From: Acidimicrobiia bacterium
GTDB taxonomy: Bacteria > Actinomycetota > Acidimicrobiia > IMCC26256 > JAMXLJ01
DNA length: 41,163 bases
Direction: 5' to 3'
Assembly: GCA_035651955.1 (NCBI GenBank)
Contig: DASRES010000025.1
Location: 1 to 41,163 of the forward strand
Translations under genes and position numbers: made by a program
The notes under the pieces: model-generated
Seen by the model: the letters and a program-made list of their open reading frames with translations, nothing else
The model's database searches: none
What the model was told of the DNA's origin: nothing
Part shown: piece by piece, positions 1-41,163 of the stretch
Numbering within the stretch: the first letter of the stretch is position 1
Layout of the letters: every line of letters begins with the position of its first letter

Positions 1-290
1 TCGACGGCGCGTGTCCGACCGATCGAGCGGATCGACTCGCGGGACCCGATCGACAGGACCGAACGCAGCGACCCGATCGACAGGGCCGACGCGCGCGATC
101 CGATCGAGAGCATGGAGCCCGCGGAGCCGATGGCGAGGATCGATCCGGCGGACCCGATCGACAGGATGGACCCCGCGGACCCGATCGACAGGATCGATCC
201 CGCGGACCCGATCGAGCGGATCGAGCCGACCGACGTCGAGGCGGTCACCTCGTCGTCGCGCGGCTCGTGGTCGACGTCGCCTGCTGCCAT
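1..290 (-). CDS. SILSIGSAG nonapeptide-repeat protein, N-terminal part (cut by window edge)
   Basis: The minus strand is open from an ATG at 290 to the left edge, giving 96 codons of an N-terminus. After a short acidic leader (residues 1-22, containing DVDHEPRDDE) it consists of eight tandem nine-residue units of the type SILSIGSAG (residues 23-94). A regular Ser/Ile/Gly pattern of this kind could form a small beta-solenoid or a surface stalk, but that is inference. From memory, similar repeats occur near the N-terminus of actinobacterial proteins of unknown function. The gene is divergent from the RsbW-like gene at 346, with 55 bases between the starts. No clear Shine-Dalgarno sequence precedes the ATG. 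The plus strand is also open here, as a DPIDRIDPADP-like string ending at 303; I prefer the minus strand because it has a start codon and the repeat register begins after a normal leader. The function and the remainder of the protein are unknown. Confidence 0.6.
   Translation of the reverse strand, partial: MAAGDVDHEPRDDEVTASTSVGSIRSIGSAGSILSIGSAGSILSIGSAGSILAIGSAGSMLSIGSRASALSIGSLRSVLSIGSRESIRSIGRTRAV
9..224 (-). repeat. 27-bp tandem coding repeat, about eight units
   Basis: Eight imperfect 27-bp units encode the nonapeptide SILSIGSAG and its variants on the minus strand. The four units nearest the start codon are almost identical. The distal ones drift at positions 8-9 of the unit (SMLSIGSRA, SALSIGSLR, SVLSIGSRE). 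Such a tract is expected to change copy number by slippage or recombination. Confidence 0.75.
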
Positions 291-345
291 CGCGCCATGT
301 TGACGCGCGACGTGTGTCACGCGCGGTGGTGACGCACGCGTCGAC

Positions 346-762
346 GTGTCCCCGTACGAGCGGGTGGGTACGTCGTGCGCCGTGGCGATCGTCGCGCACC
401 CTCCATCAGCCGGCGACGCACGGACGTACCGGCCCGACCGGTCGAGTGCCCGGGCCGCGCGGGAGTTCGTGCGTGAGACGTTGGCCGCGCGTGGCGCGCA
501 CGACGATCGGGTCGCGGAGATCCTGGTCGCCGAGCTCGTCGGCAACGCGATCCGTCACGCTCGCACCGAGTTCGAGGTGCGCGTCATGACGGCGCCCGAC
601 CACGTGCGCGTCGAGGTCGAGGACGCCGACCGCGACTCGGACCCGATCCTCGTCGACGCGCGCGAGCGGCCCGGATTCGGCCTCCGTCTCGTCGACGGCA
701 TGGCGCAGCGCTGGGGCGTCGACCGCCACGACCGCAGCAAGGTGGTCTGGTTCGAGCTCTGA
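346..762 (+). CDS. RsbW/SpoIIAB-like ATP-binding protein (anti-sigma factor kinase family)
   Basis: This 138-residue protein is a stand-alone GHKL/HATPase_c_2 domain, the size of RsbW-type serine kinases that bind sigma factors or phosphorylate anti-sigma antagonists. The N box is ELVGNAIRHA (about residues 64-73), the G1-type box is VEDADRDSDP, and the G2-type box is GFGLRLVDGMAQRWG near the C-terminus. All three lie in the usual order and spacing, so nucleotide binding is likely. The GTG at 346 is the start of the long frame. An internal start is possible, because the conserved domain begins only around residue 25 (RTYRPDRSSARAAREFV). No sigma factor or antagonist gene is adjacent, so the partner is unknown. 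It is divergent from the repeat protein at 1-290 and lies about 95 bases upstream of the DUF308-like gene. It is the only signalling-type gene I recognise in the window. Confidence 0.8.
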   Translation: MSPYERVGTSCAVAIVAHPPSAGDARTYRPDRSSARAAREFVRETLAARGAHDDRVAEILVAELVGNAIRHARTEFEVRVMTAPDHVRVEVEDADRDSDPILVDARERPGFGLRLVDGMAQRWGVDRHDRSKVVWFEL

Positions 763-856
763 CGCGCCCGAGCGTCACGTCGTGTCGGGTGTCCTCCCGG
801 CGGGTACAGGTCCGCACGAGAGTGCAAGCGCGGTGCCACGACGGACGAGGGCCGAG

Positions 857-1450
857 ATGTACGGGGTTCTCACACGGACATGGTGGTTGGTCCTGCTCCG
901 AGGGGCGGTGGCCGTCGCGCTCGGCGCCGTGCTCCTCACGCAGCGCTCGATGACGGTCGCGCTCGTCGCGGTCGCGTTCGGCGGCTTCGCGGTGCTCGAC
1001 GGGACGGTCGCCGCCGCGGTGGCCGTGAGCGCGGCGGGGCACGACACCTGGCCGTTGCGGCTCGACGCGGCGACCGGACTCGCGGCCGGGCTGGTCGCCC
1101 TCGCGTGGCCCGGGATCGGCGCGTTGTCGCTCCTGGCGCTGGTCGTGGCCTGGGGCGCGGTCCGGGGCGGCGCCGAGGCGTGGGAGGCGTGGGGCCTCCA
1201 CCGCCAGTGCCCGAACGAGCTGTCGTTGCTCGGCGCCGCCGTCGCCGTGCTGTCGGGTGCTGCCGTCGTCGCCGCGCACTCCGCCCAGGGAACGGTGGTC
1301 GTCACGCACGCCATGGGCGCCGCGGTCGTGGCCGCGGGCGGCCTCCTCGTCGTGCTGGCCGGCCGTCTGTGGCACTGGGTCCGGGTCAGCCATCGCATCG
1401 AGACGATGGTGCTCGGAACGCAGCCGGCTCGCCGCCAACGCGCCGCCTGA
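857..1450 (+). CDS. DUF308/HdeD-like membrane protein
   Basis: This is a protein of 197 residues with about six hydrophobic segments. It begins MYGVLTRTWWLVLLRG, which matches the usual start of HdeD/DUF308 proteins, where an aromatic pair leads straight into the first helix. I chose the ATG at 857 over an in-frame GTG at 782 for two reasons: the homology starts there, and a GAGGG ribosome-binding site lies 5 bases upstream. The helices come in pairs joined by short loops, with a basic tail (ARRQRAA) after the last one. HdeD in enterobacteria is linked to acid resistance. The role of actinobacterial members is unknown, so no function should be transferred. The downstream neighbour is convergent and separated by a strong hairpin. 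Confidence 0.75.
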   Translation: MYGVLTRTWWLVLLRGAVAVALGAVLLTQRSMTVALVAVAFGGFAVLDGTVAAAVAVSAAGHDTWPLRLDAATGLAAGLVALAWPGIGALSLLALVVAWGAVRGGAEAWEAWGLHRQCPNELSLLGAAVAVLSGAAVVAAHSAQGTVVVTHAMGAAVVAAGGLLVVLAGRLWHWVRVSHRIETMVLGTQPARRQRAA

Positions 1451-1465
1451 TCGGGAACGGCGGCG

Positions 1466-1512
1466 ACGACGCGCGTGGGGACGCGCGCCGACGCGCGCGC
1501 GTCCCCCGTCGT
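1466..1512. terminator. Bidirectional hairpin between convergent genes
   Basis: The 69 bases between the stop codons at 1450 and 1520 contain a perfect 12-bp stem, GGGGACGCGCGC (1477-1488) pairing with GCGCGCGTCCCC (1495-1506), with a 6-base loop. An outer ACGAC/GTCGT pairing lies at 1466-1470 and 1508-1512. There is no U-tract, but stability and position fit a shared terminator for both genes. Confidence 0.65.
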
Positions 1513-1519
1513 GCCGTGC

Positions 1520-2692
1520 TCAGTGGAGCAGGTTCAGCGTGTTCGTCGCGTCGTCGACGTAGAGCACGCCGCGCTCACCGGGCGTGCGCGTCACACCGAA
1601 CAGCGCGCCCGCGCCGGGCGGGCTCCCCGACGAGTCGAGCAGCTTCGTCGCGACCTGCCTGCCGTGAGGAGTGGTCTCGACGATGTTCCCGTCGCCGCCG
1701 TTCACCGTCAGGATGTGACCGTCGGGTGCGAGCGTCATGCCGAGCGGTGCGTTGAGCGCGCCGCCCTGCGAGACGGTCCGACCGCCGTTCATCGCGGCGG
1801 TGTCGCGGTCGGTCGCGTCGGCGACCGCCGCGATCCGGTTGGACGCGGTGTCGGCCACGAACAACGTGCCGCCCTCGCCCAGCGCCACGCCGGTCGGGCC
1901 GACGACGAGCGCAGCCGGGTCGGTGTGCTCGGCGAACCCGCGTGCGATGACGCGCTCGGACTCGACGCGCGGCATCCGTCCGTGGTCGACGTCGACGTCG
2001 ATGCGCACGACCGTCCCGCCGTTCACCGTCGCGCCGTTCGCAGCGACCGTCCCGTTGAGCACGTTCGTGACGAACAGCTGCGCGTTGTCACCCTCGACAC
2101 GCGACGTCATGTCCCACGGGCCGTTGATCGGCCCGCCCGACCACGTCTCGGCGACGTGACCGAACCGGTCGAGCACGAGCAGGCAACCCGCCTTCGCGGT
2201 CGCCGCGGTGCCGTCGGTCGTGGGAAGGCTGCCGACGACGACCCACCCACCGGGCAGCACGGTGAGCGCGGTCGTGAGCCCGACACCGCCCGGGCACGGG
2301 CCCGGCAGCTTCGACGCGTCGATCTGCGCGAACAGCTGCTGCGTACCGTGCCGGTCGAGCTCGACGATCGTGGTTCCGGTGCCCTGCTGGTTCGCGCTGT
2401 CGTTGAAGTTGCTCACCAGCCCGTCGCCCGCCACGAGACGGCCGGTCGTCTCGGGCACGACGACGAGCCCGTACGGGTTCACGTCACCGTTGGCGGGCAC
2501 GGTCGAGCCCACCGTGGTCGTGTTCGGGAAGCGGTCGATGAAGGCGTTCGTCGCCGCGCCGGCGGGGGCGACGGTTGCGAGCGCGGTCACCGCGGTCGCG
2601 GCGAGCGCGACTGCGCCGCCGAGCAGTCGTCGTCGCGTGCGTGCAGGCGGTGCACCGCGGGCGCGGTCGCGCCGCGTGCGGAAGCTGGTCAT
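1520..2692 (-). CDS. Secreted NHL/SMP-30-type beta-propeller protein
   Basis: This is a 390-residue exported protein. The N-terminus is strongly basic (about RTRRDRARGAPPARTRRR), followed by a hydrophobic stretch (LLGGAVALAATAVTALA) and an APAGAATN cleavage region, the layout of a Sec or possibly Tat signal peptide although no perfect twin-arginine motif is present. The mature part shows repeated NHL-like blades, such as NPYGLVVVPETTGRLVAGDG, GPTGVALGEGGTLFVADT and APLGMTLAPDGHILTVNGG. The ATG at 2692 is chosen because AAAGGA sits 8 bases upstream and the signal peptide begins there; a longer open frame upstream looks non-coding. Such propellers often bind ligands or act as lactonases, but I see no specific catalytic set. 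It is monocistronic, bounded by a strong hairpin on its 3' side. Confidence 0.8.
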   Translation of the reverse strand: MTSFRTRRDRARGAPPARTRRRLLGGAVALAATAVTALATVAPAGAATNAFIDRFPNTTTVGSTVPANGDVNPYGLVVVPETTGRLVAGDGLVSNFNDSANQQGTGTTIVELDRHGTQQLFAQIDASKLPGPCPGGVGLTTALTVLPGGWVVVGSLPTTDGTAATAKAGCLLVLDRFGHVAETWSGGPINGPWDMTSRVEGDNAQLFVTNVLNGTVAANGATVNGGTVVRIDVDVDHGRMPRVESERVIARGFAEHTDPAALVVGPTGVALGEGGTLFVADTASNRIAAVADATDRDTAAMNGGRTVSQGGALNAPLGMTLAPDGHILTVNGGDGNIVETTPHGRQVATKLLDSSGSPPGAGALFGVTRTPGERGVLYVDDATNTLNLLH

Positions 2693-2864
2693 CGGCGTTC
2701 CTTTCTCGCAGCTGAGCGAGTCGCTCCGGTCCTGGGCTCGGGCAGCACACCGCGCCGGCCGCGCACCCCTCCGCAGATCCGCAGAGCGGTGCCACGAGCG
2801 CCACACCGGGGCGTAGTTACGAGCGCGGGCCGGATCGGGATTGGCGCCGCGGAACGCCGTTGCG

Positions 2865-3758
2865 TCAGACGACGGTCAGGTCGACGCCACGCTCCTCACG
2901 CGCGCGCAGCCGTACCTGGACCTTCCCGTCCGTCACACGCGTCTCGTACGCGCACTGCGGCGTCACGGCCGGGCCGCGCGCGATCGACCCGTCACCGAGC
3001 CGGAACCGGCTGCCGTGCCACGGACACTGGATGACGTTGCCCTCGACCTTGCCCTCGCCGAGCGGTCCGCCGGCGTGCGAGCACGTCGCCGAGAGCGCGT
3101 ACACGTTCGTCCCGCGGCGCACGAGCACGACGGACGCTCCGTCGACGGTCGCGGTGTGCGGGTGCTCGTCCACGAGCTCGTCCATCGCGACCGCGTCGTG
3201 CCAGTCGCCCGGGTCGAGCGGGCCCTGCTCGACGTCGACACCGGCGCGCATGTTGTAGACGAGGTGGCCGCCGAGGTAGCCGCCCGCGACGACCGCGCCG
3301 AGCGCGAGCGCGCTGAACATCCGTCCGCGCAGCCCGTGACCCTTGCCGCGCGCGCGCCACGACAACAGCTGCAGTGTCAGACCGGTCGCGTTGACGAGCG
3401 CGTGGGTGGTCGCGATCCGCTGCTCGCCACCGTAGGTGTCCTCCCAGTCGGACAGGCCGGCGGCCGCGGTCGGGAGCGCGGCGAGGATCCCGATGCCGAC
3501 GAGACGGCGCGCGGCCTTGCTCGAGTGCCGCCCGCCGAAGACGTCGAGGAACGCCGCGCTCGCCCACGCGCCGATCGGGACGTCCGTGAGGAGCGGGTGC
3601 AGGCGGTGGCCGAGCCATGTGCCCGAGAGCGCGCTCTTCGTCGTGTCCGAGCGCGTGAGGGGCCCCGCGGCCGCCTGCAGCGCCTTGCCCGCCGAGTCGA
3701 GCGCGGGCGTGTTCTCGATCCGGTGCAACGTCTCCCGCAGCGAGTCGGTCACGCTCAC
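2865..3758 (-). CDS. DUF2231 membrane domain fused to a Rieske [2Fe-2S] domain
   Basis: This 297-residue protein has two parts. Residues 40-170 form a DUF2231-type membrane unit of about four helices, with the typical GHRLHPLLTDVPIGAW motif at 50-65. Residues 185-290 form a Rieske ferredoxin domain with both cluster-binding boxes intact: C226-S-H228 and C245-PW-H248. It should carry one [2Fe-2S] cluster tethered to the membrane and act as a one-electron carrier. It is the last gene of the redox operon. Its GTG overlaps the stop of the 31-codon mini-gene (GTGA), and GGGAG lies just upstream inside that gene. I infer that it may accept electrons from the GMC oxidoreductase encoded two genes upstream, replacing the multi-haem cytochrome subunit seen with proteobacterial GMC dehydrogenases. 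The electron acceptor after that is not shown by the sequence. Confidence 0.88.
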   Translation of the reverse strand: MSVTDSLRETLHRIENTPALDSAGKALQAAAGPLTRSDTTKSALSGTWLGHRLHPLLTDVPIGAWASAAFLDVFGGRHSSKAARRLVGIGILAALPTAAAGLSDWEDTYGGEQRIATTHALVNATGLTLQLLSWRARGKGHGLRGRMFSALALGAVVAGGYLGGHLVYNMRAGVDVEQGPLDPGDWHDAVAMDELVDEHPHTATVDGASVVLVRRGTNVYALSATCSHAGGPLGEGKVEGNVIQCPWHGSRFRLGDGSIARGPAVTPQCAYETRVTDGKVQVRLRAREERGVDLTVV

Positions 3759-3850
3759 GAGGTCTCCCTTCGCAGCCTGTTCCAGAGCCGGACGCGAGCT
3801 TCCAGCAGATCGACGCCGCGCGCCATTCCGTCCGCGATCGCCGTGCTCAC
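3755..3850 (-). CDS. 31-residue mini-gene inside the redox operon
   Basis: A GTG at 3850 opens a 32-codon frame that exactly fills the space between the GMC gene and the DUF2231-Rieske gene. Its GTG overlaps the GMC stop (GTGA) and its TGA overlaps the Rieske start (GTGA). The predicted peptide has a short head followed by a basic amphipathic helix, GVDLLEARVRLWNRLRRE. An AGGA lies 10 bases before the GTG. The alternative is that these bases are only a spacer carrying the Rieske ribosome-binding site. The perfect register at both ends and the non-random peptide favour a real small protein, possibly a subunit-linking or membrane-surface helix. I do not recognise a family. Confidence 0.5.
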   Translation of the reverse strand: MSTAIADGMARGVDLLEARVRLWNRLRRETS

Positions 3851-5487
3851 GGGGCGCGCATCCTGTCGGCCGCGCGCGCGGCGAGCGCCATGATCGTGAG
3901 CGCCGGGTTCGCGCTGCCCTGGGTCGGGAAGACGCTGCCGTCGGTGATGTAGAGGTTGGGGATCGCGAACGAGCGAAGGTCGCCGTCGACGACGCCCTCG
4001 CGCTCGGTCGCGGCCATCCGGCAGCCGCCGACGAGGTGCGCGTACCGCTGGATCGTGATCGCCTCCGCCGCGCCCGCGCCGTGATGGATGTCCTCCATCA
4101 CGTGCGTGGCGGCCTCGATCAGCTGGTGGTCGTTCTCGCCCATCGTGTAGTCGAACTTCGCGACGGGCAGGCCGTGGCGGTCGCGCTCGTCCGCGAGCGT
4201 GACGCTGTTCTCGTAGCGGGGGAGGAGCTCGCAGAGCGCGCCGAAGACCGACCAGTGCACGTAGTCGCGCATGTACTCCCGCAGGACCTCGCCCCAGTAC
4301 CCCTGTGCGGCCACGTGCTCGGCCCACACGATCGGCAGCGGCGAGACGCACTGGATCGAGAACCCACGCTTGTACGGCTTGGTCGGGTCGGTCTCGTAGA
4401 ACTGCTCGGTCGACACCTCGGGCGGCGGCGCCTTGTACTGGCGGATCTCCTCGTCGTAGCGACCGGCGGTCTGCGGCGCGCCCTGCACCATCAGGTACCG
4501 CCCGACGTAGCCGTGGTCGTTGCACAACCCGTCGGGGAACAACGAGCACGCGCTGTTGAGCAACAGGCGCGGCGTCTCGATGGAGTAGCCCGCGACCGCG
4601 ACGACCTTCGCGCGCTGACGGTGCTCCACGCCGTCGTGGAAGTACTCCACGCCCGTGGCGCGGCCGCGCGCGTCGACGAGCACACGCGACACCATGCAGC
4701 TGGGGCGGATCTCCGCGCCGTGCGCGAGCGCGTCGGGCACGTGCGTGATGAGCGGCGACGCCTTCGCGTTGACCTTGCAACCCTGGAGGCAGAACCCGCG
4801 GTAGATGCAGTGGCCGCGGTGGCCGAAGCGGCCGTTCGAGATCGCGACCGGTCCGACGCGCACCTCGATGCCCGCCTTCCCTGCACCGCGCAGGAACGCC
4901 ATGCCGTTGCCGCCGATCGTGTGCGGTGACTGCGGGTAGCGGTGCGGCTTGCCCCACGGCCAGTACTCGCCCGCGACGGGGAGCTCGGCCTCGATGTCCT
5001 CGTAGTAGGGCTCGACGTCCTCGTAGGCGATCGGCCAGTCCTGTCCGACGCCGTCGAGCGAGTAGGTGCGGAAGTCGGAGGGGTGCAACCGCGGCGTGTA
5101 GCCCGCGAAGTGGACCATCGAGCCGCCGACGCCACGCCCCGAGTTGTTGTTGCCGAGCTTGACGGGGTCGCCGCCGCCGATGACGCGCGGCTCGGTCCAG
5201 TAGATGTGGTGCGAGCCGTGCTCGTCGCTCACCCAGTCGCGGTCGGGGTCCCACCACGGCCCCGCGTCGAAGACGACGACCTTCCACCCCTTGCGCGCGA
5301 GCCGTTGCGCGAGCGTGCCGCCGCCCGCGCCGCACCCGACGATCACGACGTCGACCTCCTCGTCGAGGTCGTACGTACACATGTCACGGCGCAGCGCGTG
5401 GTTCGTGTGCACGTCGCCCTCCGCGGGCAGCAACCACGCCGACTCGTTGCGCTCGCGGACGCGTGCCTCGGAGCCGAACCGTCGCAT
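3847..5487 (-). CDS. GMC-family FAD oxidoreductase (gluconate/sorbitol dehydrogenase large-subunit type)
   Basis: This 546-residue flavoprotein oxidises an alcohol or sugar-acid hydroxyl and passes electrons on. The dinucleotide-binding motif VDVVIVGCGAGGG is at residues 45-57, the second FAD region GRGVGGSMVHFAGYTPR around 117-133, and the C-terminal HLVGGCRM plus GSVFPTQGSANPALTIMALA block carries the GMC catalytic and FAD-covering residues. A cysteine cluster C227-x5-C233-x3-C237 sits where membrane-type GMC dehydrogenases carry a C-rich motif, which in FAD glucose dehydrogenase binds a 3Fe-4S cluster; the same is plausible here. About 45 residues precede the FAD fold, with no signal peptide. 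The ATG at 5487 shares one base with the stop of the upstream subunit-3-like gene (TGATG), a classic large/small subunit arrangement. The substrate cannot be named from sequence. Confidence 0.88.
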   Translation of the reverse strand: MRRFGSEARVRERNESAWLLPAEGDVHTNHALRRDMCTYDLDEEVDVVIVGCGAGGGTLAQRLARKGWKVVVFDAGPWWDPDRDWVSDEHGSHHIYWTEPRVIGGGDPVKLGNNNSGRGVGGSMVHFAGYTPRLHPSDFRTYSLDGVGQDWPIAYEDVEPYYEDIEAELPVAGEYWPWGKPHRYPQSPHTIGGNGMAFLRGAGKAGIEVRVGPVAISNGRFGHRGHCIYRGFCLQGCKVNAKASPLITHVPDALAHGAEIRPSCMVSRVLVDARGRATGVEYFHDGVEHRQRAKVVAVAGYSIETPRLLLNSACSLFPDGLCNDHGYVGRYLMVQGAPQTAGRYDEEIRQYKAPPPEVSTEQFYETDPTKPYKRGFSIQCVSPLPIVWAEHVAAQGYWGEVLREYMRDYVHWSVFGALCELLPRYENSVTLADERDRHGLPVAKFDYTMGENDHQLIEAATHVMEDIHHGAGAAEAITIQRYAHLVGGCRMAATEREGVVDGDLRSFAIPNLYITDGSVFPTQGSANPALTIMALAARAADRMRAP

Positions 5488-6242
5488 CACGCGTCCTCGT
5501 GGACGTCGCGCCCACCGCGGCCTTCGTCGAACTCGTTGTCGGGCAGCGTCCCCGACGGTCCCGGGCTCCCGGACCGGTGCGCGTCCTGCGCGGCCTTCAC
5601 GCGCTGCGCCCACGGCACCGGGTCGTGCGCGTCGCGCTCGGGGACCTCCCACGGCTCGCGCTTGTCGATCCCGAGGTTCTTGTAGCCCCGCGGGTACGCG
5701 GGGCCGCCGAACCCGATCTCGTTCCACGACCACGGGTGTGAGTAGAACGCGGTCAGCGCGTAGCGCACCCACAGCTCGAACACGTGCTTGGCGGGCAGGC
5801 CGTGCCAGTCGCCCTTCATGTTCTGGATCGACTCGATGATCGCCTTCTGGTAGTTGGCGTCGAGCTCGCAGAAGCGCTTGCCGTGGACGAGGTCCGACTC
5901 CTTGTCGAGCGCCGCGAGCGACTGCTTCCACGCGTCCCAGTCCTCGGGCATGTCCTCGTGACGCCAACCGTCGCCGACGTGGTTCGCGAGGCGCGCGTCC
6001 ACCATCTCGAGCACCGGGATGCGGGGCTCGGCGTCCTGCGACAGCAGGCGGTCGAGCAGCGCGCGTGCGGCGGCCTCCTCGCGCACGTCGAAGAACGACA
6101 CCGCGGGCACGGGACCGAGGCGCGCGAGCACGACGCCCTTCGTCTCGTCGTCCCAGCGGTGCACCTCGCGCAGGACGTCGTAGCCGTCGAAGCGGCCGCG
6201 CCCGCCGGGCGTGGGACCCGTGTCGCCGCGCTTCGTCGTCAC
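5487..6242 (-). CDS. Gluconate 2-dehydrogenase subunit 3-like protein
   Basis: This 251-residue protein belongs to the small-subunit family that accompanies GMC dehydrogenases. In that family the small subunit is needed for assembly, export or stability of the flavoprotein. Visible features are the region AAARALLDRLLSQD followed by IPVLEMVDARL, the segment FCELDANYQKAIIESIQ (the typical 'L..QR..ll' part of the family), and a C-terminal W-rich segment ending in GPAYPRGYKNLGIDKREPWE. There is no Tat signal, unlike many proteobacterial members, so partner folding may happen in the cytoplasm or at the inner face of the membrane. The GTG at 6242 overlaps the stop of the upstream membrane protein (GTGA), and the stop shares a base with the GMC start. 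This supports a stoichiometric complex. Confidence 0.82.
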   Translation of the reverse strand: MTTKRGDTGPTPGGRGRFDGYDVLREVHRWDDETKGVVLARLGPVPAVSFFDVREEAAARALLDRLLSQDAEPRIPVLEMVDARLANHVGDGWRHEDMPEDWDAWKQSLAALDKESDLVHGKRFCELDANYQKAIIESIQNMKGDWHGLPAKHVFELWVRYALTAFYSHPWSWNEIGFGGPAYPRGYKNLGIDKREPWEVPERDAHDPVPWAQRVKAAQDAHRSGSPGPSGTLPDNEFDEGRGGRDVHEDA

Positions 6243-6709
6243 GTTCTGCGGAAGCGCTCGCGGCGGAGGATCGCGGCGACGAGGCCCATCCCCCCGACGA
6301 GCGACACGAGCAACGGCGCGAACAGCGGCGGCCCCATCTCCGCGTTGTAGCGCGCGAGACGCCACCCGCCGGGCCGCTGCGCGATCCCGCGGAGGTGGAG
6401 GTACTGGCCCTGCAAGCTGTTGGCCAGGACGACCGCCGATGCGATCGGCAACGCCGTCTTCGCCATCCGCTTGCTGAACACGCCGGCGACGCCCGCGGCC
6501 GCGGCCGCCGGCGTGATCACGACCGGCCACCACATCATCTTGTTGCCGAAGCTGGCGCGGTCGTGCTCGAGCCAGATCTCGCCCGCGGTGACCAGCGCGC
6601 CGACGGCGGTGAGTCCCGACAGCGTGCGCTCGAACCGCCCGTGCTCCACGTTGCGGATGAGCTCCTCGAGCGTGTGCTCGGTCTTCCTCCGTGTGCGCAG
6701 CAGCATCAT
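6239..6709 (-). CDS. Small membrane protein of the redox operon, unknown family
   Basis: This 156-residue protein has a charged amphipathic N-terminal segment (TEHTLEELIRNVEHGRFERTLSGL) followed by four hydrophobic segments: LSGLTAVGALVTAGEIWL, MMWWPVVITPAAAAAGVAGVF, TALPIASAVVLANSLQG and LFAPLLVSLVGGMGLVAAIL. Conserved-looking features between helices are HLRGIAQRPGG and YNAEMGPPLFAP. I do not recognise a domain. The start overlaps the stop of the FAD/4Fe-4S dehydrogenase (ATGA) and the stop overlaps the subunit-3-like start (GTGA), so it is translated in step with both. It could be the membrane anchor or quinone-docking subunit for the otherwise soluble dehydrogenases. That is inference from position only. 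Confidence 0.75.
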   Translation of the reverse strand: MMLLRTRRKTEHTLEELIRNVEHGRFERTLSGLTAVGALVTAGEIWLEHDRASFGNKMMWWPVVITPAAAAAGVAGVFSKRMAKTALPIASAVVLANSLQGQYLHLRGIAQRPGGWRLARYNAEMGPPLFAPLLVSLVGGMGLVAAILRRERFRRT

Positions 6710-9648
6710 CGTGTCTGGGGTACCCGGCTTCCCGTTGGTCCAACCGACGGCAGACCGGCGCGCAGCAGCTGCGCGAGGTGCAGCGCCTGCCTCCCGGTGC
6801 CGTCCGCGATCTGCGTCCGGCAGCTGAAGCCGTCGGCGAGGACGACCGTCTCCGCGCTGGCGTCACGCACCGCCGGGAACAGCGCGCGTTCGCCGCACGC
6901 GATCGAGACGTCGTACTTCGCCGCCTCGAACCCGAACGAGCCCGCCAACCCGCAGCACCCGGCGTCGGGTGCGGTCACGGCGGCCTCGGCGCGCGCGAGC
7001 ACACGCCGTTGCGCGCCCGCGTCCAGCACGGCGTGCTGGTGGCAGTGCGTCTGCACGAGGACCGGACGGTCGACGCGCGGCACGTCCCAACGCGGCGCGT
7101 AGCGGTCGAGCAGCTCGTCGAGCGTGACCGTCTGCCGCGCGAGTCGCTGCGCGTCGCGGTCGTGTGGGAACAGCCCCAGCAGCTCGTCGCGGAACGACGC
7201 GCAGCAGCTCGGCTCGGGCACGACGACGGGCAGCCCGGCCTCGATCTCGGCCCGCAGCGTGCGCAGGACCTGGCGGAACAGGTGCTTGGCGGTCGTGAGC
7301 ATCCCGTAGTCGAACAGCGGCCGACCGCAGCAGAGGACCCGGTGTGGGATCGTCACCTCGAAGCCGGCGGCCTCGGCGACGTCGACCGTCGCCCGTCCGA
7401 CGTCGGGCTCGAGGAAGTTCGTGAACGTGTCGGGGAAGAGGACGACGGGCGGCATGCCCGCGTTGCGGCGCGGTCGTCGCGCGAACCAGTCCCGGAAGGT
7501 CTCGCGCGCGAACCGCGGCGCGGGGCGCCGCGTCGTGAGCCCGGCGGCGCGCTTCAGCACCGACGAGATGCCGGGCGCGTGGAGCGCCCCGTTCGCGATG
7601 CCGGGCATCTTCGACGCCAGACGCGCGTGGTACATGACGAGACCCATCGCGTACGCAGGCCGCGGCCGGAGCCGGCCCTTGTAGTAGTGCGCGAGGAACT
7701 CCGCCTTGTACGTCGCCATGTCGACGTTGACGGGGCAGTCGGCCTTGCAGCCCTTGCACGCGAGGCACAGGTCGAGCGCATCGCGCACCGCGTCGCTCCG
7801 CCAGCCGTCGCCGACCACCTCGCCGTCGAGCATCTCGAACAGCAGCCGCGCGCGGCCGCGGGTCGAGTGCTCCTCCTCGCGGGTCACCATGTAGCTGGGG
7901 CACATCGTCCCGCCGTCGCCCCGGCGGCACTTGCCGACGCCGACGCAGCGGTTCGCGGCCTGCTCGAACGCGCCCGAGTCGTCGGGGAACCGGAAGATCG
8001 TTGCGGGCGTCGCCGGTGCGTACGACGTTCCGAGGCGGAGGTTCTCGGTCGTGCCGAACGCGCGCACGGGGTCGACGACCTTCCCCGGGTTCATGCGGTC
8101 GTCGGGGTCCCAGATCGCCTTGAACCGGCGGAACGCGTCGACGAGGTCGCCGCCGAACATCTTCTCGAGCAGCGGTCCGCGCTGCTGCCCGTCGCCGTGC
8201 TCACCCGACAGCGACCCGCCCATCGACACGACGAGCTCCGCGGCGTCCTCGAGGAACGCGTCGTAGGCGTCGACCCCGGTCTTGGTCACGAGGTCGAAGT
8301 CGATGCGCGTGTGCACGCATCCCTGACCGAAGTGGCCGTAGAGCGCGACGTCGTAGCCGTGCCGCGCGCACAGCGAGCGGAACGAGCGCAGGTACTCGCC
8401 GATCCGCTCGGGGGGCACGGCGGCGTCCTCCCATCCCGGCCACGTGCGGGGGTGACCCGGTACGAGCGCCGTCGCGCCGAGCCCCGATTCCCGGACCTCC
8501 CACACCTTCTGCTCCTGCGCAGGGTCGTCGAAGAACGCGACGTCGGGCGCGTCCGCGACGCGGCCGATCTCGTCCATGAACGTCTTCGCCTGCGCGTCGG
8601 CGTCGTCCTGCGACTCGGCACCGAACTCCACGAGCAGGAACGCGTTGCCTTCGGGGAGCAGCGGGATGTCGTCGGTCCGCAACCCTTTCTGGCGCAGGAA
8701 CTGGACGAGCCGGTCGTCGAAGCCCTCGAGGCCGATCGGCCCGTGCTCGAGGATCATCGGCACGTGGTCGCCGGCCGCGCCCGCATCCGGGTAGCCGAGC
8801 ACGACGAGCGCGCGCTTCGCCCGCGCCGGCACGAGGCGCAACGTCGCGCCGAGCACCGTGACGCAGGTGCCCTCGCTGCCGACGAGCGCGCGTGCGACGT
8901 TGAAGCCGCGTTCGGGGAGCAGCTCGTCGAGGTTGTAGCCCGACACCCGCCGGGGGATGTCGGGATAGCGGGCCCGGATCGCGTCCGCGTGGCGGTCGCG
9001 CAGCGCGCGCAGCGCGCCGTAGATCTCGCCCCGCCGGCCGCCGCCCGCGACGATGCGCTCGATCTCCTCGTCGCTCGTGGGGCCGACGGTCAGGCGCGTG
9101 CCGTCGTAGAGCAGGACGTCGAGCGACTCGACGTTGTCGGCGGTGCGGCCGGCCATGAGCGAGTGCGTGCCGCACGAGTCGTTGCCGATCATGCCGCCGA
9201 GCGTGCAGCGGTTGTGCGTCGCGGGGTCCGGCCCGAACGTGAGGTCGTGCTCGCCCGCCCGCCGGCGCAGGTTGTCGAGCACGCAACCCGGCTCGACGCG
9301 CGCGGTCCCTTCGACGGGGTCGATCTCGACGACGCGATGCAGGTACTTCGACCAGTCGACGATCACCGCGACGTTGGTCGTCTGCCCTGCGAGGCTCGTG
9401 CCGCCACCGCGGTGCGTGATCGGCGCGCCGTGCTCGCGACACGTCGCGACGGCCGCGACGGCGTCGTCGACGTCACGCGGCACGACGACACCGATGGGCG
9501 GCTGCCGGAAGTTCGACGAGTCCGTCGAGTACGCGCCGCGACTGCCGGCGTCGAAGCGGACCTCGCCGCGCACGCGCTCGGTGAGCGCGCGCGCCAACGA
9601 CTCGACGTCCACGCCCTCCGCGTTGGGGTGCGCGTTGTACCTGTTCAC
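6706..9648 (-). CDS. FAD-linked oxidase / 4Fe-4S fusion dehydrogenase (D-2-hydroxy-acid type, YdiJ/GlcD-GlpC-like)
   Basis: This 980-residue fusion has an N-terminal FAD_binding_4 domain (PIGVVVPRDVDDAV, then HRGGGTSLAGQTTN, and GGMIGNDSCGTHS) and a GlcD/VAO-type C-terminal FAD domain ending in SGEHGDGQQRGPLLEKMFG. Two ferredoxin-like 4Fe-4S motifs follow (a C..C..C..P set starting at CVGVGKC, and CLACKGCKADCPVN). The C-terminal part is GlpC/HdrD-like with cysteine motifs VLCCGRP, PSCCASF and DAGCCGLAGSFG. This architecture is that of YdiJ and related D-2-hydroxyglutarate or D-lactate dehydrogenases feeding electrons to a quinone or cytochrome. The length fits the family (about 1000). GTG 9648 overlaps the stop of the enolase-superfamily gene (GTGA); its own stop overlaps the membrane-protein start. 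The exact hydroxy-acid is not readable from sequence. Confidence 0.9.
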   Translation of the reverse strand: MNRYNAHPNAEGVDVESLARALTERVRGEVRFDAGSRGAYSTDSSNFRQPPIGVVVPRDVDDAVAAVATCREHGAPITHRGGGTSLAGQTTNVAVIVDWSKYLHRVVEIDPVEGTARVEPGCVLDNLRRRAGEHDLTFGPDPATHNRCTLGGMIGNDSCGTHSLMAGRTADNVESLDVLLYDGTRLTVGPTSDEEIERIVAGGGRRGEIYGALRALRDRHADAIRARYPDIPRRVSGYNLDELLPERGFNVARALVGSEGTCVTVLGATLRLVPARAKRALVVLGYPDAGAAGDHVPMILEHGPIGLEGFDDRLVQFLRQKGLRTDDIPLLPEGNAFLLVEFGAESQDDADAQAKTFMDEIGRVADAPDVAFFDDPAQEQKVWEVRESGLGATALVPGHPRTWPGWEDAAVPPERIGEYLRSFRSLCARHGYDVALYGHFGQGCVHTRIDFDLVTKTGVDAYDAFLEDAAELVVSMGGSLSGEHGDGQQRGPLLEKMFGGDLVDAFRRFKAIWDPDDRMNPGKVVDPVRAFGTTENLRLGTSYAPATPATIFRFPDDSGAFEQAANRCVGVGKCRRGDGGTMCPSYMVTREEEHSTRGRARLLFEMLDGEVVGDGWRSDAVRDALDLCLACKGCKADCPVNVDMATYKAEFLAHYYKGRLRPRPAYAMGLVMYHARLASKMPGIANGALHAPGISSVLKRAAGLTTRRPAPRFARETFRDWFARRPRRNAGMPPVVLFPDTFTNFLEPDVGRATVDVAEAAGFEVTIPHRVLCCGRPLFDYGMLTTAKHLFRQVLRTLRAEIEAGLPVVVPEPSCCASFRDELLGLFPHDRDAQRLARQTVTLDELLDRYAPRWDVPRVDRPVLVQTHCHQHAVLDAGAQRRVLARAEAAVTAPDAGCCGLAGSFGFEAAKYDVSIACGERALFPAVRDASAETVVLADGFSCRTQIADGTGRQALHLAQLLRAGLPSVGPTGSRVPQTR

Positions 9649-10757
9649 GCGGCCCACCGCTGCGCATCGGCGTGCTTCAGCTCGAGGCCGAGGCCCGGGC
9701 GGCTGCGGTCGGGGCGCAGGAACCCGCCCGGCTCGGGCTCGAGCACACCGTCGAACAGCATCGACTCGATGCGGACGTGGTCGTGGAAGTACTCGAGGTG
9801 GCGGAGGTGCCAGATCGCCGTGCACGCGTGCGCGGAGACCTGCGGCGCGCAGTGCGCGGAGAGGTCCATCGTGCGCGCGTCACAGAGCGCGCCGACGCGC
9901 AGGAACGGCGTGATGCCGCCGCAACGCGTCACGTCGGCCTGGAGGCAGTCGACGGCGCCGGCGTCGAGCATCTGCTGGAAGTAGGGGAGCGTGTAGCCGT
10001 ACTCGCCGGCCGCGATGTCGAGGCCGGGCGGTCCCGCGTCGCGCAGGAGGTGCAGGCCCTCGAGGTCGTCCGACGAGACTGGCTCCTCGAACCACGTCAC
10101 GCCGGCGTCCGCGTAACGGACCGCCCACGCGAGCGCCTGCTTGCGGCTGAGCGCGCCGTTGGCGTCGACGAACAGCTGTGTGCGCGGCCCGATCGCGTCG
10201 AGCGCGACGCGGAGGCGCTCGCCGTCGTGGTCGGGATGGCGTCCGACCTTCATCTTCACGCGCGGGATGCCGGCGTCGACCCAGCCGCGCAGCTGATCCG
10301 CGAGCTGCTCCATCGAGTAGGACGTGAAGCCGCCGCTGCCGTAGATCGGCGTGACCTCGTGGCACGCGTCGAGCGCGACGACGAGCGGCACGTCGAGCAA
10401 GCGGGCCTTGAGATCCCACAGCGCGACGTCGACCGCTGAGATCGCGTTCGCGACGACACCCGAGCCGCCGAGGTTGCGGATCGCCTCGCGCATCGCGGAC
10501 CAGCAGGCGCCGACGTCCAGCGCGTCGCGGTGCGTGACGACGTCGGCGAGCTTGCCGTGGACGACGTCGCCTGCCGCCGCGGCCGCGTACGTGTAGCCGA
10601 GCCCGGTCCTGCCGCCGGCGTGGGCCTCGACGACCACGATCGTCGTCGAGTCCCACGCCAGCGTCCCGTCCGACTCCGGCGAGTCGGTGGGAATCGTGTA
10701 GCAGTGGACGTCGAGCCCCTCGATCGGGACCGCGTCCGACGCGCGCACCCCGGCCAC
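9645..10757 (-). CDS. Enolase-superfamily enzyme, mandelate racemase/muconate lactonizing type (sugar-acid dehydratase-like)
   Basis: This 370-residue protein has the N-terminal capping domain and the TIM barrel of the mandelate racemase group. Visible catalytic elements are the Lys-x-Lys motif (RVKMKVG), three metal ligands in VDANG, WFEEP and AAGEYGY, and a barrel-end histidine in DLSAHCAP, with DCLQADVTRCGG before it. The KxK plus His pair is typical of racemases and acid-sugar dehydratases acting on alpha-hydroxy acids. Dehydration of an aldonic acid to a 2-keto-3-deoxy acid would fit a pathway with a GMC alcohol dehydrogenase and a hydroxy-acid dehydrogenase, but the substrate is inference. 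The GTG at 10757 lies 5 bases after the ThDP enzyme stop, and its own stop overlaps the next start. Confidence 0.87.
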   Translation of the reverse strand: MAGVRASDAVPIEGLDVHCYTIPTDSPESDGTLAWDSTTIVVVEAHAGGRTGLGYTYAAAAAGDVVHGKLADVVTHRDALDVGACWSAMREAIRNLGGSGVVANAISAVDVALWDLKARLLDVPLVVALDACHEVTPIYGSGGFTSYSMEQLADQLRGWVDAGIPRVKMKVGRHPDHDGERLRVALDAIGPRTQLFVDANGALSRKQALAWAVRYADAGVTWFEEPVSSDDLEGLHLLRDAGPPGLDIAAGEYGYTLPYFQQMLDAGAVDCLQADVTRCGGITPFLRVGALCDARTMDLSAHCAPQVSAHACTAIWHLRHLEYFHDHVRIESMLFDGVLEPEPGGFLRPDRSRPGLGLELKHADAQRWAA

Positions 10758-10762
10758 GTCCG

Positions 10763-12547
10763 TCAGTGCGGCAGGAAGTCCTGCGCCTTCTCCATGAAGC
10801 CTCGTTTGATGATGTCGCGCGTGTCGGGGTCACCGTTGATGAGCGCGGTGATCATCTTGCGCGACTGCTCCCAGGTCGCGTGGGGCGGGATCGGCGGGAT
10901 GTTCGGGTCGGTCACGGCGTCGATCACGACGGGCCGGTCGGACGCGAACGCCTCGTCGAGCACCGACGCGATCTGGTTCGGCTCGTCGATCCGCAGCCCG
11001 CGCAGCCCGATCTGCTCCGCGAACCTCGAGAAGCTGACGTCCGGCAGCTGCTGTGACGCGTCGTACTTCGGGTCACCCGACTCCGCGCGCATCTCCCAGG
11101 TCACCTGGTTGAGGTCACCGTTGCAGAGCACGAGCACGATGAGCCGCGGGTCGGTCCAGTCCCGCCAGTACTTGGCGATCGTCGCGAGCTCGGCCATGCC
11201 GTTCATCTGCATCGCGCCGTCACCCACGCAGGCGAGCGCGGGACGCTGTGGGTGAGCGAACTTCGCGCCGATCGCGTACGGGACGCCCGGGCCCATCGTC
11301 GCGAGCGTCCCCGACAGCGAGCCGCGCATGTCGCCGCGCAGCTTCAGGTCGCGCGCGTACCAGTTCGCGGACGAGCCCGAGTCCGACGCGATGATGACGT
11401 CGTCGGGCAGGCGCGGCGACAGCTCCCAGTAGACGCGTTGCGGGTTGACTGGCTTCGCGTCCACCATGGCGCGCGCCTCGACGACCTCCCACCAACGCGC
11501 GATGCCGGACTTGATGTCCTCCTGCCACGAGCGGTCGCTCTTGCGCTCGAGCATCGGCACGAGGCGTCGCAACGTCGCGCGCGCGTCGCCGACGAGGTTG
11601 ACCTCCATCGGGTAGCGGATCCCGATCATCTTCGGGTCGATGTCGATCTGCACGCCGCGCGCCTGCCCGAAGTCGGGAAGGAACTGGCTGTAGGGGAAGC
11701 TCGACCCGACCATCAACAGCGTGTCGCAGCCCATCATCATCTCGTAGCTCGGGCGCGTCCCGAGCAACCCGATCGATCCGGTGACGATCGGGTTGTCGTC
11801 GGGCAGCACGTCCTTTCCGAGCAACGCCTTCGCGATGCCCGCGCCCAGCACGTCCGCGACCTCGAGCACCTCTTGCTTCGCGCCGCGCGCGCCCTGGCCG
11901 ACGAGGATCGCGACCTTCGATCCGGCGTTGAGCACCTCCGCCGCGCGCCGGATCTCGTCCTCGGGCGCGACCACTTCGGGTCGCTTGATGCCCAGACTGC
12001 CGGGCACCATCTTGAACTTGTGCTCGGGCGGCGTGTACTCGACCTCCTGCAGGTCGGCGGGCACGATGACGCACGTCGGCGTGTGCTCCGAGTACGCGAT
12101 GCGCATCGCGCGGTCGATGAGCATCGGGAACTGCTGCGGCGTGGCGGCCTGCTGCACGTACTCGTGGCAGACGTCCTTGAACAACGTCTGCAGGTCGACC
12201 TCCTGCTGGTAGCTCCCGCCGAGCGCGGTGCGCGCCGTCTGCCCGACGATCGCGACGACAGGAACGTGGTCGAGCTTCGCGTCGTAGAGGCCGTTGAGGA
12301 GATGGATCGCACCGGGCCCCGACGTCGCCATGCACACGCCGATGCGCCCGCTGAACTTCGCGTAGCCGACCGCTTCGAACGCGGCCATCTCTTCGTGACG
12401 CGCCTGGATGAAGCGCGGCGTGTTGCCCGCGCGGTTGAGCGCGCCGAGGATGCCGTTGAACCCGTCGCCGGGGTACCCGAAGATCAGCTCGACGCCCCAC
12501 TCCTGCAGGCGCTCGATGATCGCGTCTCCGACCTTCTGCTTCGCCAC
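10763..12547 (-). CDS. Thiamine-diphosphate enzyme of the pyruvate oxidase/acetolactate synthase family
   Basis: The protein of 594 residues shows the three domains of POX/AHAS enzymes. They are an N-terminal PYR domain (VELIFGYPGDGFNGI with the activating glutamate in RHEEMAAF and MATSGPGAIHLLNG), a central nucleotide-type domain (KVAILVGQGARGA, LGTRPSYEMM), and a C-terminal PP domain with GDGAMQMNGMAELATIAKYW leading to CNGDLNQ. The usual GDG-Nx-NN motif therefore ends in C-N rather than N-N. GTG 12547 is preceded by GAGGGG at a good distance. It is the first gene of the redox operon. It could decarboxylate a 2-keto acid produced by the following enzymes, either oxidatively or by carboligation; the reaction cannot be decided from the motifs. 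Confidence 0.88.
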   Translation of the reverse strand: MAKQKVGDAIIERLQEWGVELIFGYPGDGFNGILGALNRAGNTPRFIQARHEEMAAFEAVGYAKFSGRIGVCMATSGPGAIHLLNGLYDAKLDHVPVVAIVGQTARTALGGSYQQEVDLQTLFKDVCHEYVQQAATPQQFPMLIDRAMRIAYSEHTPTCVIVPADLQEVEYTPPEHKFKMVPGSLGIKRPEVVAPEDEIRRAAEVLNAGSKVAILVGQGARGAKQEVLEVADVLGAGIAKALLGKDVLPDDNPIVTGSIGLLGTRPSYEMMMGCDTLLMVGSSFPYSQFLPDFGQARGVQIDIDPKMIGIRYPMEVNLVGDARATLRRLVPMLERKSDRSWQEDIKSGIARWWEVVEARAMVDAKPVNPQRVYWELSPRLPDDVIIASDSGSSANWYARDLKLRGDMRGSLSGTLATMGPGVPYAIGAKFAHPQRPALACVGDGAMQMNGMAELATIAKYWRDWTDPRLIVLVLCNGDLNQVTWEMRAESGDPKYDASQQLPDVSFSRFAEQIGLRGLRIDEPNQIASVLDEAFASDRPVVIDAVTDPNIPPIPPHATWEQSRKMITALINGDPDTRDIIKRGFMEKAQDFLPH

Positions 12548-12927
12548 GGTGATCCCCTCGCTCTCGTCCAGGTGGCGCGCCGAGCGGCGCGCGGTCGCGT
12601 CAGGGGAGTACCCACACGGCCCCTGTCGCATTGCATCGTGAGGCGATACAGTCCGCGAACCGCACGCGAGCGCGCGGTCGTTGAGCGTCGAACCACTTAC
12701 CGGAAGTTCACGGAGAAGGGACCAAAGTCCTCGCGTTCCGCTGTGAGGAATGCGGCGCGGCGCCGGTACGCTGCACCCGTCCGTCGCCACTCACCACGGC
12801 TGCACCCGCTCAAGCAATCGGGCACTCCGCCGATATGACGGGTGCACGGACGGGAACACTCGAGGGCGACGCACCGTCAGGTCCCGAATGTGCGAACATC
12901 CCGTTCGGCCACTCGTCTGCAGGAGCC
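12548..12927. promoter_or_regulatory. Divergent intergenic region ahead of the redox operon
   Basis: These 380 bases separate the ThDP enzyme (minus) from the VC0807-like gene (plus) and must hold promoters for both. Directly upstream of the minus-strand start is a hairpin, GCGCGCC (12575-12581) with GGCGCGC (12586-12592), which would form in the operon leader. A looser inverted pair, TGTCGC...GCGATACA, lies around 12625-12655. I cannot call -10/-35 elements with confidence. An in-frame ATG at 12835 could extend the plus-strand gene into this region. Confidence 0.4.
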
Positions 12928-13581
12928 ATGTCGCAGCACTTCGAGATCCCTCGACTGCGTGTTCTCGCCCGCCATGCCCTGCCGCACCTGGTCGAGAGCA
13001 CGATCGTCCCGCTGGTCCTGTTCCTGATCCTCCTGCGCGTGGTCGGCGTGTGGGGCGCGGTGCTCGTCGGCGTCTGCTGGACGTACGGCGCGGTCATCCG
13101 GCGCCTGCTGACCGGCAGCCGGGTCCCCGGGATCCTGATGCTGAGCGCGATCACGATGACGGCGCGCACGGCCGTGTCGTTCGCGACGCACAGCGTCGTC
13201 ATCTACTTCCTGCAGCCGACGCTCGGGCAGGTGCTCATCGCGGGCGCATTCCTGCTGTCGGTCCCGCTGGGCCAGCCGCTCGCCCAGCGCCTCGCCAAGG
13301 ACTTCTGCCCGCTCCCGGCGTGGCTACTCGCCGAGGACCACGTCGGCCGGTTCTTCAAGCGCGTCTCGCTGCTGTGGGCCTTCATCGGCCTCACCAACGC
13401 GGCGATCGCGCTGTGGCTGCTGTTCAGCCAGTCGGTCGGGACGTTCTACGTCGCCAAGACGGGCGCGTCCTGGTTCCTCACCGGCGGGGCGATCGCCCTG
13501 TCCACCTGGTGGTTCCACCGCCTCCTGCACGAGCACGGCCACCGTGCGCCCGAGCCCGCGGCGCTGCCGGTGGCCGGATGA
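12928..13581 (+). CDS. VC0807-like integral membrane protein
   Basis: About 217 residues with five to six membrane segments. It resembles the VC0807 family common in actinobacteria. Recognisable parts are LRVLARHALPHLVESTIVPLVLF, WTYGAVIRRLLTGSRVPGI, YFLQPTLGQVL, the loop AQRLAKDFCPL and FFKRVSLLWAFIGLTNAAIALWLL. The preferred start is ATG 12928, because the family-type sequence begins at MSQHFEIPRLR and AGGAG is close by, although only 2 bases away. An ATG at 12835 would add 31 residues of hydrophilic sequence. The function is unknown. It is followed after 19 bases by an alpha/beta hydrolase on the same strand. Confidence 0.75.
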   Translation: MSQHFEIPRLRVLARHALPHLVESTIVPLVLFLILLRVVGVWGAVLVGVCWTYGAVIRRLLTGSRVPGILMLSAITMTARTAVSFATHSVVIYFLQPTLGQVLIAGAFLLSVPLGQPLAQRLAKDFCPLPAWLLAEDHVGRFFKRVSLLWAFIGLTNAAIALWLLFSQSVGTFYVAKTGASWFLTGGAIALSTWWFHRLLHEHGHRAPEPAALPVAG

Positions 13582-13600
13582 CGCGTCCCCTGTGCGGCCG

Positions 13601-14371
13601 ATGAGGCTGCGGACATCCGGCGCCCGGCTCCTGACGTCGGACCGCGTGTCCCTCGCGGGCCGGCGCTGGGAGGCCGAGTCGGCGCGGGCCGCGGTCGTCC
13701 TCGTGCACGGGTTCGCGGCCACCTGCGAGCACCCGCCCGTCGTCGCGGTCGCCGAGGCGCTGCACGAGCACGGCCTGGACGTCATCGCGTACGACGCCCG
13801 CGGGCACGGCCGGTCGGGTGGCTCCTGCACGCTCGGGGACCTCGAGGAGCACGACGTCGCCGCGGCCGTCGAGATCGCCCGGGAGCGGTGCGACCAGGTG
13901 CTCGTCGTGGGTGCGTCGATGGGCGCGATCGCCGCGGTGCGCTACGCCGCGAGCGAGCACGCGGAGAACGGGCTCACCGGCGTGGTCGCGGTGAGCTGCC
14001 CGGCGCGGTGGCGTCTGCCCCGCAATGCGCGGGCGATCCTCGCGGCCGGCCTGACCCGGACCCGGCTCGGCCGGCTCCTCGCCCGCCGGCACCTGCGCGT
14101 GCGGCTGTCGTCGACGTGGGTGACGCCCGAGCCTCCCGTCGAGCTCGTCGAGCACGTCCACGTCCCGATCGCCTTCGTCCACGGCGAGCGCGACCGGTTC
14201 ATCCCGCCCGGCGACGTGTACGAGCTCTTCGCGGCGTCGAACGACGCCCGCCACGTCGAGATGGTCCCCGCCATGGGCCATGCCTACGACGTGGCCGCGG
14301 TACCCGCGATCGTCCGCGCCGTCGACTGGGTGCTCGAGGAGCAGCTCGCGCTGGAGCAGCTGCCCGCGTAG
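13601..14371 (+). CDS. Alpha/beta-hydrolase (serine hydrolase, monoacylglycerol lipase-like)
   Basis: The protein has 256 residues and a standard alpha/beta-hydrolase fold: the oxyanion strand VVLVHGFAATCEH, then YDARGHGRSGGSC, nucleophile elbow VVGASMGAIAAV (Ser in GASMG), acid in FVHGERDRFIPP and histidine in AMGHAYD. All triad members are present, so it is probably active. The ATG at 13601 is the first start where the fold begins and lies 19 bases after the preceding gene. There is no signal peptide, so it is cytoplasmic. An ester or monoacylglycerol substrate is likely from the family but not certain. Confidence 0.85.
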   Translation: MRLRTSGARLLTSDRVSLAGRRWEAESARAAVVLVHGFAATCEHPPVVAVAEALHEHGLDVIAYDARGHGRSGGSCTLGDLEEHDVAAAVEIARERCDQVLVVGASMGAIAAVRYAASEHAENGLTGVVAVSCPARWRLPRNARAILAAGLTRTRLGRLLARRHLRVRLSSTWVTPEPPVELVEHVHVPIAFVHGERDRFIPPGDVYELFAASNDARHVEMVPAMGHAYDVAAVPAIVRAVDWVLEEQLALEQLPA

Positions 14372-14395
14372 CGTCCCTCACTCGTGAGGATGTGA

Positions 14396-14424
14396 GGATC
14401 CGTCACCTCCTGGGAGGCAGATCC
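14396..14424. terminator. Weak hairpin between convergent genes
   Basis: The 63 bases between two convergent stop codons contain nested short pairings: GGATC (14396-14400) with GATCC (14420-14424), and CCTCC (14406-14410) with GGAGG (14413-14417). Internal mismatches make it weak, and there is no U-tract. Confidence 0.3.
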
Positions 14425-14434
14425 ACACAAGGTG

Positions 14435-15259
14435 TCAGCGCTCCCACCACCAGGCGAGGCCCGCGAGCCCCGGGCCGGTGTGGGCGACCATCACGGAGCC
14501 GAACCGCCCGACGAACGACGTCGCCGGTGACTGCTCCGCCTCGACCCGGCCGAGCAGCTCGCGTGCCTCCTCGGGCGCCTGCGCGTGCAGCGCGGCGACG
14601 TGGAGCTTGGCGTCGGGCACGGCGGAGCGACGGAGCAGCGCGACCATGCGGTCCTTGGCGGCGTCGACGCTGAACGCGGGGCGCAGCCGGTGCGGCTTGC
14701 CGTCGCGGAACTCGAACAGCGGCCGGATCCCGAGCCGCCGCCCCGCCCAGCCCGCCACCTCGGGGACGCGGCCGCTACGGACGAGATGGTCGAGGTCCGA
14801 GACCATGGCGACGAGCCGGACGCCCTCGATCGCCTTCGCCGCGGCGCGCTCCACGTCGTCGAGCGTCCCGCCCGCGTCCGCCGCCCGGGCCGCGGCCAGC
14901 ACGACGAGCCCCTGCGCGCCGGCGGCGGTCGACGTGTCGAGGACCGCGACCCGCCCGTCGACCGTCTCCGCGCCCGTCTGCGCGGCGCCGAACGTCGAGC
15001 TCATCGTGGCCGCGATCGTGAGCACGAGCACGCCGTCGTCGGACATGCGGCCCCGAATCGCCTCCGCGAACTCGCCCGGCGTCGGGCCCGACGTCGAGAC
15101 CTCGTCGTAGCGGAGGACCTCCTCGATCGACAGCTCGTCGTCGTGGACGTGACGCTCGCCGAGGTCGAGCCACATCGGGACGACCGTGATGCGGTACTGG
15201 TCGACGAGCTCGGGAGGCAGCGCCGCCGCGCTGTCGGTCACGATCGAGACGGGACTCAC
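14435..15259 (-). CDS. DegV family fatty-acid-binding protein (FakB-like)
   Basis: This 274-residue protein has the DegV pattern: SIVTDSAAALPPELVDQY at the start, the TSGPTPGEFAEAI segment, LTIAATMSSTFGAAQ, the lobe-linking LDTSTAAGAQGLVV, VSDLDHLVRSGRV, and a C-terminal GSVMVAHTGPGLAGLAWW. Characterised members (FakB) bind a fatty acid so that FakA can phosphorylate its carboxylate; the acyl-phosphate is then used by PlsX or PlsY. No FakA-type DAK kinase gene is in this window. The GTG at 15259 overlaps the stop of the upstream PlsY-like gene by four bases. This pairs a fatty-acid carrier with an acyltransferase relative and supports a lipid role. Confidence 0.88.
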   Translation of the reverse strand: MSPVSIVTDSAAALPPELVDQYRITVVPMWLDLGERHVHDDELSIEEVLRYDEVSTSGPTPGEFAEAIRGRMSDDGVLVLTIAATMSSTFGAAQTGAETVDGRVAVLDTSTAAGAQGLVVLAAARAADAGGTLDDVERAAAKAIEGVRLVAMVSDLDHLVRSGRVPEVAGWAGRRLGIRPLFEFRDGKPHRLRPAFSVDAAKDRMVALLRRSAVPDAKLHVAALHAQAPEEARELLGRVEAEQSPATSFVGRFGSVMVAHTGPGLAGLAWWWER

Positions 15260-16038
15260 GCCGAAGGCTCCCTCCGCCCCGCGTGTCCGCCGCCACCGGG
15301 CCGGGGCGGGTCGACCGGGGCGCTCGCAGCACGGTACCCGCCCGCGACGGGGTCACCGGCGCACGGCTGCGTCGTCCCGCCGGCCCCGCCACGGGGGGAC
15401 GACGCCGGCGGCGGTTGCGTCGTCGGCTCCGCGCTCGACTCGGGGCCGTCGTGGTCGAACAGCAGCCGGCGCCCGTACGTGCGCGCGTCCCGGTGCTCGG
15501 GGGGACGGTTGCCCGCGAGCCGCTTGGCGTACATCGGGACGGCGAGCGCGAGACCCGTCCACACCCCGTGAACGCCGTACAGACCGCCGAGCAACGGCGT
15601 GAGCGCGGCCATCGCGAGGAACACCATCAGGCCGGTCTTGCGCAACGTGGTGCCGACGATCAGCGCGACGAGCAGCAGCACCGCGCCCGGCCACCCCAGG
15701 ACGCAGAGCGCGCCGAGCGACGGCGCGAAGCCACGGCCGCCCGCGCCGCGGAGGAACGGCGACCAGTTGTGACCGACGAGGGCCATGCCGCCCGCGACCG
15801 CGGCAAGCTCGGGACGGCCGTGGCCCGCGAGGGCCGGACCGAGCGCGCCCTTCCCGACGTCCAGGATCCCGGCGACCACGAGCGGCCCGGCGCCCGCGAC
15901 CTTGAACAACCCGGTGCCGGACACGGTGCCGGTGCCGTAGTCGCGAAGATCGACACGCTTCGTGCCCCACGCCACGATCGCCGAGAAGGGGATCGCGCCG
16001 GCGAGCAACGCGATCACGAGGACGAGCGCGGCGTTCAT
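15256..16038 (-). CDS. Divergent PlsY-like (acyl-phosphate:glycerol-3-phosphate acyltransferase family) membrane protein
   Basis: This is a 260-residue protein with the membrane topology of PlsY followed by a Pro/Gly/Ser-rich soluble tail of about 75 residues (SSAEPTTQPPPASSPRGG and onward). The PlsY framework is clear: IPFSAIVAWGTKRVDLRDYG, VAGILDVGKGALGP, GGMALVGHNWSPFLRG. However, motif 1, usually GSGNIGATN, reads GTGTVSGTG; the glycine-rich loop, usually KGGKGVAT, reads GAGGRGFAP; and the motif-3 histidine/asparagine segment is replaced by VPMYAKRLAGN. These are residues that bind glycerol-3-phosphate and phosphate in PlsY, so a different substrate or loss of activity is likely. ATG 16038 is preceded by GGAAGGATC. 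It overlaps DegV downstream. Confidence 0.75.
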   Translation of the reverse strand: MNAALVLVIALLAGAIPFSAIVAWGTKRVDLRDYGTGTVSGTGLFKVAGAGPLVVAGILDVGKGALGPALAGHGRPELAAVAGGMALVGHNWSPFLRGAGGRGFAPSLGALCVLGWPGAVLLLVALIVGTTLRKTGLMVFLAMAALTPLLGGLYGVHGVWTGLALAVPMYAKRLAGNRPPEHRDARTYGRRLLFDHDGPESSAEPTTQPPPASSPRGGAGGTTQPCAGDPVAGGYRAASAPVDPPRPGGGGHAGRREPSA

Positions 16039-16105
16039 GGACCCCGATCCTTCCCGGCGCGGTCCCCGGCCGACACCGGCGCAGTCGTCACACGTCCCGT
16101 GCGCG

Positions 16106-17854
16106 TCACGGGGCTCCGACCATCGCGCGCAGCTCCGACCGGACGGCGTCGCAACGCGCGGATCGCACCGGGCTCGCCAGGCCCGGGTGCTCGGTCGACT
16201 GCCAGACCGGGTTCAGCTGGACCGGCAGGTCGGGGACCTGCCACGCGGCGGCCGCGCCGCGGATCATCGCGCCCGCCGTCGTCCAGCTCGTCTCCGTGCG
16301 CGGCGCGTTGCCCTCGAGGTCCTGGCGCACCATCCGCTCGACGGTCTTGTCGCCGAGCAGGCCGCCGTGGAACGCGGGCACGACGCGCACGCGCACGCTG
16401 CCCAGACCGGCCGGGTCCTCGACGTCCTGCTCGTCCTCGAGCGGCGCGGACACCGCGTCCGCGAGCGGGACGTACGCGAACTGGGTGATCCCCGGCGCGC
16501 TGCACGCGAGCGCGTCGCGCAACGCCGCGCCGTGCTGGTCGACGTCGCGGACGAAAGGCGAGTCGGGTGAGAGCTCCAGTGGCGACAGGCCGGACAGCAG
16601 CTGCGACACGCCGCGCAGACCCCAACCGGTGAGCGTGCCCCAACCGTCGGTGTCCTCGGCCGGGTAGTACACGCGCCCCGGACGGACGAGCGGGCTGAGC
16701 ATCACGAGCGACCGCACGGGCGCGTCGCGGTACGCGAGCACGTACGTCTTCGCGACGAGCGACCCCTCGCTCTCGGCGACGATCGCGACGCGCTCACCCG
16801 TCGCGCGCGAGATCGCGTCGACCTGCTGCGCCATGAGACGGTCGAGCGCGGCGAGCGACTGCTGCGTGTCGTTCGACCCGTACGCGAGAGGCTCGCCGTC
16901 CGCGCCGAGACCGCGGTACGAGAAGCGCCACTCCCGGAAGCCCGGCCCGAGGAAGTCGACCGGCGACCCGTCCCAGTGGCTCGCGAAGCCGCTCACGACG
17001 AGCACCGGGGCACCGTGGCCGGACGGCGCCAGCGCGGCGACCGCCTTCGGCTCGGCGGGCTGGTGCGCGGCGAACCCGATCGCGCTGCCGCCGACGACGA
17101 TCGCGAAGATCGACGCGAGCGCGATGGGCGCGACGGGAACCCACCGCCGCACGCGGCCGAGCCCGGCGCGCTCACCGGGACGCGCGTGCTCGAGGCCGCG
17201 GACGATCGAGGTCCACGCCCATGCGTTGAACAGTCCGGTCGCCGCCGCGGACAAGAGCGCGAGCGGCCACACCGGGCTGAGCGAGATCGCGAGCGAGCCC
17301 AGCGTGAGGACGGCGAACGTCGCGAGCATCCATGCGCTCGTCCGCAGCGGTGGGAGCGCGCGCCACCAACCGACGCGCGCAGCCCCGTGGTGCACGAGCA
17401 CGACCGTCGCGATCGCGGGCGGGATCGACGCGAAGAACAGCCACGAGATCGGGATGATCGCGAGCGCGAACAGGAGCAACGTCCACGGCGCGAGCGCGAC
17501 CAGCGCGACGGCCGTGAAGCCGACGCAGTGCGCGAACGACGTGCGGAACGGTACGGACTCGGCGTCCGGCGGGCGCGCGAGACGGAGCAGCAACGCGTCG
17601 AGCGCGCCGCGGAACGCCAGCAGCGCGGCGAGCTCGAACCCGAGCGTCGACCACGACCGGTGGTACACGAGCAGCCAGCGCAGGTCGTGGAACGCGCCGA
17701 ACGGAGACGGCGCGGTCACCTGCGGCGCGAGCCCCCGCGACGCGTGCGGCCCGACGAGGACGAGGATGCCGCACTCGAGGACCGAGAGCCCGACGGCGAG
17801 GGCGATCAGGCCGCGGTGGCGGAACAGTCCGTCACCGGGGCCAGAGACGCGCAT
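16106..17854 (-). CDS. Membrane protein with C-terminal alpha/beta-hydrolase domain
   Basis: In this 582-residue protein the first 260 residues contain about six membrane helices in a DUF-like hydrophobic domain: LIALAVGLSVLECGILVLV, WTLLLFALAIIPISWLFF, LATFAVLTLGSLAISL, WPLALLSAAATGLFNAWAW and APIALASIFAIVVGGSAIGF are the clearest. Residues from about 280 to the end form a soluble, probably extracytoplasmic domain with hydrolase features: PVLVVSGFASHWDG (oxyanion strand), RFSYRGLGADGEP, VAIVAESEGSLVAKTY (nucleophile Ser in AESEGS) and a candidate histidine in VPAFHGGLLGD. A short GTG frame at 17859-17912, ending 4 bases before the ATG, could be a leader. Substrate and partners are unknown. 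It lies upstream of the PlsY-like gene in the same direction. Confidence 0.78.
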   Translation of the reverse strand: MRVSGPGDGLFRHRGLIALAVGLSVLECGILVLVGPHASRGLAPQVTAPSPFGAFHDLRWLLVYHRSWSTLGFELAALLAFRGALDALLLRLARPPDAESVPFRTSFAHCVGFTAVALVALAPWTLLLFALAIIPISWLFFASIPPAIATVVLVHHGAARVGWWRALPPLRTSAWMLATFAVLTLGSLAISLSPVWPLALLSAAATGLFNAWAWTSIVRGLEHARPGERAGLGRVRRWVPVAPIALASIFAIVVGGSAIGFAAHQPAEPKAVAALAPSGHGAPVLVVSGFASHWDGSPVDFLGPGFREWRFSYRGLGADGEPLAYGSNDTQQSLAALDRLMAQQVDAISRATGERVAIVAESEGSLVAKTYVLAYRDAPVRSLVMLSPLVRPGRVYYPAEDTDGWGTLTGWGLRGVSQLLSGLSPLELSPDSPFVRDVDQHGAALRDALACSAPGITQFAYVPLADAVSAPLEDEQDVEDPAGLGSVRVRVVPAFHGGLLGDKTVERMVRQDLEGNAPRTETSWTTAGAMIRGAAAAWQVPDLPVQLNPVWQSTEHPGLASPVRSARCDAVRSELRAMVGAP

Positions 17855-17942
17855 CGCCTCAGCCCGCGCGCGACCGGACGCTCTGCTCGACGCGGCCGTC
17901 GCGGATGCTCACGTCATCGAGGCTACCGGGCCGACCGCGCGA

Positions 17943-18752
17943 TCAGGACGGGTAGTGCAGCCGTATGGCCGCCTCGGGGCCGGCGATGCGCAACGTCATG
18001 CTCTCCTCGACGTAGAGCTGCACCGAGGTCGCGTCGTGCGACAGGTAGCCGATCGAGAAGTCCTCGCCGCACACGATCTCGAAGTCGCCGCCCCGCTGGC
18101 TGACGACGACCGCGCCGTCGACCGCCGGTGCCCAGACGATCGGGCCCGAGAGGATCAGCCGGATGTGGTCGAGCACCGGGTAGCCCCCGTGGTGCGTCGT
18201 CTCGAGGATCCCGGTGTAGCAGCGCGGCCCGAGCGCGATCGCGAAGGGGCCCTCCACGCCGGCGTCGCGAAGCCGCGCGATCGCGCGCGCCACGGTCCCC
18301 GGATAGTCGTCGTACTCGTCGCTGATCGGGAGCGGCTCGTGCGGCGACGCCTCGACGATCCCCTCGATCCCGCCGGCCGCCCAACCGTGGAACACGGCCT
18401 TGTCCTCCGCGAGCGCGGACCGGCGCGCCGCGTCCGTCACCGCGTCGAGGTCGGGCCCGAGCGCGCCGCGGTCGATCGCGTCGAGCTCGTCACGGCTCAG
18501 CGTGAACGGCGTGCGCAACTCGACGAGGGGCCGGACGAGACGCGCGCGCGCCTCGACGCCCTCTCCCGGCGCGTCGGCCACGCGCTCGACGCGCCCCAGG
18601 CTCGTGGCGGAGTGCTCCCAGCCGTGCGGGCCCGAGAAGTCGATCAGGCGGCGCGCGCTCAGGTAGTGCTTCAGCGCGCGCGACGCCTCCTCGTCGATCG
18701 CGTCCCAGGCCGGATCCGAGATCGGCGCGAGCTCGCGCATCAGGTGGTTCAT
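17943..18752 (-). CDS. Family 1 encapsulin shell protein
   Basis: This 269-residue protein self-assembles into a protein nanocompartment (HK97 fold, linocin/CFP29 family). It begins MNHLMRELAPISDPAWDAID and continues EASRALKHYLSARRLIDFSGPHGW, a near-textbook encapsulin N-terminus whose helix forms the cargo-docking surface on the inside of the shell. Other family landmarks are the E-loop region RPLVELRTPFTLSRDELD, FHGWAAGGIEGI, GPFAIALGPRCYTGI and the C-terminal SFAIGYLS-like segment (EDFSIGYLSHDATSVQLYVEESMTLR in substance). The ATG at 18752 overlaps the stop of the cargo gene (ATGA), so shell and cargo are co-translated. It is expected to store iron with its ferritin-like cargo and lower oxidative damage. 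Confidence 0.95.
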   Translation of the reverse strand: MNHLMRELAPISDPAWDAIDEEASRALKHYLSARRLIDFSGPHGWEHSATSLGRVERVADAPGEGVEARARLVRPLVELRTPFTLSRDELDAIDRGALGPDLDAVTDAARRSALAEDKAVFHGWAAGGIEGIVEASPHEPLPISDEYDDYPGTVARAIARLRDAGVEGPFAIALGPRCYTGILETTHHGGYPVLDHIRLILSGPIVWAPAVDGAVVVSQRGGDFEIVCGEDFSIGYLSHDATSVQLYVEESMTLRIAGPEAAIRLHYPS

Positions 18753-19141
18753 CGCATTGCCTCCTCGCGCAGGCTGCCGATACCGAGGTCGCCGCGGCTC
18801 GACCCGCCCCGTCCGTCGCCGCCGCCGGCGACGCTCTCCGCCTCGGCCTCCCGCTCGACCGCGACGATGTCGCCCTCCGTGAACAGGTACGTGCGCAGCG
18901 CCGCATCGAGCACGGGGTCGCGGCGTCGCCACCACTCGAGACCCATCGCGGCGTGCTCCTTCTCCTCGTCGCGGTTGTGGGCGAGGATTCGCTTCAGCGG
19001 CTCGTCGTCGGTCGCCTTGACGCGCTGGTCGTACCAGTCGACCGCCTGCAGCTCCTCGACGACCGACTGCACCGCACGGTGCTGCTCGATCGTCCGCTGG
19101 TCGAGCCACTCGATCGGCTCGTGGTAGCCCTCGCTGGCCAC
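18749..19141 (-). CDS. Encapsulated ferritin-like cargo protein (EncFtn)
   Basis: This 130-residue protein has a two-helix encapsulated-ferritin domain (residues 1-90), a Gly/Ser/Asp-rich linker (100-117) and the cargo-loading peptide DLGIGSLR (118-125), the consensus tail recognised by family 1 encapsulins. Compared with the Rhodospirillum rubrum EncFtn residues E32, W38, Y39, E62 and H65, this protein has E30, W36, Y37, E60 and H63, all shifted by exactly two. The ferroxidase set that forms at the dimer interface is therefore complete. It should oxidise Fe(II) and deposit it inside the shell. Five extra residues (EEAMR) follow the targeting motif because the frame runs on into the encapsulin start, where the two genes overlap (ATGA). 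Confidence 0.95.
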   Translation of the reverse strand: MASEGYHEPIEWLDQRTIEQHRAVQSVVEELQAVDWYDQRVKATDDEPLKRILAHNRDEEKEHAAMGLEWWRRRDPVLDAALRTYLFTEGDIVAVEREAEAESVAGGGDGRGGSSRGDLGIGSLREEAMR

Positions 19142-19253
19142 GGTGCCTCCCTGTCGTCGACGTGACGGGCGCGCGCCGTCCGCGCGCGCATCGGTTCCGT
19201 GCTGGGAGTCTTCCCCACATCCGGGCCGGATTTCCCCTCGGCTCGCGGCCGGA

Positions 19254-19270
19254 CGCGTCGCGACGACGCG
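19254..19270 (-). terminator. Hairpin just after the MFS stop codon
   Basis: CGCGTCG (19254-19260) pairs with CGACGCG (19264-19270) across a 3-base loop, immediately downstream of the MFS stop at 19272-19274 on the minus strand. There is no U-tract. It also lies upstream of the encapsulin operon, so it may insulate the two. Confidence 0.35.
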
Positions 19271-19271
19271 A

Positions 19272-20708
19272 CTAGGAGGTGCGGGAGCGTTCGCGCCGCT
19301 TCCGAGTCAGCTCCGCCGAAGCCTGGGCGGACGCGACGTCGCGCGGGTACGTCCGCAGCGCGAAGAACAGGATGCAGCCGTTCGCGAGCAGCGTCGGCGT
19401 CATGAGGAGGAACGCGAGCTGCAGCCCGTCGGCGCGCCCGCCGGCGAGCGTGTCGGACAGCACGCCGAACACGAGCGGGGAGATCGCCTGCGCCGCGATG
19501 CGGAACAGCGTCCGCACACCCTCCGCCCGTCCCCACAGCTCGGGGTCGATCACGTCGAGGCGGGCCGCGTCCAGCGGCGGGTTCGGCGCGGCGAGGCACG
19601 CGCCGCCGATCACGAACAGCGGCATCGCGACCAGCAGCGAGTGGCTGAGGAACCCGGGCACGAGGACGATCGCGCCGATGATGAAGCTCCACGCGCTGAC
19701 GAAGATGCGCGCCGTGAGACGGCGGTCGGCGAGCAGCCGGTCGGTGACGCGGCCGGACGCGAGCATGCCGGCGAGCGCGCCGATCCCGACGACCGGCACG
19801 AGCGCGGTCGCGCTGTACTTCCCGATGCCGTACTGGTGCACCGCGAACTCGACCGCGAACAGCTGCAGCCCCGAGAAGAAGAAGTCACCGACGGAGCTCG
19901 CGAGGATGACGATCACGTTCGTGCGCACGCGCAGCACGTACTTGATCGCCCACCACAGCGACCGCTGCGCCTTGTCGTCGCCGGCGACGACGTTCTGCTC
20001 GTCGGGCTCGATGTGCTCCTCGTGGACGAGCTGGCCGGTGATGTCGCCGCGCTGGCCCTCCTCCGCCGGTTCGTCCGCCGCCGCGGCACCTCCCTGCGCG
20101 CCGCGCTCGGGCTCGGGCAGCCGGTACGCGCCGCGCGCGATGAGGAGCCCGATGACGGCGAGGACGATGAAGACGCCCCGCCATCCGAACAGGGCCGCCG
20201 CGCCACCCGCGAGGAGGAACCCGACACCCGCGCCGATCAGCTCACCGCTGCGGATCCACGACAGGATCCGGCCGCGCTCGTTGGGTCGGTACAGGTCGCC
20301 CGTCAGCGACGCGATCGTCGGCCCGCCGGTCGCGGTGACGACACCGAGGAACAGCCGCGCGACGAAGAGCATCAGGAACGTGACGGAGAGACCCGTCGCG
20401 ACCATGGCGATGCTCCAGATCATGATGCTGCCCGCCAGCAGTCGCACGCGATGGACGCGGTCGGTGAGGACGCCGACGGGCACGGTCGCGACACCGCCGA
20501 CGACGCTGAACGCCGACGCGAGGATGCCGATGTCCGTGTTCGAGATGTGGAACGCCGACTTGATGCTCGGCGCCAGCGCGCCGAGTGACGCGCGGTCGGC
20601 GCTGTCGAGCGCGAGGACGAGCGCGAGCACGAGCACGGTCTCGGCACGCAGCCGGCCACCGAGCACGCGGGTCGCGTACCGTACGCCGCGGCGTACGCGT
20701 CCCGGCAT
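19272..20708 (-). CDS. MFS transporter with a large charged central loop
   Basis: This 478-residue transporter has twelve predicted helices. The start at ATG 20708 (MPGRVRRGVRYATRV) precedes helix 1, LVLALVLALDSADRASLGALAPSIK. The typical MFS A-motif-like loop GVLTDRVHRVRLLAG lies between helices 2 and 3. It resembles the Spinster-like/hexuronate-type MFS branch. The central cytoplasmic loop is unusually acidic and long, containing QRGDITGQLVHEEHIEPDEQ and NVVAGDDKAQ, a stretch of about 60 residues. The substrate is unknown. It is divergent from the DUF6457 gene. Longer starts upstream exist, but that sequence looks non-coding. Confidence 0.82.
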   Translation of the reverse strand: MPGRVRRGVRYATRVLGGRLRAETVLVLALVLALDSADRASLGALAPSIKSAFHISNTDIGILASAFSVVGGVATVPVGVLTDRVHRVRLLAGSIMIWSIAMVATGLSVTFLMLFVARLFLGVVTATGGPTIASLTGDLYRPNERGRILSWIRSGELIGAGVGFLLAGGAAALFGWRGVFIVLAVIGLLIARGAYRLPEPERGAQGGAAAADEPAEEGQRGDITGQLVHEEHIEPDEQNVVAGDDKAQRSLWWAIKYVLRVRTNVIVILASSVGDFFFSGLQLFAVEFAVHQYGIGKYSATALVPVVGIGALAGMLASGRVTDRLLADRRLTARIFVSAWSFIIGAIVLVPGFLSHSLLVAMPLFVIGGACLAAPNPPLDAARLDVIDPELWGRAEGVRTLFRIAAQAISPLVFGVLSDTLAGGRADGLQLAFLLMTPTLLANGCILFFALRTYPRDVASAQASAELTRKRRERSRTS

Positions 20709-20897
20709 GTGCTGCAGCACGAAACCGGGCGCGCGCTCGGGCGCGGCCCGCTCGAGCACCTGTGCCCCGGGTCGTCCGTCGTCTCGTTGCGGGTCGCTCT
20801 GCGGGTTCGTCTGACGTCCCCCCGGGTACCACTGCTGCCGCCGTCGGGGATGTGCCCACCATCGCCGTGCGGCGGAACACGAGCTGCAGGAGACGGC

Positions 20898-21134
20898 ATG
20901 GACGACCGTGAGTGGATCGACCGCTTCGCCGCCGCGCTCGGCGTCGAGCCGCCCACGTCCGAGGAGGTCGACGGGCTGCTCGCGCTCGCGGGCGTCGCCG
21001 CGCACGCGTCGGCGAGGACGGCGGCACCGATCTCGTGCTGGGTCGCCGCGCGCGCCGGTGTCCCGGTCGCGGAGGCCCGCCGCGTCGCGGCGTCAATCGC
21101 GGGCGAGCACGACGACGCGCCCGGGGGCGCGTGA
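20898..21134 (+). CDS. DUF6457 family small protein
   Basis: A 78-residue soluble protein starting MDDREWIDRFAAALGVEPP, with the alpha-helical pattern of DUF6457: LLALAGVAAHASARTAAPISCWVAARAG. In other actinobacteria this domain occurs next to or fused with molybdenum-cofactor guanylyltransferase (MobA), so a link to Mo-cofactor metabolism is possible from the family, but no such gene is visible here. AGGAG precedes the ATG by 5 bases. It lies divergent from one MFS gene and just upstream of another. Confidence 0.72.
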   Translation: MDDREWIDRFAAALGVEPPTSEEVDGLLALAGVAAHASARTAAPISCWVAARAGVPVAEARRVAASIAGEHDDAPGGA

Positions 21135-21181
21135 CACGGTCGGCGAGGTTCGAGCCGCCCCCGTCCGGGTACCGAGCGGTC

Positions 21182-21244
21182 ATGACCGACCTGCCCGCGC
21201 CACCGCCCGGCGCGAGCGGCGCGCCAGGCGCGCCCGGCGGTTGA
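21182..21244 (+). CDS. Possible 20-residue leader peptide upstream of the MFS gene
   Basis: ATG 21182 opens 21 codons rich in Pro, Gly and Ala (MTDLPAPPPGASGAPGAPGG), with its stop 4 bases before the MFS ATG at 21249. Tight spacing suggests translational coupling, but composition this biased can arise by chance in GC-rich DNA. Confidence 0.25.
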   Translation: MTDLPAPPPGASGAPGAPGG

Positions 21245-21248
21245 CGTC

Positions 21249-22520
21249 ATGAAGCGCTTGTGGAACCGGCCCGGGTTCCGTGCGCTGCTGATCGGGCAGA
21301 CGGTCTCGGGCGTCGGCGACTGGCTCGCGACGATCGCGTTGATGGCGCTGGTGCTCGACATCAGCGGCTCGTCCACCGCCGTCGGTGCCGTGCTGGTCCT
21401 CCGGCTTCTCCCGGTGATGGTCGCGGGACCGTTGACGACGCGCGTCGTGAAGCGCTGGCACCGCAAGCGGACGATGATGGCGATGGACGCGTCGCGGGTC
21501 GTCATCGTCGCGCTCATCCCGCTGCTGCACGCGCTGTGGTGGGTCTACGTCTGGGCGTTCGTCCTCGAAGCCGCCGGTCTCGTGTTCCTCCCCGCGCGCG
21601 ACTCGGCGATTCCCGACCTCGCGGGGGACGAGGACCTCGAGCTCGCGAACGGGCTCGCGCTCGCGTCGTCGTACGGGACGATCCCGATCGGCGCCGGGAT
21701 CTTCGGGATCGTGTCGATGTTCCTCGGCAAGGGCCGGACGGGCACGTCCGTCGCGTTCTTCATCGACGCCGCGACGTTCGTCGTGTCGTTCCTCGCCATC
21801 CGCAGCATCAAGCTCCTCGACGAGCGCGACCGCAAGATCGCCCGCGCGGAGGAGCGCGGCGAGCAGGAGGTGTCGTTCGTCGGCGCGTTCAAGCTGCCGC
21901 TCATCCGCCGCTTGATCGTCCCGGCGGGCGTCGCCGCGATCGGCCTCGGCACGCTGTTCTCCACGGGCATCGTCTTCGTACGGAAGGTCATGCACGCCGG
22001 CGATTCCGGGTTCGCGGTCCTCATCCTGCTGTTCGGCATCGGCGCCGCGGCCGGTCTGGTGCTGCTGCGGATCGTCGCACCCGACGCGGTCGCGGCCGTG
22101 CGCTGGGCGGTGCTCGGGCAGGGTGTCGTGATCGCGGGGATGAGTCTCGCCCCCAGCCTCGGCATCGCGTTCGCCGGCGCGTTGCTGTTCGGCGCGGCGA
22201 CGAGCATCACCTTGACGTCCGCGATGAGCGCGTTGCAGGAGCGGCTCGCTGACGACGAGCGCATCATGGCCTTCGCCGCGTTCCACACCGTCATACGCGG
22301 GGGCCTGAGCGTGGCGGCGATCCTCGCCGGTCTCGCGACGGATGCCCTGCACGGCGTGCGCTGGCCCGTCATCGGCCACCTCCCGGGCGCGCGCGTCGTG
22401 CTCCTCGGCGCGGGCCTCATCACGGTCCTCGCGTCCGTCCTCATCAAGACGCAGGCGCCGGGCCCCGCCCAACGCGACGGCACCGCGCGCCGCGACCGCC
22501 CGAGCCACGCCGCCGCCTGA
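21249..22520 (+). CDS. MFS transporter (MFS_3/EntS-like exporter group)
   Basis: A 423-residue membrane protein starting MKRLWNRPGFRALLIGQTVSGVGDWLATIALM, the characteristic opening of the MFS_3 (EntS/macrolide-exporter-like) group. It has TRVVKRWHRKRTMMAMDASR in the loop after helix 2 and FLPARDSAIPDLAGDEDLELANGLALASSY after helix 4, a stretch highly typical of this branch. Related members export siderophores or drugs, but no biosynthetic genes are next to it, so the substrate is open. It ends 6 bases before a perfect-looking palindrome that sits between it and the convergent qcrB. Confidence 0.85.
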   Translation: MKRLWNRPGFRALLIGQTVSGVGDWLATIALMALVLDISGSSTAVGAVLVLRLLPVMVAGPLTTRVVKRWHRKRTMMAMDASRVVIVALIPLLHALWWVYVWAFVLEAAGLVFLPARDSAIPDLAGDEDLELANGLALASSYGTIPIGAGIFGIVSMFLGKGRTGTSVAFFIDAATFVVSFLAIRSIKLLDERDRKIARAEERGEQEVSFVGAFKLPLIRRLIVPAGVAAIGLGTLFSTGIVFVRKVMHAGDSGFAVLILLFGIGAAAGLVLLRIVAPDAVAAVRWAVLGQGVVIAGMSLAPSLGIAFAGALLFGAATSITLTSAMSALQERLADDERIMAFAAFHTVIRGGLSVAAILAGLATDALHGVRWPVIGHLPGARVVLLGAGLITVLASVLIKTQAPGPAQRDGTARRDRPSHAAA

Positions 22521-22526
22521 CGCCGC

Positions 22527-22570
22527 GTTGGTACACAAGTCGCGGTCCCAGGCGCGAGTTGTGTACCAAC
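22527..22570. repeat. Convergent-junction palindrome, copy 1
   Basis: Left arm GTTGGTACACAAGTCGCG (22527-22544), 8-base loop, right arm CGCGAGTTGTGTACCAAC (22553-22570): 18-bp arms with one mismatch. It fills the gap between the MFS stop (22520) and the qcrB stop (22600). The same palindrome recurs at 35087-35130. It may act as a bidirectional terminator or be a dispersed palindromic repeat; there is no U-tract. Confidence 0.85.
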
Positions 22571-22599
22571 CGGGGTGTGATCGCGGCGCGCGCCGACGG

Positions 22600-24168
22600 T
22601 CAGCGGCCGGCGGGTTCCTTGGGGCGCGCGGGCGGGGTGTCGCTCGGCGGTGCGGGGCGCCGGCGGTTCCCGACCCGGGCGAGCACGACGGCGAGGATCG
22701 CGCCGAACAGCGTGCGCAGCGCGGACGCGATGCCGTGCACGATCCCGCCACCCGCGGCCGACACCGCGCGCCCCACCGCGCGCCCGGCCTTGACACCGCG
22801 CGGCGGCTGCTGCTCGGTCGGCGTCTGGTACGGCCCGATCGGGATCGCGGTCTCGGCCTCCTCCTCGGCGACATGGCCGCTCGCCTTGACGTCGCGGCAC
22901 AGCTTCCACGTGAACAGGCCGACCGCGATCGGCAACACGATCACGAGGATCCGCAGCGCGTAGACCATCGTGATGATGTCGACGTGCATCACCTGCGCGA
23001 TCACGTCGTCGGCTCCCGACGCGAGCAGCACGAAGTAGAACGCGAGCATCCCGGCGCCGATCGCGGTGCGCACAGGGCGGTCGGTCGGGCGGTCGAGCAG
23101 ATGGTGCTCCGCGTGGTCGCGCGTGAAGAACGCCTCGACGAACGGCCACAGGTACAGCAGCAGGAACGTGACGCCGGGGATCGCGACCGCCGGCCAGAAC
23201 ACCTCGGGAACGTTGTACGGGCCGAGGTGGACGTAGAACGGCGGCGTGATGCGAAGTGCGCCCTCGATCCATCCGAGGTACCAGTCGGGCTGCGCGGCAG
23301 TGCTGACCGCGGGCGCGTGGAACGGCCCGTACAGCCAGATCGGGTTGATCTGCGCGACGCCGCCGAGCGCGGCGAGCACGCCGAAGATGATCGCGAACAG
23401 GCCGAGGCTCTTGAACGTGTACGTCGGCCACAGTCGCGACCCGACGACGTTGTCCTCGCGTCGCGCGCGCCCGGGGAACTGGCTGTGCTTCTGGCGCCAG
23501 AGGATCGCGAGGTGCGCGCCGATCAGACCGGCGATCAATGCCGGCAGGATCAGCACGTGGATGATGAACAGCCGCGAGACGATCGACGTCGCCGGGAACT
23601 CGCCCCCGAAGACGAGGAACGCGATCCACGTCCCGATGACGGGGATCGACAGCGCGATCGAGTACGCGATGCGCAGCCCCGTGCCTGACAGCAGGTCGTC
23701 GGGCATCGAGTAGCCGGCGAAGCCGTTCGCGATGACGAGGATCAGCAACGTCACGCCGATGATCCAGTTGATCTCCCGCGGACGGCGGAACGCGCCGGTG
23801 AAGAAGATGCGACACAGGTGGCACACGATCGCGGCGACGAACAGCAGCGCCGCCCAGTGGTGCATCTGGCGGAACACCATGCCCGCGCGCACGTCGAAGC
23901 TGATGCGGATCGTCGACCGGTACGCCTCGGACATCCGGACGCCGTTCAACGGCTTGTAGTGCCCGTGGTACACGACCTCGTGGAGGCTCGTGTTGAAGAA
24001 GAACGTGAGGTAGATCCCGGTCAGGACGAGGATCACGAAGCAGTAGAGCGCGATCTCGCCCAACATGAACGACCACTGGTCGGGGAACACCTTGTTGAGC
24101 GTGTGCCGCATGAACTTCGACGCGCCGAGGCGGTCGTCGAACCAGCGGGCGATGCGCTTCGTGATCAC
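22600..24168 (-). CDS. qcrB: Cytochrome bc complex cytochrome b subunit
   Basis: This 522-residue membrane protein is the quinol-oxidising core of the cytochrome bc complex. Haem-binding histidine pairs lie in the second and fourth helices (MHHWAALLFVAAIVCHL and FIIHVLILPALIAGLIGAHLAIL). The Qo-site motif is PDWY (AAQPDWYLGW), the actinobacterial form of PEWY. A cytoplasmic C-terminal extension of over 100 residues, rich in Pro, Arg and Ala, follows the last helices, as in actinobacterial QcrB. GTG 24168 lies 4 bases after the cytochrome c stop. It is the last gene of the respiratory operon, separated from qcrA by six genes, which is unusual since qcrCAB are normally contiguous. Confidence 0.95.
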   Translation of the reverse strand: MITKRIARWFDDRLGASKFMRHTLNKVFPDQWSFMLGEIALYCFVILVLTGIYLTFFFNTSLHEVVYHGHYKPLNGVRMSEAYRSTIRISFDVRAGMVFRQMHHWAALLFVAAIVCHLCRIFFTGAFRRPREINWIIGVTLLILVIANGFAGYSMPDDLLSGTGLRIAYSIALSIPVIGTWIAFLVFGGEFPATSIVSRLFIIHVLILPALIAGLIGAHLAILWRQKHSQFPGRARREDNVVGSRLWPTYTFKSLGLFAIIFGVLAALGGVAQINPIWLYGPFHAPAVSTAAQPDWYLGWIEGALRITPPFYVHLGPYNVPEVFWPAVAIPGVTFLLLYLWPFVEAFFTRDHAEHHLLDRPTDRPVRTAIGAGMLAFYFVLLASGADDVIAQVMHVDIITMVYALRILVIVLPIAVGLFTWKLCRDVKASGHVAEEEAETAIPIGPYQTPTEQQPPRGVKAGRAVGRAVSAAGGGIVHGIASALRTLFGAILAVVLARVGNRRRPAPPSDTPPARPKEPAGR

Positions 24169-24172
24169 CGCG

Positions 24173-24577
24173 TCAGCCCAGTGTGTAGAGGTACGCGGTG
24201 ATGTCGCGCGCCTGGCTCGCGGACACACCGAGGTTCGGCATGTCGTTGCCCCGCACCACGCTCTGCGGATCCTGGATCCAGTGCTCCAGGTTGTTCGCGG
24301 TGTTCGGCAGCATCCCTGCGATGTAGCCGCGACGGCTGAACTTGATCAGCGGCGGGCCGACGAGCCCGTTGGCGCCCTTGACCCCCGGGATGGTGTGGCA
24401 GCTCCCGCAGCCGAAGTGCTCGATCGCGCGCTTGCCCTGGTCCGCGCTGCCGCCCGGGACGGTGCGGACCTGCGGGTTGCGGCCCGAGTGGCAACCGCCG
24501 AGCAGCAGGCCGAGACCCAACGCGACGGCCGCGACTGTCGTGATGCCCGCCCGCGCGCGTCCCCTCCTCGCGGTCAC
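24173..24577 (-). CDS. Lipoprotein monohaem cytochrome c
   Basis: This 134-residue protein starts with a lipoprotein signal (VAAVALGLGLLLGGCHSG, lipobox LGGC), so it is predicted to be anchored on the outer face of the membrane. It carries one haem-binding motif CGSCH, with the axial methionine in GNDMPNLG. The family pattern PPLIKFSRRGYIAGMLPNTANNLEHWIQDPQ is typical of cytochromes associated with caa3 oxidases. GTG 24577 overlaps the stop of the CtaG-like gene (GTGA). It could shuttle electrons between the bc complex and the oxidase, even though both already carry their own c-type haem domains. Confidence 0.88.
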   Translation of the reverse strand: MTARRGRARAGITTVAAVALGLGLLLGGCHSGRNPQVRTVPGGSADQGKRAIEHFGCGSCHTIPGVKGANGLVGPPLIKFSRRGYIAGMLPNTANNLEHWIQDPQSVVRGNDMPNLGVSASQARDITAYLYTLG

Positions 24578-25398
24578 CGCATCACCTCCATCGTCGGGAC
24601 GACGACCGGCTCGCCCGAGGGGTGCCTGCGGTCGACGGCCTGCAGCCACGACGCGAACAGGACGATGCCCGCGACGATGCTCGCGAACCCGCCGAACGCC
24701 CACATGACGACGCCCGCCATCTGCTGGTCGGCGAGCGCGGCGGACGCCGACCCGTGGATGTACGCGTGGTACCAGGGCGCTTTGGCGCTGATCATCGCGA
24801 CGCCGAGCAGCGTCCCGGGGAACCACGCTGCGGCGACGGCGAAGATGCCGGCACCGTGGCGCGACCTCCATCCGGTGCACGCGACGACCCACCAGAACGC
24901 GAACGCCGTCAGCAGGAAGCTGAGGTGCTCGAGCCCGTGCAGCAGCGGATGACGCAGCGCGCCGTCGTACGCGGCGGGGAGGTGCCACGCGAACAGCGCG
25001 GTCGTCTGCAGGACGAGCGTGACTGCGATCCACACGAACCAGCCCGCGCCGTATTGCGTCCGCAGCACGCGGCGCCACCAACGGGAGACCCGCGCGCGCG
25101 TCGGGTCGTCGAGCGCCCAGAGGAGGGCCGTGAACGGCTCGCCCGCCGCGAGCAGCGGCGCCGCGACGCTCAGTAGCACGACGTGCTGGATCATGTGCAT
25201 CGTGAGGCTGTGGTCCGCACGCGCGTCGATCGGGCCGACGAGCACCGCGGCCGTCGCCACGAGCCCGAGCGCGAACAGCGCGACCTGCTGGACGTGGACG
25301 AGCCGCCCCCGGCCCGCGCGGCTCCACGCGCGCGACACGCCCGCGCCGTAGGCCGCGGCGAGCGCGGCGACGAGCGCGAGCGGACCGAGCTCGGTCAT
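24574..25398 (-). CDS. CtaG-like cytochrome c oxidase assembly protein (caa3_CtaG family)
   Basis: A 274-residue protein with about seven membrane helices and the signature histidines of the family: SLTMHMIQHVVLLSVAAPLLAAGEP, FAWHLPAAYDGALRHPLLHGLEHLSFL and PWYHAYIHG. This family (Bacillus CtaG type) is needed for formation of active caa3 oxidase and may handle copper, which fits the CuA- and CuB-containing oxidase encoded upstream. ATG 25398 shares one base with the previous stop (TGATG), and its own stop overlaps the cytochrome c start. Confidence 0.9.
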   Translation of the reverse strand: MTELGPLALVAALAAAYGAGVSRAWSRAGRGRLVHVQQVALFALGLVATAAVLVGPIDARADHSLTMHMIQHVVLLSVAAPLLAAGEPFTALLWALDDPTRARVSRWWRRVLRTQYGAGWFVWIAVTLVLQTTALFAWHLPAAYDGALRHPLLHGLEHLSFLLTAFAFWWVVACTGWRSRHGAGIFAVAAAWFPGTLLGVAMISAKAPWYHAYIHGSASAALADQQMAGVVMWAFGGFASIVAGIVLFASWLQAVDRRHPSGEPVVVPTMEVMR

Positions 25399-25772
25399 CA
25401 GTACCGCACTCCGTGCAGCACGTTGACGTACACCTCTTCGAGCACGATCAGCGCGAGGTTGGCGATCCCGATGATCATGCCGAGCTCGCCGAGGAAGCGG
25501 ACCCGCCCCGCGAGGTCCGGACGGTCCTCACCCCGCCCGCCCCAGCGCATCATCAGGAAGGACAGGTACATCGCGGACAGGGTCACGAGACCGGTGACGA
25601 TCGTGATGATGTGCAGCCACCAGATCGCGCCGGGAACGTTGTCCGAGTACTTCGTCAGCGCGGTGAGCCCGACGAGGTGCACGGTCCACGCGCCGATCGG
25701 CGCGGTGAGCGCGTACCAGACCAGCACGCCCCGTTCGGGGAACTCGCGCACGCGCAGGCTCGGGATGCTCAC
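25398..25772 (-). CDS. Three-helix membrane protein in the oxidase operon, unknown
   Basis: This 124-residue protein has three hydrophobic helices (VLVWYALTAPIGAWTVHLV; IWWLHIITIVTGLVTLSAMYLSFLMM; GELGMIIGIANLALIVLEEVYVNVL) with histidines HLVG and WWLHII near membrane positions. A strong AGGAGGT precedes the GTG start at 25772. It sits between ctaE and the CtaG-like factor, where an oxidase subunit IV or small accessory subunit is often found, but the sequence does not look like a COX4-type subunit. It may be a lineage-specific subunit or assembly factor. I do not recognise a family. Confidence 0.78.
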   Translation of the reverse strand: MSIPSLRVREFPERGVLVWYALTAPIGAWTVHLVGLTALTKYSDNVPGAIWWLHIITIVTGLVTLSAMYLSFLMMRWGGRGEDRPDLAGRVRFLGELGMIIGIANLALIVLEEVYVNVLHGVRY

Positions 25773-25786
25773 GACCGCCCGACCTC

Positions 25787-26434
25787 CTATCTCCCGAAGT
25801 GCGGCGAGACGATCAGGGACAGGAACACGAAGATCCACACGCCGTCGACGAAGTGCCAGTACAAGCTGAAGATCTCGACCGTCTTGTGGTGCTCCTCGTT
25901 GACCCTCCCGAGCCAGACCTTCAGCTGGACGACCGAGCTGATCGCGAGACCGACGAGCACGTGCAGCGCGTGCAGGCCGACGGTCACGTAGAAGATCGAG
26001 CCGTACGCGTTGTCACGCCACCCGAAGTGCAGCTTCAGGAAGTCGTCGACCGTGTGGTACAGGAACGCCGCGCCCATCACCCACGCCAGCGCGAGCCCGA
26101 TCTTCAGCCTCGTCACGTCGCCGCGCTCGATCGCGCGCTCGCCCCAGATGACAGGGACGCTCGAGCCGATCAGGACGACGGAGTAGATCGACGACTGCTT
26201 CAGCTCGGGCAGCTCGATCCCGCCCAGCGGCCACTCCTTCGACGCGGCGCGCAGGAAGAAGTACGTCGCGAGGAGGCAGAGGAAGATCATCGCCTCGGTC
26301 GCGATCACGGTGGCGACGCCCCACCACGCGGTCGAGTAGCCGCGCACGCGGTCGCGTCCCGTCACCCGCCGGACGGGGTGCGGCGGCGCAGAGCCGGAGA
26401 CCGGGACGACGGCGCCGGCATCCGCGGCGGTCAT
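25787..26434 (-). CDS. ctaE: Cytochrome c oxidase subunit III
   Basis: A 215-residue subunit III with the expected five to seven helices. Family landmarks are WWGVATVIATEAMIFLCLLATYFFLR (with the E of helix 3), GHD-like FLYHTVDDFLKLHFGWRDNAYGSIFYVTVGLHALHVLVGL, and the closing EIFSLYWHFVDGVWIFVFLSLI. An extended N-terminus (MTAADAGAVVPVSG) precedes helix 1. The ATG at 26434 overlaps the ctaD stop (ATGA). It structurally supports the proton pathway of subunit I. Confidence 0.95.
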   Translation of the reverse strand: MTAADAGAVVPVSGSAPPHPVRRVTGRDRVRGYSTAWWGVATVIATEAMIFLCLLATYFFLRAASKEWPLGGIELPELKQSSIYSVVLIGSSVPVIWGERAIERGDVTRLKIGLALAWVMGAAFLYHTVDDFLKLHFGWRDNAYGSIFYVTVGLHALHVLVGLAISSVVQLKVWLGRVNEEHHKTVEIFSLYWHFVDGVWIFVFLSLIVSPHFGR

Positions 26435-28347
26435 TCGCCGACTCTCCAGGTCCACCACATGGCGGCGATCACGCCGACCACGACACCCGTCACGCCCACG
26501 ACCGCGGCTCGCACGAGGAGGCCGCAGAAGAACACGGCGATGCCGAGCGCGACGACGAACGGGAGGTACGTCTCGTGCGGGATCTCGAACGTCGCCTCCG
26601 GCTCGGCGGTCAGCCCGTCACTGAAGGCGGTCTCGCGTTCGGTGGTGCCGACGGTCCCGAGGCTCCGCGTCGACTCCGTCGCACCCGACGCCGCGACGGG
26701 CAGCGGTTGCTCCTCCCACAGCGGGTGCCGGCTGTTCACCACCGGGATCGCCGCGAAGTTGTACTCGGGCGGCGGCGAGCTCGTCGCCCACTCGAGCGAG
26801 TCCGCGCCCCACGGGTTGTCGATCGCCTTCTCCCCGCGCTTCATCGACCAGACGAAGTTGATCAGCGAGAGCAGCACGCCGACCGCGAACACGAAGGAGA
26901 AGATGCTGACGATCATGTTCAGCGCGTCCCACCCGAGCCCGGAGTGGTACGTGTACACACGCCGCGGCATGCCGAGGAAGCCGAGGATGTGCATCGGGAA
27001 GAACGTCATGTTGAACCCGATGAACATGATCCAGAAGCTGATCTTGCCGAGCCGCTCGGACATCATGCGGCCGGTGATCTTCGGTATCCACAGGTACATC
27101 GCGCCGAAGATCGGGAAGACGACCGCGCCGTTCAGCACGTAGTGGAAGTGCGCGACGACGAAGTAGCTGTCCGTCACCTGCCAGTCGAACGGCAGCACCG
27201 CGACCATGACGCCCGAGATGCCGCCGGCCAGGAAGATGAGCAGGAAGCCCATCGCGAACAGCATTGGCGTCGTGAATCTCACGACGCCGTGCCACATCGT
27301 GGATATCCACGCGAAGAACTGCACCCCGCTCGGGATCGTGATGAGGAAGCTCACCCCCGAGAAGAACGACATCGCGAGCGCGGGCATCCCCGTCGCGAAC
27401 ATGTGGTGAACCCACACGCCGAAGCTCATGAACGCGACGAGCACGAGCGCGCTGACGATCCAGATGTATCCCGTCAACGCGTGACGGCTGAAGATCGGGA
27501 TGATCATCGAGATCATCCCGGTCGCGGGGACGAAGAGGATGTACACCTCCGGATGCCCCCAGAACCAGAACAGGTGCTGGTACAGCAGCGTGCTGCCACC
27601 GAGCGCGGGGTTGAAGAACTGGGTGCCGAACAGCCGGTCGAACTCGAGCAGCGCGGCCGCGACGGTCACGGCCGGCACGGCGAAGATCACCATGAACGAG
27701 AAGACGACCATCGACCACACGAACACCGGGATCCGGTTGAGCGTCATCCCCGGACATCGCATCTTGAACGTCGTGACGATGAAGTTCACCGCGCCGACCG
27801 TCGTCGAGATGCCGATGAACACGACCCCCAGCCCCCAGAAGTCCATGTTGATCCCGGGCGAGAACGGTCGTGTCGTGAGCGGCGTGTACGCGAACCAGCC
27901 GCCGTCCGGCGCGCTGCCGATGATGTAGCTCGCGTACATGAAGATCCCCGACATGACGAAGATCCAGTACGAGAAGGCGTTCAGCCGCGGGAACGCCATG
28001 TCGCGCGTCCCGAGCATCAGCGGCACGAGGTAGTTCCCGAACCCCGCCAGGATCGGCGTGTTGAACAGGAAGATCATCGTCGTGCCGTGCATCGTGAAGA
28101 ACTCGTTGTACGTGCTCGGGGAGAGCACGTGGTTCTCCGGCTCGGCGAGCTGCACGCGCATGATCAGCGCGGTGATGCCGGCCATGAAGAAGAAGATGAA
28201 GGCCGTGTAGATGTAGCGCTTGCCGATGCGCTTGTGATCGACCGTCGCGAAGAACCCCGGGATGCCGGGTGCCTCCTCGCCCCACCCCTTCTCGAGCTCC
28301 TCGGGCGGGATCGGCGGCGCGATGATCGGCGTGTCCGTGGTCGCCAT
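26431..28347 (-). CDS. ctaD: Cytochrome c oxidase subunit I with C-terminal two-helix extension
   Basis: The 638-residue haem-copper oxidase core reduces O2 and pumps protons. All active-site features are visible: haem a ligand region FTMHGTTMIF, D-channel RDMAFPRLNAFSYW, CuB/crosslink motif WGHPEVYILF (His-Tyr pair and the key glutamate), VWVHHMF, and the haem a3/a pair HFHYVL. It is an A-type oxidase. Beyond the usual end (about residue 560, after HPLWEEQPL) an extra segment follows a Ser/Thr/Glu linker and adds two membrane helices (TYLPFVVALGIAVFFCGLLV and VVGVTGVVVGVIAAMWWTW). This extra segment may represent a fused subunit IV-type component. Overlaps ctaE. Confidence 0.95.
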   Translation of the reverse strand: MATTDTPIIAPPIPPEELEKGWGEEAPGIPGFFATVDHKRIGKRYIYTAFIFFFMAGITALIMRVQLAEPENHVLSPSTYNEFFTMHGTTMIFLFNTPILAGFGNYLVPLMLGTRDMAFPRLNAFSYWIFVMSGIFMYASYIIGSAPDGGWFAYTPLTTRPFSPGINMDFWGLGVVFIGISTTVGAVNFIVTTFKMRCPGMTLNRIPVFVWSMVVFSFMVIFAVPAVTVAAALLEFDRLFGTQFFNPALGGSTLLYQHLFWFWGHPEVYILFVPATGMISMIIPIFSRHALTGYIWIVSALVLVAFMSFGVWVHHMFATGMPALAMSFFSGVSFLITIPSGVQFFAWISTMWHGVVRFTTPMLFAMGFLLIFLAGGISGVMVAVLPFDWQVTDSYFVVAHFHYVLNGAVVFPIFGAMYLWIPKITGRMMSERLGKISFWIMFIGFNMTFFPMHILGFLGMPRRVYTYHSGLGWDALNMIVSIFSFVFAVGVLLSLINFVWSMKRGEKAIDNPWGADSLEWATSSPPPEYNFAAIPVVNSRHPLWEEQPLPVAASGATESTRSLGTVGTTERETAFSDGLTAEPEATFEIPHETYLPFVVALGIAVFFCGLLVRAAVVGVTGVVVGVIAAMWWTWRVGE

Positions 28348-28354
28348 GCGGCTC

Positions 28355-29359
28355 CTACTTCAAGCTCTGGAGATACGCGACGACGGCATGCAGGTCGCTC
28401 GACGACAGCGACTGCGGTGGCATCTGGTTGCCCGGCTTCACGGTCTGCGGGTTCGCGATCCAGCCCGACAGGTATCCCGCGTTGTTCGGGATCGTCGCCG
28501 CGCCGAGCGTCGTCCGCTGACCGACGTCGGTCAGGTCCGGGCCGACGTCGCCCTGCGCCTGGGTGTCCTTGATCGTGTGACACCCGGCGCACGCGGAGTT
28601 CATGAAGACGAACTGGCCGCGCGCCTGCTCCTCGGTCAGGTCGCGTGGCGGGAGGATGCTCTCGCGCTCGGCCCAGCGTCCGAAGTCGCCGGGCGTCTGC
28701 GCGATCACGAGGAACTGCATGTTGGCGTGCTGCGTGCCGCAGTACTCCGCGCAGAGCCCGCGGTAGGTGCCCGGCTTCCGCACCGTGACGTTGAGGTAGT
28801 TGTTCTGCCCCGGGATCGTGTCGACCTTGCCGGCGATCTGCGGGACCCAGAAGCTGTGGATCACGTTGTCGGAGGTCAGCTTGAACGAGAGCGGCTGGCC
28901 GACCGGCACGTGGATCTCGTTCGCCGTCGTGATGCCGAGGCTCGGGTAGCTGACGGCCCACCACCACCGCTTGCCGACGACGTCGATGCGCAGCGCGTTC
29001 GACGACGGCTTCCGCACGGCCGCGGTCGTGTGCACCGTGAAGCCCGCGATCGTCATGAGGATGAGCGTCGGGACGACGATCCCGCCGACCCAGATGAACG
29101 CGTCGGGCGTGATGCGCGTGGGGCGTCCGTGACGGGTGCCGCGCCCGCGGAACGCGGCGATGAGGATGAACGACCCGACGACCGCGTACACGCCGGCCGC
29201 GAGGCCGAACATGACCCACCACAGCCCCGAGACCGTGTGCGACTCGGACCCGTTCCCGCCGAGGATCGCGGGCGACTTCTTCTCGCTGCACGCGCCGAGC
29301 AGGACGGTCGCGACGACGACCGCGCCGACGAGCAGCGCGCGCTGCCTGCGGCGCGTCAC
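28355..29359 (-). CDS. ctaC: Cytochrome c oxidase subunit II with fused cytochrome c domain
   Basis: This 334-residue subunit II begins with a lipoprotein signal (VATVLLGACSEK), has two membrane helices, and carries a periplasmic-side cupredoxin domain with the CuA set NVIHSFWVPQIAGK and LCAEYCGTQHANMQF. The C-terminal part is a cytochrome c domain with CAGCH and the axial methionine in GNQMPPQ. That makes this a caa3-type subunit II able to take electrons directly into CuA. GTG 29359 overlaps the qcrA stop (GTGA). In classical actinobacterial bcc-aa3 supercomplexes subunit II lacks such a haem domain, so its presence beside a diheme QcrC is notable. Confidence 0.95.
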   Translation of the reverse strand: MTRRRQRALLVGAVVVATVLLGACSEKKSPAILGGNGSESHTVSGLWWVMFGLAAGVYAVVGSFILIAAFRGRGTRHGRPTRITPDAFIWVGGIVVPTLILMTIAGFTVHTTAAVRKPSSNALRIDVVGKRWWWAVSYPSLGITTANEIHVPVGQPLSFKLTSDNVIHSFWVPQIAGKVDTIPGQNNYLNVTVRKPGTYRGLCAEYCGTQHANMQFLVIAQTPGDFGRWAERESILPPRDLTEEQARGQFVFMNSACAGCHTIKDTQAQGDVGPDLTDVGQRTTLGAATIPNNAGYLSGWIANPQTVKPGNQMPPQSLSSSDLHAVVAYLQSLK

Positions 29360-30264
29360 TGCTTCCCGCTCGTGTGTCGTGGACGGTTCCAGAACGACGG
29401 CCCGATCGGCTCGTGGAAGTCGCTCTGCGCGACGAGATATCCGTCCTGGATCGCGAGTGGGAGCTGGGGGAGCGCGCGGAACGCGGGACCGAACACGACC
29501 TTCGCGCCGTTCAGCACGTCGAAGGCCGACTGGTGGCACGGGCACAGCAGCTGGTGCGACTGCGCCTGGTAGAGCCCGACGGGACATCCCGCGTGCGTGC
29601 ACACCTTCGAGTACGCGATGAAGCCGTCCGGCGACCAGGTCCCGCGCCCGGGACGCGGTCGGATCAGCCCGGACTCGATGTGCATCAGGACGATCTGACC
29701 GTCCGCGGAGTCCGTGTGACCTTCGGGGAACGCGGTCACGAGCCCCTCGATGGGCACGTCCTCGGGGCGGATCGGTGTGCCGTCCTCCGTCACGAGGCGC
29801 TTGCCCCGCCGCCAGGGCGTCGTCAGCAGCGCGTCGCCGGGAGCGGGCCCGAGCGACGCGATCGGGAACAGCGCCGCGATGCCGAGCGACCCGGCCGCCG
29901 CGACGAGCCCACCGATGATGAGCCGCCGGCGCGTGACGAGCCCCTCGCGCTGGAAGTCCTGCGTGAACAGCGTGAGCTCCTGCTCGCCGCTCGGCAACGG
30001 CTCGCGCGGCTCCTCGTACGGGCCGTGCGGCATGAGACGGTGCGCCCACGTCACGAAGCTGAACCCGAGGCCGCACAGCGCGACGCCGAGCAGGATCCCC
30101 TCGGCCTGCGGTTGCCCGCCGATCACGTAGACCCAGGTGAGCCCGACGCCGCCGAGGAAGCACAGCACGAACCCGAACAGGATCGCGGCCTCACCGCCGC
30201 GGTCGCGTCGCTGCGTGGCCGCGCGCGTGCTGCTCGGCTCGTGCGCTTCGCGCTCGGTCGTCAT
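29356..30264 (-). CDS. qcrA: Cytochrome bc complex Rieske iron-sulfur subunit
   Basis: This 302-residue protein has three N-terminal membrane helices (ILFGFVLCFLGGVGLTWVYV, ILLGVALCGLGFSFVTW and LIIGGLVAAAGSLGIAALF), the feature that separates actinobacterial QcrA from the single-helix type. The [2Fe-2S] cluster motifs are intact: CTHAGC and CPCHQSAFD (two Cys and two His, plus the stabilising disulfide cysteines). ATG 30264 overlaps the qcrC stop (ATGA). It passes electrons from quinol to the c-type haems. Confidence 0.95.
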   Translation of the reverse strand: MTTEREAHEPSSTRAATQRRDRGGEAAILFGFVLCFLGGVGLTWVYVIGGQPQAEGILLGVALCGLGFSFVTWAHRLMPHGPYEEPREPLPSGEQELTLFTQDFQREGLVTRRRLIIGGLVAAAGSLGIAALFPIASLGPAPGDALLTTPWRRGKRLVTEDGTPIRPEDVPIEGLVTAFPEGHTDSADGQIVLMHIESGLIRPRPGRGTWSPDGFIAYSKVCTHAGCPVGLYQAQSHQLLCPCHQSAFDVLNGAKVVFGPAFRALPQLPLAIQDGYLVAQSDFHEPIGPSFWNRPRHTSGKQ

Positions 30265-31031
30265 GTCTTCGTCCCGATCCAGCGGACCGCGACGAGGAGC
30301 AGGCCCATCGCGATCACCCAGGCGACGAGGCCCTCGGCGAGCGGGCCGAGGAACCACAGGGGCAGACCACCGCGGTCGTGGGGCTGGCGCAGGTACCGCA
30401 CGTACGCGACGACGTCGTTCATCTGGTCCTGGCTGAGCGCCGCGGTCCCGAACGCGGGCATCGTGCCGGGACCCGACCGGATCGCCTCCGCGATCTGCAG
30501 GTCGGTCGCGGGATGTGTCGTCGGCGCGGCGCGGTAGAGGAGCGCGCCGCCGCGTCCGGACCACTCGTGGCACGCCGCGCAGTTCAGCCGGAACAGCTCA
30601 CCGCCTCGGCCGAGGTCGGCGTTGCTCGTGTCGACCGAGGGGATGTCCGGGCCGCCGTTGCCCGCGAGGCCGTACACGTAGTCGACGAGCGCCTCCTGCA
30701 CCGACCGGGGGTACTTCGGCGTGTGGCGATCGGTCTTCGCGGTCGGCGACGACAGCGGCATCCGACCCGTCGACAGCTCGTAGTCGATCGACGCCCGTCC
30801 GAAGCCGCGCAGGTCGGGACCGTTGTTCGTGCCGCGCGCGTCGTTGCCGTGGCAGACCGCGCAGTCGCGCAGGAAGATCGCCTTGGGGTCGGTGGTCGGA
30901 TCGGCCGCCGTACGCCGGGACGCCGACGAATCCGCGCGCGCGGTGCCGCCGAGGAGCATCGGGACCATGGCCGCGGCGACGGCGACGGGAACGGCGAGCA
31001 ACGCGGCCTCGATCGCCCGCCGAAGGCTCAC
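30261..31031 (-). CDS. qcrC: Cytochrome bc complex diheme cytochrome c subunit
   Basis: This 256-residue protein has an N-terminal signal/anchor helix (ALLAVPVAVAAAMVPMLL), two cytochrome c domains with CAVCH and CAACH motifs, the axial methionines in TGRMPL and GTMPAFG, and a C-terminal membrane helix (AEGLVAWVIAMGLLLVAVRW). This is the actinobacterial QcrC layout that replaces cytochrome c1 plus a soluble cytochrome c. The GTG at 31031 is preferred over an ATG at 31103 because GGAG lies 8 bases upstream and the signal helix starts soon after. It heads the respiratory operon and is divergent from the crotonase gene. Confidence 0.92.
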   Translation of the reverse strand: MSLRRAIEAALLAVPVAVAAAMVPMLLGGTARADSSASRRTAADPTTDPKAIFLRDCAVCHGNDARGTNNGPDLRGFGRASIDYELSTGRMPLSSPTAKTDRHTPKYPRSVQEALVDYVYGLAGNGGPDIPSVDTSNADLGRGGELFRLNCAACHEWSGRGGALLYRAAPTTHPATDLQIAEAIRSGPGTMPAFGTAALSQDQMNDVVAYVRYLRQPHDRGGLPLWFLGPLAEGLVAWVIAMGLLLVAVRWIGTKT

Positions 31032-31164
31032 GCGGCCCGCTCCGTCGCCTGCCTCCCCTCCCGACGCACGAGGGCCGTAGTGCCCGCCTCCCGGGAAGCC
31101 CAAACGCGCGACTTACGTGAGAATGTCGGGGGTCGAGAGGTTCGGGACGCCCGGGGAGGCCGCC

Positions 31165-31974
31165 ATGGGGACGACGGCGAGGGATCGCGGCTACGAGTGC
31201 ATCCTCGTCGAGCGCGACGCCGACTTCGTCACGATCACGATGAACCTGCCCGCGCGCCGCAACGCGCTGTCGCTCGAGCACCTGCAGGAGCTGCTCGACG
31301 CGTTCGCGTGTGCAGGGCGGAGCGACGCGCGCGGCGTCGTCCTCGCCGGGAACGGGCCCGTCTTCTCCGCCGGTCACGACTTCGCCGACATGGCCGGCAA
31401 CGACCTCGCCGCGATGCGCGCCCTCCTCCAGACCTGCACCGACGTCATGACGACGATGCAGCGCATCCCGCAACCCGTCGTCGCCCGCGTGCACGGGCTG
31501 GCGACCGCCGCGGGCTGCCAGCTCGTCGCGTCCGCAGACCTCGCGGTCGCGTCGACCGACGCCGGGTTCGCGGTGCCGGGCGGGCGGGGTGGATGGTTCT
31601 GCACGACGCCGCTGGTCGCGCTGGGCCGGAACGTCGGCCGCAAGCGCGCGCTCGAGATGGCGATGACGGGCGACGTGATCGACGCCGCGACCGCGGCCGA
31701 CTGGGGTCTCGTCAACCACGTCGTGCCTCCGGACGAGCTCGACCGCGCGACGCGCGACCTGCTCGCGCGCGCGACTCGGGGCAGCGCGCTGTCGAAGGGC
31801 ATCGGCAAGCAGGCGTTCTACGCGCAGATCGACCTCGACCAGCCGAAGGCGTATGCGTACGCGATCGAGGTCATGGCGGCCGCGAGCCAGACCGACGACG
31901 CGCGCGAAGGCGTCGCCGCGTTCCTCGAGAAGCGCCCGCCACGCTTCCACGGCGATGACCGCGGGTTCGGGTGA
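31165..31974 (+). CDS. Enoyl-CoA hydratase/isomerase family protein, ECHDC3-like
   Basis: This 269-residue crotonase-fold protein has the oxyanion-hole segments of the family (RRNALSLEHLQELLDAF, FSAGHDFADM and VHGLATAAGCQLVASADLAVAS). The region that carries catalytic glutamates in hydratases reads AGFAVPGGRGGWFCTTPLVALGRNVGR, without them. This and the tail LEKRPPRFHGD resemble the ECHDC3 group, so hydratase activity should not be assumed. ATG 31165 is preceded by GGGGAGG. Its stop overlaps the HAD start (GTGA), so the two are co-translated. Divergent from qcrC. Confidence 0.85.
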   Translation: MGTTARDRGYECILVERDADFVTITMNLPARRNALSLEHLQELLDAFACAGRSDARGVVLAGNGPVFSAGHDFADMAGNDLAAMRALLQTCTDVMTTMQRIPQPVVARVHGLATAAGCQLVASADLAVASTDAGFAVPGGRGGWFCTTPLVALGRNVGRKRALEMAMTGDVIDAATAADWGLVNHVVPPDELDRATRDLLARATRGSALSKGIGKQAFYAQIDLDQPKAYAYAIEVMAAASQTDDAREGVAAFLEKRPPRFHGDDRGFG

Positions 31975-32648
31975 CGGGCATCCGCGCCGTGCTGTTCGAC
32001 ATCGGCGACACGCTGTTCGGCCGGGCCGGTGGTCACCGCAGCATCGTCGAGGAAGCCGCAGCACTCGGCGTCGACGTCACCGACGAGGACGCGCGGCGTC
32101 TCTGGGCCGAGATCCAGGCGCTCGCGCGGACTCCGCAGGAGCTCGCCAAGGGACGTGACCTCTCGGCTGACGCGCACCGTGAGGCGTGGACCGCGCTGTA
32201 CAGCGCGGCCGATGTGCTGGTGGACGGGCTCGGCCGCGCGCTCTACGAGCGCGAGATCGATCCGGCACGGTGGGTCCCGTACACCGACACGGGCGCGACG
32301 CTGCACACGCTCGCACGCTCCGGGCTGCGGCTCGGCGTCGTGAGCGACACGGGGTGGGACTACCGCCGCGTGCTCGCGCGGCACGGCTGGCTCGACCTGT
32401 TCGACTCGATCGTCTTCTCGTGCGACCACGGCGCGCAGAAGCCCGAACCGGCCCTGTTCCGCACCGCGTGCGACGAGCTCGGCGTGCACCCGGCCGAGAC
32501 GGTCATGGTCGGCGACAACGCGCTCACGGACGGCGGTGCCGTGCTGGCCGGTCTCAGCGTGCTGCTCCTGCCCGTCGTCGAACCGGGGACGCGCCGGGGG
32601 CTCGATGCCGTCGTTCGCCTCGCGGTCGGCGGTGACGGCACGCGTTGA
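31971..32648 (+). CDS. HAD-superfamily hydrolase
   Basis: This 225-residue protein has the four HAD motifs. They are FDIGDTLFG (nucleophile Asp, but with Gly-Asp after Ile, as in the DxGDT subgroup), VVSDTGWD (motif II), KPEPALF (motif III Lys) and MVGDNALTDGGAV (motif IV). A helical cap lies between motifs I and II. It is a likely phosphatase of the small-molecule group (subfamily IA). It starts within the crotonase stop (GTGA). A joint role with the crotonase is inferred from this coupling, not shown. Confidence 0.88.
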   Translation: MTGIRAVLFDIGDTLFGRAGGHRSIVEEAAALGVDVTDEDARRLWAEIQALARTPQELAKGRDLSADAHREAWTALYSAADVLVDGLGRALYEREIDPARWVPYTDTGATLHTLARSGLRLGVVSDTGWDYRRVLARHGWLDLFDSIVFSCDHGAQKPEPALFRTACDELGVHPAETVMVGDNALTDGGAVLAGLSVLLLPVVEPGTRRGLDAVVRLAVGGDGTR

Positions 32649-32650
32649 CC

Positions 32651-32691
32651 GCGCCGCGCGGCGCTTCGTAACGTCGCCGTCGGCCGGCGAC
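32651..32691 (+). terminator. Two tandem hairpins between the HAD and lipoprotein genes
   Basis: Directly after the HAD stop lies a perfect 14-base palindrome GCGCCGCGCGGCGC (32651-32664). It is followed by GTCGCCG (32673-32679) pairing with CGGCGAC (32685-32691). They could end HAD transcription or shape the leader of the downstream gene, whose ATG is 16 bases after the second stem. Confidence 0.35.
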
Positions 32692-32707
32692 ACCGGGGGG
32701 ATGAGCC

Positions 32708-35074
32708 ATGGACGGTCCGACGCACACCGGACGTGTGCAGGCACGGCGCTGCTTCGCTGCGCTCGTCGCGGTGTTCACGCTCGCCGTCTCGGGATGCGCG
32801 TTCGTCGTCGGAGGTCGCATCCCGCACACGGGTCCCGCGAGCCGCGTCCACGTCCTCGCGCCGTTCGACCGGACGCAGGCCGACCGCAGCGGCACGGTCG
32901 GCGTCACGATCCGGGTCGACGCCCCGCTCGACCCCGCGACCCTGCGCGTCCTGCTGACGACCGGCGCGCCGACCACACCGACCGTCGTCGACGTCACGAG
33001 CCGGTTCGCGCACAACGGGTCGCTGGCGACCGCGACGTTGCATGCGTCCGACCTGCGCCCCGGCCTGACGACGATCCTCGCGACCGCGTCGCGCGCCGGC
33101 CACCGGCCCGAAGGGCGCGACCGCGCGTACGCGACGTTCTCGTGGGAGCCCGGCCTCGACCTCTCGACGGCGACGCGCTGCGACGTCATCGACCCCGCGA
33201 AGTGTCTGCTGCCGTTCCCGAACAACTGGTTCACGGTCGCGGACCCCCACACTGACACCGGCCGCCGCGTGAACCTCGCGGCGGACTCCATGCCCGCGAA
33301 CAACCATGGTGTGCACGTCGACCCGACCCAGTGGAACCGCAACGACGGGTTCAGCCCGGGCGCGATGATCCTGACGTACGTACCGCACGTCGACCTCGCG
33401 AAGACCGGCGCCGCGCCCATCACGGACATCGGGCGCTCGCTCGATCCGAACCAGCCGATCGTCCTGCTCGACGCCGACACCGGTCAGCGCTGGCCGTTCT
33501 TCGCGGAGCTCGACGCACAGGCGGATCCGCTCGAGGGCGCGATCCTCGTCATCCGTCCCGCGAAGAACCTCACCGAGGGGCATCGCTACGTCGTCGCGCT
33601 CCGCGACATGCGCGACGCGAGCGGGTCGATCATCCCCGCGAGCCGTGGCTTCCAGCTCTACCGCGACGGCATCCCGACGTTCGACCCGACGATCGAGCAG
33701 CGCCGCCCCCAGATGGAGTCGATCTTCCGCTCGCTGCGGCGTGTCGGTGTCGGGCGTTCGAGCCTGTACCTGGCGTGGGACTTCACCGTCGCGAGCGAGC
33801 GCAGCCTGTCCGAGCCGGTGCTGCACATGCGTGACGACGCGTTCTCGACGCTCCACGGCAACGCGCCCGCGTTCACCGTCACGAACGTCCAGGACAACGT
33901 CGACGCCCAGATCTTCCGCCGCGTGACCGGCACGTTCACCGTCCCGAGCTACCTCACCGGCACGGGCGCTGCCGGATCCACGTTCGTGTACGGCCCGGAC
34001 GGGCTCCCGCAGCGCAACGGCACGCTGCAGGCGTCGTTCATCTGCAACATCCCGCGCGCGGCGACGGCGGACGGGAACGACCCCGTGCACCCGGCGCGCG
34101 CCGGCGTGTACGGGCACGGTCTCCTCGGCAGCAACGACGAGGTGAACGCCGGCAACGTCGAGGCGATGGGCAACGAGCACGACTTCGTCTTCTGCGCGAC
34201 GAAGTGGATCGGCTTCTCGGACGAGGACATCGGCACCGCGGTGAGCGCGTTGCAGGACTTCTCGAACTTCCCGAAGCTCGCCGACCGCACGCAGCAGAGC
34301 TTCGTGAACTTCCTGTTCCTCGCCGAGCTCATGCGCTCGCCGAAGGGCTTCGTCACGAACGCCGCCTTCCAGGCCGGCGCGTCGCACACGCCCGTCATCC
34401 AGACGGGCGCGGTGTACTACGACGGCAACAGCCAGGGCGGGATCCTCGGCGGCGCGGTGACCGCGATCTCGAACGAGTGGACTCGCGCGGTGCTCGGCGT
34501 GCCGGGCATGAACTACAGCACGCTGCTGCAGCGCAGCGTCGACTTCGACACGTACAAGGTCATCCTGAACCCGTCGTATCCCGACGAGATGGACCGCATG
34601 CTCGACTTCTCGATCGTCCAGATGCTGTGGGACCGCGCGGAGGCCGACGGCTACGCGGAGCACATGACGACGAACCCGTACCCGAACACGCCGGCGCACA
34701 CCGTCCTGCTTCACATGGCGTTCGGTGACCACCAGGTCGCGAACATCGCGACGGAGACGGAAGCGCGCACGATCGGCGCGTCGATCCGGGAACCCGCGCT
34801 CGCACCCGGTCGTGACACTGCTGTCGTCCCGTTCTGGGGCATCCCGCCGATCACGCACTTCCCGTTCGGTGGGTCGGCGCTCGTCGTGTGGGACAGCGGG
34901 AACAAGGCACCCCCAGACGCCAACGTCCCGCCGGAGCCCGACTCGGTGTACGGACCCGATCCGCACGAGAAGCCGCGCAGCCAGGTGAGCGCACGCGTGC
35001 AGAAGTCGGACTTCCTGCAGCCGAACGGCGCCGTCGTCGACGTCTGCGGCACGACCCCCTGCCTCGCGCCATGA
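32708..35074 (+). CDS. Large lipoprotein with Ig-like N-terminal and lipase-like alpha/beta-hydrolase domain
   Basis: This 788-residue protein begins with a lipoprotein signal ending in LAVSGCAF (lipobox). The next 120 residues look like an Ig-like 'big' domain (TVGVTIRVDAPLDPATLRVLLTT). Then comes a long domain containing LPFPNNWFTV, GFSPGAMILTYVPHVDLAKTG and HRYVVALRDMRDASGS, which resembles the N-terminal region of bacterial virulence-factor lipases. The C-terminal hydrolase part has YGHGLLGSNDEVNAGN, the nucleophile elbow YYDGNSQGGILGGA (Ser in GNSQG), and a candidate histidine at HMAFGDHQVAN. A G-rich stretch precedes the ATG by 7 bases. It is probably a surface esterase; the substrate is unknown. 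The 18-bp palindrome follows its stop. Confidence 0.83.
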   Translation: MDGPTHTGRVQARRCFAALVAVFTLAVSGCAFVVGGRIPHTGPASRVHVLAPFDRTQADRSGTVGVTIRVDAPLDPATLRVLLTTGAPTTPTVVDVTSRFAHNGSLATATLHASDLRPGLTTILATASRAGHRPEGRDRAYATFSWEPGLDLSTATRCDVIDPAKCLLPFPNNWFTVADPHTDTGRRVNLAADSMPANNHGVHVDPTQWNRNDGFSPGAMILTYVPHVDLAKTGAAPITDIGRSLDPNQPIVLLDADTGQRWPFFAELDAQADPLEGAILVIRPAKNLTEGHRYVVALRDMRDASGSIIPASRGFQLYRDGIPTFDPTIEQRRPQMESIFRSLRRVGVGRSSLYLAWDFTVASERSLSEPVLHMRDDAFSTLHGNAPAFTVTNVQDNVDAQIFRRVTGTFTVPSYLTGTGAAGSTFVYGPDGLPQRNGTLQASFICNIPRAATADGNDPVHPARAGVYGHGLLGSNDEVNAGNVEAMGNEHDFVFCATKWIGFSDEDIGTAVSALQDFSNFPKLADRTQQSFVNFLFLAELMRSPKGFVTNAAFQAGASHTPVIQTGAVYYDGNSQGGILGGAVTAISNEWTRAVLGVPGMNYSTLLQRSVDFDTYKVILNPSYPDEMDRMLDFSIVQMLWDRAEADGYAEHMTTNPYPNTPAHTVLLHMAFGDHQVANIATETEARTIGASIREPALAPGRDTAVVPFWGIPPITHFPFGGSALVVWDSGNKAPPDANVPPEPDSVYGPDPHEKPRSQVSARVQKSDFLQPNGAVVDVCGTTPCLAP

Positions 35075-35086
35075 GCGCAACGCCCG

Positions 35087-35130
35087 GTTGGTACACAAGT
35101 CGCGGTCAGGGGCGCGACTTGTGTACCAAC
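35087..35130. repeat. Convergent-junction palindrome, copy 2
   Basis: Left arm GTTGGTACACAAGTCGCG (35087-35104), 8-base loop, right arm CGCGACTTGTGTACCAAC (35113-35130): a perfect 18-bp inverted repeat. It sits between the convergent lipoprotein (stop 35074) and ABC-F (stop 35148) genes, the same context as copy 1 at 22527-22570. Confidence 0.9.
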
Positions 35131-35147
35131 GCGGCGCGAGCGGTGGG

Positions 35148-36749
<1,602 letters not shown>

Positions 36750-36799
36750 GGGTCATGGTCGCGCGCGGCACGCGCGTGACCGGACCCATTTCCGGCTGC

Positions 36800-37153
36800 T
36801 CAGGAGTCGTCGAGGTCGAGCCGACCAGCGACGACGTCGCGCGCGTCGTCCGTCTCGAACACGAGCACGAACCCGCGGCCGTGCGGGGTCCACCGGTACT
36901 GCACCGCGTGCGTCGCGCCGGCGGCGTCGTGGAGGACGAGGGCCGCGCTGCCGCGCCAGCACCCGCGCTCGTCGTACCCTTCGGCCGTGAGGTCGGTGTG
37001 CTCGCCGTTCGGGAGCGCGAACCGCACGTCCAGCCGGTCGTCCGTGACGACGGTGGAGACGGGGACGCGCTCGCCCTGGAGATGGGGCGCGGCGCTGAGG
37101 TGAGCGGCCTCCTCCGACGCCACGAACCACCCGTTCCGTGGGACGCCCGTCAC
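36800..37153 (-). CDS. Small conserved-looking protein of unknown function
   Basis: About 117 residues from a GTG at 37153. The sequence has a beta-rich look, with alternating strands such as VPVSTVVTDDRLDVRFALPNGE, GSAALVLHDAAGATHAVQYRW and GRGFVLVFETDDARDVVAGRLDLDD. The start is uncertain: in-frame GTG codons further upstream, up to 37276, would run into the acyl-CoA dehydrogenase promoter, and no good ribosome-binding site marks 37153. It is divergent from the acyl-CoA dehydrogenase and about 50 bases upstream of the ABC-F gene. No domain recognised. Confidence 0.6.
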   Translation of the reverse strand: MTGVPRNGWFVASEEAAHLSAAPHLQGERVPVSTVVTDDRLDVRFALPNGEHTDLTAEGYDERGCWRGSAALVLHDAAGATHAVQYRWTPHGRGFVLVFETDDARDVVAGRLDLDDS

Positions 37154-37211
37154 GGGCGCACGGTATCCGTGCCGGCGGCCGTCGCCCGACGGAGCCCATG
37201 GGTACACTGCT

Positions 37212-37227
37212 GTTACCGCTGAGTAAC
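37212..37227. promoter_or_regulatory. Operator-like inverted repeat GTTAC-N6-GTAAC
   Basis: The inverted repeat GTTACcgctgaGTAAC lies between the divergent unknown gene and the acyl-CoA dehydrogenase, 54 bases before the dehydrogenase start, in an AT-richer patch (GGTACACTGCTGTTACC). Spacing and symmetry fit a TetR-type operator, and such regulators commonly control acyl-CoA metabolism, but no regulator gene is near. Confidence 0.45.
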
Positions 37228-37281
37228 TTCCGCGCCGGCCCGCGTCGTGGCCCGGCCGCGAAACGCAGGGAGACACGAGAC

Positions 37282-38505
37282 ATGGCCGACTTCTCGCTCG
37301 AGCTCAACGAGGACCAGCTCCAGATCCAGAAGTGGGTCCACGACTTCGCCGAGCAGACGATCCGTCCCCAGGCGCACGAGTGGGACGAGCGGGAGGAGAC
37401 GCCGTGGCCGATCATCGAGGAGGCGGCGAAGATCGGCCTGTACTCGCCGGAGTTCGTCGCGAACGCGTTCGCCGACCCGGCCGGCCTCACGCTCCCGGTG
37501 GTGATGGAGGAGATGTGCTGGGGTGACGCGGGCATCACGCTCGCCATCTTCGGCACCGTCCTCGGCGTGTCCGGGATCGTCGGCAACGGGACGCCGGAGC
37601 AGATCGCCGAGTGGGTCCCGCAGTGCTTCGGCACGCCCGACGACATCCACGTCGCCGCGTTCGCCGTGAGCGAGCCCGATGCCGGCAGCGACGTGAGCTC
37701 GTTGCGGACGCGCGCCGTCTACGACGAGGCGAAGGACGAGTGGGTGCTCAACGGCACCAAGACGTGGATCACGAACGGCGGCATCGACAAGGTCCCGAAC
37801 GTGCACGTGATCGTCGCGTCGGTCGACCCCGCGCTGAAGGCGCGCGGGCACGCGAGCTTCGTCGTCCCGCCGGGGACGCCGGGGCTGCGCATGGGTCAGA
37901 AGTTCAAGAAGATGGGGATTCGCGCGAGCCACACCGCCGAGGTCGTCCTCGACGACGTGCGTGTGCCCGGTAGCTGTCTCCTCGGCGGGAAGGAGAAGCT
38001 CGACGACCGCCTCGCGCGTGCGCGCGAGGGGAAGAGCTCGCGCGTGCAGGCGGCAATGAGCACGTTCGAGGCGAGCCGGCCGCTCGTCGGTGCCCAGGCG
38101 CTCGGCATCGCGCGCGCCGCGTACGAGTACGCGCTCGACTACGCGAAGGAGCGTGTCGCGTTCGGCACGCCGATCATCGAGAAGCAGGGGATCGCGTTCA
38201 AGCTCGCCGACATGCGGATGGAGATCGACGCCGCGCGCCTGCTCGTGTGGCGCGCGTGCTGGATGGCGCGCAACGGCAAGCGCTTCGAGGCCGGTGAGGG
38301 CTCGATGAGCAAGCTCAAGGCCGGCGAGGTCGCGGTCTGGGCGACCGAGCAGGCGATCCAGATCCTCGGCGGCTACGGCTACGTGCGGGAGTACCCGGTG
38401 GAGCGCTGGCACCGCGACTCCAAGATCTACACGATCTTCGAGGGCACGTCCGAGATCCAGCGGCTCGTGGTCGCGCGCGCCATCTCTGGCGTGCACATTC
38501 CCTGA
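37282..38505 (+). CDS. Acyl-CoA dehydrogenase
   Basis: This 407-residue flavoenzyme catalyses alpha,beta-dehydrogenation of an acyl-CoA with transfer of electrons to ETF. Family features run in order: DQLQIQKWVHDFAEQTIRP, AAFAVSEPDAGSDVSSLRTRA (FAD/substrate loop), WVLNGTKTWITNG, GQKFKKMGIRASHTAEVVLDDVRVP, GAQALGIARAAYEYALDYAKERVAFG, and IQILGGYGYVREYPVERWHRDSKIYTIFEGTSEIQRL, whose glutamate is the usual catalytic base. A GGGAG ribosome-binding site precedes the ATG. Substrate chain length is not clear; the 407-residue length and intact motifs indicate a normal enzyme. The GTTAC operator-like repeat lies upstream. Confidence 0.95.
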   Translation: MADFSLELNEDQLQIQKWVHDFAEQTIRPQAHEWDEREETPWPIIEEAAKIGLYSPEFVANAFADPAGLTLPVVMEEMCWGDAGITLAIFGTVLGVSGIVGNGTPEQIAEWVPQCFGTPDDIHVAAFAVSEPDAGSDVSSLRTRAVYDEAKDEWVLNGTKTWITNGGIDKVPNVHVIVASVDPALKARGHASFVVPPGTPGLRMGQKFKKMGIRASHTAEVVLDDVRVPGSCLLGGKEKLDDRLARAREGKSSRVQAAMSTFEASRPLVGAQALGIARAAYEYALDYAKERVAFGTPIIEKQGIAFKLADMRMEIDAARLLVWRACWMARNGKRFEAGEGSMSKLKAGEVAVWATEQAIQILGGYGYVREYPVERWHRDSKIYTIFEGTSEIQRLVVARAISGVHIP

Positions 38506-38518
38506 TCTCGCGATCGGC

Positions 38519-38534
38519 TCGACCGCCGGGTCGA
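38519..38534 (+). terminator. Short hairpin after the acyl-CoA dehydrogenase
   Basis: TCGACC (38519-38524) pairs with GGTCGA (38529-38534), 14 bases after the stop codon, in the 150-base gap before the convergent P450 stop. It is a small stem with no U-tract. The rest of the gap shows no gene I can support. Confidence 0.3.
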
Positions 38535-38655
38535 CGGGTCGCATCCCGAGCGGATCCACATCGACGGCAGCGCTGAGGAGCACCGGTACGGCGACGGTCC
38601 AAAGGACGTCGTTGACGGGCTCGTTGTGTCCGCGTCGCGACCTTCGTCCTCGAGA

Positions 38656-39897
38656 TCATGGGCGCGTCTCGATGACGAGGGGGAGCTCGACGAGCCGGCG
38701 CACCATCAGGCTGAGGTGGTGGCGCAACGGTTGGCTCGACGGGTCGACTGCGAACGACGCGGTCCGGGCGAGCAGCTGTTCGAACGCGACCTTCGCTTCG
38801 ACGCGGGCGAGTGGCGCGCCGAGACACAGGTGGATGCCCCAGCCGAACCCGACGTGGTGGCGCGGGTTCGGTCGTTGGAGATCGATGTCATCGGCGTTCA
38901 CGAACGCGTCGGCGTCGCGGTTCGCCGCGGTCCACGTGAGCACCACCGTCGAACCGGCGGGGAGCGGTACTCCGCCGAGCACGGTGTCGGCCATCACACG
39001 CCGGTAGTGGCCCCGGAACGGCGGGTCGATCCGGCACGCCTCCTCGACGAACGCAGGGATCAGCTCGGGCGCACGACGCAGTCGGTCCTGCAGGGCCGGG
39101 TGCTCCGCCAGGATCCGCACGCCCGTGCCGGTCAGGCTGGTCGTCGACTCGCCACCGGCCGAGATCAGCAGGAACAGGATCATGAGTGCTTCGTCGTCGG
39201 TGAGCTCGCCGTCTTCGACCGCCTGCCCGCACACTCCGATCAGCGTCGACGGGTCGTACCGTCGTGCGGCTCGCGCCGCGAGGTACGCGTCGGCGACCGG
39301 ACCGACGTCCATCATCGGCTCGCCGAGCTCGGCAAGACGTTCCGGGGTGACGAACCCGTTGATGGCTTCGACCGACGCGTAGCCCTGCCGCTTCAAGCGC
39401 GGCGCGTCGTCATCCGCGACGCCGAGGATGCGCGCCACCATGATCATCGGCAGCGGCTCCGCGACGTCGCTCATCCACTCGATGCGGCCCGTGTGCAGCG
39501 GCGTGTCGAGTGCGCGGTCGACGAGCGCTCGGAACTCGGGCTCGATCGCCTGCATCGCGGTGGTCGAGAGCCGCCGAGCGACGACGCGACGTTGACGCGT
39601 GTGGTCGGGCGGATCCGCTGTGGCGAGGACTGCGCCAGGGCCGCCGCTGTCGATGTCGAGTCCGGGCGCGGCGCTCTGGAGTCCGGGCATGCCGTCGCGG
39701 GCGCTGCGATGCAGGAACTGCGCGGAGACGCTCGAGAAGACCGACGGGTTCGCGACGATCTCGTGGATGAGGTCCATGCGCGTCACGAGGAATGTGCCCG
39801 TACCGGGAACCTCGTGCACGGGATCAGCCGTGCGCAGCGCCGCGAAGTACGAGTGCGGGTCTTCGACGACCGCAGGGTCGAACAGCGGATCCACCAC
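38656..39897 (-). CDS. Cytochrome P450
   Basis: This 413-residue bacterial-type P450 shows all three signatures: I-helix LISAGGESTTS (acid-alcohol pair, with Ser where the proton-relay Thr is common), K-helix EEACR (ExxR), and the haem-binding loop FGWGIHLCLGAPLAR with the axial cysteine. Other family parts are ATADPPDHTRQRRVV (C-helix) and PAGSTVVLTWTAANRD. It needs external ferredoxin and reductase, and none is encoded nearby. GTG 39897 has AAGGA at 8 bases. The substrate (terpenoid, fatty acid or steroid type) is unknown. Confidence 0.93.
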   Translation of the reverse strand: MVDPLFDPAVVEDPHSYFAALRTADPVHEVPGTGTFLVTRMDLIHEIVANPSVFSSVSAQFLHRSARDGMPGLQSAAPGLDIDSGGPGAVLATADPPDHTRQRRVVARRLSTTAMQAIEPEFRALVDRALDTPLHTGRIEWMSDVAEPLPMIMVARILGVADDDAPRLKRQGYASVEAINGFVTPERLAELGEPMMDVGPVADAYLAARAARRYDPSTLIGVCGQAVEDGELTDDEALMILFLLISAGGESTTSLTGTGVRILAEHPALQDRLRRAPELIPAFVEEACRIDPPFRGHYRRVMADTVLGGVPLPAGSTVVLTWTAANRDADAFVNADDIDLQRPNPRHHVGFGWGIHLCLGAPLARVEAKVAFEQLLARTASFAVDPSSQPLRHHLSLMVRRLVELPLVIETRP

Positions 39898-40068
39898 GCC
39901 GTCGATCCTTGTACGTACCTCCGGTCTGGTGCGAATGCCGAACCACCGCTCAGCGCAGGTGGTCCGCGATCTCCTCGGCGGTCTGGACGACGAGTGGCGC
40001 GACCCGGGCGATCAGCGGGGTCCACATCCCGTAGCTCTGTCGGCACGTCGCGCGTCGGCCGCCCGTCG

Positions 40069-41163
40069 TCAGCGCGAGATTGCCGCAGCCCGTCGGAGGG
40101 CCCGGAGGTCGACGCCGCGCGCATCCCGCCGGTACCACGTCATCCCGCCGACGTGCTCGTAGCCCCACGTGCGCAACGCGGCGAGGTCGGCCGGCGTCGC
40201 GCCGAACAGCTCGGCGATCACGTCCGGCCGCAATCTGCCGATGCTGTAGCGCAGGTCGCGTTTGCTGTGCCCGGGCAGGAAGTACCCGTTCACGTAGACG
40301 GGGCGGTCGCGTGCGATGACGCGGTCGCTCTTGCCGAGAAGGTCGACACCGGGCCGGTGATCGAAGTATGCGATGTTCCCTGCCGAGCTCATCGCGATCG
40401 TCACGTCCGGGCTCGTCGCCCGTCGCAACGCCATGCCGTAGCGGGCCCATGCCACGTCCTGGGCACGACCCACGGCATTGTGCCGCCACCAGGCGGTGAC
40501 CGATGGACCGGACACGACGAGCACGAGACCGATGACCAGTGCCGGACCTGTCCATGTGACGCGCGCGCGTCGCGCGAGCAAGGCGAGCGCGACCGCCGCG
40601 ATGACGGGGAGCAGCCACAGTGCGCGGGAGAAGGCCGCCGTACCCGTCGGTACCTGCAGCTCGGCGATCCGCGTGTCGGGCACTGATGCGGTCGCGACGA
40701 CGGCGAACAGGACCGCGAGCGCGCCGAGCACCAGGGCGACGAGCAAGTCGGGGCCTGGTGCGCTGCGCGCTCGTTGGACGAGCGACTGCACGCCGAGGAC
40801 GGCGAGGACGAGGAGGAACGGGACGACCGGCACGAGGTACCGATCGCTGTACAGCGTCCACTCCCATGCGTCAGCGCCGACGGCGACCATGTACGCGGTC
40901 GCGGCGACGACGCACGACGCGAGCAACCACGCGCCCGCCGGCACGCGTCGTCGATGGGTCACGAAGTACGCGGCAGCGAAGAGGGCAGGGACACCGAGAT
41001 GCAGGGCGAGCATGATCACCAACGTCACGGCACCGCGGTGCACGCGGACGGTCGCCGGTACGCCCGAGACCTTCAGGTAGTAGGTGTTCGGCAGCAGGGC
41101 GCCGTAGTACGCCGCTCGGAACACGGTCTGCGCCGCAGCCATCACGGCAACCGGGACCGCGGT
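40069..41163 (-). CDS. GT-C-type membrane glycosyltransferase-like protein (N-terminus cut by window edge)
   Basis: The minus-strand frame is open to the right edge, so only the C-terminal 364 residues are seen. Several membrane helices (VTLVIMLALHLGVPALFAAAYFV, GAWLLASCVVAATAYMVAVG and LVPVVPFLLVLAVLGVQSLV among them) precede a soluble C-terminal domain. The segment FRAAYYGALLPNTYYLKVSG matches a motif I know from actinobacterial GT-C proteins of the arabinofuranosyl/mannosyltransferase type, and FDHRPGVDLLGKSDRVIAR resembles their C-terminal domain. It would use a polyprenyl-phosphate sugar to build cell-envelope glycans. The missing N-terminus prevents seeing the catalytic aspartate loop. 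Confidence 0.72.
   Translation of the reverse strand, partial: TAVPVAVMAAAQTVFRAAYYGALLPNTYYLKVSGVPATVRVHRGAVTLVIMLALHLGVPALFAAAYFVTHRRRVPAGAWLLASCVVAATAYMVAVGADAWEWTLYSDRYLVPVVPFLLVLAVLGVQSLVQRARSAPGPDLLVALVLGALAVLFAVVATASVPDTRIAELQVPTGTAAFSRALWLLPVIAAVALALLARRARVTWTGPALVIGLVLVVSGPSVTAWWRHNAVGRAQDVAWARYGMALRRATSPDVTIAMSSAGNIAYFDHRPGVDLLGKSDRVIARDRPVYVNGYFLPGHSKRDLRYSIGRLRPDVIAELFGATPADLAALRTWGYEHVGGMTWYRRDARGVDLRALRRAAAISR

Follow-up and report, generated by a model that had tools for sequence, protein, structure and literature searches.

The window (the whole stretch of DNA that was analysed, 41,163 nucleotides) encodes a diverged PlsY-like membrane protein and, overlapping it, a FakB-like DegV protein. 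Acyl-phosphate is the donor with which phospholipid synthesis is started via PlsY (PlsX/FakAB-PlsY pathway). With moderate confidence, the PlsY-like protein is considered an acyl-phosphate-dependent membrane acyltransferase paralogue, for which sn-glycerol-3-phosphate (G3P) would no longer be the acceptor, or not the main one, and the adjacent DegV would be its dedicated FakB. This reading, drawn from sequences and a predicted structure, fits best with an intact donor site, an altered G3P site and a linked, co-occurring and FakB-competent DegV. The first-pass annotation had already proposed a different acceptor or a fatty-acid-handling partner of DegV. Its premise that the known active-site residues were lost holds for the acceptor half, but not for the donor half, in which His92, Thr41 and the glycines are retained.

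The overlapping genes and their neighbourhood

The PlsY-like gene (15256..16038, minus strand) encodes an integral membrane protein of 260 aa, and degV (14435..15259, minus strand) starts with GTG and encodes 274 aa. Stop and start overlap by four bases (GTGA, 15256..15259, minus strand), as the first-pass annotation had described. The PlsY-like ORF matched G3P_acyltransf (PF02660) in Pfam with 64.8 bits (curated cut-off 24.1), and the degV ORF matched DegV (PF02645) with 196.1 bits (cut-off 27). Each ORF has a match to a curated family and was found again in dozens of genomes; chance or a frame artefact was therefore rejected as an explanation. The PlsY equivalog model TIGR00023 gave 43.2 bits for the PlsY-like protein, below its cut-off of 137.2.

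An alpha/beta hydrolase gene (Hydrolase_4, 13601..14371, plus strand) is the convergent neighbour and was also found at 16/30 loci of the variant clade described below. A small membrane protein of the DUF3159/VC0807-type family (12928..13581, plus strand), also at 13/30 variant loci, has a weak Pfam match in the window, and a homologue exceeds the NCBIfam VC0807 cut-off. An MFS transporter gene of the family which sits between the two genes in many relatives is displaced by 5 kb in the window (21249..22520, plus strand). The best match of the MFS was the general model TIGR00900 (98.3 bits against 319.6); for an LplT-like lysophospholipid transporter, the LplT/Aas models gave only a weak match to PRK08633 (fused acyl-ACP-phospholipid O-acyltransferase) of 25.7 bits. 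The frequent presence of MFS and hydrolase genes suggests a module which may free, activate, re-attach and move fatty acids or lysolipids.

Active site of the PlsY-like protein

Residues are numbered according to Aquifex PlsY (aaPlsY; 5xj5-5xj9), and window equivalents are given beside. The AlphaFold model of the PlsY-like protein had a pLDDT of 79.5, and all five PDB matches at E ≤ 0.001 were aaPlsY chains (TM-score normalised by target 0.74-0.77). The protein belongs to a variant clade, PlsYv, with 30 members, originating from 25/198 Acidimicrobiia-type genomes, three genomes elsewhere in the phylum and two public contigs. The sequences of L042 and L062 were taken from tblastn and that of L033 was trimmed by hand. 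The motifs GTGTVSGTG (window residues 35-43, 15910..15936, minus strand) and GAGGRGFAP (window residues 98-106), pointed out in the first-pass annotation, recur in this clade and hence are, as judged by the alignment, not a product of chance degeneration.

In its acyl-phosphate (donor) half, the active site is intact. In the window, His92 (H90), Thr41 (T42, within motif 1) and the glycine loop G100-G101-R102-G103 are retained, the histidine and the loop being part of variant motif 2 (window residues 89-106, GHNWSPFLRGAGGRGFAP, 15721..15774, minus strand). Across the 30 members, His92 and Gly103 are invariant, Gly105 is present in 29, and Thr41 is found in 26 with Ser in four. These residues, together with PF02660, the fold and Asn180, are common to PlsYv and aaPlsY.

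The altered half is the one that binds G3P in PlsY, and every clade member is changed there. All 26 canonical PlsYs compared carry Ser35, Asn37, Asn42, Arg45, Ser142 and His177. His177 (Leu174 in the window) and Asn37 (Thr in 29 members) occur in 0/30 members of the clade, Asn42 in 1/30, Ser35 in 4/30 (T, S, Y, N or G at this position), Ser142 in 9/30 (Val in the window) and Arg45 in 18/30 (eight residue types; Lys in the window). Motif 1 of the window shows Ser35→Thr, Asn37→Thr, Gly39→Ser and Asn42→Gly, and motif 2 shows Lys104→Arg. The G3P phosphate clamp Ser35/Arg45/Lys104/Asn180 therefore reads Thr/Lys/Arg/Asn, with Asn180 alone identical, and the 2-OH contacts Ser142 and His177 are replaced by Val and Leu. 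Conserved in the clade are Arg104 (30/30), Thr37, Ser39 and Asn180 (29 of 30 each, the latter in 29/29 scorable members). G255 is frameshifted in PlsYv, and its first-frame reading in the column table (Ile177 and a gap at 180) is unreliable; the second piece, aligned separately, reads Leu177 and Asn180. Lys104→Arg was rejected as a diagnostic change, because Arg was also found in 10/26 canonical PlsYs of the same class.

Variant motif 3 (window residues 172-197, KRLAGN...RRLLFDHD, 15448..15525, minus strand) had been described as lacking both His and Asn. The His is lost, but the Asn is kept, as N177 aligns with Asn180 of aaPlsY when an insertion before RLLFD is allowed. Beyond this insertion, the Arg and acidic residues of motif 3 reappear as a new clade motif, YxxRLLFDRD; the insertion and this motif, the changed motif 1 and the lost or variable His177, Ser142, Asn37, Asn42 and Ser35 distinguish PlsYv from aaPlsY. 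The best NCBIfam match of the window protein was the PRK14417-type 'membrane protein' (NF010993; 63.6 bits, far under the cut-off of 249). PRK14417-type relatives, including Chloroflexota (L038-L040), share the pattern GHNWSPF, KRxxxN and RLLWDRD with PlsYv, but have a canonical-like motif 1 (GSGNxGAxN) and no DegV within about 5 kb.

The long C-terminal tail noted in the first-pass annotation (Pro/Gly-rich, 15256..15447 including the stop codon, minus strand) is real and predicted to be disordered, with low confidence in the AlphaFold model. Beyond the last motif, 63 residues follow in the window species and 43 in a congener; the 26 other scorable rows have 2-19. Because only the first two have a long tail, it is a genus feature, and a function as a domain finds no support, the model confidence being low as well. 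G+C at the three codon positions is 0.78/0.83/0.86 in the tail vs 0.74/0.53/0.94 in the body, which would fit read-on into a former leader sequence of degV.

The putative DegV partner

Residues 4-272 of the window DegV align nearly full length with B. subtilis DegV (3fys, E 6.8e-24). The carboxylate network known from FakB proteins such as S. aureus FakB1 (Thr62, Ser95, Ser171 and His270, as given in PMC8892158) is completely present in the window DegV; in the 26 linked DegVs, Thr62, Ser95 and His270 were each found in 25 and Ser171 in 18 (Gly in 8). Arg173, reported in PMC9136124 to be needed for phosphorylation by FakA, has an equivalent in the window DegV and in 23/26 linked DegVs (His in three). 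Differing from the known FakB/DegV proteins, the window DegV adjoins a PlsY-like gene, and the linked DegVs form a clade of their own, apart from the housekeeping DegVs of the class. The FakB1 equivalog NF038249, a model which covers FakB1 and not all FakBs, gave 83.9 bits (cut-off 350).

A DegV gene is located ≤ 1.5 kb from PlsYv at 26/30 loci; of the four loci without a DegV nearby, one is cut by a contig end. Conservation of the motifs within the clade and adjacency to DegV at nearly all loci, both named as checks in the first-pass annotation, speak for its proposal. A close relative of the window DegV (≥ 200 bits) was found in 25/25 PlsYv genomes vs 1/173 others, the class-wide lists of matches reaching down to 160 bits for DegV and about 119 bits for PlsY. 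In L141, PlsYv, DegV and a FakA with full domains are encoded in an operon-like arrangement. DegV would take up a fatty acid, and FakA, encoded elsewhere in the genome, would phosphorylate it on its carrier. The acyl-phosphate, possibly channelled, would enter the intact phosphate hole of PlsYv, which would transfer the acyl group to an acceptor other than the usual G3P.

Canonical PlsY and related functions in the same genomes

The window genome contains a canonical PlsY elsewhere (C92), which the first-pass annotation had named as a check, a match to the FakA-type kinase (Dak2) in G000:C9, PlsX and a housekeeping-type DegV. The Gram-positive PlsX/FakAB-PlsY pathway is thereby represented, and the DegV-PlsY pair of the window is an additional set beside it. 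Among the 26 variant-bearing genomes, PlsX was found in 25, the FakA-type kinase in 24 and a canonical PlsY (≥ 130 bits) in 21.

The first-pass annotation had regarded the lack of a second PlsY, together with complementation of a plsY mutant, as evidence against its proposal, and this lack was observed in part. A canonical PlsY at ≥ 130 bits was not found in 5/26 genomes (G028, G191, G150, G035 and G193), and in G035 (100% complete) and G193 (95%) PlsYv is the sole PF02660 match, PlsX being present in both. A PlsB-type acyltransferase (PF19277) was rejected as a stand-in, since it was found in 1/20 genomes and is absent from G035 and G193. In G023 and G083, relatives of G035, PF02660 was not found among the matches listed and PlsX is present; PlsY may therefore be dispensable there.

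Alternative explanations

Unlikely, but to be taken seriously, is that PlsYv is a functional, diverged glycerophosphate acyltransferase (for G3P or G1P) with relaxed 2-OH contacts and a different regulation or fatty acids from its own FakB. Asn180, Arg104 and often Arg45 preserve a possible phosphate clamp, which could still support weak or G1P-type glycerophosphate activity, and PlsY of E. coli and B. subtilis are reported to take both G3P and G1P (PMC13400652). The two near-complete genomes with PlsX yet without another PF02660 member (G035, G193) argue for caution concerning a changed acceptor. However, residual activities of aaPlsY mutants were reported as 2.5% for H177L, 6.3% for R45K, 17% for S35T and 25% for K104R, and no tested residue could substitute for His177 (PMC5700162). 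The window protein combines the equivalents of all four substitutions, His177 is missing from all members of the clade, and most of the genomes (21/26) have a canonical PlsY as well.

A non-catalytic protein which binds acyl-phosphate, serving as a membrane dock for the linked FakB or as a buffer or sensor, is quite improbable. The strictly retained donor pocket next to drifting acceptor positions 35 and 45 and the linkage to a FakB gene would agree with such a role, but the conservation of Thr37, Ser39, Asn180 and Arg104 and the new C-terminal motif exceed what binding apparently needs. Loss of acceptor contacts beside an intact donor site would also be expected of a hydrolase that uses water as acceptor and regenerates free fatty acid and phosphate from acyl-phosphate. 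This is very improbable, as a catalytic water site cannot be indicated and such an enzyme would be futile beside a fatty-acid kinase carrier unless regulatory.

That PlsYv is an ordinarily degenerating, redundant PlsY duplicate which came to lie beside DegV by chance can hardly be maintained. Most genomes do hold a canonical PlsY, the gene is frameshifted in the relative L143 and only a fragment was found in L130; the clade, however, is deep, its new motifs are conserved, the linkage is retained, and co-occurrence with DegV is 25/25. Next to no probability is assigned to a linkage that reflects general gene-order conservation in a lipid or housekeeping region, for which the hydrolase and the VC0807-type protein (role unassigned) among the neighbours and an MFS gene inserted or moved in some species could be quoted, since flanking genes vary between families while PlsYv, DegV and MFS remain together, G139 has PlsYv at a place separate from its joined DegV, hydrolase and VC0807-type genes and yet has both partners, and two other PlsY lineages adjoin other DegVs.

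Other DegV-linked PlsY lineages and implications

These two further lineages each adjoin a DegV of their own and are also without His177. In 109 PlsY copies, chosen for likeness to the window protein, shared genomes or a nearby DegV and thus not a random sample, the full G3P residue set was found in 0/42 DegV-linked vs 37/67 unlinked copies, where 'unlinked' means no DegV ≤ 1.5 kb in the fetched flank (just 1.5 kb for 25 canonical loci). Duplicate loci (L034, L035, L037, L095-L098, L131, L135-L140, L147 and L148), L130 as a fragment and the second part of the L143 gene were left out of the 109; the canonical PlsY of the window genome (L001) and aaPlsY were included in the tree, outside this set. 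According to coordinate lists, the 21 canonical PlsYs that occur in variant-bearing genomes all lack a nearby DegV. Some PlsYs without His177 have no adjoining DegV, so loss of this residue is not explained by DegV alone. Titles and abstract openings of the literature searched describe no DegV-linked PlsY paralogue.

Tentatively, and at somewhat less than even probability, pairs of a PlsY-fold protein with its own FakB may constitute a recurring class of acyltransferases which depend on acyl-phosphate and use non-G3P acceptors, comprising at least two, perhaps three, PlsY lineages in Acidimicrobiia-type bacteria. If so, the acyl-phosphate pool would have a second outlet beside phospholipid initiation. 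A coupled FakA/FakB-PlsY assay has been published (PMC13400652), with which the acceptor of PlsYv is directly testable. Should these paralogues use another acceptor, acyl-phosphate would gain a further outlet at the membrane, served by its own carrier protein, and genes liable to be annotated as 'glycerol-3-phosphate acyltransferase' in these bacteria would make another lipid.

Gene pair and pathway genes of the genome

The PlsY-like ORF (16038 to 15256, minus strand; Pfam G3P_acyltransf 64.8 bits, cut-off 24.1) and the DegV ORF (15259 to 14435, minus strand; Pfam DegV 196.1 bits, cut-off 27) share the bases GTGA, at the end of the former and the start of the latter, so that the 4-base overlap described in the first-pass annotation was confirmed. 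That annotation had also proposed a search for a canonical PlsY elsewhere in the genome (4.1 Mb, 96% complete), and one is present on contig C92 (142.9 bits), with GSGNPGASN, FKGGKGVAT and RHAGN. PlsX and a Dak2/FakA-type kinase are encoded on contig C9, and another DegV, scoring above the window DegV, on contig C81. An MFS transporter gene of the family found near relatives' variant genes lies at 21249-22520 (plus strand).

Directly upstream of the PlsY-like gene, 16106-17854 (minus strand) encodes 582 aa, part of which weakly resembles alpha/beta hydrolases (Hydrolase_4, 21.5 bits, under the cut-off); the congener has a similarly sized gene at the matching position. Further upstream, some 2 kb from the PlsY-like gene, an encapsulin gene (17943-18752, minus strand; Linocin_M18, 306.6 bits) overlaps an encapsulated-ferritin-like gene (18749-19141, minus strand; EncFtn-like, 125.6 bits), and similar genes were called at the same place in the congener's locus (L041).

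Active-site residues and fold

The window protein belongs to a variant PlsY-like clade (PlsYv, PF02660), of which 30 proteins were aligned with 26 canonical PlsYs of the same class (taken to be Acidimicrobiia), using Aquifex aeolicus PlsY (aaPlsY) numbering from PMC5700162. For G255, a frameshifted member of this set, the first frame alone was tabulated, and residues past the shift are not evidence. According to that paper, acyl-phosphate is contacted by the side chains at His92 and Thr41 and by backbone atoms at residues 104-107, the phosphate of glycerol-3-phosphate (G3P) by Ser35, Arg45, Lys104 and Asn180, and its 2-OH by Ser142 and His177.

The loss of active-site residues noted in the first pass applies to the G3P site and not to the donor site, where His92, Gly102 and Gly103 are present in 30/30 and Thr41 in 26/30, with Ser in the other four. 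His177, found in 26/26 canonical proteins, occurs in none of the 30 (V 11, L 11, I 3, A 2, M 2, T 1). Four further residues, each likewise invariant in the 26, are reduced or absent: Asn37 (0/30; Thr in 29, one gap), Asn42 (1/30), Ser35 (4/30; T 18, Y 4, N 2, G 1, one gap) and Ser142 (9/30). Arg45 was kept in 18/30 versus 26/26. The motif-3 His/Asn pair had been reported as missing altogether, but Asn180 is retained in 29 variants (one gap) versus 23/26 canonical proteins. Position 104 is Arg in 30/30, but also in 10 of the 26. The variant motifs are thus conserved in the clade, a point that the first pass had set for checking, as seen in Asn37 to Thr, Lys104 to Arg and the loss of His177.

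At these sites the window protein has Thr36, Thr38, Thr42, Gly43, Lys46, His90, Arg102, Leu174 and Asn177. It combines equivalents of S35T, R45K, K104R and H177L, which singly leave aaPlsY 17%, 6.3%, 25% and 2.5% of its activity (PMC5700162). By these substitutions and residue counts, the donor pocket is retained, in contrast to the G3P pocket.

An AlphaFold model computed from the window protein plus seven relatives had a pLDDT of 79.5, with values below 50 at residues 198-207, 223-240 and 247-252. Against the PDB, aaPlsY chains were the sole matches at E ≤ 0.001 (5/5).

Distribution and gene neighborhood

At 140 bits or more, a close relative is present in 25 of the 198 genomes from the class, with a fragment in one further genome (G040), and in three genomes from other classes of the phylum (G251, G314, G255) among 396 sampled; two public contigs (L033, L036) add further loci. 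A DegV gene lies within 1.5 kb in 26 of the 30 distinct loci, and 24 of these DegVs share the strand of PlsYv. The adjacency is therefore common and not constant: L036 and L061 have no DegV in the flank, the contig ends at L142, and in L143 DegV is ~4 kb off on the other strand. Also nearby are a same-strand MFS gene within 300 bases (18/30, mostly between PlsYv and DegV), an alpha/beta hydrolase (16/30) and a DUF3159/VC0807-type protein (13/30).

Scores in a search with the window DegV break between 207 and 143 bits, a threshold set post hoc with the list in view; 26 genomes score above it, namely the full 25 with PlsYv plus a single one (G188) from the 173 others. In G139 this DegV lies away from PlsYv and is adjoined by hydrolase and VC0807-type genes.

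Two loci appear damaged. In G255 (one contig, 100% complete), PlsYv (L143, 6639-7234) is frameshifted after ~125 codons, and genes for an MFS protein, a hydrolase, FakA and a DegV are found nearby on the opposite strand. In G040, a short frame (L130, 2939-3322) matches first the PlsYv start and after it DegV, resembling a fusion of the two genes through a deletion or an assembly error.

The linked DegV as a putative FakB

B. subtilis DegV is named FakB in PMC13400652. The FakB1 positions Thr62, Ser95, His270 and Arg173, as given in PMC8892158 and PMC9136124, were placed on the B. subtilis DegV row of the alignment by motif, a mapping of our own. Among the 26 linked DegVs, equivalents of the first three are each kept in 25 and of Arg173 in 23; the window DegV has all four. 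The linked DegVs, joined by three DegVs without adjoining PlsYv (L163, L164, L165), form one clade (support 100) separate from housekeeping DegVs. In G251, of another class, the gene order is PlsYv, DegV, FakA (L141), and this FakA has its full complement of three domains. Across the 25 PlsYv genomes plus G040, a FakA-type kinase (Dak2) was found in 24/26 (missing in G154, 80% complete, and G109, 92%) and PlsX in 25/26 (missing in G109).

Other DegV-linked PlsY lineages

Within the class, further PlsY paralogues stand beside other DegVs. The gene upstream of a second paralogue type is, in several loci (L115-L117 among them), one we take to be ilvC. Its own DegV follows in 10 of 19 copies examined; His177 is Phe in 18/19 (one unscorable) and Asn180 is kept in no scored copy. 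Copies of this paralogue beside a DegV, lacking both residues, are those at L115 3023-4470, L116 2896-4331, L117 3053-4491, L169 and L171-L176; in G123 the DegV neighboring the ilvC-type PlsY (L118, ~2786-3592) matched in separate pieces only, as if decayed. A third type adjoins DegV in five copies (His177 to Leu, 5/5), and G188 has one more linked copy (His177 to Ser).

In a selected, non-random sample of distinct copies, neither His177 nor the full set Ser35-Asn37-Asn42-Arg45-Ser142-His177 occurs in any of 42 PlsYs with DegV within 1.5 kb; of 67 without such a neighbor, His177 is present in 41 and all six residues in 37. IQ-TREE placed the three types separately: support is 100 for the window clade and 98 for the third type, and the ilvC type falls, along with the G188 copy, inside a clade with support 100, well removed from the other two. 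By parsimony, His177 must change 3 times and DegV linkage 10 times. All DegV-linked copies lack His177; the converse does not hold, because His177-less lineages without DegV exist too (Chloroflexota loci, the f25 family and part of the ilvC type). The f25 paralogue (L065-L069; His177 to Met or Ala, GHNWSxF) adjoins a conserved gene with a ~310-aa product.

Genomes without canonical PlsY

Absence of a second PlsY, together with complementation of a plsY mutant by the variant, had been named as evidence against a different acceptor. A canonical PlsY (at least 130 bits) is present in 21 of 26 PlsYv-bearing genomes and was not found in G028 (99% complete), G191 (64%), G150 (85%), G035 (100%) and G193 (95%). 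In G035 and G193, PlsYv is the sole PF02660 match and PlsX is present, and the G035 case leaves room for a glycerophosphate role. PlsX without recognized PlsY or PlsB occurs in the class anyway, so G035 cannot tell replacement of the function from its absence: G023 and G083, of its family, have PlsX and zero PF02660 matches, and PlsB (PF19277) was found in just 1 of 20 genomes tried. PlsX with neither PF02660 nor PF19277 matches was seen in these two and in G014, G047, G055, G059, G004 and G016.

Proposed route and novelty

Both protein families, like the fold, were known before. PMC5700162 tallies His177 to Phe (1.0%) and Ser35 to Thr (0.9%) among rare substitutions in 7,288 homologues; such sequences are therefore already in databases. 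Searches of the open-access literature found no paper on the PlsYv-DegV pair. The apparent novelty lies in the coupling of a conserved PlsY clade, its donor site intact and its acceptor site altered, to a FakB of its own, and in the recurrence of such coupling in other PlsY lineages.

The best supported reading is a predicted FakB-FakA-PlsYv route. FakA would phosphorylate a fatty acid carried on DegV, the acyl-phosphate would enter the retained donor hole of PlsYv, and the acyl group would pass to an acceptor bound otherwise than via the G3P 2-OH. The kept Asn180, Arg104 and frequent Arg45 leave room for a phosphate-bearing acceptor. Candidates fitting the remaining clamp would have an anionic group and a different C2, e.g. 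DHAP, another phosphorylated polyol or a lysolipid. The neighboring MFS and hydrolase genes suggest that the system may serve lipid salvage or movement.
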